A stretch of 50,163 bases of DNA, taken from a bacterium. Its GTDB lineage: Bacteria; Patescibacteriota; Andersenbacteria; UBA10190. Made by a program: the position numbers and the translations under genes. Under the pieces are notes generated by a model. That model searched no databases. It was given only the letters and a program-made list of their open reading frames with translations, and was not told the DNA's origin. Positions 1 through 50,163 of this stretch are shown here, piece after piece (position 1 is the stretch's first letter; each line of letters begins with the position of its first letter). The stretch is taken from positions 1-50,163 of the forward strand of contig JAQBWN010000003.1 of the NCBI GenBank assembly GCA_027624555.1, in the 5' to 3' direction.

Positions 1-403
1 AAATATTTAAAAATCCAAACCCCTGCAATGCAGCGAAAGGAATTGCTAATAGGCGAGTCCACTGAGCAAGTTTGCGCCTACCTGCTTCACCCTCTTCTTT
101 TTGCATTTCTTCTAAGCGCGGAAAAATCATTGTTGAAAGTTGTATCACAATGGATGCGGTGATGTACGGACCAAGCCCAAGCATTACAACAGAAAGTCGA
201 GACAGACCTCCGCCAGAAAATATATCAAGAAGTCCAAAAAGCTGATTTCCTGAAAATATTTGCGCTAAACTCTCTTTTGGAATTCCTGGAACAGGAATTA
301 TTGCAGCAATTCTAAATACAAGAATAAGCCAAAGTATCATAAATAGCTTCTTGCGAAGCTCCGGCACTCTAACAATTGCTGCAAATTTCTTAAAATCAAC
401 CAT
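1..403 (-). CDS. secY: SecY preprotein translocase channel subunit (3' part cut off)
   Basis: SecY forms the membrane channel of the SecYEG translocon. It is missing from the ORF track because the window edge removes its 3' part. I read 134 codons from the ATG at 403: MVDFKKFAAIVRVPELRKKL, then a first membrane segment ending in IIPVPGIP, a glycine-rich plug-like stretch (FSGGGLSRLSV), a second segment (GPYITASIVIQLS) and the cytosolic EEGEAGRRK loop. This is the normal SecY N-terminal order. The start overlaps the rplO stop by 8 bases, so it is the next gene of the spc operon and probably translationally coupled. No Shine-Dalgarno is visible. Identity is secure; only the C-terminal two thirds are unseen. 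Confidence 0.95.
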   Translation of the reverse strand, partial: MVDFKKFAAIVRVPELRKKLFMILWLILVFRIAAIIPVPGIPKESLAQIFSGNQLFGLLDIFSGGGLSRLSVVMLGLGPYITASIVIQLSTMIFPRLEEMQKEEGEAGRRKLAQWTRLLAIPFAALQGFGFLNI

Positions 404-851
404 TGCTCACTGGAATAATTTCTACTTTTCCGCCCGCTTTTTCTACGGCGCTTGTTGCTCCTTTTGTTGCCCCGTGAACTCTCACGGTGTATGCATGTTC
501 CAGTGTTCCTTTTCCAATAAGTTTCAGCGTATCAATCCTGCTACTCATATACCCGCGCTTCTTTAACTGCCCCGGGCCTACAATGCTTCCCTTTTCAAAC
601 GTTCGTAAAATTCCAAGCGTAATCACAACAGGTTTTACAACCTGAGACTTGTTTATTTGCTTGCTTCCACGATTCTTTGGAAATCGCATATAGATAGGAG
701 TTTGCCCTCCTTCAAACCCAGCCTTTGAGCTGTAACCGGCACGTGATTTTTGCCCTTTTTGCCCACGACCAGACTTTCCTCCGTTGCGACCATGTCCGCG
801 ACCAAGGCGATTTTTTTTCTTTGTAACTGCTGGTAATTGAAATATTGACAT
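396..851 (-). CDS. rplO: 50S ribosomal protein L15
   Basis: uL15 of the large subunit, 151 aa against about 144 usual. The N-terminus has the glycine/arginine-rich RNA-binding stretch of the family (GRGHGRNGGKSGRGQKGQKS), followed by the FEGGQTPIYMRFPKNRG signature near residues 47-63. It ends with GGKVEIIPVSNG, close to the usual C-terminus. It lies 11 bases after rpsE with no gene between them. In most bacteria rpmD (L30) occupies that position, so L30 is absent here. The stop overlaps secY. The operon is read from rplC towards secY. Confidence 0.97.
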   Translation of the reverse strand: MSIFQLPAVTKKKNRLGRGHGRNGGKSGRGQKGQKSRAGYSSKAGFEGGQTPIYMRFPKNRGSKQINKSQVVKPVVITLGILRTFEKGSIVGPGQLKKRGYMSSRIDTLKLIGKGTLEHAYTVRVHGATKGATSAVEKAGGKVEIIPVSNG

Positions 852-862
852 AGGTTATGTTG

Positions 863-1324
863 TTATGCGACGTGTTGCAGCGCCTTTAGCACAGCACGCG
901 CGTTACTAATTCTGCTCACAGAACCGTATCGCTTCGATACTAAATCTTTGATTCCTGCCAAATCTGCGATCGTACGAATAACGCCTCCTGCAATAACTCC
1001 TGTACCCGGGCGAGCTGGTTTTAATAAAACTTCCGCACCTTTAAATTTTGCCGTTACTTCATGAGTAATAGTCCCATCAATAACCTGAACAGTAACAATC
1101 TTTTTCATAGCTTGTGCTTGGGCTTTTTGAATAGCTTGCTGCACGTCTTTGCTCTTGCTAATTCCAAATCCGAGCTTACCGGCCCTATCTCCTACTATAA
1201 CGCTGGCACGGAACCGGAACCTGCGTCCTCCTTTTACCACACGCACCACACGAGAAATCTCCAACACTTCGTGTGCGAATTGATTATCTTCAATTGTTGA
1301 TGTTCCGTAAGCCATATAATTCAT
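863..1324 (-). CDS. rpsE: 30S ribosomal protein S5
   Basis: uS5, 153 aa. The double-stranded-RNA-binding-like N-terminal domain is seen as VVRVVKGGRRFRFRASVIVG, and the C-terminal domain as KPARPGTGVIAGGVIRTIAD. Family members are 160-170 aa, so this copy is slightly short at the ends. Two in-frame ATGs lie three codons apart (1324 and 1315) and neither has a clear Shine-Dalgarno, so the start is uncertain by three residues. It sits between rplR (7 bases upstream) and rplO in the spc order. Confidence 0.96.
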   Translation of the reverse strand: MNYMAYGTSTIEDNQFAHEVLEISRVVRVVKGGRRFRFRASVIVGDRAGKLGFGISKSKDVQQAIQKAQAQAMKKIVTVQVIDGTITHEVTAKFKGAEVLLKPARPGTGVIAGGVIRTIADLAGIKDLVSKRYGSVSRISNARAVLKALQHVA

Positions 1325-1331
1325 TCAAATA

Positions 1332-1667
1332 TTAAAACTGTAATCCGCCGGCTCGCATGGCTTCTGCAAGCGCCTTTACTCTTCCATGGTACATGTACCC
1401 TCCACGATCAAACACAATATTCGTAATTCCTTTTTTCTTTGCAGCATCCGCAAGCGCCTTACCCATGTCTTCCGCAAGTTGCGTCTTGTTTAAAGAATCT
1501 TTTGCGATCATATGGGAAGATACCAGAGTGACTCCTTTTGCATCATCAATGATCTGCACTTCCATTCCGCGCGCACTACGAAACACACAGGCTCTTGGAC
1601 GAGCAGCTGTTCCAATCATACGAGATCGGATTTTTTTGTGACGTTTTGTACGATTAATGAGATTCAT
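1332..1667 (-). CDS. rplR: 50S ribosomal protein L18
   Basis: uL18 binds 5S rRNA in the central protuberance. The 111 aa are near the usual 117. Visible signatures are RSARGMEVQIIDDAKGVTLVS in the middle and the C-terminal FDRGGYMYHGRVKALAEAMR, which matches the family's RGGYLYHGRVKALAD/EAARE block. The basic N-terminus RTKRHKKIRSR is the usual 5S-binding tail. It is flanked by rplF and rpsE in canonical order. Confidence 0.96.
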   Translation of the reverse strand: MNLINRTKRHKKIRSRMIGTAARPRACVFRSARGMEVQIIDDAKGVTLVSSHMIAKDSLNKTQLAEDMGKALADAAKKKGITNIVFDRGGYMYHGRVKALAEAMRAGGLQF

Positions 1668-1678
1668 AGAAATATGTA

Positions 1679-2221
1679 TTATGAGGCAGAACCAACAACT
1701 TTACCTACCTTTCGACGAACGTGTTCGCCGAGGTATCGAATTCCTTTTCCTTTATATGGTTCTGGCGGACGCACTTTGCGAATATTCGCAGCAACTTGAC
1801 CCACTACGTATGCATCAAATCCAGTCACTGTAATAATTTCTTTCTCTACAGTAAACGTTACCCCTTCTGGCGCTTCTATGCTAACAGGATGAGAAAACCC
1901 AACAAGCAGCTGAATATTTTTGCCTACAAGAGATGCGCGGTATCCAACACCTTGCAATTCCAGCTTTTTTGTAAACCCTTCATGCACACCCGTAACTGCG
2001 TTCGCAAGAATAGCACGCATCGTTCCCCATAACGCAGGGGCTTTCTTTGTTTTATGAGCAATAGAACATGTAAGAGTGCCGTCTGCTACCGTAACTGCAA
2101 TGTCAGGATGCACAGCAACTGCCAATGTGCCCTTGGGGCCTTGTACGTTCACCGTTTCACCATCAACAGTGACACTCACACCGGTAGGAATTGGGATAAA
2201 TTGTTTACCAATACGTGACAT
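1679..2221 (-). CDS. rplF: 50S ribosomal protein L6
   Basis: uL6, 180 aa, the standard length. Two copies of the L6 fold are visible. The first begins MSRIGKQFIPIPTGVSV. The second contains GFSHPVSIEAPEGVTF and ends with the conserved KVRPPEPYKGKGIRYLGEHV signature that contacts the sarcin-ricin loop. A short tail KVGKVVGSAS follows. It is 6 bases after rpsH and 11 before rplR. Confidence 0.97.
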   Translation of the reverse strand: MSRIGKQFIPIPTGVSVTVDGETVNVQGPKGTLAVAVHPDIAVTVADGTLTCSIAHKTKKAPALWGTMRAILANAVTGVHEGFTKKLELQGVGYRASLVGKNIQLLVGFSHPVSIEAPEGVTFTVEKEIITVTGFDAYVVGQVAANIRKVRPPEPYKGKGIRYLGEHVRRKVGKVVGSAS

Positions 2222-2227
2222 AGAAGT

Positions 2228-2614
2228 TTACCAAATAGCGCAAATAAGTTCTCCGCCTATTCCTTTTCCTCGTGCCCTTTTTTCATTCATTAAGCCCTCT
2301 GGAGTTGAAACTATAATCATTCCAGATTCTTGTCTTGAATAGGGCAAAAAGTCTGCACCTGCATATACGCGTCGACCCGGCTTACTAATTCTCTGCGAAC
2401 CACTTATTGCTCCTTTACCAGCTTCAGAATACGCAAGAGAAACAATGAGCTTTGCCTTAGGACTTTCTTGTAATCGGATATCGCCAATCAATTTCTGCTC
2501 TTTCATAAACGTAAGCAAGCGTTCCGTAAAGCGCGAGAAAGGAACTGCAACCCGCTTTTTTCCTACGCGTTGTCCGTTGAGCAAAATAGTTAATGTGTTT
2601 CCTACAGTATCCAT
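2228..2614 (-). CDS. rpsH: 30S ribosomal protein S8
   Basis: uS8, a primary binder of 16S rRNA. The ORF track extends to 2695, but that part overlaps rpsN and does not look like S8. The internal ATG at 2614 starts MDTVGNTLTILLNGQ, which aligns with the family's D-MLTRIRNGQ start. This leaves 128 aa, against about 130 usual. The C-terminus has ISKPGRRVYAGADFLP and the invariant GMIIVSTPEGLM block, ending in the usual CAIW. It lies 4 bases after rpsN. Confidence 0.95.
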   Translation of the reverse strand: MDTVGNTLTILLNGQRVGKKRVAVPFSRFTERLLTFMKEQKLIGDIRLQESPKAKLIVSLAYSEAGKGAISGSQRISKPGRRVYAGADFLPYSRQESGMIIVSTPEGLMNEKRARGKGIGGELICAIW

Positions 2615-2618
2615 AGAA

Positions 2619-2804
2619 TTACCAAGATGACTTTCTAATACCTGGAATGTGCGCTTTTTCAGCACTTTCTCTAAAGCAAATACGGCACATTCCAAACGCG
2701 CGCATATAGCCTCGAGGCCGTCCGCAGAGTTTGCATCTTGACCTAGCCCGTGTTGAGAACTTAGGTTCTCTCATGCTTTTTGCGATTTGTGATGTTTTTG
2801 CCAT
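2619..2804 (-). CDS. rpsN: 30S ribosomal protein S14, zinc-binding short form
   Basis: uS14 of the 61-aa type Z. The zinc ribbon is [20 protein letters not shown], with two CxxC pairs spaced as in the family, followed by [18 protein letters not shown]. Only this zinc form is in the window; a zinc-free paralogue elsewhere cannot be excluded. It lies between rplE and rpsH as in most Gram-positive-like spc operons. Confidence 0.97.
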
Positions 2805-2832
2805 ACAAGTGTAATTGAGAATACGCTACTTC

Positions 2833-3375
2833 CTATTCTTCTTCAAGTTCTTCTGTTCGAAACGGGAATCCGAGTGCCCGAAACATCTGCTCTGCAGTTT
2901 CATTATTTTTTGCCGTTGTTACAAAAGTAATACCAACGCCAAAGATAATATCAGTCTTGTCTGCACGAATTTCCGGAAATGCCAGATGTTCCGCAAGCCC
3001 AATGCTTACGTTTCCTTGACCATCTAATACAGACAAAGATAGTCCTCTAAAGTCACGGATACGGGGGAGTACAGTGCCCACAAATCGAGCTAAAAAGTCT
3101 TCCATGCGCTTGCCTCGAAGCGTTACACTATACCCAACCAAATTTCCTTCACGAACATTAAAACCCGCAATAGATTTTTTCGCTCGTCGTTCGCTTGGCT
3201 TTTGTCCAGTAATTGCAGACAAATCCCTTTGCACCGCCTCAACATACGTTTTATTGTCTCTGTTTTTACCAACACCGACGGAAACAATAGCTTTTGTAAC
3301 GCGAGGGACAGCATGAATATTTTTTATTTGAAGAGACTGGGCAAGTCTTTTAGTTGTAGGAGTAATAATAGGCAT
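2833..3375 (-). CDS. rplE: 50S ribosomal protein L5
   Basis: uL5, 180 aa, normal length; it binds 5S rRNA and the P-site tRNA. It shows the N-terminal helix with PRVTKAIVSVGVG, the central RRAKKSIAGFNVREGNLVGY block, and the C-terminal half with RDFRGLS, DGQGNVSIGLAEH and GVGITFVTTAKN (a variant of the usual GMDITIVTTAKTDEEA). The acidic end TEELEEE is an ordinary terminus. It is 10 bases after rplX; rpsN follows after 28 bases. Confidence 0.97.
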   Translation of the reverse strand: MPIITPTTKRLAQSLQIKNIHAVPRVTKAIVSVGVGKNRDNKTYVEAVQRDLSAITGQKPSERRAKKSIAGFNVREGNLVGYSVTLRGKRMEDFLARFVGTVLPRIRDFRGLSLSVLDGQGNVSIGLAEHLAFPEIRADKTDIIFGVGITFVTTAKNNETAEQMFRALGFPFRTEELEEE

Positions 3376-3385
3376 AAGTCAAAAG

Positions 3386-3706
3386 TTATTCGATAATTGC
3401 CTTACAATGCTTACACACACGAGCTCGCACGCCATTTTCTCTCGTTATTCCAACTCGTGTTCCTTTTTTGCATTGAGTGCAAATGAGTTGAACATTCGCA
3501 ATACGAATTGGAGCAGCAATGCTTACACGTTGGCCTTTTTGACCACCGCTTTTTGCCTTTACGTGTTTCTTTACCATATTTAAACCTTCAACTACTACTG
3601 TTGAAGCTTTCGGCAAAACCGCTAAAACTTTGCCTTTTTTTTGTGCATCCTTACCACGAAGAATTCGCACACTGTCGCCTCGTTTAATTTTTAGAAGAGT
3701 CGTCAT
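3386..3706 (-). CDS. rplX: 50S ribosomal protein L24
   Basis: uL24, an assembly initiator of the large subunit, 106 aa. The N-terminal KOW motif is KIKRGDSVRILRGKDAQKKGKVL, and VVVEGLNMVKKHVKA follows. The C-terminus carries two CxxC pairs (CTQC and CKHC) about 22 residues apart, a possible zinc ribbon that E. coli L24 lacks but that is seen in several bacterial lineages. It lies between rplN and rplE. Confidence 0.96.
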   Translation of the reverse strand: MTTLLKIKRGDSVRILRGKDAQKKGKVLAVLPKASTVVVEGLNMVKKHVKAKSGGQKGQRVSIAAPIRIANVQLICTQCKKGTRVGITRENGVRARVCKHCKAIIE

Positions 3707-3712
3707 AGAGTA

Positions 3713-4084
3713 TTACCAAACTTCAGATGCTAAAGATACAATTTTTTGAAACCCCTTTGTTCGAAGTTCTCTTGCTATTGGACCAAACACGCGTGTCCCA
3801 ACAGGCTCTTTTGATTCTTTTCCAACAATTACTGCTGCATTGTCATCAAAGCGAATCGCCGTTCCATCAGGACGTTTGTGCTCTTTTCGAACACGCACAA
3901 TAACGGCACGCACTACATCACCCTTCTTTACCGTTGCTCGTGGTTCTGCAACCTTAACTGCAGCAACAACAATATCGCCAATATACGCATACCTACGATG
4001 CGTGGAGCCCAATACTCGAATCACTTTCACCATTTTGCCTCCAGAATTATCGGCAATAATTAGTTTTGATTCTTCTAAAATCAT
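3713..4084 (-). CDS. rplN: 50S ribosomal protein L14
   Basis: uL14, 123 aa, exactly the usual length. It starts [20 protein letters not shown] and contains [24 protein letters not shown] and the [13 protein letters not shown] block. The start ATG overlaps the rpsQ stop as ATGA, so translation is probably coupled. Confidence 0.98.
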
Positions 4085-4356
4085 AGAGCAGTTCCTTTCT
4101 TCGGTACAACAACCCAGCGCTTGCGGGCAGATAGAGGTCTCGATTCTTGAATAGTGACCGTATCTCCAACAGAAAGACTATTACTCTCATCGTGAGCTAG
4201 GTATCGCTTTGTTTGCTTAATGCGCTTTCCATAGAGAGAATGAGCAATAACACGCACAATTTCAACAGCAACCGTTTTTTGCCCAGACTTGCTCACCACA
4301 ACGCCGTCAAGCTCTCGCTTGTGCCGTACAATTTCAGTTGTGGTGGCTTGTTTCAT
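4081..4356 (-). CDS. rpsQ: 30S ribosomal protein S17
   Basis: uS17, 91 aa, an OB-fold 16S rRNA binder. The family blocks are [18 protein letters not shown] near residues 16-33, the KYLAHDE-like segment (here RYLAHDESN) and [20 protein letters not shown] short N-terminal leader ([15 protein letters not shown]) precedes the fold. It is 9 bases downstream of rpmC. Confidence 0.96.
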
Positions 4357-4365
4357 AAAAATAGA

Positions 4366-4557
4366 TTATGAATGAGAAAGCGTTGAAATGCAAGTACTAA
4401 TTTGAGCAATCTCCTTTTTTATAACTCTAGCCTGTGCATGATTTTTATCTTTTCCAGAAGCAACCTCTTCTCGGACAAAATGCAACCTTTGACGAGCTTC
4501 TAAGAGCTTGTTATGTAATTCCGGAAGAGAAAGTTGTCGTAATTCTTGTATATTCAT
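4366..4557 (-). CDS. rpmC: 50S ribosomal protein L29
   Basis: uL29, 63 aa, a two-helix protein near the exit tunnel. It starts MNIQELRQLSLPELHNKL and has the family's L-EARQRLHFVR core. The usual R-IRR-IARI-T end is seen as RVIKKEIAQISTCIS. It is placed between rplP and rpsQ as expected. Confidence 0.94.
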   Translation of the reverse strand: MNIQELRQLSLPELHNKLLEARQRLHFVREEVASGKDKNHAQARVIKKEIAQISTCISTLSHS

Positions 4558-4567
4558 AGATATGTAA

Positions 4568-4981
4568 TTATCCTACTTTTGCAACAAATTTCGTTTTTAA
4601 AGGAAGTTTTTGTGCGGCTAATCGCAATCCTTCCCGTGCTGTTTTTTCATCCATTCCATCTACCTCAAACATAATTCTTCCACGATGAACCACAGCAACA
4701 AAATGATCCACTGCTCCTTTTCCTTTTCCCATAGGCAATTCTTGCCCTTTCGCCGTAATTGGCTTGTCAGGAAATACTCGAATCCATATTTTTCCATTTC
4801 GCTTTGCATGGCGAGTTACCGCACGTCTTGCAGCTTCTAGCTGACGCGCACTTACCCATCTGCTCTCAATCGCCTTTAACCCATATTGGCCAAAATCAAT
4901 CGTAAGCGCACCCTTTGACGCACCTCGGACAGAGCCCTTTTGGTGCTTGCGATGCTTTACTTTGCGTGGAATAAAAGACAT
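4568..4981 (-). CDS. rplP: 50S ribosomal protein L16
   Basis: uL16 contacts the A-site tRNA and the peptidyl transferase centre. The ORF track starts at 5050 inside rpsC; I prefer the ATG at 4981 (MSFIPRKVKHRKHQKG), which matches the family start and gives 137 aa against 136 usual. Visible blocks are GLKAIESRWVSARQLEAARR, WIRVFPDKPITAKGQELPMG and KGAVDHFVAVVHRGRIMFE. It lies 10 bases after rpsC. Confidence 0.97.
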   Translation of the reverse strand: MSFIPRKVKHRKHQKGSVRGASKGALTIDFGQYGLKAIESRWVSARQLEAARRAVTRHAKRNGKIWIRVFPDKPITAKGQELPMGKGKGAVDHFVAVVHRGRIMFEVDGMDEKTAREGLRLAAQKLPLKTKFVAKVG

Positions 4982-4991
4982 AATTAAACAA

Positions 4992-5741
4992 TTATTTTTT
5001 GATCGGCTTTGCAACTTTTTCGGACAAAGACGCTCTGCGTCTTGGTTCAACCTTTGCTTGTTTTACCTCTCTAATTGCTTCGCCCGGACGATCATCTTTT
5101 TCTACTTCATATTCACCACGGTTAATCCAAACCTTTACACCAATAGTGCCGAACGTGGTAAATGCTGCTCGCTCTGCATATGAAATATCTGCGCGAAACG
5201 TGTGCAACGGAACACTGCCATCTGCAAGCCATTCGCGACGTGCGATATCGGCTCCATTGAGTCGGCCTGCTACCGCAATACGGATTCCTCGAGCACCTGC
5301 TTGAAGTGAGCGTTGTACAGACTGCTTTAATACTCTTCGGTATGGCATTCGTCGTTCAATTTGGTCAACAACCTGAGTTGCAACAGCACTTGCATCTGTT
5401 TCGGGATTACGAATTTCTTGTACGTTAATGCGAAATTTTGTTCCTTTTCCAAACATTTTTTGTAAGTCTTTTTGAATTTTTTCAATTCCTGATCCGCCTC
5501 GACCAATAACAACAGCGGGTCGAGAAGTATGAATTGTAAGCACAGTCTCTCTCGTTTGGCGCACAAATTCAATACGGGAGATAGATGCGGAACGCAAATT
5601 CTTTTTTAAATAATTCCTAATTTTAATATCCTGAACCAAATTATCTCGAAAATCTTTTTTGTTATCAGAAAACCACTTGGCATCCCAGTTATGAAGAATG
5701 TTTCCTACTCGCAATATATTTGGATTTGTTTTTCGTCCCAT
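4992..5741 (-). CDS. rpsC: 30S ribosomal protein S3
   Basis: uS3, 249 aa against about 233 usual; it forms part of the mRNA entry channel. It opens MGRKTNPNILRVG, carries a KH domain with the VVIGRGGSGIEKIQKDL loop, and its C-terminal domain has RRMPYRRVLKQSVQRSLQAG and GRLNGADIARREW. The C-terminal tail after GEYEVEKDD is basic (VKQAKVEPRRRASL) and accounts for the extra length. The start is 20 bases after rplV and no Shine-Dalgarno is seen. Confidence 0.97.
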   Translation of the reverse strand: MGRKTNPNILRVGNILHNWDAKWFSDNKKDFRDNLVQDIKIRNYLKKNLRSASISRIEFVRQTRETVLTIHTSRPAVVIGRGGSGIEKIQKDLQKMFGKGTKFRINVQEIRNPETDASAVATQVVDQIERRMPYRRVLKQSVQRSLQAGARGIRIAVAGRLNGADIARREWLADGSVPLHTFRADISYAERAAFTTFGTIGVKVWINRGEYEVEKDDRPGEAIREVKQAKVEPRRRASLSEKVAKPIKK

Positions 5742-5761
5742 AGGTAAATATGTGATTTTAA

Positions 5762-6370
5762 TTATCCGATACTCTTTCTTCGATGCGTCTTTTTCTTGTC
5801 CGCACCTTGTTGATTCATTTTAATTTTTTGAAACGCTTGGGCTTTCTTATCTACTACAGCATCAACGCTGCGTTCTTCTGTATCATGCTTTTCTAAATGA
5901 TCTTCATGATCATGACCTTCATGTTCTTTATCTTCTTTCTTCGCTTCTTTTTGTTCTTGTGCTACAAATTCATCTGTTGTTACAGTCTTAATTGCATCTT
6001 TTTTTGCCACCTTGCCCGCTGTAGCTTTAGTTAGACTTACTTCTCCTTCAACAATAACAGTAATATGCGCAGTACGCTTTAAAATAGCATGGGCCATTCC
6101 TTTTGCTGCAGGCATAAAACGCTTCATCACAAGCCCCTGGTTCACTAAAATACTCGCAACACGTAAATCCGCTTCTGGTATCTGTACATTATTTTTTGCA
6201 TTTGCGACTGCACTTTTTAACACTTCAAGAATAAGTCCCGGAGCCTTTCCAACTGCAAAAGCAAGCTGATTTTGCGCTTCTACTGCAGACATACCCTGCA
6301 CCATTTTTGCGTAAGGGCGGATTTTCCTAGGAGACATTCGCGTGTGTTTTTGTGTAGCAGATATTTTCAT
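5762..6370 (-). CDS. rplV: 50S ribosomal protein L22 with long His/Glu-rich C-terminal tail
   Basis: uL22 lines the exit tunnel. Residues 1-115 are a normal L22: RMSPRKIRPYAKMVQGMSA at the start, then VANAKNN and the beta-hairpin region FMPAAKGMAHAILKRTAHIT. The family normally ends near 110 residues, but this protein runs to 202. The extra part is strongly charged (KEAKKEDKEHEGHDHEDHLE) with six His in about 14 residues, then a Gln/Lys segment and a basic end KKKTHRRKSIG. The tail reads in frame with no sign of frameshift. It may reach outside the tunnel exit or bind metal; both are guesses. Confidence 0.95.
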   Translation of the reverse strand: MKISATQKHTRMSPRKIRPYAKMVQGMSAVEAQNQLAFAVGKAPGLILEVLKSAVANAKNNVQIPEADLRVASILVNQGLVMKRFMPAAKGMAHAILKRTAHITVIVEGEVSLTKATAGKVAKKDAIKTVTTDEFVAQEQKEAKKEDKEHEGHDHEDHLEKHDTEERSVDAVVDKKAQAFQKIKMNQQGADKKKTHRRKSIG

Positions 6371-6373
6371 AGG

Positions 6374-6688
6374 CTACTTTTTAGCAGGCTTGGCTGCGGG
6401 AGCAGCTTTTGCCGTATCAACTTCTTTTTGCAACTTTCCACCATGACGCACAAATTTGCGCGTAGAAGAAAATTCGCCCAATTTATGCCCTACCATATCT
6501 TCCGTAATATGGACGGTAATATGTTCTTTGCCGTTGTGAACTCCAAATCGAAAACCAACCATTTCAGGAAAAATCGTTGAACGGCGAGACCATGTCTTTA
6601 TAACAGTTCTGTCTCCAGCTTGAAGATTCTTGATTTTATCAAGAAGGTGCTGGTCAATAAATGGTCCTTTTTTAATTGATCGAGACAT
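6374..6688 (-). CDS. rpsS: 30S ribosomal protein S19
   Basis: uS19, 104 aa against 92 usual. It begins [19 protein letters not shown], contains the invariant [20 protein letters not shown] and the [18 protein letters not shown] end block, then adds about 17 residues of Ala/Lys-rich tail ([12 protein letters not shown]). It lies 3 bases before rplV and 15 after rplB. Confidence 0.97.
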
Positions 6689-6703
6689 ACAATTATATAA
6701 AAA

Positions 6704-7546
6704 TTATTTCCTACGCTTATTCTTCCTTCTCTCTAAAATAAACTTGTCCGAATATTTTCCACTCTGACGAGTTTTTACTCCCAACGCATGCTTCCCCCAT
6801 GGGGTCTTTGGATATTTCATACCAACGCTTTGATTACCTTCTCCACCTCCGTGTGGATGATCCACTGGGTTCATAGCTTTTCCTCGTACTTGCGGACGCA
6901 TCCCAAGACGACGATTTCGTCCCGCAGATCCTATACGCTGATGACGCCAATCTGGATTGCTAACCTGACCTATTGTGGCATACGATTCCCGAGAAATCAA
7001 GCGAATCTCGCTCGATGGCATGCGTAGCTGCGCATATTCACCCTGCACGTCCATAAGAATACCGTACGAACCCGCTGATCGAAAAAATGATCCGCCACGT
7101 CCTGGTTTAATCTCAACATTAAACACAAATATTCCTGGAGTAATATGTTTTAGCTGCATACGGTTTCCTTCCTTTTCTGGTGTTTTTTCGTCTGCAATCA
7201 TTAGGTCGCCTTCTTTTGCACCTTGCCAGGCAAGCACATAATTTCTGTCGCCATCAACATACAAAATACGAGCTAAATACGCACTGCGATTTGGGTCAAA
7301 TTCAATATGTTCAACTTTGCCTGCAACGCCCAGCTTTTCCTGCCCGAATGCAATTGCTCGTATTCGTCGCTTCACACCGCCGCCTCTGTGGCGAGTTGTA
7401 ATTTTTCCTTCCGATCCTCGCCCACTTGTTGCATGCTTAGAGACAAGAGAAGACTTCAAAGGTTCCCCTTTATACAGCTCAGTACGGTCTACAATAGACA
7501 TTTTCTTTCGAGCTGCGCGGTTTGGCTTGTAATTTTTAATAGGCAT
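6704..7546 (-). CDS. rplB: 50S ribosomal protein L2
   Basis: uL2, 280 aa, needed for subunit association and the peptidyl transferase centre. It shows TTRHRGGGVKRRIRAI, the VFNVEIKPGRGGSFFRSAG segment and the highly conserved VRGKAMNPVDHPHGGGEG with its functional His. It ends in a basic tail (ERRKNKRRK). It is 3 bases after rplW. Confidence 0.98.
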   Translation of the reverse strand: MPIKNYKPNRAARKKMSIVDRTELYKGEPLKSSLVSKHATSGRGSEGKITTRHRGGGVKRRIRAIAFGQEKLGVAGKVEHIEFDPNRSAYLARILYVDGDRNYVLAWQGAKEGDLMIADEKTPEKEGNRMQLKHITPGIFVFNVEIKPGRGGSFFRSAGSYGILMDVQGEYAQLRMPSSEIRLISRESYATIGQVSNPDWRHQRIGSAGRNRRLGMRPQVRGKAMNPVDHPHGGGEGNQSVGMKYPKTPWGKHALGVKTRQSGKYSDKFILERRKNKRRK

Positions 7547-7549
7547 AGG

Positions 7550-7957
7550 TTATTTCTTGTTTACAAGGCCTTGCACGTTATCTACGGTAACATAGGCTTT
7601 TTTCACACGGTTCGTTTTACCTTCCGTATTACCTCGGCGTCTTGTTTTTGGATGCGACAATGCAGTTCGCACACTTTTTACCTTCACTCCGAATCTAGAA
7701 AAAATAGCAGCTGATATTTGAGTCTTGGTAACATGAGGCAATACCGTAAACACCATCGTATTGTTAACTTGTTGCTTAATCCCTTTTTCGGAAACTAACT
7801 CTACCATGCCGATACGGCCAGTGGTAAACGCATGCGCATCTACTGTTTGCTTGCTTTTCTTTACAGTAGTTGAAGCAGCAGAAATTTTCTTTTTCTTTAC
7901 TGGGGCAGATTTTTCATTCTTGCCGAGTATTTTTTTTGAGAGTGTTAAGAGTGACAT
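7550..7957 (-). CDS. rplW: 50S ribosomal protein L23 with N-terminal extension
   Basis: uL23 sits at the tunnel exit and docks SRP and trigger factor. The family core starts near residue 52 (VSEKGIKQQVNNTMVFTVLP) and includes RFGVKVKSVRTALS and the KKAYVTVDNVQGL end. The first ~45 residues are an extra Lys/Ser/Ala-rich extension (KKKKISAASTTVKKSKQT), giving 135 aa instead of about 100. It is located between rplD and rplB. Confidence 0.95.
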   Translation of the reverse strand: MSLLTLSKKILGKNEKSAPVKKKKISAASTTVKKSKQTVDAHAFTTGRIGMVELVSEKGIKQQVNNTMVFTVLPHVTKTQISAAIFSRFGVKVKSVRTALSHPKTRRRGNTEGKTNRVKKAYVTVDNVQGLVNKK

Positions 7958-7970
7958 AGGTATATACAGG

Positions 7971-8705
7971 TTATATAGTGCAACGAACTTCTAATGCTTT
8001 CAGAGCGCTTTCATCAACCCACACTGCGTGTGCTTCAACAATATCTTTTGGAATAACGGTAGATGCATTGCGAACGCGAATAGTTGGAATATTTGCAACA
8101 ACCTTTGCAAGGCTACGATTAGCATCGCTTACAACAATTAACACTGATCGCAAATCTTTCACGTGTTTTGCCATTTCTTTAGTTTTTGTAGGAAGAGCTT
8201 CAGATAATTGCAATACAGATAAAGAGTTGTTATGCACATGCATTGCAAATGCACCAGATAGCGCGCGTCTGCGTTCCTTGAGCTGCGTTTTAGGGATGGT
8301 TGTCTTGCGACTTCGTGGGCCAAACGTAATACCACCACCTACCCAAAGTGGGGAACGAATAGAGCCATGACGTGATCTGCCAGTTCCTTTTTGCTTCCAT
8401 GGCTTGCGACCACCGCCTTGTACTTCAGATCTGCCTTTTGTATGCGCCCTACGAATACGCATGCGCTTGTGCGTTGTATGAATAGTTCGTGCAATAAGAA
8501 CTGGAAGAGCTTCCGTAAAGAATTCTGGTACAACAACCATGTCGCTAGACTTTTTTCCAAGGGTAAGAACCGCCAGCTTTTGCGCAGGCGTCGTAGCGTT
8601 TCTCCCCCTGCCCGAGGGGGAGTTAGAGGGGGTGGGAGAAGCGACACTCGTTGAAGCGGGCGCCTTTACTTTCTTTACCATTTTCTTTTTAGCAATCTTT
8701 GTCAT
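7971..8705 (-). CDS. rplD: 50S ribosomal protein L4 with repeat-derived N-terminal extension
   Basis: uL4, 244 aa against about 201 in E. coli. The conserved loop that enters the tunnel is present (RSEVQGGGRKPWKQKGTGRS, then HGSIRSPLWVGGGITFGP), as is the C-terminal DAHAVWVDESALKAL-type end. Residues ~1-45 are an extra Lys/Ser/Pro-rich segment. The codons for residues ~20-36 (SPTPSNSPSGRGR) coincide with a G/C-rich palindromic repeat whose relatives lie in intergenic DNA at ~14010-14150. The start ATG overlaps the rplC stop as ATGA. Confidence 0.95.
   Translation of the reverse strand: MTKIAKKKMVKKVKAPASTSVASPTPSNSPSGRGRNATTPAQKLAVLTLGKKSSDMVVVPEFFTEALPVLIARTIHTTHKRMRIRRAHTKGRSEVQGGGRKPWKQKGTGRSRHGSIRSPLWVGGGITFGPRSRKTTIPKTQLKERRRALSGAFAMHVHNNSLSVLQLSEALPTKTKEMAKHVKDLRSVLIVVSDANRSLAKVVANIPTIRVRNASTVIPKDIVEAHAVWVDESALKALEVRCTI
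8598..8645. repeat. Palindromic G/C-rich repeat (family B) inside rplD
   Basis: The + strand reads TCTCCCCCTGCCCGAGGGGG followed by AGTTAGAGGGGGTGGGAGAA. It contains a near-perfect hairpin CTCCCCCT...AGGGGGAG. The same architecture (C-run, short loop, G-run, TTAG, second G-run, GAGAA) recurs in the intergenic element near 14010-14060. Here it is read in frame within the rplD extension. Confidence 0.75.
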
Positions 8706-9319
8706 AGCTTATTTTTTTTCTCAATACCACGAATCTCAACAACGCTGCCTCGGCGACCCGGCACAGCTCCTTTTACTGCAACTAAATTTTGCGTAGCATC
8801 AATTTGTATAACCTCCAGATTTTTCACCGTAACTTGATCAGAACCCATTCTTCCTGCCATACGCATACCTTTCATTACATGCTGTGGAAATCGCGATCCA
8901 ATAGATCCAGGTCTGCGAAGCACGTGCTTATGTCCATGACTCTTCGGGCCACCCTTAAAATGATGACGCTTTACAACTCCGGCGTACCCTTTGCCTTTCG
9001 ATACGCCAGTCACTTCAATTGCATCACCTATTACAAATTGGTCTACACCAACCATAGATGCATCTGCAGGCATTTCTCCATGAAATTCCTTTCGAGCTGC
9101 AAATGTTTCAGTATCAATTTTTGGGGTTCGCTTCTCTCCAAGTTTCGCTCCCTCTTTTTTCGGAAGTGCAAGTTGGACAGCGGCGTACCCATCTTTTTCT
9201 ACGGTGCGGCGGATAGTAATAAAGTTAGGAAGTGCAGAAATTAAAGTAACCGGAATAACATCACCGTTAGGAGAAAATACCTGAGACATACCAACTTTTC
9301 GACCAAGTAGCGCTTTCAT
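8702..9319 (-). CDS. rplC: 50S ribosomal protein L3
   Basis: uL3, 205 aa, close to the usual 209. It starts MKALLGRKVGMSQVFSPNGD and has the conserved GKGYAGVVKRHHFKGGPKSH-type loop, RPGSIGSRFPQHVMKGMRMA, and VKGAVPGRRGSVVEIR near the end. It is the first gene of the S10-spc block here because rpsJ and tuf are separated from it by about 580 bp. A TTGCGT-17-TATCTT promoter and a leader hairpin lie upstream. Confidence 0.97.
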   Translation of the reverse strand: MKALLGRKVGMSQVFSPNGDVIPVTLISALPNFITIRRTVEKDGYAAVQLALPKKEGAKLGEKRTPKIDTETFAARKEFHGEMPADASMVGVDQFVIGDAIEVTGVSKGKGYAGVVKRHHFKGGPKSHGHKHVLRRPGSIGSRFPQHVMKGMRMAGRMGSDQVTVKNLEVIQIDATQNLVAVKGAVPGRRGSVVEIRGIEKKNKL

Positions 9320-9351
9320 GATTGTAGATTCGCATGTGTTCTTAAGTAAGT

Positions 9352-9382
9352 AAGAAATTTAACCCACGCATGGGTATTTCTT
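9352..9382 (-). promoter_or_regulatory. Inverted repeat in the rplC upstream region
   Basis: The sequence AAGAAAT-TTA-ACCCA-CGCA-TGGGT-ATTTCTT folds as a stem with a three-base bulge, 33-63 bases before the rplC ATG. If the promoter at 9383-9411 is used, the ACCCA/TGGGT part lies at the 5' end of the transcript. It could be a leader hairpin for autogenous control or an operator. The function is inferred only from position. Confidence 0.4.
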
Positions 9383-9411
9383 AAGATAGAACATCTCTCC
9401 AAAAAACGCAA
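9383..9411 (-). promoter_or_regulatory. Candidate promoter for the S10-spc operon
   Basis: On the minus strand a TTGCGT box is followed after 17 bases by TATCTT, placing the start near 9376 and giving a leader of about 57 nt for rplC. The -35 match is moderate. No stronger candidate was seen between the upstream terminator at 9515-9547 and rplC. Confidence 0.45.
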
Positions 9412-9446
9412 ATAAATACTGGGGATTATTCGCATATATTATCGTT

Positions 9447-9477
9447 GTCATCCCGGGCCACGACCCGAGATCCACGT
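9447..9477. repeat. Dispersed CCCGG...CCGAGATCCACG repeat (family C), copy 1
   Basis: The + strand reads GTCATCCCGGGCCACGACCC then GAGATCCACGT. The reverse complement of a second copy near 26170-26200 reads GTTATCCCGGCCCATGAGCC then GGGATCCACGT, so the two are clearly related and in opposite orientation. This copy is in non-coding DNA between the small peptide unit and rplC. Confidence 0.65.
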
Positions 9478-9514
9478 CCGCCCGCTGAATTGACTGGTCG
9501 ATTTGTAAAATGGA

Positions 9515-9547
9515 TAAAAAAAACCGGGATCTTGGTAGAAACCCGGC
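9515..9547 (-). terminator. Rho-independent terminator after the 35-aa ORF
   Basis: Read on the minus strand, CCGGG-TTTCTACCAAGAT-CCCGG is followed by eight T. It lies 29 bases after the stop codon of the small ORF 9576-9683 and upstream of the rplC promoter, so it closes the small transcription unit. Confidence 0.8.
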
Positions 9548-9575
9548 GTCCGACTACTGCGCTCTTTAGATTGAA

Positions 9576-9683
9576 CTAACTATAATGATTCCACCTCCAT
9601 ATATCTACCATGATTAAAACGAGCTGAAAACCCACAAGCCCTAATCCACACAACATAGGGATAATGCAACAAATTTCTAGCAT
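9576..9683 (-). CDS. Putative 35-aa hydrophobic small membrane peptide
   Basis: This ORF is too short for the supplied track. I read 35 codons from the ATG at 9683. Residues 4-28 are almost entirely hydrophobic, with a GLGLVG motif and three Cys (CC at 5-6, C12); the end is aromatic and polar (WRWNHYS). The support is contextual: a TTGACA-17-TACACT promoter (9752-9780), a ~62-nt leader, an AGAGAAGG Shine-Dalgarno-like sequence 11 bases before the ATG, and a strong terminator 29 bases after the stop. The previous gene (rpsJ) is closed by its own terminator. It resembles single-helix small membrane proteins or type I toxin peptides in form only. No homologue is recognised. Confidence 0.5.
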   Translation of the reverse strand: MLEICCIIPMLCGLGLVGFQLVLIMVDIWRWNHYS

Positions 9684-9751
9684 AGCTTTTTATGCCTTCT
9701 CTCTAATGTTTCAAGAACAAAACTGGTAAACCTATACCAGCCACTCTTTTG

Positions 9752-9780
9752 AGTGTACACCCTATGACCATTTCTGTCAA
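9752..9780 (-). promoter_or_regulatory. Promoter of the 35-aa small ORF unit
   Basis: The minus strand has a perfect TTGACA, a 17-base spacer and TACACT. The predicted start is near 9745, giving a ~62-nt leader that contains a CTGGTA/TACCAG hairpin (9723-9740) before the ORF. It lies just downstream of the rpsJ terminator. Confidence 0.7.
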
Positions 9781-9808
9781 GTGCGACTTTTATAAGCGTA
9801 CAAATACC

Positions 9809-9839
9809 AAAAAACCCCGCATATAAAGCGAGGTTTTTT
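9809..9839. terminator. Bidirectional rho-independent terminator after rpsJ
   Basis: The hairpin has AAAAAACCCCGC and GCGAGGTTTTTT arms around a short AT-rich loop, so both strands end in a T run. It closes the tuf-rpsJ transcript on the minus strand and separates it from the small ORF unit. Confidence 0.85.
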
Positions 9840-9857
9840 GTCGTAGGCCGTAGCCGT

Positions 9858-9898
9858 AAGCTAATGCAGCTAACGAAGCTATAAGCTAATGAAGCTAG
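9858..9898. repeat. Family A repeat, half copy at the 3' end of rpsJ
   Basis: The + strand reads AAGCTAATGCAGCTAACGAA then GCTATAAGCTAATGAAGCTAG. It is almost identical to the right arm of the full elements at 43330 and 45935. It ends directly at the rpsJ stop codon (minus strand). The left arm is missing or degenerate (GTAGGCCGTAGCC precedes it). Confidence 0.85.
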
Positions 9899-10245
9899 TT
9901 AGATCGTCTTCATCGAAACATCCACACCTGCAGGAAGATTCAAACTCATAAGAGTGTCTATTGTGCGAGGGGTTGATTCAATGATATCGATCAAGCGTTT
10001 GTGTACGCGGATTTCGTACTGGTCTCGTGCATTTTTATGCACAAACGTAGAACGGTTCACCGTGTACTTTTTCTTGCTCGTAGGCAACGGAGTCGGGCCG
10101 GCAACTTTTGCGCCTTCCCGCTCTACCGCTTCCATAATTTGCTTCGCAGACTGATCGATCAATTTATGATCGTACGCCTTCAGCTTGATGCGAATACGAG
10201 GTGGCACTACCTCTGGAGCTGCTTCTGATTGTACAGTATCAGACA

Positions 10246-10246
<1 letters not shown>
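9899..10246 (-). CDS. rpsJ: 30S ribosomal protein S10
   Basis: uS10, 115 aa against about 103. After a ~15-residue acidic N-terminal extension, the family core begins [20 protein letters not shown]. It continues with [17 protein letters not shown] and has the [19 protein letters not shown] block near the end. The start overlaps the tuf stop by one base (TAATG), so tuf and rpsJ are co-transcribed. Unlike the usual S10 operon, a terminator and 580 bp separate it from rplC. Confidence 0.97.
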
Positions 10247-11442
<1,196 letters not shown>

Positions 11443-11514
11443 AGCGTGTAAAAATATAAAAAATAATAAAATGCCTCACTTGGCGTTTTACCCAGCTCGT
11501 AAAAACGAACCGCC
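11443..11514 (-). promoter_or_regulatory. Attenuator-like leader of tuf
   Basis: On the minus strand AAAACGCC-AAGTGA-GGCATTTT is followed by a T-rich run (TATTATTTTTTATATTTTT), which looks like an intrinsic terminator 26 bases before the tuf ATG. Upstream, GGCGGTT (complement of 11508-11514) could pair with the AACGCC arm and so prevent the terminator. The upstream metallopeptidase gene already has its own terminator, so this one would act on the tuf transcript itself. Confidence 0.4.
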
Positions 11515-11554
11515 TCAAGGTCTGTATATTTGTAACAGATACTTGTTTAGAAGT

Positions 11555-11597
11555 CAAAAAAAGCCGAGACCTACACATATTGTGTAGTATCTCGGCT
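11555..11597 (-). terminator. Rho-independent terminator of the metallopeptidase-like gene
   Basis: Minus-strand hairpin AGCCGAGATACTACACA...TGTGTAGGTCTCGGCT followed by seven T. It lies 31 bases after the stop of 11628-12422 and isolates that gene from tuf. Confidence 0.9.
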
Positions 11598-11627
11598 GGG
11601 GTGGATTCTCGTTGATCCTGGAATGAA

Positions 11628-12422
11628 CTAATCCGGAAGGGTAAGCAGGTGATCGTAGAGATCTTTCGCGACTCGCAGAAAGTTATCTGGTTCCGCCACT
11701 ACGTACTTATCACACAGCTCGTTAGCTTTCTTGTTTTGCCCTACACGCGTATGCGTAGCAAGAAAACCAAGTATCCGTTCCGCGTTTTTTTTAACTTCTG
11801 GCTCGTGCTCTTGGAGTAATACTCCAAATTTAATTAGCCTCGCCCATTGATACACGGCGGGCAATATTTCCAGACAGCAGGGCAGGGTTGCAGCAACGCT
11901 ATAAGGAAACGTATAAAAGGATTGACGCACCTCCTGAGTACGGCTCGCAACAGTTGCCGACCCTATTTCATGAAACTTGGGCAATGCGTATTGCTGTGCA
12001 TCAAACTCCAGCGGTGCAGACAGAAATTCTGCAACATCTTGCATTAGCTTGTTTGGAACCGTCTGCAGTATTTGCAACCGTTCATGCACATACCTTTTCC
12101 AATACGTGCTCACCAATGATTGGTGCGCATGCCGTAACTCATGGATAAAAATGAACTTTTGACGAACATGTTCCTTGCTGAAGAACTTTTCAGTCAAGAC
12201 CACGTGTGCAAAAGGTGACGTAGAAAATCCGGCACTTGCTCCATTTTTATCAGAGAAACGTTTGCGAATCGTTGCACTCGCTAATGTTGCATCGTGAGCT
12301 TGAAACTGCAACCGCGGCAAATCATTTTCACTGACTGCCAGATCAATACTTGCATCAACGATGAGTTCATTTACGTCTTCCCTTCGAGAAGGCAAGGCAA
12401 TAATAGACAAATATTCACTCAT
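11628..12422 (-). CDS. Putative HExxH zinc metallopeptidase (ImmA/IrrE-like pattern)
   Basis: 264 aa without a signal peptide or membrane segment. Residues 90-101 read FIFIHELRHAHQ, an HExxH zinc motif (H94, E95, H98) in a hydrophobic helix. About 41 residues later PLEFDAQQYALP resembles the E-x-EANxFAxxLLMP segment that carries the third ligand in ImmA/IrrE-type (M78) peptidases. The assignment is based on these two patterns only; the rest is not recognised. The gene stands alone between tuf and a divergent small gene, with an AGGGAACAGG Shine-Dalgarno-like region before its ATG and a strong terminator. It has no visible HTH domain and no adjacent repressor. Confidence 0.6.
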   Translation of the reverse strand: MSEYLSIIALPSRREDVNELIVDASIDLAVSENDLPRLQFQAHDATLASATIRKRFSDKNGASAGFSTSPFAHVVLTEKFFSKEHVRQKFIFIHELRHAHQSLVSTYWKRYVHERLQILQTVPNKLMQDVAEFLSAPLEFDAQQYALPKFHEIGSATVASRTQEVRQSFYTFPYSVAATLPCCLEILPAVYQWARLIKFGVLLQEHEPEVKKNAERILGFLATHTRVGQNKKANELCDKYVVAEPDNFLRVAKDLYDHLLTLPD

Positions 12423-12478
12423 TTTCCTGTTCCCTTTTGCGATAGGTTAAAGATCAATCCAAATGTAGACTGACACTA

Positions 12479-12507
12479 TACTTACTACACTCTTGATATT
12501 TTGTCAA
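12479..12507 (-). promoter_or_regulatory. Weak candidate promoter for the metallopeptidase-like gene
   Basis: A perfect minus-strand TTGACA (12502-12507) is followed after 17 bases by TAAGTA, a poor -10. TATAGT at 12475-12480 is a better hexamer but has a 21-base spacer. It is divergent from the 12518-12546 promoter, with about 10 bases between the two -35 boxes. Confidence 0.35.
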
Positions 12508-12517
12508 TAATCATTAT

Positions 12518-12546
12518 TTGACAGTTTATTATTCATGGTTTATCAT
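12518..12546 (+). promoter_or_regulatory. Promoter of the 107-aa gene
   Basis: TTGACA, 17-base spacer, TATCAT. The expected start near 12553 gives a leader of about 50 nt with an AAAGGGG Shine-Dalgarno 8-9 bases before the ATG at 12604. Confidence 0.75.
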
Positions 12547-12603
12547 GCAATTTAGAAATTCATATCAAAACAAATTGAACATTACAATTAAAGGGGTTAT
12601 GAA

Positions 12604-12927
12604 ATGTCTCATAAATCGCATCGGTCGGGTGGTAAGATTAGCGGAAACCACACGACCCTGATTCCAACCGCAGGAATTCTCGTCGATATAGCAGTACTAG
12701 ACGAAGAGGTAACCAAAGTCCATCTGGGTCATATTAGTCCTAAGTTGTCCCCGATTCATGGCTTGGTTCGAGTGAAGTTTAAGTTTGATCTAGGAAGTCT
12801 GCTGTTACTAGTGCGTTGCAACACCTCAGCCCAAGAAATTCGTATTTATACAAACGACGTATTAAAAACTCAACACAACCTTGCAAGGTCAGCACGAGAT
12901 AACAAAATCGGTATCTCGTTCAAATAA
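12604..12927 (+). CDS. 107-aa protein, possibly DUF2103-like
   Basis: The start at 12604 is preceded by AAAGGGGTT. An overlapping ATG at 12599 opens only a short frame. The protein has a His/Ser/Gly-rich N-terminus (SHKSHRSGGKISGNHTT), then an alternating hydrophobic pattern with VTKVHLGHIS, VRVKFKFDLG and NTSAQEIRIYT. From memory, the G-HTT-I...V-KI-G-I...Q-I-YT pattern resembles DUF2103, described as a predicted metal-binding family. I cannot verify this. It has its own promoter, leader and terminator and is divergent from the metallopeptidase-like gene. Confidence 0.6.
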   Translation: MSHKSHRSGGKISGNHTTLIPTAGILVDIAVLDEEVTKVHLGHISPKLSPIHGLVRVKFKFDLGSLLLLVRCNTSAQEIRIYTNDVLKTQHNLARSARDNKIGISFK

Positions 12928-12953
12928 AAGAAGCTACTCAAAAACCAACATTT

Positions 12954-12997
12954 ACTCCTGAAGCAACCACAATGGTTTGTATAGGGAGTTTTTATTT
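12954..12997 (+). terminator. Rho-independent terminator of the 107-aa gene
   Basis: ACTCC...AACCA-CAA-TGGTT...GGGAGT forms a two-part stem followed by TTTTATTTT. It also lies at the end of the convergent coiled-coil gene. Confidence 0.75.
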
Positions 12998-13016
12998 TAC
13001 CAAAAAACCAATCCAG

Positions 13017-13487
13017 CTACCGCGCTTTTTCCAGTTTTGTTATTCTCTCACCATGGTTATATACTTCAAATTCCAAGTTCTTAACTTTGCGCAACTCAGT
13101 CGTGAGAGAGCTTACTGAATCGGTATTAACTTCAATTTTCTTTTCTAGCCGCTCATTCGTTTCCCGCTGTTCTTTTCGAAATTCATCAAACTCGTATCTG
13201 AGTCCACCAACGTTTTTTTCGATACCGCTAACTTGTTCTCGCAGACCACCAACTTGTTTCTCAAGTCCATTAGCTTGTACCTGTAAACCACCAACTTGTT
13301 TTTCTAGTCCACCAACCCGTTTTGTTAAGCCCCCAACTTGTGTTTTAACACCTTTTATTTCCTTCTTCTGCTCCTGCAACTCTTTAAACATTTTACCAAA
13401 AAAATCTTTGATCATTTCCATGCCTTCAGTCCATTGAGATTGGGTTACGAACGAGTCAGTTGCAGAAGTTTTTTTATTCTTTGCCAT
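13017..13487 (-). CDS. Coiled-coil protein with VGGL heptad repeats
   Basis: 156 aa from the ATG at 13487 (MAKNKKTSATDS); the track's start is an upstream TTG. After a short helical lead (MIKDFFGKMFKELQEQ), residues ~50-100 consist of seven heptads of the type VGGLEKQ, encoded by 21-base tandem DNA repeats. A non-repetitive coiled coil follows (EFRKEQRETNERLEKKIEV), and the end is YNHGERITKLEKAR. No membrane segment or signal is seen. A second protein of this design is at 40787-41149. The role is unknown. A TATACT box ends 8 bases before the ATG, so the mRNA may be leaderless. Confidence 0.75.
   Translation of the reverse strand: MAKNKKTSATDSFVTQSQWTEGMEMIKDFFGKMFKELQEQKKEIKGVKTQVGGLTKRVGGLEKQVGGLQVQANGLEKQVGGLREQVSGIEKNVGGLRYEFDEFRKEQRETNERLEKKIEVNTDSVSSLTTELRKVKNLEFEVYNHGERITKLEKAR
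13196..13342. repeat. 21-base tandem repeats encoding VGGLxxQ heptads
   Basis: Seven degenerate 21-base units related to CCACCAACTTGTTTTTCTAGT (+ strand). They encode the heptads of the coiled-coil protein 13017-13487. Unit number may vary between strains by slippage. Confidence 0.8.
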
Positions 13488-13525
13488 GTACAAAAAGTAT
13501 ACTTCTTTTTTCAGAGGCTCGCACT

Positions 13526-13972
13526 TTAATCCTGCAAATCTGGCGCAAGGTCTCCTTTTAGTGGTTCAAAACGGATACGAGAATCGTGAGCAGCTTCGGG
13601 ATTTTCTGAAATTTTGGGAGTAAATAACATATCATCATCTAACGATACTGTTACATCATCTAGTGCTTCCTCTTCTTCTAATTCTTGTTTCAGTGCATAC
13701 GCAAGCGCAATGTCGCGATTTATTCTATCTAGCACATCGTCTTGCAATGAAATATCTATATGTTTTCGAATGGCGCGAGATACTGATTCTGCTTGCGGAA
13801 GTGTTAACTGCTGTTCTTGCGACTTTACTTGCTGCCCTTCAAATGCTTCTTTAGAAGCGAGCACAAACTGATTTCCATCTTCGTCGGTAAACGAAAACGT
13901 TCCGCCTAAATCTTGTAATACATGCAAAATTGGTTGGAGTGTTTCTTTCAGTGGTTTTTGTTCGTGGTGCAT
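13526..13972 (-). CDS. Acidic hypothetical protein, 148 aa
   Basis: The product is not recognised. Residues ~23-44 (GGTFSFTDEDGNQFVLASKE) look like a short beta-hairpin module of the kind found at the start of small antitoxin-like or helix-rich CPR proteins. The rest is predicted mainly helical and very acidic (QELEEEEALDDVTVSLDDD). There is no signal peptide or membrane segment. The promoter TTGCGC-17-TATTTT ends 6 bases before the ATG, so translation is probably leaderless. The coiled-coil gene follows after 38 bases on the same strand. Confidence 0.7.
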   Translation of the reverse strand: MHHEQKPLKETLQPILHVLQDLGGTFSFTDEDGNQFVLASKEAFEGQQVKSQEQQLTLPQAESVSRAIRKHIDISLQDDVLDRINRDIALAYALKQELEEEEALDDVTVSLDDDMLFTPKISENPEAAHDSRIRFEPLKGDLAPDLQD

Positions 13973-14007
13973 GTATTAAAAATATATCGAGAAATAAAAA
14001 TGCGCAA
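13973..14007 (-). promoter_or_regulatory. Promoter of the acidic hypothetical gene (leaderless type)
   Basis: TTGCGC (14002-14007), 17-base spacer, TATTTT (13979-13984). Only 6 bases separate the -10 box from the ATG at 13972. Confidence 0.55.
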
Positions 14008-14148
14008 ACGTTTTCCCCTCTTTACGAAGGAGGGGTTAGGGGAGGTTAGGTGAGAACGCGAACGCGCTTCTCCCACACCAGCCCTCACCCACCCGCCTGT
14101 TGGCGAGGTGCCCTCTCCCCCATATGGGTAGAGGGGAGCGACGTTTCA
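14006..14148. repeat. MITE-like inverted element of family B repeats
   Basis: The ends are CAAACGTTTTCCCCTCTTTAC and, inverted, GGGTAGAGGGGAGCGACGTTTC, which match imperfectly as terminal inverted repeats. The left half contains CCCCTC...GAGGGGTTAGGGGAGG. The right half contains the same type of block in reverse (CCCTCACCC...GCCCTCTCCCCC). The block also occurs inside rplD. There is no ORF, and it lies in the fusA 3' intergenic region. Confidence 0.65.
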
Positions 14149-14152
14149 CCAA

Positions 14153-14196
14153 AAGCTAATGAAGCTAAGGCAGCTAACGAAGCTAGTGAAGCTAAT
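14153..14196. repeat. Family A repeat, half copy at the 3' end of fusA
   Basis: The + strand reads AAGCTAATGAAGCTAAGGCA then GCTAACGAAGCTAGTGAAGC. These are the 9-base units of family A, in right-arm orientation, ending at the fusA stop codon (14197-14199). Confidence 0.85.
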
Positions 14197-16290
14197 TTAT
14201 TTCTTCGCCGCAGTGCCTACAATTGCTTCTTGAACGTTTCTTGGAACTTCTTGGTAGTGGTCAAAATGCATGGAGTAATTTGCTCGCCCCTGGCTCATCG
14301 AACGAATTTGCGTAGCGTATCCAAACATTTCTCCAAGTGGCACCGTTGCGTCTATCACTTTTAAATTTATTCGGTCATTGATTGCAAGAATTTGTCCTCG
14401 ACGAGAATTTAAGTCGCCCACTACGTCTCCCATATAGTTTTCTGGGGTAATGACTTCTACTTTCATAATCGGCTCAAGAAGAACAGGGTCTGCGGCGCGC
14501 ATACCATCTCGAAACGCCATAGCTCCGGCAATTTTAAAGGCAATTTCAGAGGAATCTACATCATGGTAGCTTCCATCAAACGCAGTAGCTTTAATATCAA
14601 CAACAGGGAACCCTGCAAGTACTCCATTTTTCGAAGCTTCTTCTACACCCTTTCCGATTGCAGGAAGATACTCTTGTGGAATAACTCCACCCTTAATTGC
14701 TTGTTCATATTCAACGCCAGCTCCGCGCTCTTGTGGCTCCAAGCGAATCCATACATGGCCGTACTGCCCACGTCCTCCCGATTGCTTGATATACTTTCCT
14801 TCTGCTTCCACTGTTTTGCGAATGGTTTCTTTGTATGCAACTTGTGGCTTTCCGACGTTCACTTCCACTCCAAATTCTCGTTTCATACGATCCACAATAA
14901 TTTCCAAGTGGAGTTCTCCCATTCCTTCTATAATCATCTGCATTGTTTCTGTATCCGTATGTGCTCGAAGCGTAGGGTCTTCTCCAATAAGAGCCTTCAG
15001 TGCCATTCCCATCTTTTCTTGGTCAGCTTTCGATTTTGGTTCAATCGCAAGCGAAATAACAGGCTCATGACCTATGATGCGTTCCAAAATAATTGGACTA
15101 TCTTCTGCACAAAGCGTATCGCCCGTAGTAGTTGCCTTCATTCCGACCAAGGCGCCAATTCCTCCAGCAGAAATTTCTCCTACTTCTTCCCTATCGTTTG
15201 CATACATGCGAAGTATTCGGCTTATACGTTCTCGTTTTCCAGTTGAAGAATTTAACACATACGAACCGGCTGTTAACTTCCCTGAATACACTCGGAAGAA
15301 TGTGAGCTGACCAACATACGGATCTGTAGCAATTTTGAACGCGAGCGCAGCAAACGGTTCAGAATCTAACGGTTTTCGAGTTAGAATTTTTTCTGGGTTA
15401 TCCACATCTATTCCTTCAATAGCTGGTACGTCTGCGGGGGAAGGTAAATAGTCCACTACTGCATCAAGCATTTTCTGCACTCCTTTATTCTTGAGCGCAG
15501 TTCCGCACAAGACGGGCACAATAAGCCCTGCAACTACACCTTTGCGAAGCGCAGCGTTTAATTCATCAACGGAAATATCTTTTCCTTCTAAATACTTTTC
15601 CGTAAGCGCGTCATCGAGCCCTGCGATTTTTTCTACCATTTCTGCGCGGTGCATTTTTGCTTCTTCTACTAATTCCGCCGGAATTTCTTTTTTCTCAATT
15701 TGAATTCCCATTTCACCTTCAAAATACCACGCTTGCTCGGTTAACAAATCAATAATACCTCCAAAGTTTTCTTCCTCCCCAATGGGGAGTGTTAATACAA
15801 CGGTGTTTTTTGTAAGACGTTCGTGAATAGAATCTAATACTTTCCAGAAGTTTGCACCTGTTCTATCTAATTTATTCACGAAACATAACCGAGGCACTTT
15901 ATGCACATCTGCTTGACGCCATACGGTCTCAGATTGTGGTTCTACTCCTGCAACACCATCAAACACCACCACTGCTCCGTCGAGTACGCGAAGACTTCGT
16001 TCTACTTCAACAGTAAAATCTACGTGACCAGGTGTGTCGATAAGATTGAGACGATAATCGCGCCAAAAGGCCGTTGTTGTTGCAGAAGTAATCGTAATAC
16101 CACGCTCTCGCTCCTGTTCCATCCAGTCCATAACAGTATCCCCTTCATGCACTTCCCCAATTTTATGGGTAAGACCAGTATAAAAAAGCACGCGTTCAGA
16201 AACCGTAGTTTTTCCTGCGTCAATATGAGCAATAATTCCAAAATTGCGAACCTTATCAATAGTAACCTGCGGAAATTGCTTCGTTGCCAT
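14197..16290 (-). CDS. fusA: Translation elongation factor G
   Basis: EF-G catalyses ribosomal translocation. The 697 aa match the family length. Motifs are G1 AHIDAGKT at ~20-27, switch [10 protein letters not shown]3 DTPGHVDF and G4 NKLDR. Domain IV has [15 protein letters not shown], and the C-terminus has [10 protein letters not shown] and a final [11 protein letters not shown]. It lies 13 bases after rpsG in the rpsL-rpsG-fusA order. In most bacteria tuf follows directly; here about 2.7 kb of accessory genes intervene. Confidence 0.98.
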
Positions 16291-16303
16291 ATTAGTCAGG
16301 CTC

Positions 16304-16780
16304 CTACCGTGCGAAATGAGAGAACGCGCGGTTTGCTTCTGCCATGCGATGCATGTCTTCCCGCTTTTTCATTGCTCCGCCCGTTTTTTGAGATGCCTCT
16401 ACGAGTTCAGCAGCCAGCTTCTCAGCCATAGATCTGCCACCTCGGCTTCTTGCAGCATCACGGAGCCAACGCATAGAAAGCGTATCGCGTCTCGCAGGGC
16501 GCACCTCTTGTGCTATTTGATAATTTGCGCCACCTACTCTGCGCGCCTTTACCTCGAGTACTGGGGCAACATTTTTCAGCGCAGTATCAAATACCATGAG
16601 CGGATCGTTTTTTGTTGTATTTGAAATGATTTCCAACGCTTCATATATAATGCGCTGAGAAACACTCTTTTTGCCGTCATACATCATATAATTAATAAAT
16701 TTTGACAGCGCCATATTCCCGAATTTTGGATCAGGTTTTAAATATTTCTTATTCTTATATACTCGTTTTTTTCGTGGCAT
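16304..16780 (-). CDS. rpsG: 30S ribosomal protein S7
   Basis: uS7, 158 aa, organiser of the 30S head. It begins [20 protein letters not shown] and shows [40 protein letters not shown] and [15 protein letters not shown]. The end [16 protein letters not shown] is canonical. It is 8 bases after rpsL. Confidence 0.97.
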
Positions 16781-16788
16781 AAATAGTG

Positions 16789-17211
16789 TTATTCGGATTT
16801 AGGTTTCTTTGCTCCGTATCTGCTTCGTCCTCGTCTGCGAGCCTCTACTCCAACCGTGTCGAGTACTCCTCGCACTACGGTATATCGAACTCCAGGTAAG
16901 TCTTTCTTTCTTCCTCCTCGAATTACAACTATAGAATGCTCTTGCAAGTTGTGGCCTTCACCGGGAATAAACGCGGTTACTTCCATTCCATTCGTTAAAC
17001 GAACTCGCGCAACTTTTCGAAGTGCAGAGTTTGGCTTCTTAGGAGTCATTATTTTTACCTGTAAGCAAACTCCACGCTTAAATGGGCTACCCTTCTTAAA
17101 CGTAGTAGGACGGTCCGTTAACACGTTAAAGCCTTTCAAGAGCGCGGGAGCTTTTGACTTCTTTGTCTTCCATTGTCGTCGTTTGCGGACAAGCTGGTTA
17201 ATCGTTGGCAT
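16789..17211 (-). CDS. rpsL: 30S ribosomal protein S12
   Basis: uS12, 140 aa against 124 in E. coli, in the decoding centre. It starts [12 protein letters not shown] and contains [40 protein letters not shown] and [13 protein letters not shown]. The extra length is mainly an insert of about 13 residues between KAPAL and KRGVC ([20 protein letters not shown]). The operon promoter is strong and the mRNA is predicted to be leaderless. Confidence 0.98.
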
Positions 17212-17217
17212 TTATGT

Positions 17218-17246
17218 ACTATAGATAAGCCGACAAAAAAAGTCAA
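17218..17246 (-). promoter_or_regulatory. Promoter of the rpsL-rpsG-fusA operon (leaderless type)
   Basis: Minus strand TTGACT (17241-17246), 17-base spacer, TATAGT (17218-17223), then ACATAA and the rpsL ATG at 17211. With six bases between the -10 box and ATG, transcription should begin at or next to the A of the start codon. Confidence 0.75.
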
Positions 17247-17905
17247 AGCAGGTTTATTAGTTCAGAAACGGAAACTCCCATCATAATGCTCGTAAGGGTA
17301 ATTGCGGGTAAAAATACTGCATTAGTCAGGAACCCCGGAAAAAAAATAATAACACCAAACACGACAAACATCCCATATCTCTCAAGCATAGCAATAATGT
17401 CAGGTCGTTTTTCTAAAAAAATAAAGAGAATTTTAGAACCGTCAAGGGGGGGAATGGGCAAAAGGTTAAAAAGCATCAAAAAGGTATTTGTAAGCCCTAT
17501 TATAAGAAAAAGATATGGCAACGCAGTATTGGGAGAAGAAATGCGAAATAATGCTCCGCAGATGATTAATATAAGAAAATTTGCCGCCGGACCAGCTAAC
17601 GCAACGAGGAGTGGGCCATATTTTCCATACTTCAAATTATAGTAATTCACAGGTACCGGCTTTGCCCAGCCAAATAACACACCCGCCTGGGTTATAAGAA
17701 GAATTCCAGGAATAATAATAGTTCCCCATAAATCAATGTGCTTTATAGGATTTAGGGATAATCTGCCCGCATATTTTGCTGTTGGGTCCCCCAACCAATT
17801 CGCCACGTATCCATGAGAAACTTCATGAAAAACAACGGCAATACCGATCGCCAGTATAGACGTAAGTAACGAAAGCCCCTCCGGAGCAGCTAATATACTA
17901 AACAT
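17243..17905 (-). CDS. M50 site-2-type membrane metalloprotease
   Basis: A 220-aa polytopic membrane protease of the short M50B type. The zinc motif is HEVSHG at ~27-32 within the first long hydrophobic segment. The conserved AGPAANFLILI and LFNLLPIPPLDGSKIL supply the substrate-site Asn and the second-helix Asp ligand. About five membrane segments are predicted, with no PDZ domain and hence no RseP-type architecture. Its -35 region overlaps nothing else; a TAAAAT box ends 6 bases before the ATG. The rpsL promoter -35 box lies just inside its 3' end. Confidence 0.9.
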   Translation of the reverse strand: MFSILAAPEGLSLLTSILAIGIAVVFHEVSHGYVANWLGDPTAKYAGRLSLNPIKHIDLWGTIIIPGILLITQAGVLFGWAKPVPVNYYNLKYGKYGPLLVALAGPAANFLILIICGALFRISSPNTALPYLFLIIGLTNTFLMLFNLLPIPPLDGSKILFIFLEKRPDIIAMLERYGMFVVFGVIIFFPGFLTNAVFLPAITLTSIMMGVSVSELINLL

Positions 17906-17907
17906 AT

Positions 17908-17936
17908 TTGCATTTTAGCATGATAGCTTCTATAGT
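17908..17936 (+). promoter_or_regulatory. Promoter of rpmB
   Basis: TTGCAT, 17-base spacer, TATAGT; 12 bases to the ATG, giving a leader of about 5-6 nt. It overlaps the divergent M50 promoter region. Confidence 0.6.
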
Positions 17937-17948
17937 AAAACCTATTCT

Positions 17949-18140
17949 ATGGCACGTATATGCGACATCTGCAAAAAGGGTAAAACAATGGGCAACATGA
18001 AGAAACTGTTGCGCGGTCATTATAATATAACCGGCAGACGGTCATTTAAGCCAAACTTGCAGTCTATCAAGCACGAAGGCAATCGCGTCCTTGCTTGCGT
18101 AAGATGCATCCGTACAAAGTCCAAAAACGCAGCCGTATAA
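17949..18140 (+). CDS. rpmB: 50S ribosomal protein L28
   Basis: bL28, 63 aa. It starts MARICDICKKGKTMGN, the family's M-CxxCGK pattern, and continues with RRSFKPNLQSIKHEGNRV. CDIC near the start and CVRC near residue 50 make the zinc-binding variant. It is a single gene convergent with a small minus-strand gene, sharing the hairpin at 18150-18180. Confidence 0.94.
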   Translation: MARICDICKKGKTMGNMKKLLRGHYNITGRRSFKPNLQSIKHEGNRVLACVRCIRTKSKNAAV

Positions 18141-18180
18141 AAAGAAAAAGAGCGAAGCAAGATTAAATCTTACTTCGCTC
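18138..18180 (-). terminator. Terminator of the 59-aa gene, also ending rpmB
   Basis: Hairpin GAGCGAAGTAAGATTTAATC / TTGCTTCGCTC on the minus strand, followed by TTTTTCTTTTT. The T-rich side serves the minus-strand small gene; for rpmB the same hairpin has no T run. Confidence 0.8.
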
Positions 18181-18208
18181 GGAATAACGCTTGAATGATG
18201 TAAATGTG

Positions 18209-18388
18209 CTATCTGGGCTTTTCAGACCGCGCGTCCGTACGTCTACCCGTAGTCCACTGGATCGGCGGCAGCTGGCGCGCTTCATCCTGTTTTCGCTGAT
18301 TTTCTTCTTCTCTACGCAGAGCTGCAACCCTTTGACTTTGCGCAACGCGCTGCAAGTTGGCCAATACCCTTGTTGAATGTGCCGACAT
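18209..18388 (-). CDS. Small basic Arg/Gln-rich protein, 59 aa
   Basis: The track's start (18394) is a TTG; the ATG at 18388 has an AGAGGGG Shine-Dalgarno 10 bases upstream. The product MSAHSTRVLANLQRVAQSQR... is highly charged, with a helical middle (ALRREEENQRKQDEARQ) and a basic tail (GRRTDARSEKPR). No membrane segment or known domain is seen. A CTGACA-16-TATAAT promoter, a ~58-nt leader with an AGAGAA/TTCTCT hairpin and a strong terminator complete the unit. These signals make it a likely gene even though the function is unknown. Confidence 0.6.
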   Translation of the reverse strand: MSAHSTRVLANLQRVAQSQRVAALRREEENQRKQDEARQLPPIQWTTGRRTDARSEKPR

Positions 18389-18452
18389 CTTCAAAACCCC
18401 TCTTAGGTTCTATCAAAATTAGAGAAGAGACCCTTTCTCTACTCTGATAAGC

Positions 18453-18480
18453 ATTATACTCCTATTTTTAACTTTGTCAG
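18453..18480 (-). promoter_or_regulatory. Promoter of the 59-aa gene
   Basis: Minus strand CTGACA (18475-18480), 16-base spacer, perfect TATAAT (18453-18458). Start predicted near 18446. Confidence 0.75.
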
Positions 18481-18511
18481 CTATTTCTGACAAAATGCAC
18501 TGTTAGTCTTT

Positions 18512-18520
18512 TGGTATACT
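18512..18520 (+). promoter_or_regulatory. Extended -10 promoter of nth (leaderless type)
   Basis: TGGTATACT is an extended -10 box. It ends 8 bases before the nth ATG, and no Shine-Dalgarno is present. The same TTTTGGTATACT string precedes the MFS gene at 44520. Confidence 0.6.
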
Positions 18521-18528
18521 ATACAGCC

Positions 18529-19188
18529 ATGGATACTACAGCAAATTCTCAACAAGAACGAAAACAACGAGCAGAAATTATCCACAAAGAACTGGAACGC
18601 CTATTTCCTGGTGAGCTTGCTACGCCACTACACTACGAAACTGACTTTCAACTTTTGGTTGCTGTTATTCTTTCTGCACAATGCACAGATGACAGGGTAA
18701 ATATTGTTACGAAAGATTTGTTTCAGAAATATACATCTTTAGATAGCTTTGCGCATGCAAATGCTCATGATTTAGAACGAGCAATATTCTCAACGGGCTT
18801 TTACCGAAACAAAGCAATGGCAATTATTGATAGTGCTGTAATTATTCAGGAAAAATATAAGTCTAAAGTTCCCGGAACCATGCAAGAATTACTGCAATTG
18901 CCGGGAGTTGGCAGAAAAACCGCAAACGTCATACTTGGGCATTTATTTAAGAAAGTGGAAGGAATTGCAGTAGATACACATGTTATTCGATTATCAAATA
19001 AATTTGGCCTCACGGAATCCAAAAATCCAAATACTATTGAAAAAGATTTGTGTGAAATCTTGCCTCAAGAGCACTGGTGGAATTTTTCGTATCGCTTAAA
19101 AGCATATGGCAGAAAATACAGCCCAGCATGGAAAAAGCATGACCAGGACGACCCGGTGAGCGTTGCGCTACTCCAATATTCCGTCTAA
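18529..19188 (+). CDS. nth: Endonuclease III-type DNA glycosylase/AP lyase lacking the Fe-S cluster
   Basis: It removes oxidised pyrimidines and cleaves AP sites. The 219 aa run from the ATG at 18529; the track's earlier start is a TTG inside the promoter. Family features are LLVAVILSAQCTDDRVN, the HhH motif LPGVGRKTANVILG with catalytic Lys, and VDTHVIRLSNKFGL with catalytic Asp. The C-terminal [4Fe-4S] loop C-x6-C-x2-C-x5-C aligns to S-x6-D-x2-D-x5-L (YSPAWKKHDQDDPVSVAL), so all four ligands are gone. The last 21 bases overlap ndk on the other strand. Confidence 0.93.
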   Translation: MDTTANSQQERKQRAEIIHKELERLFPGELATPLHYETDFQLLVAVILSAQCTDDRVNIVTKDLFQKYTSLDSFAHANAHDLERAIFSTGFYRNKAMAIIDSAVIIQEKYKSKVPGTMQELLQLPGVGRKTANVILGHLFKKVEGIAVDTHVIRLSNKFGLTESKNPNTIEKDLCEILPQEHWWNFSYRLKAYGRKYSPAWKKHDQDDPVSVALLQYSV

Positions 19189-19761
19189 GTTTACGTCGTA
19201 TAATACTTGCTCTTGTAAAAGTCTGTATGAAATAATTTCGCTCTCGGTGAACCATAGCGGAATTTCCCTCTTTGCTTCCTCGGGACTATCGGAACAATGA
19301 ATAAGGTTACGAACGGCTCGATTATCAAGACTGGAAAGCGCGTACGAGTCTACGGTTAAATCTCCGCGAATTGTTCCAACATCAGACGTTGCAGGTTCTG
19401 TGTCACCTACAAGTTTTTTTACGATTGCAACTGACTGGTTGCCCTCTATAACAAATGCAAGAACTGGCCCCGATGTAAAAAAGGCGACATTCGACTTAAT
19501 AATATCTTTTCCGTATTCCATAACTTCCTTTTCGATGGGCATTCCGTGTGCTTTTCTGTCTTCAGTTACGCGTGTTCCCTTTTTCATAAACCATTCTTCA
19601 TCTTTATTATAGTGCTTCCAGCATTGGTCAGCTTCGGGCACCAAAAACTTAATCGCTACAAACTTGAGCCCAGTACGTTCGAGGCGCGCCATGATGTCTC
19701 CCATTAATGAACGCTGTACTCCATCTGGCTTTATAATGACTAATGTTTGTTCTTTTATCAT
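19168..19761 (-). CDS. ndk: Nucleoside diphosphate kinase, extended form
   Basis: It transfers the gamma phosphate between NTPs and NDPs through a phosphohistidine. It starts with the usual EQTLVIIKPDGVQRSLMG; FFTSGPVLAFVIEG and GTIRGDL are present. The active-site segment is NLIHCSDSPEEAKREI, with Cys for the usual Gly after His. The 197 aa exceed the common 140-150: there is an insert of about 30 residues after HYNKDEEW, one near DSYALSSLDNRAV, and a longer C-terminus. The gene is convergent with nth and overlaps it by 21 bases. Confidence 0.95.
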   Translation of the reverse strand: MIKEQTLVIIKPDGVQRSLMGDIMARLERTGLKFVAIKFLVPEADQCWKHYNKDEEWFMKKGTRVTEDRKAHGMPIEKEVMEYGKDIIKSNVAFFTSGPVLAFVIEGNQSVAIVKKLVGDTEPATSDVGTIRGDLTVDSYALSSLDNRAVRNLIHCSDSPEEAKREIPLWFTESEIISYRLLQEQVLYDVNLDGILE

Positions 19762-19768
19762 AGGTGTA

Positions 19769-20671
19769 TTACTTCTTGATACATAATTCTTGCAAAAAAG
19801 GCAAATGTGTTTTTCCGTTACACGAAATTCGCCATGAATTCCCTACAAATAGTATCGAAACAGTGCCTTGCGTATCTGTACGAAATATCTGAGTGCTTGC
19901 AAGCCGAGAAAGCACTTCTTTCGTAGGATGACCATACGTATTTGTAGCACTAACTGAAATTAATGATGCAGAAGGAGAAGTAGCGGAAAAAAACGCATCC
20001 GTTGTAGATGTTTTACTCCCATGATGACCGACTTTTAGTATATCTACGTCAAACGCATCAGCAGGCACTCGGGAGAGTATTTGCTTTTCTATCCCGGATT
20101 CTGCATCTCCGGTAAGCAAAAACGAAATAGGCTTTTTGCCCCTTGGCGCAATATCTGCACGCATAATAACAGACGCGTTATTCGATTTACTCTTTGCAAG
20201 CCTCTGCCACTCCCCGCCTGGTATCGGAGACATAACCCGAAGGGTCAGAAAACCAGCCCGGACACTCTGGCCGTACCATGCGTAGCGGTACGGAATATTT
20301 TTTTGCGTAAGCATATCAATAAACTGCTTTTTTATATCCGTAGTAGTTGCCGTATGCATCGGCATCAGCACCATACCAACATCATATGTATTTAATACAT
20401 GGGAAAGCCCTTCTACATGGTCCCGATCAAAATGGGTAGCAATTACAACTTCAATTGTCCTATCAAATAAAGGCATTTCTTCTGCAAGGCGTGTTAAAAC
20501 TTCCGAACCTGGCCCCCCATCAACTAATACTTGTATCGATTTTTCTTGAAACAGCAACGAATCTCCCTGCCCAACATCAAGCATGTGCATACCCGGCGTG
20601 CTAGGAAGCAAAATCATGCTGATTGCTACAACACACAAAAGCAGCAGTGCGTTCAACAAAGGCATATTCAT
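19769..20671 (-). CDS. ComEC-type metallo-beta-lactamase domain protein (C-terminal half of split ComEC)
   Basis: 300 aa from the ATG at 20671, which overlaps the previous stop as ATGA. A short N-terminal membrane segment (MNMPLLNALLLLCVVAISM) precedes MLDVGQGDSLLF, the THFDRDHVEGL zinc motif, LLTGDAE and VGHHGSK. This is the ComEC C-terminal beta-lactamase fold, thought to act as a nuclease on the non-transported strand. Standard ComEC is one polypeptide; here it is a separate ORF coupled to the membrane half. Confidence 0.9.
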   Translation of the reverse strand: MNMPLLNALLLLCVVAISMILLPSTPGMHMLDVGQGDSLLFQEKSIQVLVDGGPGSEVLTRLAEEMPLFDRTIEVVIATHFDRDHVEGLSHVLNTYDVGMVLMPMHTATTTDIKKQFIDMLTQKNIPYRYAWYGQSVRAGFLTLRVMSPIPGGEWQRLAKSKSNNASVIMRADIAPRGKKPISFLLTGDAESGIEKQILSRVPADAFDVDILKVGHHGSKTSTTDAFFSATSPSASLISVSATNTYGHPTKEVLSRLASTQIFRTDTQGTVSILFVGNSWRISCNGKTHLPFLQELCIKK

Positions 20672-21963
20672 ATCCACCACTGCCGCCAAGAAATCTTATG
20701 CCACTTCATAATAACTATGATACCAAGCATGAGCACAGCATAATATAATCCAATACCCCACAATGGGAACAAAATATTTTCAAAATGCCCATAGGGAATG
20801 CTTGCGCATAGTCTGGCCACAAAAAGTATCCATGCAAGAAGCAGGTGAACAACAAAAGCGATCATGAGCGCAAATGGAAATGCAAATGCTTGGAGAACGA
20901 GTGCTATGAGCACTGCATACGTTACAAGCGGCAACAGAGGAATAACGACTATATTGGTAATAATTCCAACTAAAGAAACAGTTCCAAAATAATACAATGT
21001 GAGTGGTGCAGTTGTGAGCGTTGCCCCAAAAGATACCGCACATAATGTGAAAATAGCTTTAAGATACGGAGCAACTCGAATCCTTCTCGTGAAAAAAATT
21101 GCAATTCCTATGCCACAAACAGCAGTAACGGAAAGCTGGAATCCAATTGTATTAATGATACGTGGAGACGATGTAAGCAATACGGCGAGTGTAAGAAAAA
21201 TGACCGTTAAAGTCCCCGTAAGTGCTCGTACGTGATACGCCAGCACATATAACGTCCAGAATACACCTGCACGGACTGCGGACGCAGGGAAGCCCACTGA
21301 TGCGATGTATACCCAAAGCAAACTAAAAATTAATATAGAGCGAATAAACCCTGGTATTTGAAAAATACTTATACAGACTGTAAGTACGATTGCGATTATA
21401 GAAACATGCAAACCCGATATAGAAAGAATATGCGTAATGCCGCTATTTCGATATACATCTTTTATTTCCTTCCCAATTCCGCCCTGATCCCCAGTGAGCA
21501 TAGCAACAAGCAAAGAACTGTCTGGTTCTCGAAAAAGAGTTGTGAGCAAAGATGCAATTCTGACGCGAAAGGTATCGATGTATACATCTTTTTTTTGTAA
21601 AATTTTTACCTCAGCATTTTTAACCACAAAAGAAACATTTTCATCACGAAGAAACTCCGCATATTCCGGTATTCCACTAAAAGCATCTTCGGGTGTTTCT
21701 TGCTTCCCACTAATTTCCACAATGCTACCGCGCACAAGCACCGGAAATCGCGGCGCGTACACTAAGCGTAAGCAACCATTTTCTTGCGTGAACACATATC
21801 GTGCCTGGGTTGGTGCAAGTGCGATTGTTTTTGTAAGCGTTGCAGTACTTTTTTCAGAAGCCTGGCAATTACTAGTTTGCATCGCATCTTTTTGTGCACC
21901 ATAAAAATACCCAAGTAAGAACAAAAGCGCAGCTGCTACGGCAGTGGGCACATTTACGCGCAT
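20668..21963 (-). CDS. comEC: ComEC/Rec2 DNA-uptake channel, membrane half
   Basis: 431 aa from the ATG at 21963; the track's 21993 start is a TTG. A membrane segment at the N-terminus is followed by an OB-like extracellular part (ARYVFTQENGCLRLVYAPRF, with GSIVEISGKQE). The competence domain with its ISGLHVS signature comes next, then SAVRAGVFW and about eight membrane segments. It forms the inner-membrane pore for single-stranded DNA import. The stop overlaps the lactamase-domain ORF. Together with dprA in this window it suggests natural competence. Confidence 0.92.
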   Translation of the reverse strand: MRVNVPTAVAAALLFLLGYFYGAQKDAMQTSNCQASEKSTATLTKTIALAPTQARYVFTQENGCLRLVYAPRFPVLVRGSIVEISGKQETPEDAFSGIPEYAEFLRDENVSFVVKNAEVKILQKKDVYIDTFRVRIASLLTTLFREPDSSLLVAMLTGDQGGIGKEIKDVYRNSGITHILSISGLHVSIIAIVLTVCISIFQIPGFIRSILIFSLLWVYIASVGFPASAVRAGVFWTLYVLAYHVRALTGTLTVIFLTLAVLLTSSPRIINTIGFQLSVTAVCGIGIAIFFTRRIRVAPYLKAIFTLCAVSFGATLTTAPLTLYYFGTVSLVGIITNIVVIPLLPLVTYAVLIALVLQAFAFPFALMIAFVVHLLLAWILFVARLCASIPYGHFENILFPLWGIGLYYAVLMLGIIVIMKWHKISWRQWWI

Positions 21964-22052
21964 AAAACACCTACAATAATCCCAACTATCCAACTACCAA
22001 CCAGAAGCGCGATATTCTGTCGCATACCCTTGTAGGGTACACTAGCGACGAG

Positions 22053-23264
22053 TTACTCAATAGGCTCGTCAGTTTGAGTTTGCTTCCGTTCTCTCATTTT
22101 TCTACGAATGAACGTAGGAACTTCCAAGTCTTCCTCTTCTGCACTGCCAAATTTTTGAGGTATAGTATTTTGCCTATTCATCGGAGACATACTTTGCCCA
22201 TATGGTGACCGAAGTGGTTGCGGTTGTCGTGGTGCTTCTTGTTGGATCGGCATATGTTGTGCAGGCATATATGCTGCATTTTGGCTTGGCCGCACCATAC
22301 TTTGCGGCTTATCAAAACCGGTTGCAACTACAGTAATTTTCATTTCGCCTTCCTCAACTTGATCTGAATCCATAACAGCCCCAAAAATAACCTTTGCATG
22401 AGGGTCAGCATGCTCTGTAATCGTTCTTGCGACAGCCTCCACTTCATACATGCGCAAATCTGGACCAGCGGTAATATTAAACACAATACCCTTTGCTCCA
22501 TCTATAGTAATATCAAGCATGGGGCTATCAATTGCAGCACGAGCTGCCTCTATTGCCCGGTTTTCCCCAGACGCTCTCCCAATACCCATAAGCGCAGATC
22601 CTGCATTTTGCATAATAGCTTTAATGTCTGCAAAGTCTACGTTTACCATTCCATGGTGAGTAATTAAGTCCGAAATACCCTGAACTCCTTGCCGCAACAC
22701 ATCATCAACTACGCGAAATGCATCTATAAGGCTGGTTTTCTTATCAATTATTTGGAGAAGTCTATCGTTTGGGATAACCACAGAAGCATCTGCTCTGCTT
22801 TGCAATTCTACCAGCGCTTCTTCGGCAAGTGTCATTCGTTGTTGTCCTTCAAAAGAAAAAGGTTTTGTAACAATAGCCACTGTTAAAGCGCCAACCTCGC
22901 GTGCAATTTCAGATACTACGGGAAGTGCACCTGTAGCCGTTCCTCCGCCGAAACCTCCAGCAGTAAATACCATATCGGAACCTTTAAGAAGTTCATAAAT
23001 TTCTTCTCGACTTTCTTCTGCTGCCTGTTGCCCGAGTGCTGGGTTCATTCCTGCCCCAAGGCCTCGCGTTACGGTTTGCCCAATGTGCAGTTTTGTAGGT
23101 GCACCCGAATAATGGAGCGCCTGTGCGTCGGTATTTACTGCAATAAATTCTACTCCTTTTATATTCGCCTGGATCATTCGATTGAGCGCTGCGTTTCCGC
23201 CACCGCCAATGCCAACAACCTTAATGTTCGCTACGTTTTCAATAGTGGGCCGTTTGAGTGGCAT
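22053..23264 (-). CDS. ftsZ: Cell division protein FtsZ
   Basis: The tubulin-like division GTPase, 403 aa. The N-terminal glycine loop is VVGIGGGGNAALNRM, and FIAVNTDAQAL follows. The tubulin signature is GGFGGGTATGALPV, where most FtsZ have GGMGGGTGTGAAPV, so Gly-to-Ala and Met-to-Phe changes are visible. The catalytic T7 loop NVDFADIKAIMQNAG is intact. The C-terminal linker is Pro/Gln/Met-rich and ends in EVPTFIRRKMRERK, the FtsA-binding tail, plus ten further residues. It has its own promoter between ftsA and ftsZ. Confidence 0.97.
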   Translation of the reverse strand: MPLKRPTIENVANIKVVGIGGGGNAALNRMIQANIKGVEFIAVNTDAQALHYSGAPTKLHIGQTVTRGLGAGMNPALGQQAAEESREEIYELLKGSDMVFTAGGFGGGTATGALPVVSEIAREVGALTVAIVTKPFSFEGQQRMTLAEEALVELQSRADASVVIPNDRLLQIIDKKTSLIDAFRVVDDVLRQGVQGISDLITHHGMVNVDFADIKAIMQNAGSALMGIGRASGENRAIEAARAAIDSPMLDITIDGAKGIVFNITAGPDLRMYEVEAVARTITEHADPHAKVIFGAVMDSDQVEEGEMKITVVATGFDKPQSMVRPSQNAAYMPAQHMPIQQEAPRQPQPLRSPYGQSMSPMNRQNTIPQKFGSAEEEDLEVPTFIRRKMRERKQTQTDEPIE

Positions 23265-23273
23265 ATACTATTC

Positions 23274-23301
23274 ATCGTACGAACGAAAAAAAGAATGTCA
23301 A
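23274..23301 (-). promoter_or_regulatory. Promoter of ftsZ (leaderless type)
   Basis: Perfect TTGACA (23296-23301), 16-base spacer, TACGAT (23274-23279); nine bases to the ATG at 23264, so the leader would be about two bases. Confidence 0.7.
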
Positions 23302-23320
23302 CACAAAGTGGTGTTCATCT

Positions 23321-23339
23321 CGAACACACTTGGTGTTCG
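23321..23339. promoter_or_regulatory. Operator-like inverted repeat upstream of the ftsZ promoter
   Basis: CGAACAC-ACTTG-GTGTTCG is a perfect 7-base inverted repeat. It lies between the ftsA stop and the ftsZ -35 box, with an additional GTGTTC half-site at 23311. It could bind a dimeric regulator, or act as a weak hairpin ending the ftsA transcript. Confidence 0.45.
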
Positions 23340-23343
23340 TAAC

Positions 23344-24582
23344 TCAAGGAAGAAACGTTTTTGCCCAGCCTCGAACCTTAGAAAGTGTTGCGCCAATGTT
23401 CGGTAAACGTATCGAGGAATGAAAAGATGGTCTGCTTTCTTGCTCTATTGCAAAATGTATAAGCCCGATACCAACACTATATTCTGGTTCATCGGTACCG
23501 TCAGCTAACCCCCCAAGTATTGCAGGGCGACCAATACGGACAGGAAGGCGAAGCTTCTTTTTCGCAAGATCTACGAGCCCTTCCATGTGTGCCCCTCCAC
23601 CAGTTAAAATAACTCCAGCAGGGAGAATGCCACTCCGTCCAATTGACTTCAGTTCACGGTCAACAAACGAAAGTAGTTCATCGAGCCGAGCACTAATAAT
23701 ATTCGCGACTTCTCGTCGTGAAATAGTTTCTTGTTCACTGTCTTCTCCTTCTATAGAAATTGTTTCATTTTGATGTACGTCAGAAGGAACCGCGGTACCG
23801 TGAGAAACTTTTAGTGCTTCAGCAATCTCAATAGATGTCCGTAGGCCAATAGCGATATCGTTCGTAATGTGAGAAGTGCCAACTGGCAACACACTTGTAT
23901 GTAACAGCACGTGTTCCTCATACACAACCATGCTCGTGGTGCCTGCACCCAAATCAACCAACACAACACCAAGTTCCTTTTGTCGCTTATCCAGAACCGC
24001 AAGGGCACACGCAAGAGGCGCGAACACAAAATCTTCAATATGAACTCCTGCCTGATTCACAACCTTGGTAAGATTTTTAATAAACGGTACCGAACCTTCG
24101 ATAACGTGCGCCTCTACTTCAAGTCGGACACCTGTCATGCCTACTGGGTCACTAATATGCTCCTGACCATCAACAATATAGTTTTGCGGTAGCACATGAA
24201 GTATTTCCCTATTTTGAGGCAGCGAAATTGCCTGCGCAGCATTAATAACGCGGTCTACATCATCTGTTGTTATCTCCCCATCTGCTCTGCTTACTGCAAT
24301 AATTCCACGCAAGTTATGAGAAGTGAGGTGTGACCCGTTAATACTTACATATGCTTTTTCTACCATAACCCCAGATACCCGCTCTGCCATGTCACGAGCT
24401 TCGCCAAGGGCAGCAACTGCCTCTTCCACATCTGTAATAACACCTCTTTGCATGCCGCGCATTTGCACAACACCTACACCGAGAATTTTTACTTCTTCGC
24501 TGCCCAGTTCTTTTTGGGCTACTAGTACACGCACAGCACTCGAGCCTATATCAATACCTATAAATGTGTGGGGAGTCTTCAT
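23344..24582 (-). CDS. ftsA: Cell division protein FtsA
   Basis: The actin-like membrane tether of FtsZ, 412 aa. The nucleotide-binding blocks are FIGIDIGSSAVRVLVA at the start, VLVDLGAGTTSMVVYE, and VILTGGGAHMEGL. The family-specific 1C region lies between (AYVSINGSHLTSHNLRG). The C-terminus LSKVRGWAKTFLP has the amphipathic helix used for membrane binding. It lies 4 bases after the dgkA-like gene and upstream of ftsZ in the standard ftsA-ftsZ order. Confidence 0.97.
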   Translation of the reverse strand: MKTPHTFIGIDIGSSAVRVLVAQKELGSEEVKILGVGVVQMRGMQRGVITDVEEAVAALGEARDMAERVSGVMVEKAYVSINGSHLTSHNLRGIIAVSRADGEITTDDVDRVINAAQAISLPQNREILHVLPQNYIVDGQEHISDPVGMTGVRLEVEAHVIEGSVPFIKNLTKVVNQAGVHIEDFVFAPLACALAVLDKRQKELGVVLVDLGAGTTSMVVYEEHVLLHTSVLPVGTSHITNDIAIGLRTSIEIAEALKVSHGTAVPSDVHQNETISIEGEDSEQETISRREVANIISARLDELLSFVDRELKSIGRSGILPAGVILTGGGAHMEGLVDLAKKKLRLPVRIGRPAILGGLADGTDEPEYSVGIGLIHFAIEQESRPSFHSSIRLPNIGATLSKVRGWAKTFLP

Positions 24583-24586
24583 AGTG

Positions 24587-24967
24587 CTATACGTAAAAAA
24601 TTAGCGCAGGAAGTAATATCAATATTCCTACAATACATGCACCTATACTTGCGAGCAAAACCGCTCCAGCAGCCATGTCTTTCACGTCCCGTATTTTTTC
24701 GCTAAATTCCGGATGAACTATATCCGATAATATCTCAAATGATGTGTTAATGATTTCCAGTGTAATAACAAGTATAATCGCAAGCACAAGAACTGCCATA
24801 TGAAAGAATGGCAAACGGAGATATAGCATCGCGCACACAACAAGTGTTCCTATAACAACTTGGACGCGTACATTTATTTCTCGAACAAAAACACCCTTTA
24901 GCCCAAGGAATGCAAAAGAAATGGCTTCAAAAATAGTACTGCTACGATGCCACTGATTCATATTCAT
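24587..24967 (-). CDS. dgkA: Diacylglycerol/undecaprenol kinase family membrane protein
   Basis: 126 aa from the ATG at 24967; the longer track start lies inside ybeY. After a short N-terminus come AISFAFLGLKGVFVREINVR, then three membrane segments and the family signature LEIINTSFEILSDIVHPEFS with catalytic Glu, followed by IRDVKDMAAGAVLLASIGA. Gram-positive-type members phosphorylate undecaprenol for cell-wall lipid recycling. ybeY and dgkA are adjacent in many bacteria, and the 5-base gap here fits one transcript. Confidence 0.92.
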   Translation of the reverse strand: MNMNQWHRSSTIFEAISFAFLGLKGVFVREINVRVQVVIGTLVVCAMLYLRLPFFHMAVLVLAIILVITLEIINTSFEILSDIVHPEFSEKIRDVKDMAAGAVLLASIGACIVGILILLPALIFYV

Positions 24968-24972
24968 ACCTA

Positions 24973-25407
24973 TTAGTATACATCGGAAAGTGAAATCGCT
25001 ACGAATCCACATGCAAGTAAAATTTCCCGTTCCGCTTCTTTCATGATAAATGAATCCTTTTTTGATGCTTCATGATCCATTCCACACACGTGAAGTACCG
25101 CATGTGTTACAAGAAGCGCTACGTAATCGCGAATTGCAATACCGCGAGTCTCAGCTTCAGCACGCGCAACCTCCATGCAAATTGCAATGTCATGATCTCC
25201 TTCTGGTTCATATGAAAAGGTAAGTATATTCGTCGGAATATCTTTATTTCGGTATTCCTTATTTAATCGCTGTATTTCTTCCACTCCTACACATCTCATT
25301 GCAACTTCGTCATCAGCAACGTTACGTTTCATACGAGCCGCCTGCCAAAGATTCTCTAATTCACTCTTGGTAAGTGGAAAATCTTTGCAACCTGAAAACA
25401 CGAACAT
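24973..25407 (-). CDS. ybeY: Endoribonuclease YbeY (rRNA maturation)
   Basis: 144 aa. It contains RLNKEYRNKDIPTNILTFSY, the family's N-x-x-YR-KD-PTDVLSF block, and the zinc site HAVLHVCGMDHE near residues 108-119 (normally HGxLHLxGYDH). The MKEAEREIL end is also typical. It is needed for 16S rRNA 3' processing and quality control. It is directly upstream of dgkA. Confidence 0.94.
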   Translation of the reverse strand: MFVFSGCKDFPLTKSELENLWQAARMKRNVADDEVAMRCVGVEEIQRLNKEYRNKDIPTNILTFSYEPEGDHDIAICMEVARAEAETRGIAIRDYVALLVTHAVLHVCGMDHEASKKDSFIMKEAEREILLACGFVAISLSDVY

Positions 25408-25422
25408 AATTGATGCGTCGAA

Positions 25423-26064
25423 CTACAACTTATCGTTTGGGGAAGCAATAAGAGGATTATATCCACGAGTTATTTCTTCTCCGTCAGAATAGCCATCTTT
25501 ATCCGTATCCGGATTAAAAGGATCTGTTCCAAATTTTCGCTCATCCGGATCGGGAAACCCGTCATTGTCTGAATCTAATTTTCCCGAACCCAACGGATTA
25601 TATCCGTTCCGCACTTCATCGCCATCTAAATAGCTGTCACCATCAGTATCCGGGATATTAGGATCTGTTCCATAGTACCTCTCTTCTGCGTTCGTGAGCC
25701 CGTCATTATCAGGGTCTGCAAGATCAGATGTGTCATTTGAAAGTATTTCTGGTACCAAAACAGGCATTCCAATTTCAGCTGGGGCAATACTTGTTACTGG
25801 AACAGGGCTATACGTAGGTATAACGGTTGATACTGGCTTTGTAAATAATCCGTATACAAGAAAAACCACTGCGACAAGCGAAACAACGGCAATAAATATG
25901 CCAATACTAATAAACACCCACCTGGCTGCATGCCTGCTCTCCATTGCATGCTTCGTAACAGATATTGGAGCAACGCCTATAGGTGACGGAATACTTTTCA
26001 AAGGCGCAAATGGGTCAGGAATATCAAACCCTTCTCCCGGTATATTAATTGGAGGCGTTGTCAT
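25423..26064 (-). CDS. Membrane-anchored protein with thrombospondin type 3-like calcium repeats
   Basis: 213 aa from the ATG at 26064 (MTTPPINIPGEG); the track's earlier start reads through a repeat. A cytosolic Pro-rich N-terminus of about 60 residues is followed by one membrane segment (WVFISIGIFIAVVSLVAVVF) and a Pro/Ser linker. Three DxDxDG repeats then follow, for example DPDNDGLTNAEE, DTDGDSYLDGDE and DSDNDGFPDPDE, each with a GTDP or GYNP turn. These bind calcium in related surface proteins. Promoter TTGTTA-17-TATAAT (26077-26105) gives a leader of about 5 nt. Confidence 0.85.
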   Translation of the reverse strand: MTTPPINIPGEGFDIPDPFAPLKSIPSPIGVAPISVTKHAMESRHAARWVFISIGIFIAVVSLVAVVFLVYGLFTKPVSTVIPTYSPVPVTSIAPAEIGMPVLVPEILSNDTSDLADPDNDGLTNAEERYYGTDPNIPDTDGDSYLDGDEVRNGYNPLGSGKLDSDNDGFPDPDERKFGTDPFNPDTDKDGYSDGEEITRGYNPLIASPNDKL

Positions 26065-26076
26065 AATTATATAATC

Positions 26077-26105
26077 ATTATAAAGGATAATAGTATTTAT
26101 AACAA
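26077..26105 (-). promoter_or_regulatory. Promoter of the calcium-repeat protein gene
   Basis: TTGTTA (26100-26105), 17-base spacer, perfect TATAAT (26077-26082); 12 bases to the ATG. Confidence 0.6.
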
Positions 26106-26113
26106 AAAAGCGC

Positions 26114-26200
26114 GTCATCCCGCTACGCCCCACATAGCTCTTTGAGCGACGTGGGGGGGGTGACATAAACGTGGATCCCGGCTCATGGGCCGGGATAACA
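26114..26200. repeat. Composite palindromic repeat (families C and TAGCTCTTTGAGCGA)
   Basis: The left part contains CCCCAC-ATAGCTCTTTGAGCGAC-GTGGGG; its core TAGCTCTTTGAGCGA is identical in pth at ~31052-31066. The right part is ACGTGGATCCCGGCTCATGG then GCCGGGATAAC, an inverted relative of the element at 9447-9477 with a strong ATCCCGGC/GCCGGGAT hairpin. It lies between rpsU and the calcium-repeat gene and may also limit read-through. Confidence 0.75.
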
Positions 26201-26208
26201 GTTACCTC

Positions 26209-26460
26209 TTAAAAATGTCTGCCTTTTTTTTGTGGGAAAGAAAATTCATCTATCTCTCCAGTTTTTATCAATCGCTCACGCTCAGCTTGGAGCTCCCCTT
26301 TTCGTTGTGCTTCTTCACGAATCCTATTCTTGCTTTTCTTCGGCTCATGATATCTAACTTTTTTTGCCTGCAATAATACTCCACTTTGTTGCACAATGCG
26401 AGTAAACCGACGGACTAACCCTTCGGAATTTTCATGATCTCTTTTTTTTGCCTCTAACAC
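26209..26460 (-). CDS. rpsU: 30S ribosomal protein S21
   Basis: bS21, 83 aa. The start is chosen at the GTG at 26460, because AGGAGG lies 8 bases upstream; the track's GTG at 26469 overlaps that Shine-Dalgarno. The product begins LEAKKRDHENSEGLVRRFTR and continues with VQQSGVLLQAKKVRYHEPKK and RIREEAQRK, the family's conserved core. The last ~30 residues are a charged extension. This is one of the few genes here with a perfect Shine-Dalgarno, which is notable because S21 acts in Shine-Dalgarno-dependent initiation. Confidence 0.9.
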   Translation of the reverse strand: MLEAKKRDHENSEGLVRRFTRIVQQSGVLLQAKKVRYHEPKKSKNRIREEAQRKGELQAERERLIKTGEIDEFSFPQKKGRHF

Positions 26461-26555
26461 AAACAACACCTCCTATTAAAAATAATACCGTGAATAAATC
26501 CTTAAAAAACCTTAGCACGCGAAGCGCACAAAGTCAATGTGCGAAAGCAAACGTT

Positions 26556-26963
26556 CTACTTGCCTCCTAAAAACTTCGTACCGCTAAAGTACCCTCCCGG
26601 ACCATCAGCTACCCCCAATGCGACAAGAAGCGTATTTACAATAATGTACGCCAAGAGGATAACTGCAAGCCCAATTAATGCTTGCGTTATAGTACTCTTG
26701 CCCCGCTTTACATGCTCCTCATCTACCGAGTAGAGGAACATTTGCACGCCACCATATATTAGAAGCCCAAGTGCAACAATACCCGCCATCCCAAGTAAAA
26801 AGTTGTAAATTCCAATAAGTAACTCAAAGAGGTCTTTCAACTCACAAAGCCTTTGAGTTCCCTGCGGTCCACATTTTACGATTCCAGTGCCCTGCGCATA
26901 CGCGAGTACTGGGCTAATCCATCCAAGTAATACAAAAAAATATGTAAAAAATCGTTGTTTCAT
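26556..26963 (-). CDS. VirB2/TrbC-like small pilin
   Basis: 135 aa from the ATG at 26963, overlapping the hinT stop as ATGA. A signal peptide (MKQRFFTYFFVLLGWISPVLAYAQG) with a plausible AYA-Q cleavage site is followed by a short segment with two Cys (KCGPQGTQRLCE). Two membrane helices (LLGMAGIVALGLLIYGGVQM and ALIGLAVILLAYIIVNTLL) separated by a short charged loop complete it. This is the layout of type IV secretion pilins, which occur often as lone genes in CPR genomes. No VirB4 or VirB6 neighbour is visible. Confidence 0.8.
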   Translation of the reverse strand: MKQRFFTYFFVLLGWISPVLAYAQGTGIVKCGPQGTQRLCELKDLFELLIGIYNFLLGMAGIVALGLLIYGGVQMFLYSVDEEHVKRGKSTITQALIGLAVILLAYIIVNTLLVALGVADGPGGYFSGTKFLGGK

Positions 26964-27319
26964 GCCTTGCATCTCAGTGGCCCAAGCGGCTCTCCTCCTA
27001 ATATATGAATGTGAAGATGAGGAATTTCCTGGCCAGCGTGCAAACCGATATTCGTTATTACCCTATAGCCTGACTTCATTATTCCCGCATCTCGCGCTAC
27101 ATGCGTTGCGTCGTGCAATAACTTTCCCATCAAGAGGTGGTCATCTCCAACCATCCCGTCAAGTGACGTGATGTGTTGCTTGGGAATTCCTACAATGTGT
27201 ACGGGTGCTTGCGGGTGAATATCCTTAAAAAACAGTGTATCGCCTCCATCAAATAAAATATCCGCGGAAATTGTTCCGCTGATTATGTTGCAAAATATAC
27301 ACGTGTCTGACTGTTCCAT
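26960..27319 (-). CDS. HIT family nucleotide hydrolase
   Basis: 119 aa from the ATG at 27319, one base after the hisS stop (TAA-A-ATG). The N-terminal CIFCNIISG with its CxxC pair, the middle DIHPQAPVHIVGIPKQHI and the catalytic histidine triad HLHIHILGG near the end are all present. Members hydrolyse purine nucleotide phosphoramidates such as AMP-lysine. It is placed in a hisS-hinT-pilin transcript. Confidence 0.93.
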   Translation of the reverse strand: MEQSDTCIFCNIISGTISADILFDGGDTLFFKDIHPQAPVHIVGIPKQHITSLDGMVGDDHLLMGKLLHDATHVARDAGIMKSGYRVITNIGLHAGQEIPHLHIHILGGEPLGPLRCKA

Positions 27320-27320
27320 T

Positions 27321-28649
27321 TTATAGCCTAACAATATTAAGTCTACGCTCCAATTCTTTTACCAGCTTATCACGATCTATAACTTCCTGCATACCACTTT
27401 CCATATTGCGAAGAATAACGGTTTGATCCAATACTTCTTTTTGCCCAATAATAATGGTCCACTGAACTTTTAATCTATCTGCCATTCTAAGTTGTGGCTG
27501 CATACCATCACGGTCAATGCTTTCCGCAAACGGAATATCGGCATCGCGCAAATCTTTCATAATTTTAAGCCCCAAAAGCTTTGCCTGTTCTCCTAATTGT
27601 GCAATAAAGAGCTTTGGCTGATCTCCGAGCATTAGCTCAATTCCCTCTTCTTTTACTCGCTCAATAACGCGTTCGATACCAATTGCAGCACCTATTGCAG
27701 GAACATCTTTTCCACCTAACTGTTTCACTAAATTATTATATCTCCCGCCGCCCGCAAACGTGTTTTGTTGAGATAACCCGCGAGTAGATTTCGGAACAAA
27801 TTCAAATACGGTGTGCGTATAGTAATCAAGCCCACGAACTAAGGAAGGAGTCACTTCATACGGAACACCAAGTTCCTGTAAACTCTCGAGAATATATTCA
27901 AAATGTTTTTTAGAAGATTCTGAAAGATGGTCAATTAGGCGAGGAGCCGTATTACCTACTTGCTGACATTTTTCCTCCTTACAATCAAGCAGCCGAAGTG
28001 GGTTAGATACCAAACGATCCTTACAATCGCGACATAATTTTTGTCGATTTCTTTTATAATGGTCTTTCAAAAGTGAAATATATGCAACCCGCTCTGCTGG
28101 TTCGCCGAGAGTATTGATGAGTACTATAAAATCTTCCAGACCCAAATGTTTAAAATAGAGATGCAATACATAGATAACCTGGACATCAGTAATAGGAGAC
28201 GCAGAACCAACTACCTCCACCCCTACCTGGTGAAACTCGCGAAGTCTACCTGCTTGAGGCCGTTCGTAGCGAAAAAAAGATCCAATCATAAATAGCTTCA
28301 CTGGCCTTGGCCAACTTCTCATTCCGTGTTCAATATATGAACGAATCATGGAAGCAGTGCCTTCTGGTCGCAGTGCATAGTGCGAACCTTTGCCACGAGA
28401 CTTCACCTCGAACAATTCTTTCTGAACAATGTCTGTATCATTTCCTATACCGCGGGTAAACAAGTTAATGTCCTCAAATGTCGGAGTTTCTATTTGCTGA
28501 AAATGCCATCCTCGTAAAAATGATTTTGCGTTCTCTATTACATATTCCCAATACTTCTGGTCAGAAGGGAGCAAATCAGTAGTACCGCGAGGACTTCTAA
28601 GCGGAAATTCAACATTTGAAGTATTTTTTTTCTTTTTAGAAACAGCCAT
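27321..28649 (-). CDS. hisS: Histidyl-tRNA synthetase
   Basis: 442 aa. Class II motifs include RGTTDLLPSD at the start, motif 2 ALRPEGTA and RYERPQAGRLREFHQ, the histidine-specific LVRGLDYYTHTVFEF, and motif 3 GAAIGIERV. The C-terminal anticodon-binding domain starts near PKLFIAQLG. The insertion domain carries four Cys (CRDC and CKEEKC), a zinc-ribbon-like arrangement seen in several bacterial HisRS. The N-terminus has an extra basic stretch (KKKKNTS). Confidence 0.97.
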   Translation of the reverse strand: MAVSKKKKNTSNVEFPLRSPRGTTDLLPSDQKYWEYVIENAKSFLRGWHFQQIETPTFEDINLFTRGIGNDTDIVQKELFEVKSRGKGSHYALRPEGTASMIRSYIEHGMRSWPRPVKLFMIGSFFRYERPQAGRLREFHQVGVEVVGSASPITDVQVIYVLHLYFKHLGLEDFIVLINTLGEPAERVAYISLLKDHYKRNRQKLCRDCKDRLVSNPLRLLDCKEEKCQQVGNTAPRLIDHLSESSKKHFEYILESLQELGVPYEVTPSLVRGLDYYTHTVFEFVPKSTRGLSQQNTFAGGGRYNNLVKQLGGKDVPAIGAAIGIERVIERVKEEGIELMLGDQPKLFIAQLGEQAKLLGLKIMKDLRDADIPFAESIDRDGMQPQLRMADRLKVQWTIIIGQKEVLDQTVILRNMESGMQEVIDRDKLVKELERRLNIVRL

Positions 28650-28659
28650 ATGGTAAGAC

Positions 28660-28687
28660 AGTGTACAAGGAAAATAAAAAAAATCAA
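28660..28687 (-). promoter_or_regulatory. Promoter of hisS
   Basis: TTGATT (28682-28687), 16-base spacer, TACACT (28660-28665); ten bases to the ATG at 28649. Confidence 0.5.
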
Positions 28688-29286
28688 GTGGCTGTTATAA
28701 AGCGTGGAGATATTGGATAGAACAGCAACATACGATTTAAGGGCCACAATCGAATCCAGGCCCTGCCAATGATTTCGTCGCGCTTTACCGCTCCCCATAA
28801 TCTAGAGTCGGAACTCTCAGACCTGTTATCTCCCAAAATAAAATACTCCCCATCATTTAAGTGTATATTTATTTGTCCGCCCGTTCGTACGCCAGATGCA
28901 AGATACTTTAATTCTTCAATTTCCGCACCGCTGGGATATGCGCTATTACTGATAATTACTCGTCCATCATTCACCTGTATATCTTCGCCAGGCAGTCCAA
29001 TTACTCTTTTAATGAAAAACTTGGTGTGATCTTGTGGGTACTGAAATACAATTACCTCGCCTCTTCTTGGATCTCGAAACCGATATGACAATTGATCTAT
29101 GACAAGGTATTCTCCATCATGAAAACTTGGCTCCATAGAAGATCCTCGTACAAAAAATGGTTGCACTACAAAATACCGAATGGGAACAATTATCACCATT
29201 GCTAAAATAAAAGCTTTCAATAACTCCCAAAAAAATAACCCGAGTGCGCCACCAAAAGAGTCTCTCTCCTTTTTTAGTTCTTCCAT
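28684..29286 (-). CDS. lepB: Signal peptidase I
   Basis: 200 aa from the ATG at 29286 (MEELKKERDSFGG); the track start at 29358 lies in the divergent lytR gene. One N-terminal membrane segment is followed by box B with the catalytic Ser (VRGSSMEPSFHDGE), box D with the catalytic Lys (KFFIKRVIGLPGE) and box E (GDNRSESSDSR). It releases exported proteins from their signal peptides. The start choice rests on a TTGCCA-18-TACAAT promoter whose -10 box would overlap the next ATG upstream (29295). Confidence 0.95.
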   Translation of the reverse strand: MEELKKERDSFGGALGLFFWELLKAFILAMVIIVPIRYFVVQPFFVRGSSMEPSFHDGEYLVIDQLSYRFRDPRRGEVIVFQYPQDHTKFFIKRVIGLPGEDIQVNDGRVIISNSAYPSGAEIEELKYLASGVRTGGQINIHLNDGEYFILGDNRSESSDSRLWGAVKRDEIIGRAWIRLWPLNRMLLFYPISPRFITAT

Positions 29287-29293
29287 ACGCTTC

Positions 29294-29337
29294 ATTGTAC
29301 GGACGATATTGCACATTTGGCAAGTTATATATACTAT
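29294..29337. promoter_or_regulatory. Overlapping divergent promoters of lepB and the LCP gene
   Basis: Plus strand: TTGCAC (29309-29314), 17 bases, TACTAT (29332-29337), ten bases to the ATG at 29348. Minus strand: TTGCCA (29318-29323), 18 bases, TACAAT (29294-29299), seven bases to the ATG at 29286. The two -35 boxes lie almost on top of each other, so the genes may compete for polymerase. Both transcripts would be leaderless or nearly so. Confidence 0.6.
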
Positions 29338-29347
29338 TGAACTGATA

Positions 29348-30817
29348 ATGAGCGACAAAAATAGTGAGAATTTAAACGCTGAAAAGCGAGCGCTTGCACA
29401 AGTACGTCAAAGGCATAATATTGCCATGCCACCACGAAAAAAACATTCCACACGTTTCCGCGCGCTACGATTATTATCCCTGCTTATCTTCATCGGCGGC
29501 CTTTTTATCGCTGGCATTTTTGGATACAAAATTCTTGCGGCAGGAAATAATATTAGTACGGTAAAACAATCAATCCTCGGGCAATTATCAGACCTTTTAT
29601 TCAAATCCGGCAATGAACTACAAGGAGAACATGAGGGTCAAATAAACATTCTCCTTATTGCTGTAGGCGGAGAAGGACACTCTGGCGAAAACCTCGCGGA
29701 CACCATTATGGTTGCATCTATCCAAAAAGACACAAATAAAGTTTCCCTCCTCTCTATCCCACGTGACTTCTATGTCAAGGTTCCCGGACAAGAATTTTAC
29801 TCAAAAATTAATGCAGTACACGCGTATGGAGAATCACAAAAGAAAAACAATGGTCCAGAACTTCTCGAAAAAAAGGTTGAAGAAATAACAGGTCTATCTA
29901 TTCACTACTTCGCGCGAATTGATTTTACTGCATTTAAAAAAATAGTAGAGGCAGTGGGCGGAGTAAACGTCCATATACAAAACGGTTTTACTGATTATTT
30001 CCACAAAATAGCTTTTCCTACTGGTACAGAAACGATGAACGGAGATAGAGCTCTTGCCTATGTACGGGCACGATACGTAGAAGGCTCAGAAGGAGGAGAC
30101 TTTAAGCGTGCGTCACGTCAACAACAGATGTTAGGAGCCATGCTACATAAGGTATTTTCCGTAAATACTGCGCTAGACTTTTCTGCAATAAACGGAATTA
30201 TAAATTCCATTTCTGAAGACATTCGCACGAGTATGCAGACTTGGGAAATGAAACGTTTTTTTGAAATTGCACGTCAACTAGATACCAATTCAATTAAATC
30301 TGTAGTCCTTACCACAGGCCCACGGGGAGTACTTGTAGGAGATACGGTAGTGCTGGGCGGAGAACCAGCATCCATACTAAAACCACGGACAGGCGACTAT
30401 TCAGAAATTCAAGCACTTGCAAAAAATATGTTCTCATCTGAAGTTGGCAAAATAATAAACGATACAGCAACAGAAAATTCATCTCCGAAGCCAAGTTTGT
30501 TGCCAAGCCCAACACCAAAAAGCGAACAAGCTGAAAAACCAACTCTTGAAGTAAGGAACGGCACAGCGGTAAACGGACTTGCTAAAAAAATTACTGATGA
30601 GTTTACAAAAAAGGGGTACAAAATACTGGCAACTGGAAATGCATCGGCCAAAAATATCAAAAAAACAAAGGTCTACGCGCCAAAAGTTACCCATGCAGAT
30701 GATGCGCAAGCAATAGCCTCAGCACTTAAAGCAACGTCTGAAACGGACTTCCCTGCTGCGGAAGCAAAAACAACTGCAGATATTTTAATAGTGCTAGGAG
30801 CAGACGCGGCTAATTAG
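29348..30817 (+). CDS. LytR-CpsA-Psr family cell envelope phosphotransferase
   Basis: 489 aa from the ATG at 29348 (MSDKNSENLNAEK). The structure is a basic cytosolic N-terminus with RFRALRLL, one membrane segment (LLIFIGGLFIAGIFGYKI), the LCP domain and a LytR_C domain. The LCP domain shows DTIMVASI, VSLLSIPRDFYV, AVGGVNVHI, and the Arg-containing RALAYVRARY with RASRQQQML. The LytR_C domain (TLEVRNGTAVNGLAKKITDE) lies after a Pro/Ser linker near 400. LCP enzymes attach glycopolymers to the wall. The stop TAG is in a family A repeat. Confidence 0.93.
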   Translation: MSDKNSENLNAEKRALAQVRQRHNIAMPPRKKHSTRFRALRLLSLLIFIGGLFIAGIFGYKILAAGNNISTVKQSILGQLSDLLFKSGNELQGEHEGQINILLIAVGGEGHSGENLADTIMVASIQKDTNKVSLLSIPRDFYVKVPGQEFYSKINAVHAYGESQKKNNGPELLEKKVEEITGLSIHYFARIDFTAFKKIVEAVGGVNVHIQNGFTDYFHKIAFPTGTETMNGDRALAYVRARYVEGSEGGDFKRASRQQQMLGAMLHKVFSVNTALDFSAINGIINSISEDIRTSMQTWEMKRFFEIARQLDTNSIKSVVLTTGPRGVLVGDTVVLGGEPASILKPRTGDYSEIQALAKNMFSSEVGKIINDTATENSSPKPSLLPSPTPKSEQAEKPTLEVRNGTAVNGLAKKITDEFTKKGYKILATGNASAKNIKKTKVYAPKVTHADDAQAIASALKATSETDFPAAEAKTTADILIVLGADAAN

Positions 30818-30942
30818 CTTATAGCTGAACTGCGAGCTGCGTTAGCTTCTTTAGCTTCACTAGCTTCGTTAGCTTACGCGATTACGAGGGCGAAAAAAGC
30901 TAATGCAGCTAACGAAGCTACAAGCTAACGAAGCTCGTTAGG
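30811..30942. repeat. Family A inverted repeat between the LCP gene and pth
   Basis: Left arm: AGCTGCGTT AGCTTCTTT AGCTTCACT AGCTTCGTT AGCTTA. Loop: CGCGATTACGAGGGCG. Right arm: AAGCTAATG CAGCTAACG AAGCTACA AGCTAACG AAGCTCG. It fills the whole gap of a convergent gene pair. Both stop codons lie in repeat sequence, and the last residues of Pth (TSFVSL) are encoded by it. Confidence 0.9.
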
Positions 30943-31502
30943 GCTTCTAATATCCCCGATTCCTTTTCTTCCAAAATTCTTTTCTCATCCGGCGTAAACG
31001 TAGACAAAACATATTTGTCTATTGGCATAACTTGGGCGGCTGCGCCCCCCGTAGCTCTTTGAGCGAAGGGGCGGCCAATTCCAATTCGCAGTTGCGGAAC
31101 ATTTGTATTCCCCATGTATTCATGAACAGACCGCATACCGTTATGGCCATGGGCACTCCCGCTTGCCTGGAATTTCATTTCGCCAAGCTGTAGTTCTAAG
31201 TCGTCATATAGCACCAGCATTTGTTCGCGCTCGAGTGGATGATACCGAAGATACGCATGCAATACTTTTCCTGATTCATTCATAAAAACAAGCGGTGATA
31301 AAATAGTCACTTCACAATCACCAAAAATAATTCCACATACACGTGCGTGAAATTTTTCATGTGTGTTCCAAGTAGAAACTGTCGCGCCTTGTAATCGCAT
31401 ATACTCAATCCACTTCTGCAAAATATCTGCGCCAAGATTATGACGTGTGTACGAAAAATCATTTCCAGGGTTTCCAAGTCCAAATAGCAAGAATTTCTTC
31501 AT
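30918..31502 (-). CDS. pth: Peptidyl-tRNA hydrolase with repeat-derived insert
   Basis: It hydrolyses peptidyl-tRNA released from stalled ribosomes. Family blocks are FGLGNPGNDFSYTRHNLGAD with the catalytic His, LSPLVFMNESG, LYDDLELQLGEMK and GSAHGHNGMRSV. The RIGIGRP signature is normally followed closely by the D-ADYVL segment. Here about 15 residues (FAQRATGGAAAQVMPI) come first, and their codons contain the TAGCTCTTTGAGCGA palindromic repeat. The 194 aa are otherwise normal. Confidence 0.94.
   Translation of the reverse strand: MKKFLLFGLGNPGNDFSYTRHNLGADILQKWIEYMRLQGATVSTWNTHEKFHARVCGIIFGDCEVTILSPLVFMNESGKVLHAYLRYHPLEREQMLVLYDDLELQLGEMKFQASGSAHGHNGMRSVHEYMGNTNVPQLRIGIGRPFAQRATGGAAAQVMPIDKYVLSTFTPDEKRILEEKESGILEALTSFVSL
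31036..31075. repeat. Palindromic repeat core inside pth
   Basis: GCCCCCCGTAGCTCTTTGAGC then GAAGGGGCGGC forms a C-run/G-run hairpin around TAGCTCTTTGAGCGA. The core is identical to that at 26134-26148, where the flanking arms differ. The element lies in frame in pth (residues ~142-155). Confidence 0.75.
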
Positions 31503-31660
31503 GTGTATTTACTTTACTATCCTCTTGAGTGTTCCGCCAGCGAGCCTCTGATTGAAATCTTGGAGGGGGTGATTCCAATTGATCGACTTGCTGAAACGGA
31601 ACACCAAAGACGATAAAAGAACCAGCTAATAACCTTACTGTGGCAAGTTACATAAAGTCA
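31503..31660. other. Intergenic region upstream of pth
   Basis: About 160 bases between pth and the structured RNA terminator. The minus strand holds an inverted repeat GTGTTCCG...CGGAACAC about 70 bases apart. It also holds a 31-codon frame beginning GTG at ~31598 and ending next to the pth ATG, which I do not consider supported. No clear promoter for pth was found. Confidence 0.4.
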
Positions 31661-31710
31661 AATAAAAGAAAAGGGCCCGGTAGTTTCTTTTTTAGAGAAA
31701 AAACCGGGCT
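31661..31710 (-). terminator. Terminator of the structured non-coding region
   Basis: Minus-strand stem GCCCGGT...ACCGGGC with an inner TTTCTC/GAAA stem, followed by CCTTTTCTTTTATTT. Strong candidate for rho-independent termination. Confidence 0.8.
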
Positions 31711-32008
31711 GTTGTGTTGTAGTGGTAGAATAACGGAATAATTCTTACCATCACAACGGTTTAGGTTCGAAAGACCGAGTAAATGCTTCGAACTACATCG
31801 CTTACATTATGCGTCATGCAACCCACCCTCCATGGAGGGGTTGGTGCGCATGTGGAAGTCTAACCTCCCATTTCATGTACTCCTCTCCTAAAAGGACAGG
31901 GACTACTGTGACGCTTGCTTATCAAAGAACGAGCGTCTCGCTTTACCTAACTCATCATCGCACCGTGCAATGAGAGGCAATAGATTACGGTACACATTCC
32001 CGTAATAC
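31675..32008 (-). ncRNA. Candidate structured non-coding RNA, about 335 nt
   Basis: There is no plausible ORF between the TrmB-like gene and the terminator. On the minus strand a series of local hairpins follow each other: ATTACGG/CCGTAAT; TGCCT-CTCAT...ATGAG-AGGTA; GACGCT/AGCGTC; CATG..TGG-AGGT/ACT-CCA-CATG; CAACCCCTCC/GGAGGGTGGGTTG; GTTCGAA/TTCGAAC; and GTTGT..TGGTA/TACCA..ACAAC. A TTGACA at 32037-32042 with a weak CAAACT -10 box could place the 5' end near 32007, exactly before the first hairpin. I found no signatures of tmRNA, RNase P RNA or SRP RNA. The class is unknown; it could also be a long structured 3' UTR. Confidence 0.5.
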
Positions 32009-32025
32009 TTTCCAGTTTGAGCTTA

Positions 32026-32808
32026 TTATTTTGTGTTGTCAAGAGTTTCTGCGCCTTCCCACGCAAGCTCGAACAAAGCACGCATCATATTTACCATTTG
32101 CTGACTTTCGATAACAACGCCAAACAATTTCCCCGTAAAGGAACCTATGGCAATATAGTCTTGATATAACGTCATTCCGGCAGGCACCGGAAACTTTTCT
32201 GGTGAAACAAAACGCCGTTCGTTTAATTCATTAATATTTATAGCAAGCCATCGCTTCTTTAGTGCCTCTGAAGTGGTGGTGAATAATGTTTTTGCAAATA
32301 TTCGTTTTGCAATTCTTTGGGTAACAAATGTATCTTGCGAATCAGGAAACACGCTATTTAAATGATCTGCCGGAGTAAAATTATAGATGGTATCGCCCGC
32401 ACGAGAATTCAGAACAATCTCTCTTCGCATTGCAAGTAAGCCTTCCTTTCCCTCAAAATACCTCACAGATGGCGTGTCTCCGGCTGCTTTTGTAAGCATC
32501 TGCAACTGAGGTAATATAGCCTCTATATTGTGTTGTTTTTCTTGAATAACTTCTTCTTGTTTTTCTAGCAATCGCAGTAGTTGGCGGGGCGTTTCTGCAG
32601 AAAAGAACGTCTTTTTCCCTTCTTTGAACTTTGTCACCAACCCCATACCCATAAGAGATTCTAAAATAACATATGTAGTGGCTCTTACTACCTTCGCCGT
32701 GCGGCCGATTGGTTGAACTGGGGATGGACCAAGCTCTAAACACGCAAGATACACTGCGGCTTCTTTATCTTTTAAACCCAGGCTCGTAAGTTCTTGAATA
32801 TATTTCAT
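32026..32808 (-). CDS. TrmB-type transcriptional regulator
   Basis: 260 aa. The N-terminal winged helix-turn-helix is MKYIQELTSLGLKDKEAAVY...IGRTAKVVRATTYVILESLM, the common TrmB/Rrf2-like start LTxLGLxxxEAxVYLALLELG. A coiled-coil helix follows (LLRLLEKQEEVIQEKQHNIE), and a C-terminal sensor domain begins near VRYFEGKEGLLAM and includes DYIAIGSFTGKLFGVVIES. Such proteins usually sense sugars or envelope signals. It is divergent from mfd, with a short shared upstream region, and the structured RNA lies directly downstream. Confidence 0.85.
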   Translation of the reverse strand: MKYIQELTSLGLKDKEAAVYLACLELGPSPVQPIGRTAKVVRATTYVILESLMGMGLVTKFKEGKKTFFSAETPRQLLRLLEKQEEVIQEKQHNIEAILPQLQMLTKAAGDTPSVRYFEGKEGLLAMRREIVLNSRAGDTIYNFTPADHLNSVFPDSQDTFVTQRIAKRIFAKTLFTTTSEALKKRWLAININELNERRFVSPEKFPVPAGMTLYQDYIAIGSFTGKLFGVVIESQQMVNMMRALFELAWEGAETLDNTK

Positions 32809-32816
32809 AAAGTTGA

Positions 32817-32844
32817 TTGACTCATGAATTTACAGTACTACTAT
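32817..32844 (+). promoter_or_regulatory. Promoter of mfd (leaderless type)
   Basis: TTGACT, 16-base spacer, TACTAT; only five bases to the ATG at 32850, which supports that ATG over the track's 32817 start. Confidence 0.65.
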
Positions 32845-32849
32845 ATCAT

Positions 32850-35384
32850 ATGTCAACTATTACCTACGAAATCGCATATACGCTTTCGGGGCAAGAGCAA
32901 GAGGGCATTATTGTAACCGCCCTATCTTGTGCATACCATGCACTGCTTGCAGACGTACCTAACGCGAGCTACAGCGTCACACAAGAGCTCTTACAATCAA
33001 ATGTACCGAGCCAAGCGGCGTATCGCAAGCTAACTTTTTCTGTATCGCAAGGCGAGAGGCTGCAAATATCAGATCTCGCAGCGCTTCTAGTAAAACGTGG
33101 CTATTCTAGGCATTCATCTAAGATTGCCGACCCTGGGTTTTTTGTACAAGGAGATGAAATAACAATTATTCACCCTCTGATAAACGGCGCTATAACTATT
33201 TCTTTTTTGGGAAGTACGGTTGATCGTATTGTTCAACAAAAAGAACGTAAAAAAGAAATCCTGTTAACCACTACTATTTTCCCCCTCGCATTCCCTACGG
33301 ACCAAGTTTTGCTGTCTAGCATCCTCAAAAATTATACGCTCATAAAAAAACCAGTTGTAAAAATTCCAACAACATCCCCAGTATCTGTTGAACGAGCGCT
33401 AGAATTAATCGGCCGCCTTGTTCCCGGAAAACCTGCAGTTCATGCAGACCATGGAATTGGAATTTTTGAAGGGCTCGAGCGCAGAACCATAGGCACAGCA
33501 GAATCCGAATATCTTATTATTCGCTACAAAGGTGGCGACAGCATTGCAGTGCCCGTACCGTTTGCGCATAAAGTATCTCCGTATATCGGCGAAAGCTCTC
33601 CTGCAATATATGCACTTGGGGGAACGCTCTGGAGCAAAACAAAACGGAAGGCTCAAGCAGACGCCGCCGCATTCGCAAAAGAGCTGCTCGAAATTGCCAA
33701 GCAACGCAAGGCTGCAACCAGACCGTCATACTATATACATCCTGAAACAGAATTAAAATTAGAATCTTCGTTCGGATTTGAGCTCACTCCAGATCAAAAA
33801 CAAGTCTGGGAAGAAGTTAAAAACGACATGACACTTCCTACACCAATGGATCGCCTAATCGTTGGAGACGTTGGGTTCGGTAAAACAGAACTTGCAATTC
33901 GCGCCGCCATGCATGCTTTTAGTAATGGAAAACAAGTAGCCCTCCTTGCGCCCACAACACTGTTAGTTCAACAGCATGTAGATACATTTAGAACAAGGTT
34001 GCCAGATATTGCAGATTTTATATTTTTAATCTCCCGATTTTCATCAAAAAAAGAAATTGCGCGAGCAAAAAAAGCATTATCAGACAACAAACCCGCAATA
34101 GTTATAGGAACCCATGGATTACTTTCCAGTTCCGTTCCATGGACTAATCTTGGTTTACTGATAATAGACGAAGAACAGCGATTCGGTGTTAGCCAAAAAG
34201 AGCACCCCAAAAAAATGCGAGCAACTATCGATATTCTTTCTCTTTCTGCAACACCAATTCCCAGAACCCTTTCTATGGCATTATCTGGCCTACGCTCACT
34301 ATCAATCATTGCAACAGCTCCGCAAGGCAGAAAAGACATAGAGACTATAGTACAAAAAGAAAATAACGAAATAATAAAACATGCAATTGAACAAGAGCTC
34401 GCACGTAATGGCCAAGTGTATGTGGTGTCTCCAAAAATACGAAATCTCGCCATGATTCAAGAAATTATTTTGGGACTATTGCCAAATGCAAAAACGGCCA
34501 TTGCCCATGCGCAACTGCCCGATGAAACGCTCAGTCACATTATTCATGAATTTGATACAAAAAAAGTAGATATATTAATTTCCTCCAGCATTATTGAAAA
34601 TGGATTAGATTTACCAAATGTAAACACCATGATTATTTGGAATGCAGCACATTTTGGTTTGGGGCAATTGTATCAATTGCGCGGAAGAATTGGGCGAAGA
34701 AGTCGCCAAGGATACGCGTACTTATTATACTCACAAGATAAACTCACTCCATTGCAACGTTTGCGCTTAACAGCGCTCACCGAAGCTTCTCGCGTTGGCT
34801 CCGGGTGGGATATTGCGAGAAGAGATTTAGAAATGCGCGGGGCGGGAAATATGTTAAGTGCAGCGCAAAGCGGCTCCGCACATGAAGTGGGTATGCAACT
34901 GTATCTCGACATGGTGGATGGGCGGGCAGAGGAAGTAAAAGCAAGCATACACATCCTCTTGCCCGCTTTTATTCCTTCATCTTATATTGAGAATCCGGAT
35001 GACCGCACGGCATGGTATGTGCGTCTTTCCCGCGCAAAAGACTTGCAAGATATAACAACCAAAAAATTGCTCATGCAAGAAACATACGGGCAATTTCCAC
35101 AAGAAGTTGAAAACATTATTCGCATGATTTCTCTTGAACTACTCGCAACGAAACAAGGCATTACAAAAATAACGAGCAGTACAATTTCGCCGAGCGACGA
35201 AGATCCGTATGCAAAAATAGAAATAGTTGCCAAAGATCCCGTAAAAATTCTCCAGAAGTTATCAAATATAAAAAACAAAAATAATTCACCAAGTATCTGG
35301 CAAGTCCGTAATACAACATTGTCATGGAGCACAGACGCAATTACGCCAGAGTTAATAGATGAATTTATATTCGTGCTGCAGTAA
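32850..35384 (+). CDS. mfd: Transcription-repair coupling factor Mfd, N-terminally reduced
   Basis: 844 aa against about 1150. The N-terminal part retains only a D1b-like fragment (VKRGYSRHSSKIADPGFFVQ). The D1a/D2 UvrA-binding region and D3 appear absent. The RNA-polymerase-interacting domain follows (VHADHGIGIFEGLERR and YKGGDSIAVPV). The RecG-like motor shows Walker A GDVGFGKTE, DEEQRFG, SATPIPRTL, SSIIENGLDLPN and QLRGRIGR. The TRG motif and C-terminal TRCF domain complete it. It should still displace stalled polymerase, but UvrA recruitment is doubtful. Confidence 0.94.
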   Translation: MSTITYEIAYTLSGQEQEGIIVTALSCAYHALLADVPNASYSVTQELLQSNVPSQAAYRKLTFSVSQGERLQISDLAALLVKRGYSRHSSKIADPGFFVQGDEITIIHPLINGAITISFLGSTVDRIVQQKERKKEILLTTTIFPLAFPTDQVLLSSILKNYTLIKKPVVKIPTTSPVSVERALELIGRLVPGKPAVHADHGIGIFEGLERRTIGTAESEYLIIRYKGGDSIAVPVPFAHKVSPYIGESSPAIYALGGTLWSKTKRKAQADAAAFAKELLEIAKQRKAATRPSYYIHPETELKLESSFGFELTPDQKQVWEEVKNDMTLPTPMDRLIVGDVGFGKTELAIRAAMHAFSNGKQVALLAPTTLLVQQHVDTFRTRLPDIADFIFLISRFSSKKEIARAKKALSDNKPAIVIGTHGLLSSSVPWTNLGLLIIDEEQRFGVSQKEHPKKMRATIDILSLSATPIPRTLSMALSGLRSLSIIATAPQGRKDIETIVQKENNEIIKHAIEQELARNGQVYVVSPKIRNLAMIQEIILGLLPNAKTAIAHAQLPDETLSHIIHEFDTKKVDILISSSIIENGLDLPNVNTMIIWNAAHFGLGQLYQLRGRIGRRSRQGYAYLLYSQDKLTPLQRLRLTALTEASRVGSGWDIARRDLEMRGAGNMLSAAQSGSAHEVGMQLYLDMVDGRAEEVKASIHILLPAFIPSSYIENPDDRTAWYVRLSRAKDLQDITTKKLLMQETYGQFPQEVENIIRMISLELLATKQGITKITSSTISPSDEDPYAKIEIVAKDPVKILQKLSNIKNKNNSPSIWQVRNTTLSWSTDAITPELIDEFIFVLQ

Positions 35385-35451
35385 GACACAATTCCAAGGA
35401 TTATCCTTGGAATAACTACTCAACCTTCTGTATCCGTGATTAAATAGAATT

Positions 35452-36327
35452 ATGGCAGATGAAATTAGTATAATAACGCTAAACGATGACGCGTATCCTC
35501 CCCTGCTGGCACAAATTACAAAACCGCCTGAGCAATTATATTTTCGAGGAGATGTTACGCTGCTCAACCAACCTCACTTACTTGCCGTTGTAGGGAGTAG
35601 AAAAGCAACGATGTATGGCCGGCAGGCAATGCAAAAACTGTTGCCTCCGTGCATACGCTCTGGTGTTATCATCGTTTCTGGCATGGCGTATGGAATAGAC
35701 ACAATGGCTCACCGCACGTGCATTGAGCTTAACGCGCCGACAATTGCAGTACTTGGCTCAGGTGTTGATGATGTGTCGCTATACCCAAGAGGAAACAAAA
35801 CGCTCGCACAAGAAATTTTGAGATCAGGCGGACTCATAATTTCTGAATACGAACCTGGCACAACTCCGTACCTCGGCCACTTTCCTGCGCGAAACAGAAT
35901 TATTGCGGGGCTGTGCAAAGCAACGCTCATTATGCAGGCAGCAAAACGGTCTGGGTCGCTTATTACCGCGAGGCTGGCCTTAGAAAGTAACCGTGAAGTT
36001 CTCTCAGTGCCCGGCCCGATTACGGACGCTTCTTGCGAGGGAACAAATATGTTAATTCGCGACGGAGCACAGCCGATACTGGAAAGCACAGATATTCTTT
36101 CAATGTTTGAAATAGAAGAAGGAAAACAAGAAGATATATTGCGTGAACCGCTTCGCGAAGATTTGCAGCGCATTGTAACAGTTCTTTCATCATCGCCTAT
36201 TTATATAGATGATATTGCCATAGCAGCAAATAGTAATGTTGCGGATGTATCTGCTGCATTACTGGAACTTGAAATGATTGGCGTGGTTGCGCATATGGGC
36301 GGAATGAAATATACACGCAATACTTGA
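35452..36327 (+). CDS. dprA: DNA processing protein DprA
   Basis: 291 aa. The Rossmann-like DprA domain has AVVGSRKATMYGRQA, VSGMAYGIDTMAHR, AVLGSGVDDVSLYPRGN, FPARNRIIAGL and SGSLITARLALE. A C-terminal winged-helix (RIVTVLSSSPIYIDDIAIAA) follows. DprA loads RecA on incoming single-stranded DNA during transformation. It lies between mfd and topA on the same strand; dprA-topA adjacency is common in bacteria. With ComEC it supports natural competence. Confidence 0.95.
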   Translation: MADEISIITLNDDAYPPLLAQITKPPEQLYFRGDVTLLNQPHLLAVVGSRKATMYGRQAMQKLLPPCIRSGVIIVSGMAYGIDTMAHRTCIELNAPTIAVLGSGVDDVSLYPRGNKTLAQEILRSGGLIISEYEPGTTPYLGHFPARNRIIAGLCKATLIMQAAKRSGSLITARLALESNREVLSVPGPITDASCEGTNMLIRDGAQPILESTDILSMFEIEEGKQEDILREPLREDLQRIVTVLSSSPIYIDDIAIAANSNVADVSAALLELEMIGVVAHMGGMKYTRNT

Positions 36328-36352
36328 CTCATCCTAGTATTCGCGCTTTACT
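36324..36352 (+). promoter_or_regulatory. Candidate promoter of topA
   Basis: TTGACT, 17-base spacer, TTTACT. It lies over the dprA stop and gives a leader of about 8 nt before the ATG at 36368. Confidence 0.45.
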
Positions 36353-36367
36353 CCACTTACATAAACT

Positions 36368-38557
36368 ATGAAACATCTCGTCATCGTAGAATCCCCTGCA
36401 AAAGCAAAGACTATCCAAAAATATCTTGGAAAAAATTTTTCCGTGAAAAGTAGTTACGGCCATGTGCGCGATCTTCCAAAATCCAAAATCGGTGTTGACG
36501 TTAAAAAAGGTTTTGAACCCAGCTATATAATTCCAGACAAAGCAAAAGCACGCATTGCAGATTTAAAAGCAGCCGCAAAGAAAGCAGATATTGTCTATTT
36601 CGCAACTGACGAAGATAGAGAGGGAGAAGCAATTGCCTGGCATTTATTACAAGTACTCGGCACAGCGCCAGAAAAAGCCAAGCGTATTACATTCACCGAA
36701 ATTACAAAAACTGCCATTGCTAGGGCAGTTGAAAACCCAAGAGAAATAGATCAGAACTTAGTAGATGCCCAACAAGCACGCCGCGTGTTAGACAGATTAG
36801 TGGGCTATGAACTCTCTCCTCTTCTTTGGAATAAAGTACGGCGTGGACTTTCAGCGGGCAGGGTACAATCTGTTGCAGTTAGGTTAATAGTTGAAAAGGA
36901 AGAAGAAATTAAAAAATTTGAAGCGCAAGAATACTGGAGCGTTGACGCACTTCTGGCGAAAGCGGGTAATCAGTTTAATGCCAGCTTAAAAGCAATAGAC
37001 GGCAAAGTTATCGGAAAACTCGGGCTCGCCAACAAAGAAAGTGTCCAAGATATTTTGAAAAACTTAGACGGCGCAACGTATACGATTTCCAATATCACAA
37101 AAAAAGAGCGTAAGCGCACTGCTCCCGCTCCATTTACCACCAGCACACTACAACAAGCCGCATTTAACCAACTTGGATTTTCAAGCAAACGAACCATGAT
37201 GATTGCACAGGGGCTGTATGAAAATGGATTTATCACGTATATGCGTACTGACTCGTTAAACCTGTCTCAAGATGCCGTGCAAGCAGCTACCAGGGCCATT
37301 ACAAGTATGTTTGGGAAAGAATACGCACTCGATGCTCCGAGGGTATTTACGAAGAAATCCAAAAATGCACAAGAAGCTCATGAAGCAATACGCCCGAGCG
37401 ACCCGGAAAAATCTCCGGAAAGCCTCGCACCTGAACTCGATACAACACAATTAAAACTGTATCGGCTAATTTGGCAACGCATGGTTGCATCCCAAATGGC
37501 AGATGCAAAGCTAAATCAAACAGCTGTAGATATTACAGCGAAAAATTATATATTCCGCGCTAGTGGCACTTCCGTTATTTTCGATGGCTTCGTAAAAGCA
37601 CTCGGAGAAAAAGCGGCGTTCCAAGAAACCGTACTACCAGACCTCACAGAGCAAGATGTATTAGATCTTATAAAACTGCAACACGAACAACACTTTACAC
37701 AAGCGCCTGCAAGATATTCTGAAGCAACACTCGTGAAAGCACTCGAAGAACACGGTATTGGACGACCAAGCACATATGCTCCAACAATAGACGTTATTCA
37801 AAAACGAGAGTATGTGGTGAAAAATGATGAGAAACGGTTAGCTCCAACAGAAATTGGAACACTGGTAAATAGCGTTCTTACCGAACATTTCCCAAATATT
37901 GTAGACATCGATTTTACCGCAAACATGGAAAGCAGTCTGGATGATGTAGCGTCTGGAGAAAAAGCATGGCAACCGGTTATGAAAGAATTTTACGATCCGT
38001 TTCATGCGCTTATAAAAACAAAAGATAAAGAACTAAAAAAATCAGATATTACAGAAGAAGCAACAAATGAAACGTGCCCAAAATGTTCCAGTCCGCTTAT
38101 TATAAAACTCGGTAGGTTCGGCAAATTTAAAGCGTGCAGTAAATACCCAGATTGCAAATTCACAGAGCCGCTTGGAGATGAAAAGAAAATGGAAGAAGAA
38201 CATTCAGGGCAAATATGTCCGGATTGCGGAAAGCCACTCGTAGTAAAGCGCGGACGTTTTGGTGCATTTCTTGGCTGTTCCGGCTACCCCGATTGTAAGC
38301 ATATAACTCCAATTGTAAAAGAGACTGGAGTAGATTGTATTGCATGCAATAAAGGAAAAATTATTGAGAAAAAATCCCGCAGAGGAAAAATGTTTTATGC
38401 ATGTAACCAGTACCCCGATTGCAAAAATGCATACTGGAGCAAACCAACGGGAGAAAAATGCTCGCAGTGTGAAAGCATGTTAGTCTATGGCGCAAAAAAT
38501 ACAATAAGATGCAGCGCCAAAGGCTGTGGGTTTAAGAAAGACAACGAGGAAGAGTAG
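36368..38557 (+). CDS. topA: DNA topoisomerase I
   Basis: Type IA topoisomerase, 729 aa, which relaxes negative supercoils. The TOPRIM domain begins KHLVIVESPAKAKTIQKYLG and has DEDREGEAIAWHLL. The active-site Tyr is in FITYMRTDSLNLS near residue 295. HEAIRPSDP and EHGIGRPSTYAPTI are conserved. The C-terminus carries four zinc-ribbon repeats, beginning CPKCSSPLI, CPDCGKPLV, CIACNKGKI and CSQCESMLV. The last one is shorter. The stop TAG begins a family A repeat. Confidence 0.97.
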   Translation: MKHLVIVESPAKAKTIQKYLGKNFSVKSSYGHVRDLPKSKIGVDVKKGFEPSYIIPDKAKARIADLKAAAKKADIVYFATDEDREGEAIAWHLLQVLGTAPEKAKRITFTEITKTAIARAVENPREIDQNLVDAQQARRVLDRLVGYELSPLLWNKVRRGLSAGRVQSVAVRLIVEKEEEIKKFEAQEYWSVDALLAKAGNQFNASLKAIDGKVIGKLGLANKESVQDILKNLDGATYTISNITKKERKRTAPAPFTTSTLQQAAFNQLGFSSKRTMMIAQGLYENGFITYMRTDSLNLSQDAVQAATRAITSMFGKEYALDAPRVFTKKSKNAQEAHEAIRPSDPEKSPESLAPELDTTQLKLYRLIWQRMVASQMADAKLNQTAVDITAKNYIFRASGTSVIFDGFVKALGEKAAFQETVLPDLTEQDVLDLIKLQHEQHFTQAPARYSEATLVKALEEHGIGRPSTYAPTIDVIQKREYVVKNDEKRLAPTEIGTLVNSVLTEHFPNIVDIDFTANMESSLDDVASGEKAWQPVMKEFYDPFHALIKTKDKELKKSDITEEATNETCPKCSSPLIIKLGRFGKFKACSKYPDCKFTEPLGDEKKMEEEHSGQICPDCGKPLVVKRGRFGAFLGCSGYPDCKHITPIVKETGVDCIACNKGKIIEKKSRRGKMFYACNQYPDCKNAYWSKPTGEKCSQCESMLVYGAKNTIRCSAKGCGFKKDNEEE

Positions 38558-38663
38558 CTTCTTCCAGCTTCATTAGCTTCACTAGCTGCTTTAGCTTCGT
38601 TAGCTTTTGTTCGAACGCATTCGTAAGCTAATACAGCTAACGAAGCTATAAGCTAATGAAGCT
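38554..38663. repeat. Family A inverted repeat between topA and parB
   Basis: Left arm: AGCTTCATT AGCTTCACT AGCTGCTTT AGCTTCGTT AGCTT. Loop: TTGTTCGAACGCATTCG. Right arm: TAAGCTAATA CAGCTAACG AAGCTATA AGCTAATG AAGCTCGC. It fills the convergent gap; both stops are TAG at its edges. Confidence 0.9.
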
Positions 38664-38665
38664 CG

Positions 38666-39811
38666 CTACTCCCCTACCAAATCTTTCTCCAAATCCTGCC
38701 CAGGAAGTTCGTATTTTCCAAGAAGCCTGCCTGTAAGCTGATCCAGCTCATCTTCACTGGCTGCTCGAAACACTACCTCAAATACATGCCGGTCTACTTC
38801 ATATCGAACAGAAGAGTGAAATCCGTATTTATCTTCAAGCGCCGGGCCATACTTTAATGAAAGTGGATCTTTCTTCACACGGTTTACCATACGTCTTGGA
38901 TCATCAATATTCATTGCGCGCTGAATTCGACGTGCTCGTATTTCCGCCTTGCGCACAGTAAGCCCCTCTTCCACAAGATGATTGTAAAATCGAATTTGTT
39001 TATCTTCATCAGGAATCATGAGAATTGCCTTTGCATGCCCCATTGTAATTTTTCCTTCCACTAATCCGCGCTGAATTTCTTGCGGTAATTGGAGTACGCG
39101 AACAATATTTGTAACACCAACTCTACTTTTACCCATGCGCGCACCAATTTCTTCGTGGGTCAATCCAAAGTCTTTATTTAATTGATGGTATGCCAATGCT
39201 TCTTCAATTGGATTTAAATTCTCACGTTGAATATTTTCAATAAGTGCATACACAAGGCGAGATTGGTCAGACTTTACGTCGCGACGTACCACGCAAGGCA
39301 CCTTATCCCACCTCAGCCCCCTTGCGGCGCGAAGGCGTCTTTCTCCTGCAATCAACTCATAGGTTCCGTTCTCCAAGCGAGCAACTACGAGCGGTTGTAA
39401 TATTCCATTTTGCGCTATAGATTCTTGCAAGTCTTCAAGTTCTCGCGGATCAAACGAACGTCTTGGCTGAAGTGGGTTTATAGAAATGTTGTCGAGTGCA
39501 ATATGTTGTACTGAATCTTCGTGCTGATCCCACGCGTCACCTTTCATCGTTTCCATCTTGGAAACAGCTTCTTGTATAACAGGCGGAGTTGCAACTTCTT
39601 CCATTGCCATTGGAATAGGTTCTATTTCTGGTTCACTTTCAGTGACCTCTTCCTCTGTATCAACGCGAAGCATAGTCACCAAAGGCTTTTTTGGTGCAGG
39701 TAGTGAATCTGTTTCAAATTCCATAGTATCTATTTGTTCTAATACATCATCAGCAGATACTTCCGTATCTCGCCTTGATATAAGTGATGCTAGTCCTCGT
39801 CCAAGTCCCAT
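38666..39811 (-). CDS. parB: Chromosome partitioning protein ParB
   Basis: 381 aa. The N-terminal ~100 residues are an acidic low-complexity extension after GLGRGLASLISRR, which is the usual ParA-contacting start. The ParB/Spo0J domain then follows, with NPLQPRRSFDPRELEDLQES, the CTPase motif GERRLRAARG, a helix-turn-helix (THEEIGARMGKSRVGVTN) and a C-terminal dimerisation part. No perfect TGTTTCACGTGAAACA parS site was noticed. It lies 18 bases after parA. Confidence 0.95.
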   Translation of the reverse strand: MGLGRGLASLISRRDTEVSADDVLEQIDTMEFETDSLPAPKKPLVTMLRVDTEEEVTESEPEIEPIPMAMEEVATPPVIQEAVSKMETMKGDAWDQHEDSVQHIALDNISINPLQPRRSFDPRELEDLQESIAQNGILQPLVVARLENGTYELIAGERRLRAARGLRWDKVPCVVRRDVKSDQSRLVYALIENIQRENLNPIEEALAYHQLNKDFGLTHEEIGARMGKSRVGVTNIVRVLQLPQEIQRGLVEGKITMGHAKAILMIPDEDKQIRFYNHLVEEGLTVRKAEIRARRIQRAMNIDDPRRMVNRVKKDPLSLKYGPALEDKYGFHSSVRYEVDRHVFEVVFRAASEDELDQLTGRLLGKYELPGQDLEKDLVGE

Positions 39812-39829
39812 AGTAATAAGGTTAATGAT

Positions 39830-40594
39830 TTAAGAATAGAGATTCAATAGTTCTTCTGACAGATATTCGTACGCTCGCGCACCTGGAGACATCCTATCAT
39901 ACTCTAAAATAGTCTTTCCGGTACTGGGCGCTTCCGCTAATTCCGTATTTCGAGGGATGATACTTTCAAACACGTGCCCGGGAAATGTTTTCCGAACCTC
40001 TCGCACCACTTTTCGAGAAAGCGTAGTTCTGCGGTCAAACATCGTTAAGACTGCTCCTAATACTTGCAAACGCGGATTTAAATGCTTTCGTACCAAATCA
40101 ACAGTTGTCAGTAGCTGATGCAGCCCTTCGAGCGCATAGAACTCGCACTGCACGGGAATAAGCAACCTATCTGCAGCTGCAAGCCCGTTAATAGTGAGCA
40201 ACCCTAAACTTGGTGGGCAATCAATTAATATAAAATCATAATTATCTTTTACGGCCTTTAGTGCTCTTCGTAAACGAAACTCGCGGTACGGCTCATCCAT
40301 AAGCTCCATAGCAGCGCCAGCCAAATCAGGAGTAGACGGGATAATATTAAACCGTTCAATGTTTGTAGGCTGAATTACTTCTGCAATAGTTGCTGTACCT
40401 GCCAATAGGTCGTACAAACTCGGCACACCATCAGGAACTCGAATTCCAACGCCAGCGCTCGCATTCGCTTGTGGATCTAAATCAACAAGCAATACAGATT
40501 TTCCAGACTCAGCGAGGTAACTCCCCAGATTAACACTGGTAGTTGTCTTCCCTACTCCCCCTTTTTGATTTACGACGGCGAGTGTTTCTGACAT
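39830..40594 (-). CDS. parA: Chromosome partitioning ATPase ParA/Soj
   Basis: 254 aa from the ATG at 40594; the track's longer start is unsupported. The deviant Walker A is NQKGGVGKTTTSVNL at ~8-22, Walker A' is VLLVDLDPQAN, and Walker B is FILIDCPPSLG. PRNTELAEAPSTGKTI near the C-terminus is typical of Soj. It works with ParB in origin segregation. The promoter gives a leader of about 4 nt. Confidence 0.97.
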   Translation of the reverse strand: MSETLAVVNQKGGVGKTTTSVNLGSYLAESGKSVLLVDLDPQANASAGVGIRVPDGVPSLYDLLAGTATIAEVIQPTNIERFNIIPSTPDLAGAAMELMDEPYREFRLRRALKAVKDNYDFILIDCPPSLGLLTINGLAAADRLLIPVQCEFYALEGLHQLLTTVDLVRKHLNPRLQVLGAVLTMFDRRTTLSRKVVREVRKTFPGHVFESIIPRNTELAEAPSTGKTILEYDRMSPGARAYEYLSEELLNLYS

Positions 40595-40605
40595 ACAATG
40601 CTTTA

Positions 40606-40634
40606 AGCATATGCCCATACGCAGCGCCGTACAA
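40606..40634 (-). promoter_or_regulatory. Promoter of parAB
   Basis: TTGTAC (40629-40634), 17-base spacer, TATGCT (40606-40611); eleven bases to the parA ATG. Confidence 0.5.
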
Positions 40635-40699
40635 CCGCTAGTTATGAACAGGGCTAAAAAGTGGCTAAATTCAAAATATCCGTATAAAGTGTAAAACAT

Positions 40700-40783
40700 G
40701 CCGGAGTGGCGGAATTGGCATACGCGACGGACTCAAAATCCGTTGGTCGCAAGACCTTGAGGGTTCAAGTCCCTCCCCCGGCA
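40700..40783 (+). tRNA. tRNA-Leu (anticodon CAA)
   Basis: A class II tRNA. The acceptor GCCGGAG pairs with CCCCGGC (one A-C mismatch). The D-arm has GCGGAATTGGCATACGC. The anticodon stem ACGGA/TCCGT has the loop CTCAAAA, giving anticodon CAA. The long variable arm is GGTC-GCAA-GACC and the T-arm GAGGG-TTCAAGT-CCCTC. Discriminator A; the 3' CCA is not encoded (ACAA follows). It decodes TTG. The ORF track frame 40706..40894 is a reading of this tRNA. Confidence 0.96.
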
Positions 40784-40786
40784 CAA

Positions 40787-41149
40787 CTATCGTCGCATCA
40801 TGCGAATTTGGACTTCTGTATCCGAAATTCGTTTTTCGTGATTTTTCAATATTATAGGATGGTCCTTGGTTTCTTTTGCACGAGCATCTATTGATTTCAC
40901 AACGCTCAAAATGGCCTCTAGAATTTTTCGATGAATTGCCATTTCTTCTTCCGCATTATCAAGCCTTACCTTAACACCAACTATCTCGCCTTTAACACCA
41001 ACTATTTCGTCTTTGACGCCAACTATTTCGTCTTTAACCTCTTCTACTGCGCCCTCAACCTCGTCTATCCTCGATGACAAATGCCCTCCAAGCAATTCTA
41101 GGTCATGTTGAGTTGCTGGCTCATTGCTATTGGTTGCTTTCTTTTTCAT
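40787..41149 (-). CDS. Coiled-coil protein with IVGVKDE heptads
   Basis: 120 aa, start ATG at 41149. The N-terminus has HDLELLGGHLSSRIDEVEG; residues ~40-62 are three near-identical heptads (VKDEIVG), encoded by 21-base repeats at ~40975-41040. A helix with KILEAILSVVKSIDARAKE follows, and the end is NHEKRISDTEVQIRMMRR. The end resembles that of the coiled-coil protein at 13017 (NHGERITKLEKAR), so the two look like members of one family. No membrane segment is present and the role is unknown. A perfect extended -10 box (TGATATAAT) ends six bases before the ATG. Confidence 0.75.
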   Translation of the reverse strand: MKKKATNSNEPATQHDLELLGGHLSSRIDEVEGAVEEVKDEIVGVKDEIVGVKGEIVGVKVRLDNAEEEMAIHRKILEAILSVVKSIDARAKETKDHPIILKNHEKRISDTEVQIRMMRR

Positions 41150-41155
41150 GCATCT

Positions 41156-41164
41156 ATTATATCA
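41156..41164 (-). promoter_or_regulatory. Extended -10 promoter of the second coiled-coil gene (leaderless type)
   Basis: Minus strand TGATATAAT, a perfect extended -10 box, then AGATGC and the ATG at 41149. No good -35 box is present. Confidence 0.7.
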
Positions 41165-41171
41165 CAACAAA

Positions 41172-41200
41172 TAAAAAAGCTGACCCCTCTGGATCAGCTA
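41172..41200 (-). terminator. Rho-independent terminator of the 368-aa gene
   Basis: Minus-strand hairpin AGCTGA-TCCAGAGGGG-TCAGCT followed by six T, about 32 bases after the stop of 41232-42338. Confidence 0.85.
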
Positions 41201-41231
41201 TAAAGTTGTTTCGAAATGTACTTCACATTAT

Positions 41232-42338
41232 TCACTCGTCGCCTGACATCCCAAGTTCATCGCGAAGCTCAGAGAGTCGTCGACTTGCACATGCCCAAAG
41301 TGCGTCATCATTAAGACGATGAACGGCTTCGACAAGATTACTCACAAGAATTTCAACTGCATCCATGTCAACAATCACCTCATCAGGATGCGTAAAGGGA
41401 TTCGGAGAATGCCTCATAGCTGGTCCGCCGGTATCCTTTCGCATCATCGTCGCATCGATCTCCCATTGAGCTATCTCATGAGAATTACCTTGAGAAGGAC
41501 GTCGAATTTTCACATTGAATTCCGAACGAACTGCCACGTCAGCAAGTTGCTGCGTGGCAAAAACCAACATCCCATCGCGAACAGCAATCTCCCAGTTGTT
41601 GCGAAATATTCGTGCATGCTCTTCGCCAAGTTGCAGCAAGCCACTAATTCTGTCGATATCCTGCTTCTCCAAAGGAAGCGTTAGTCCTAAAATGTGACTT
41701 TCTGTGCGAGGGATCATGCAAAATTTGCTGAGTCGCGCAAGTAAGTCGGGTGAGATTTGAGTTCTGCTTGGATTCTCCTTATAAAGCGCCTGCGCCATCA
41801 GAAGTTGGTCCAGATCGCGTGCTAATTCCGTTCCACTGAATAAATTTGCATCCAACTTGATCTGAATCTCTTTCCATTGCCGTGCATCGTCCAACATAAG
41901 AAAGAAATGCATTTCCGCCGATGCCCACTCGCCATGCTGGTTTTCTTCGAACATATCGATACTACTTCGAAAACCGATGCACCGCATCGAATTGCACCAG
42001 AGAACAAGGGTGTCGTCAGGTGGAGAATAAAACACCATTCGTGACGTGGAACTCCAGCGCATCTGATAAATTCCATCGTCTGGTCCAAGAACTTTTTGAA
42101 TCTCAATTTTTTTTCCGTTTAGATTGACGTCGGCCATCAACCATTCAAAACAGTCAATCAAGACTTCTGGTCCTTCCTGCTCGACGCGGAAAGTTTCTTG
42201 CTCTGCAAGCTTTTCACACAACTTGTAATCATCCTCCTCGTCCGGGAACAGCTTAAGTTGAGACAATTGTCCAACAGTAAGCGTTGGTACTTTGATCGTA
42301 CTGGCAACTTGTCGAAGAAACAGGTTTGGTGCTAGCAT
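41232..42338 (-). CDS. Unrecognised 368-aa protein
   Basis: I do not recognise this protein. It is soluble-looking, with no signal or membrane segment, about equally acidic and basic, and relatively rich in Trp, Met and Cys compared with its neighbours. Blocks that might help a search are GPDDGIYQMRWSSTSRMVFY, LWCNSMRCIGFRSS and MHFFLMLDDARQWKEI. The C-terminal region has SNLVEAVHRLNDDALWACAS. The gene has a clear AGGAG Shine-Dalgarno six bases before its ATG, a TTGACG-16-GATAAT promoter and its own terminator. Its start signals therefore differ from the leaderless genes around it, and transfer is possible. Confidence 0.75.
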   Translation of the reverse strand: MLAPNLFLRQVASTIKVPTLTVGQLSQLKLFPDEEDDYKLCEKLAEQETFRVEQEGPEVLIDCFEWLMADVNLNGKKIEIQKVLGPDDGIYQMRWSSTSRMVFYSPPDDTLVLWCNSMRCIGFRSSIDMFEENQHGEWASAEMHFFLMLDDARQWKEIQIKLDANLFSGTELARDLDQLLMAQALYKENPSRTQISPDLLARLSKFCMIPRTESHILGLTLPLEKQDIDRISGLLQLGEEHARIFRNNWEIAVRDGMLVFATQQLADVAVRSEFNVKIRRPSQGNSHEIAQWEIDATMMRKDTGGPAMRHSPNPFTHPDEVIVDMDAVEILVSNLVEAVHRLNDDALWACASRRLSELRDELGMSGDE

Positions 42339-42384
42339 CTTTCACTCCTAGGTTGTAAAAAACAGGAAAAGCCACAACTACCCA

Positions 42385-42440
42385 ATTATCCATACTTTTA
42401 TCCTCCCGTCAACTGTCAAATAACAAATCAGTGCTACGAT
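42385..42440. promoter_or_regulatory. Back-to-back divergent promoters of the 368-aa gene and mutY
   Basis: Minus strand: TTGACG (42407-42412), 16 bases, GATAAT (42385-42390), leader ~40 nt. Plus strand: CTGTCA (42413-42418), 16 bases, TACGAT with upstream TG (42435-42440), six bases to the mutY ATG. The two -35 boxes touch each other. Confidence 0.6.
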
Positions 42441-42446
42441 ATTTTT

Positions 42447-43268
42447 ATGACTATACCTGCATTCCAAAAGACTATTCTTGCTTGGTACGAGGAAAACGGG
42501 CGAAGTTTGCCGTGGCGAAAGACGAAAAACCCTTATCGCATTATGGTTTCGGAAATCATGCTCCAGCAAACGCAGGTTTCTCGCGTGCTCCCTAAATACA
42601 AAGAGTTTTTGCACGCATTTCCTGATATTAAAACACTGGCAAAAGCAAATGACGCAGATTTACTCGCCATATGGTCTGGGCTTGGGTATTGGAGACGGGC
42701 TAAGTTTTTAAAAGAAGCCTGTAAAGAAGTTCTGAAAAAGCATAACGGCAAATTCCCCAAAGACATTCCGACTTTACTTTCACTCCCCGGAATTGGGCCG
42801 TATACTGCGGGTGCAATTGCATGTTTCGCATTTGGAAATACAGACGCATTTATAGATACAAATATTAGGCGGGTATATTTACACTTCTTTTTTTCTGATA
42901 AAAAAGATATTTCAGATTCTGAAATACTGCCAATTGCAAAAAAAGCAGTTCTAAAAGACAAGCCTAACGATTGGCACTGGGCATTATTTGATTACGGAGC
43001 GCTTGTTTTAAAAGATAAAAAAATCAACCGCAACAGCCGTCACTACACAAAACAAAGCAAATTTACCGGGTCATTTCGGTCATACAGAGCAAAAGCGTTG
43101 CGTTTTTTACTTGCATCAGAAAATAAAGAATTAAAAAAAGAAATGCTCGAAGATTTTCTAGAAGACATTTTAAGAAAAGACGAACGTGACTTTTCTCCGC
43201 AAGAAATTTTAGATTCGCTTGAACAGGATAGGTTGATAACGATGGCAAAGGGGATTGTGAAGATCTAA
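42447..43268 (+). CDS. mutY: Adenine DNA glycosylase (MutY-like) lacking Fe-S cluster and NUDIX-like domain
   Basis: It removes A mispaired with 8-oxoG. The 273 aa contain the catalytic Glu segment SEIMLQQTQVSRVLPKYKEF, SGLGYWRRA, the HhH LPGIGPYTAGAIACFAF and the catalytic Asp in FIDTNIRRV. The Fe-S loop C-x6-C-x2-C-x5-C aligns with L-KDKKIN-R-NS-R-HYTKQ-S, so all four Cys are replaced while the spacing is kept. The C-terminal 8-oxoG-recognition domain is missing; instead there is a short Lys/Glu-rich helix region. Naming as mutY rather than a wider HhH-GPD family member rests on the N-terminal motifs. Confidence 0.88.
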   Translation: MTIPAFQKTILAWYEENGRSLPWRKTKNPYRIMVSEIMLQQTQVSRVLPKYKEFLHAFPDIKTLAKANDADLLAIWSGLGYWRRAKFLKEACKEVLKKHNGKFPKDIPTLLSLPGIGPYTAGAIACFAFGNTDAFIDTNIRRVYLHFFFSDKKDISDSEILPIAKKAVLKDKPNDWHWALFDYGALVLKDKKINRNSRHYTKQSKFTGSFRSYRAKALRFLLASENKELKKEMLEDFLEDILRKDERDFSPQEILDSLEQDRLITMAKGIVKI

Positions 43269-43271
43269 ACG

Positions 43272-43369
43272 GAGCTGCATTAGCTTCGTTAGCTTCACTA
43301 GCTTCGTTAGCTTACGCGACGAATAAAAAGCTAATGCAGCTAACGAAGCTATAAGCTAATGAAGCTAGC
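43272..43369. repeat. Family A inverted repeat between mutY and the MFS gene
   Basis: Left arm: AGCTGCATT AGCTTCGTT AGCTTCACT AGCTTCGTT AGCTT. Loop: ACGCGACGAATAA. Right arm: AAAGCTAATG CAGCTAACG AAGCTATA AGCTAATG AAGCTAGC. This is the clearest copy and can serve as the consensus. Confidence 0.92.
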
Positions 43370-43371
43370 AC

Positions 43372-44520
43372 CTACACCCTCGAGTAAAACAGCGACAACA
43401 CCATTCCTAAACAAAACGTTGCGATGAACGCAGCTTGCATAGGCAACAATATAAACAAAAGCATAATAAGAACTGCAGTTCCCGCCTTTGCAATAGCAAG
43501 CACAATTTCAAACGCAACCATAAACTCAAGCGATGCGGTACCCTTTGCCTGGGAATATATTTTGTACATCATCGGGAGTACAACGCCTATTTGCGAAACA
43601 CGAGCAATACTGTCCGTGAAAATAATTCTTACTGGGGTAACGGCAAATATTCTAAATATATAATCGATAGCCATAAAAGGCAGATAGGTACGAAGTACAG
43701 TTGCCCTTTTTTGATGATCTGCGCTTTTTCCAATGTAAAAACCCATAAGCGTCATCACAACAAGTGAAATGGACATATAAATTCCAAGAGAGTCTAAACT
43801 GCCAAGTACAAAAAATAAAAACAGTGGCCAAAACACTACATCAATTAAATTTTCTCCCCACCCCAGAGTTGCAATAAATGTTTTTCGATATTCAATACGA
43901 AAAAGCATCTCCCATGGGCTCTTATAAGAAAAATCAGACTTTCCATACACCTGCTTTACTGCAATTAGTGGAATACCCGAAAACAACACAAGCGCACCCG
44001 CAGACAAAAACAGCGCGGGAAACCCCCACACCGTTGCAATAAACCCGCCAATGGCGGGGCCACCGATAGTTGCCCCGTAGTGGAAAACGCCCAACCAAGA
44101 CAGTTCAGTACCCCTATTATTGGAATCTGAAAATCTGGCAAATATGGCATAGTATGCAGGCCAGTATAATATTTTATGAAGCGTAAGAAACATAATTACC
44201 CCAAGTATTGCAAGCGGAAACGAGGGAATAATTGCCAATGAAACAAAATATAAAATAAAGAATGGCAACGAAAATACTATCGACTTTTCTAGTCCATATT
44301 GTGATGCCACTTTACCGCCAACAGGTAGTAACACAACGTATAGTGCGTAATGAATTGCGTAGTACAGCGCAATGGCCCAAATAGGAAAACCGTGCTGATA
44401 TAAAAATATTGGCTCAAAAATCGTAATTAAAGAAGCAGCAAAAGAAAATATTCCAATAGAAATATATAGCTCTTTTAACTGGTGGCGAATGTGCGTTGCA
44501 AACATGTGACCAAACGGCAT
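43372..44520 (-). CDS. Major facilitator superfamily transporter
   Basis: 382 aa from the ATG at 44520; the track start is a TTG two codons upstream. About eleven to twelve hydrophobic segments are visible, with a longer central loop near KQVYGKSDFSYKSPWEML. Charged short loops such as GGKVASQYGLEKS after the second segment fit the MFS pattern between helices 2 and 3. The substrate is not predictable from the sequence. It is divergent from ugd with about 35 bases between starts. Confidence 0.85.
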   Translation of the reverse strand: MPFGHMFATHIRHQLKELYISIGIFSFAASLITIFEPIFLYQHGFPIWAIALYYAIHYALYVVLLPVGGKVASQYGLEKSIVFSLPFFILYFVSLAIIPSFPLAILGVIMFLTLHKILYWPAYYAIFARFSDSNNRGTELSWLGVFHYGATIGGPAIGGFIATVWGFPALFLSAGALVLFSGIPLIAVKQVYGKSDFSYKSPWEMLFRIEYRKTFIATLGWGENLIDVVFWPLFLFFVLGSLDSLGIYMSISLVVMTLMGFYIGKSADHQKRATVLRTYLPFMAIDYIFRIFAVTPVRIIFTDSIARVSQIGVVLPMMYKIYSQAKGTASLEFMVAFEIVLAIAKAGTAVLIMLLFILLPMQAAFIATFCLGMVLSLFYSRV

Positions 44521-44526
44521 AGACAA

Positions 44527-44549
44527 AGTATACCAAAATTATGTATAAA
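44527..44549. promoter_or_regulatory. Divergent -10 boxes of the MFS gene and ugd (leaderless type)
   Basis: Minus strand: extended -10 TGGTATACT (44527-44535), six bases to the MFS ATG. Plus strand: TATAAA (44544-44549), six bases to the ugd ATG at 44556. No Shine-Dalgarno is present for either. Confidence 0.6.
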
Positions 44550-44555
44550 GAGCCT

Positions 44556-45872
44556 ATGTCACATTCATCACCGTCATATTCATTAGCATTTATAGGCGCA
44601 GGGTACGTTGGCTTAGTATCCGGCACATGCCTCGCAGAAATTGGCCACAAGGTAATTCTTGTTGATAACAACGAAGCAAAAATTAATAAGTTAAAAGATG
44701 GGCATATCCCCATATACGAACCGGGCCTTGAGGACTTGGTAAAGAAAAACGTAGCCGCAGGCAGACTAACGTTTACAACTAGCCTTGCAAAAGCAGTAAA
44801 AGAATCAACTGTTATCTTCATCGCCGTAAATACTCCACCACAGGCAAACGGCCGGGCTGACTTATCGTATGTAGCAGGCGCAGCAAGGGAAATTGCAGAA
44901 GCAGCAGATACATATAAAGTAGTTGTAGATAAAAGCACCGTTCCTGTAAAAACTGGCGAACGAGTGCAACAAACAATTAAGCAATATAACAAGCACAATA
45001 TTGATTTCGACGTAGTAAGTAATCCAGAATTCTTACGCGAAGGTTCTGCTATTGATGATTTTATGAACCCAGACCGCATTGTTGTTGGCGTAGAAAATGA
45101 ACGCGCTGCAAAAATTATGCGAGAAATTTATGCCCCCGTGAAAGCTCCGTTCATAGAAACAAATATCAACAGCGCAGAACTCATCAAGCACGCGAGCAAT
45201 TCCTTCTTAGCGATGAAAATTTCATTTGCAAATGCTCTGGCTAAAATCTGTGAATTATCAAACGCAAACATAGACCAAGTTACCTATGGAATGGGGCTTG
45301 ATAAACGAATCGGCAAATCATTCTTAAACGCGGGTATTGGGTATGGCGGATCCTGCTTTCCAAAAGACGTATCTGCGTTTATTACAATTGCAGAAGATTT
45401 AGGGTATAAGTTCGACTTATTAAAAGAAGTAGAAATAATAAACACTGAAATGCGAGAACTCTTTATTCAAAAAATAGAGCAAGCGCTATGGGTTACAAAA
45501 GGCAAGACAATCGCCGTTTGGGGGTTGGCGTTTAAAGCAGACACAGACGATATGCGAAACGCTCCGTCTATAACCATTATTGAACGCCTTCATAAAGATG
45601 GTGCAATTATACAAGCATACGACCCAGAAGCACGCCACACAGCAAAAGAAGTACTTGGCGACAAAGTAGAATATATGTCATCAAAAGAAGCAGCTCTCAA
45701 AGGGGCAGATGCGCTTGTTATTTTAACAGAATGGGAAGAATTCAAAAACCCAAATTGGGAAGTAGTCCGCAAGTCTTTAAATAATCCAATAGTCATCGAT
45801 GGCAGAAATATGTTTGATCCGAAAGAAATGGAAAAGAGAGGCTTTGTATATCATTCAGTAGGCAGAGGCTAG
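44556..45872 (+). CDS. ugd: UDP-glucose/UDP-sugar 6-dehydrogenase
   Basis: It oxidises UDP-glucose to UDP-glucuronate with NAD, feeding envelope polysaccharides. The 438 aa start at 44556 (MSHSSPSYSLAFIGAGYVGL); the track's earlier ATG lies in the -10 box. The NAD fold GAGYVGLVSG, DKSTVPVKTG, NPEFLREGSAIDDFMNPDR, the central helix INSAELIKHASNSFLAMKIS, the catalytic Cys loop GYGGSCFPKDV and the C-terminal GLAFKADTDDMRNAPS are all present. An exact substrate (glucose versus N-acetylmannosamine) is not proven. The stop TAG starts a family A repeat. Confidence 0.95.
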   Translation: MSHSSPSYSLAFIGAGYVGLVSGTCLAEIGHKVILVDNNEAKINKLKDGHIPIYEPGLEDLVKKNVAAGRLTFTTSLAKAVKESTVIFIAVNTPPQANGRADLSYVAGAAREIAEAADTYKVVVDKSTVPVKTGERVQQTIKQYNKHNIDFDVVSNPEFLREGSAIDDFMNPDRIVVGVENERAAKIMREIYAPVKAPFIETNINSAELIKHASNSFLAMKISFANALAKICELSNANIDQVTYGMGLDKRIGKSFLNAGIGYGGSCFPKDVSAFITIAEDLGYKFDLLKEVEIINTEMRELFIQKIEQALWVTKGKTIAVWGLAFKADTDDMRNAPSITIIERLHKDGAIIQAYDPEARHTAKEVLGDKVEYMSSKEAALKGADALVILTEWEEFKNPNWEVVRKSLNNPIVIDGRNMFDPKEMEKRGFVYHSVGRG

Positions 45873-45875
45873 CGC

Positions 45876-45975
45876 GTAGCTGCATTAGCTTCGTTAGCTT
45901 CACTAGCTTCTTTAGCTTAAACGACTATTCCCGCAAGCTAATGCAGCTAACGAAGCTGCAAGCTAATGAAGCTAG
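45876..45975. repeat. Family A inverted repeat between ugd and the giant surface protein
   Basis: Left arm: AGCTGCATT AGCTTCGTT AGCTTCACT AGCTTCTTT AGCTT. Loop: AAACGACTATTCCCGC. Right arm: AAGCTAATG CAGCTAACG AAGCTGCA AGCTAATG AAGCTAGC. The final CTAG provides the TAG stop of the minus-strand gene. Confidence 0.92.
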
Positions 45976-48900
45976 CGAATCGTCGACCTATCCGCTTCTG
46001 CGCTTACTCCTACCTGATCCTCAAGTGTAACAAACTCTTTCTGAATCCAACCTTCTACGCGACTTGGCAGAAGAAGTGATATCCAGTCGCCAACTTCCTG
46101 TAACGCGCGGTATTGTTCCTGCGGTTGAACTTCCCCTATAATCTTCCCGTTCGGATGCGGCTCATCTCGCACTTGTACTGATTCGGAAGAAATAATAGTT
46201 GCCTGCTGTGGTACATACACTGAATCTTCGGCTGCGCTAGACAGGGTTGTTATGGTGTAGTACGCATCAAACACATATTCTCCATTTTGACTCATCACTT
46301 CAAAGTAGTACGTAGTATTTGGAGATAAATTATCAATTTCAACTCGGTGATGGTCTGCATACTCAAGCGATGTCTTCGCTTCCCCGGTATACGTTTGGGA
46401 AGTGCCATAATTTACTTTACTAAACCGAGTTAAATGATTTGTATCCCATTCAATAACAGCAGAAGTTGGTTGTAGTGAAGATATTCTTACGTTTGATATT
46501 TGCGTCGGTTCTTTTGCAAAGAACAATTCATATCCATGCCTCGTAAATACGGCAACCTTTCTTCCATTGCTCGCAATTGGTGCGAACACCCGCTTCAAGA
46601 ACAGGTCAATCTCTTGCCGATTCGCCAACCCCTGACGGATACGTACGTCGCTTCCTTTGTCAAAGATAGTTGCAACGTACTGCAAAGTATGTTTGATAGT
46701 CGGCATAGGGTTGTATGAGCCAAGAGACTGCAGTTGGTTTGTTACAAATGCAATGGTTTGTGCAGTGATGCTCTGCGCAGTAGCTGCGATGTTTTGGAAT
46801 ATGTTTGCGAGGTAGTTAGTTCCTGCATCTATGAATGTTCCTATGTATTGAATACTTGCAACGAGTGATCTTTCTAACACTCCACTTCCGTTAAACAACC
46901 ATGCGAGTATTGGGTCAAAGAAGTTCTGGAAGTACTCTGCTTGTAATTGTCTTCTTACTACTGCTTGTTCTTGCAATTCTACAAGGTTAAGAGGGCTTTC
47001 TGGGAGGAGGTTTCTGAGGGTGCTGATGATAGTTTCTGTGGTGTCTGTTTCTGGGTCAAGTTGTGCGGCTGCTTCTTGTGCAATTTGTTTGTCTGAGAGG
47101 ATGTCGATACTCTTGGTGCTTGTTGTTTCGTTTCCTGCAGAATCTGTAACCGTGAGAGTGTATTTGTATGTGGTTCCTTTTTCAAGTTCGTTTCTTGGGG
47201 TGAATGTGAGAGCGTACGACGTTCCGGTGAGTGTATATGTTCTTGTTTCAAGTGCGGTGTATGAGGTGATACTGCCGAAGAGTTTGTTAGCTTTGTGGAG
47301 TGTTACGGTTGCTTCTTGTAATGCTCTGGTGTCTGAAAGTGTTGCGGTTAATACAGGATTTATGATGTTAAGGTTAGATATACTTGGTCTTGTTGCATCT
47401 ATGTACAACGCTCTCTCACTGGATCTGGTTGAGTTACTTGTTGTATCTGTTGCAGTAACATACCAAACGTATGTTCCGTCGTTGAGAGGAAGACTTGCTG
47501 TGCCGTCGTCTTTAAGCGTTACACTGATAGTTTGATTCGTGGTATTAGTAGTTCCTTCGTTGAAGTACTGCGCAGTGTATCTGTCAGTGTTATGTGTGCT
47601 GCTTGCAGGGTTACTCGCTTCTGTGCTACTTGCGGGAATGTTACTGAATGTTTGATTACCTACTTTGAGGGTGTAGAAGTCTATGGTTCCGTTTTCTTCT
47701 GTACTCTTTTTGAAGGTGAATGTAGGAAGATTGTTGTTTGTAAGTGCGCCGTCTACTGGGGATACAAGGCTTGGAGAAGTTGGGCTTACATTGTTCGTGA
47801 TGACGGTTGCAGTGTTGCTTGCTGTTGATGTTCCGTCGTCGTTGTATGCGGCTACTTTTCTGGTGTAGCTGGTGTTCTTAGTAAGTCCTGTTTCGGTGTA
47901 GCTTGTAGTGTTTGCAGTTGATATTGTTGCAATCGTTGTTCCACTACTGTCTAACAGCTTAAACCCATTCTCGTCATTCGCGTTGTCTGTCCATGTCCAG
48001 GTGATGCTCGTGTTGCTTGCGGCGGTTCCTGCGAAAACACTTGGAGCTGTAGGTTCTGCGGGGGTTACTACAGTTGCGGAATTTGAATAGCTGGAGTTTC
48101 CTGCGTTGTTGTATGCGACGACTTTTCTGGTGTAGCTGGTGCCTTTCGTGAGTCCGGTTTCGGTGTAGCTTGTTGTGTTAGCTGTTGAAATAGTTGCGAT
48201 GAGGTTGTTACTTCCGTCATACAGTTTAAACCCAGTTTCATTGTTAGAGTTGTCTGTCCATGTCCAAGTAATAGAGGTGCTGGATGGGGCACTTCCGGCG
48301 AAGCTGCTTGGTGCAGTTGCTGTTGTGTCTGAGGTTGCGCTGGCGGTGTCGGTTCTAGTGTCTCCAGAGTCTTGTGCGTCGGTGTATGTGGCGGTGATGG
48401 TTGTTGAGTTTGCGCAAGTAAGAGTTCCGTTGTTGTTGGTGTCTGATCCTGTAGATATTGCAGTTGCAAGCCCTGCGTTTCTAAATACTTCTGTTGCTAC
48501 TCCTGTTTCTGTTAAGGTGATAGCTTCAGAGTCGGTAGGGCAGCTGATAACTACTCCGGAGAGAGTGTCTGCACTTGTTCCATTTAAGTTACCGTCTTGG
48601 TCTATGAGGGAGATGTATACACTCTCTGCTCCTAAAGATATTGCATCATCAATGTCGAAATTGGAGTCTGCGATGTAGAGGTTACTGCTTGTTCCTGCGA
48701 TATACCCACTTCCTTCAGTGATAACACCAAGATTTGTTAAGAAGTTACTTCCTAAGGTGATGATGTAGCTGACTAAGGAGAGAGTTCTGCCTGCGGCAAC
48801 ACTTAAGAGGTTACTGACGGTGAAGTTGGAGCCGACAGATACGGTACCACTGCTTCCGGTTACGTTTAACGTATCAAGGATGTAGTCACCAAAGTTGAAT

Positions 48901-50163
48901 GACTGCGTACCGCCGTTTAACGTAACTGTTCTTCCAGTTGAATTAGTAATAGTTCCGGAGTTGGATACGTCTCCTGCTACGGTAGGGTTAAAGCCATTGA
49001 GGTTAAGTGTTCCGTTTGTGATAGTGAGATGGTTGTTGACGGTAAGTGCTGCATCTAAACTCCAAGTACCACTTCCGTTAAACGTAAGGTTGTAGTATTC
49101 ATCTCCGACATCGAGCGACGAGTACGTGCTGTTACCGGTATACGTAACAGTTCCGCTGTTGGTGTCGTTCGTGAGGTTAGTGAGCGTTTCTGCTCCTTGC
49201 AGAGAGAAAGTACCCGTGTTGTTGAACGTATTGCTTACTGGAAGTGAAAGGTTGTATCCGCCAGTAGCCAACGTCCCATCCGTAATCGTCAAATTACTTC
49301 CGAGCGTAGCGTTCTGGCCTAATGTTACTGTTTGACTTGCTCCGTTGATGGTGAGTGCATAGGGATTCGTGCTTTCAGTAAACGTGTGTGTTTTCGTAAG
49401 AGTAAGCGTTCCGCTTCGTGGTACCCATGTACCGTAGTCAGCCCAGGTGCCAGTGCTTACTGCGTAGTTGGAGGCGCTAACGTCCAGTGTTCCTGCTTGA
49501 ATGGTTAATGCATTTGAAACAGTAAGAGCAGAGCCGAGTGTTGTAGTAGAAGTTCCTGCAGTACCATCTGCATATTTACCTGCGGCGAGTTTAGTTATTT
49601 GTGCTTGGGTGAGTGCGGTGTTATAGATGCGGACGTCGTCGATGAGGCCCAGGAACATTCCGTCAGTGCCGCTGTATGACGCCAGTCTGCCTCGGGGGCT
49701 TCCGGAGTTAGCGGTAACGCTTGTGCTATAGGTAGAAGCCAGTCCGCTGTCTAATACGGCATCAACGTATCCCTTCAGACTTGTTCCTTCTCTCGTTGCG
49801 ACGATGTGATGCCATGCACCATTACTGACGTTGATCGTTCCGATGTTGGAGAGGGTTCCGTCCCAGAAGTATGCGTTACCGGTAGGAATATCGAGAATAA
49901 TCTGGAAATTTCCGGCTACATTCCCGGTCGGACCGTCAAGCATAAAAATACGTCTGTAGAATGCCGGGCCCGCGCTGAACGTAGACGTATTAATCCAAAC
50001 CGAGATTGCAAAATCCCCTGTTCCAAAAGCAAGCGCACTGTTGCCCGGCATATCCACATAATCATCCGTCCCATCAAAGCTCAGCGAGTATGGATTGTCG
50101 TAGGTAGTGGTTGAGTTTACTGTTGTGCTCCATTTGACTCCGTTGGTTAATGTTCCGGTATTG
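45972..50163 (-). CDS. Giant multidomain surface protein (LamG, beta-repeats, FN3, SH3b), 5' end outside window
   Basis: The track starts at 50057, but the frame stays open to 50163, so at least 1397 aa are visible and the N-terminus is unseen. From the N-terminal side the domains are: a LamG/concanavalin-like domain (YSLSFDGTDDYVDMPG; GLIDDVRIYNTALT); about 300 residues of Thr/Asn/Ser/Gly-rich beta-repeats (LTITNGTLNLNG type); a GVVISCPTDSEAITLTETG domain; two FN3 repeats of 89 residues; and an Ig-like domain (SPVDGALTNNNLPTFTF). A helical stretch, a third FN3-like domain (TSAVIEWDTN) and a C-terminal SH3b-like domain (QVRDEPHPNGKIIG) end it. It is probably secreted and involved in adhesion. 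No C-terminal anchor is seen. Confidence 0.85.
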   Translation of the reverse strand, partial: NTGTLTNGVKWSTTVNSTTTYDNPYSLSFDGTDDYVDMPGNSALAFGTGDFAISVWINTSTFSAGPAFYRRIFMLDGPTGNVAGNFQIILDIPTGNAYFWDGTLSNIGTINVSNGAWHHIVATREGTSLKGYVDAVLDSGLASTYSTSVTANSGSPRGRLASYSGTDGMFLGLIDDVRIYNTALTQAQITKLAAGKYADGTAGTSTTTLGSALTVSNALTIQAGTLDVSASNYAVSTGTWADYGTWVPRSGTLTLTKTHTFTESTNPYALTINGASQTVTLGQNATLGSNLTITDGTLATGGYNLSLPVSNTFNNTGTFSLQGAETLTNLTNDTNSGTVTYTGNSTYSSLDVGDEYYNLTFNGSGTWSLDAALTVNNHLTITNGTLNLNGFNPTVAGDVSNSGTITNSTGRTVTLNGGTQSFNFGDYILDTLNVTGSSGTVSVGSNFTVSNLLSVAAGRTLSLVSYIITLGSNFLTNLGVITEGSGYIAGTSSNLYIADSNFDIDDAISLGAESVYISLIDQDGNLNGTSADTLSGVVISCPTDSEAITLTETGVATEVFRNAGLATAISTGSDTNNNGTLTCANSTTITATYTDAQDSGDTRTDTASATSDTTATAPSSFAGSAPSSTSITWTWTDNSNNETGFKLYDGSNNLIATISTANTTSYTETGLTKGTSYTRKVVAYNNAGNSSYSNSATVVTPAEPTAPSVFAGTAASNTSITWTWTDNANDENGFKLLDSSGTTIATISTANTTSYTETGLTKNTSYTRKVAAYNDDGTSTASNTATVITNNVSPTSPSLVSPVDGALTNNNLPTFTFKKSTEENGTIDFYTLKVGNQTFSNIPASSTEASNPASSTHNTDRYTAQYFNEGTTNTTNQTISVTLKDDGTASLPLNDGTYVWYVTATDTTSNSTRSSERALYIDATRPSISNLNIINPVLTATLSDTRALQEATVTLHKANKLFGSITSYTALETRTYTLTGTSYALTFTPRNELEKGTTYKYTLTVTDSAGNETTSTKSIDILSDKQIAQEAAAQLDPETDTTETIISTLRNLLPESPLNLVELQEQAVVRRQLQAEYFQNFFDPILAWLFNGSGVLERSLVASIQYIGTFIDAGTNYLANIFQNIAATAQSITAQTIAFVTNQLQSLGSYNPMPTIKHTLQYVATIFDKGSDVRIRQGLANRQEIDLFLKRVFAPIASNGRKVAVFTRHGYELFFAKEPTQISNVRISSLQPTSAVIEWDTNHLTRFSKVNYGTSQTYTGEAKTSLEYADHHRVEIDNLSPNTTYYFEVMSQNGEYVFDAYYTITTLSSAAEDSVYVPQQATIISSESVQVRDEPHPNGKIIGEVQPQEQYRALQEVGDWISLLLPSRVEGWIQKEFVTLEDQVGVSAEADRSTIR
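47800..48320. repeat. Tandem FN3-coding duplication, period 267 bases
   Basis: The segment containing ACTTTTCTGGTGTAGCTGGT occurs at 47854 and again at 48121, and the flanking codons match over most of the unit. The offset of 267 bases equals 89 codons, one FN3 domain. High DNA similarity suggests recent duplication or gene conversion. Confidence 0.75.

Follow-up and report, generated by a model that had tools for sequence, protein, structure and literature searches.

A putative small transcription unit between the rpsJ and rplC units of an Andersenbacteria genome

Organization of the rpsJ-rplC gap

The window, a stretch of 50,163 nucleotides (GenBank assembly GCA_027624555.1, contig JAQBWN010000003.1, positions 1 to 50,163), belongs to a genome of 788,059 bases in 38 contigs. 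On its minus strand, two units containing ribosomal protein genes follow each other. The upstream unit comprises tuf (11442-10246) and, as its last gene, rpsJ (S10; 9899 to 10246), an ORF that was aligned to relatives by tblastn. The downstream unit starts with rplC (L3; 9319-8702), whose product is 74-82% identical in other genus members; identities of 82% and 79% were obtained with two Candidatus Andersenbacteria genomes, which correspond in identity and position to the genus members G002 and G003. Both borders of the gap are marked by regulatory signals. A terminator with a 13-bp stem (9840-9808; -19.2 kcal/mol, z -6.45) follows rpsJ, as hairpin terminators, identified by eye, do in most family members, G005 being without an obvious one. 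Upstream of rplC, a promoter (TTGCGT-17-TATCTT, 9411-9383) is conserved in three other genus members and alignable across all four.

Between these borders, a small unit extends on the minus strand from 9780 to 9516. Its putative promoter, TTGACA-17-TACACT (9780-9752; -35 at 9780-9775, -10 at 9757-9752), agrees with the consensus at 10/12 positions. The 17-nt spacer contains the sequence ATAGG (9765-9761), and the -10 region (GTACACT) is similar to the one in the rrn promoter of this genome (TTGACA...GTATACTGC). From the presumed transcription start, a leader of approximately 62 nt (9745-9684) contains one hairpin (9742-9721) and, tentatively, a boxA-like motif (TGTTCTTGAAACA, 9719-9707) with 11/14 matches (shuffle P 0.0135). 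The preliminary description had called this leader structured, which holds for the hairpin but not for the leader as a whole, whose fold is ordinary (z -0.66 versus shuffles). A Shine-Dalgarno-like sequence (AGAGAGAAGG, 9704-9695) shows four contiguous matches to the anti-SD complement. The AGAAGG within it (9700-9695) is weak and, at 11 nt before the ATG at 9683, rather far from the start codon. The following ORF of 35 codons (9683-9576) has the translation MLEICCIIPMLCGLGLVGFQLVLIMVDIWRWNHYS, by its hydropathy a predicted single-helix hydrophobic peptide. The unit is closed by its own terminator (9547-9516), a hairpin followed by T8 (-12.1 kcal/mol, z -1.4) that is much weaker than the rpsJ terminator outside the unit.

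A complete unit with correctly ordered parts on one strand had been proposed before. The sequence supports it well: all of these parts are indeed present on the minus strand. The interval assigned to it at that time, 9515-9839, encloses the unit, but its right end takes in the terminator of rpsJ and thus a part of the upstream unit. Closer to rplC, at 9446-9475, there is a repeat-like element (GTCATCCCGGGCC...CCCGAGATCCACG); similar ones occur elsewhere in the genome and in the corresponding gap of G003.

Coding potential and possible products of the unit

The arrangement was compared with 3000 dinucleotide shuffles of the 579-nt gap in a test designed after the feature had been seen. In this post hoc test, a promoter, a Shine-Dalgarno sequence, an ORF of 30 aa or more starting with ATG, and a terminator occurred in this order in 0/3000 shuffled gaps, i.e. 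their co-occurrence is above chance. Taken alone, a promoter with at least 10/12 matches was present in 11% and a strong terminator in 4% of the shuffled gaps.

The properties of the ORF point in two directions. The best 19-aa hydropathy value of the peptide, 2.33, was not reached by any ORF of 35 aa or more in 2000 shuffled transcripts. Within the 340 kb examined, 111 ATG ORFs of 28-49 aa are located between genes, and only one of them exceeds this ORF in hydrophobicity. By contrast, its codon score is mid-range for intergenic small ORFs (49% scored equal or higher) and lies below that of 95% of real 35-codon gene segments. Compared to hydrophobic real segments only, the score is still below 96%. 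The 35-aa single-helix peptide suggested by the preliminary description is supported by its hydrophobicity, while the codon composition is no better than in other ORFs located between genes. Such a peptide is plausible, and the chance that it is translated is rated somewhat better than even.

Searches for homologues of the DNA and the peptide (59 and 287 genomes, phages, plasmids), including a search of relatives for the same peptide, yielded chance-level matches only. The unit is absent from every relative searched, and the peptide is encoded in a single copy, as no paralogue was detected in the genome. The lack of a homologue and the non-coding-like codon composition would be expected if the locus were what is left of a degenerated accessory gene, or if its signals had come together by chance, in either case without a useful product. 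The gaps of G005 and G008, which hold no ORF of at least 55 aa, would fit this explanation as well. We nevertheless consider it improbable, since promoter, ORF and terminator were found in order in none of the 3000 shuffles.

More weight has to be given to a small non-coding RNA of approximately 230 nt in which the ORF is incidental. This explanation ranks second, although we regard it as rather unlikely. It would account for the codon composition and the weak Shine-Dalgarno sequence, and 10% of shuffled transcripts contain an ORF of 35 aa or more starting with ATG. On the other hand, the whole transcript of about 230 nt folds like its shuffles (z -0.25), and the hydrophobicity of the ORF remained unmatched in the 2000 shuffles. 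No Rfam family matched within the gap at the gathering score; sub-threshold matches were weak and mostly located over the rpsJ terminator hairpin.

A likeness to type I toxin genes had also been put forward. Toxins of this type are hydrophobic peptides of small size, each with an antisense RNA as its partner (PMC6563280). In such a system, a short membrane-acting peptide would be kept down by the RNA. The small size, the single hydrophobic helix and the possession of an own promoter and terminator agree with this type of system. The likeness ends there, because neither a family match (Pfam, PHROGs, NCBIfam, PADLOC) nor a second copy or a relative was found, and a search of the opposite strand did not reveal any sigma-70-like promoter, even though a trans-encoded RNA or a promoter of another type is conceivable. 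A type I toxin gene is thus an explanation to which we assign a low probability.

On balance, we lean towards an orphan, self-contained accessory unit located between the tuf-rpsJ and rplC units, which probably encodes a small membrane peptide. Its sigma-70-type promoter would transcribe about 230 nt, and the Shine-Dalgarno-like site would most likely start translation of the 35-aa peptide, which would insert into the membrane as a single helix. The terminator of the unit would halt transcription ahead of rplC, leaving rplC to its own promoter. By analogy, the product may be a small membrane peptide specific to the lineage, with either the membrane itself or a membrane protein partner as its target. 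In length, in its one hydrophobic helix and in having its own short unit, the ORF is similar to bacterial small single-pass membrane proteins (<50 aa). It differs from them in that no homologue was found and its codon composition is not coding-like.

The S10-L3 junction in related genomes

The unit had been described as sitting inside an otherwise conserved S10 region. The comparison with relatives, in which gap lengths were measured from the ends of tblastn matches, gave a different picture: in this family, S10 and L3 are separated by a wide and variable gap between two units. The gap comprises 579 nt in this genome, 1406, 902 and 1141 nt in the other genus members and 248, 806, 260, 1160 and 1288 nt in five further family members. 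Elsewhere in the phylum the gaps are mostly shorter, but some measure 500-850 nt, so that wide gaps also occur outside the family.

Where the gap is long, its cargo usually differs from genome to genome. In G001, it encodes an NYN-domain protein (E 5e-17). An HTH protein (E 5e-10) is encoded antisense in G003. G006 has a Zn-ribbon-like membrane protein, likewise in antisense orientation, and G007 a membrane protein, with matches that stay below the Pfam cut-offs in both cases, while G004 harbors only ORFs without assignment. In G008 and G005, where the gap is short, no ORF of at least 55 aa is present. In G002, ORFs of 129, 43 and 118 aa are present. The 43-aa ORF is small and hydrophobic like the window peptide but unlike it in sequence. 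When compared to 39 relatives, the 129-aa cargo of G002 matched only itself, and the cargo of G003 had no counterpart in a congener and one weak match outside the family.

In the genus and the family, one transcription unit thus ends and another begins at the S10-L3 junction. Due to the differing cargo, we interpret this junction as a slot that is used repeatedly by accessory genes and not as the site of a conserved function. As in other hypervariable accessory-gene slots, conserved borders enclose different genes in each genome; unlike in slots in general, the borders are here the terminator and the promoter of ribosomal protein units. While the peptide by itself is one more orphan small ORF, it is more useful to know that in a family of Patescibacteria this junction is a break point whose cargo varies by genome.

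The rplC leader (window 9320-9376; L033, L034, L006) shows partial conservation within the genus. A hairpin plus T-run in it is common to three congeners (AGCTTTTA..TAAGCTTTTTT in two of them, a variant in the third) but absent from the window. This element is possibly a ribosomal-protein leader.

A promoter class and boxA-like leaders in the genus

Promoters with the pattern TTGACA-N9..11-[AT]TAGGnnTA, which was written after example sites had been seen, occur at nine sites in this genome (e.g. L122, L123, L162, L180, L187) and at five to nine sites per congener. The same pattern was found zero to two times in other members of the family and order and not at all in 17 further members of the phylum, and the reversed pattern, used as a control, gave no hit in the genus. 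Most of the sites precede small ORFs via leaders of some 45-110 nt, whereas at L186 the ORF starts almost at once. In a Pfam scan of ten proteins headed by such promoters, nine had no match; the remaining one (L179) matched the RNA polymerase alpha C-terminal domain. The window promoter was considered as a member but does not belong to the class in the strict sense, since its ATAGG is shifted by one base, lying three bases before TACACT instead of the two bases required between TAGG and the -10 region.

BoxA-like motifs with at least 11/14 matches were present in 8/33 leaders of the class compared to 0.58 expected from mononucleotide shuffles. The leader of L180, for instance, carries TGCTCTTTAACAAC. 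BoxA leaders are bound by NusB/NusE (PMC5725501), and the window leader with its 11/14 matches is similar to them, even though its site is one base shorter than this consensus, which may differ from the native boxA of the genus. For a native boxA to compare with, the rrn leaders were inspected, where G000 scored only 9/14 and the look-alikes of G001 (GAACTTTGACAATT) and G002 (GAACTTTTCCAATC) were picked by eye; the boxA reading of the leader motif is therefore tentative. With ATAGG in its spacer and a boxA-like leader, the window unit thus appears to resemble the promoter class, a resemblance in sequence only.

It might be speculated that the genus as a whole possesses single-gene accessory cassettes consisting of a shared promoter (TTGACA-N10-ATAGGAGTATAAT), often a boxA-like leader, a ribosome binding site and one orphan gene. 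Such cassettes would lodge between housekeeping units, e.g. at S10-L3 or after the 16S gene. We put this forward as a doubtful but possible extension. A limited literature search revealed no paper on Patescibacteria promoters associated with small proteins. Slot and shared promoter class together could help to find small orphan genes missed by annotation in reduced genomes.

Some further sites were recorded. On contig C2, a class promoter (L122/L164, C2:25381) with a leader and a 103-aa orphan ORF is located approximately 380 nt past the 16S gene (end C2:25004), beyond a terminator-like hairpin downstream of this gene. In the window, the ATAGGAGTATAAT motif occurs once more on the minus strand at 18453-18465, where it precedes a further small, unassigned ORF and is itself preceded by CTGACA at a distance of 17 nt. 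The sites L128 and L184 of two congeners encode related small proteins (LKAAFRRGDWTSAEIKRACEGDF... in L128) and have similar hairpin leaders.
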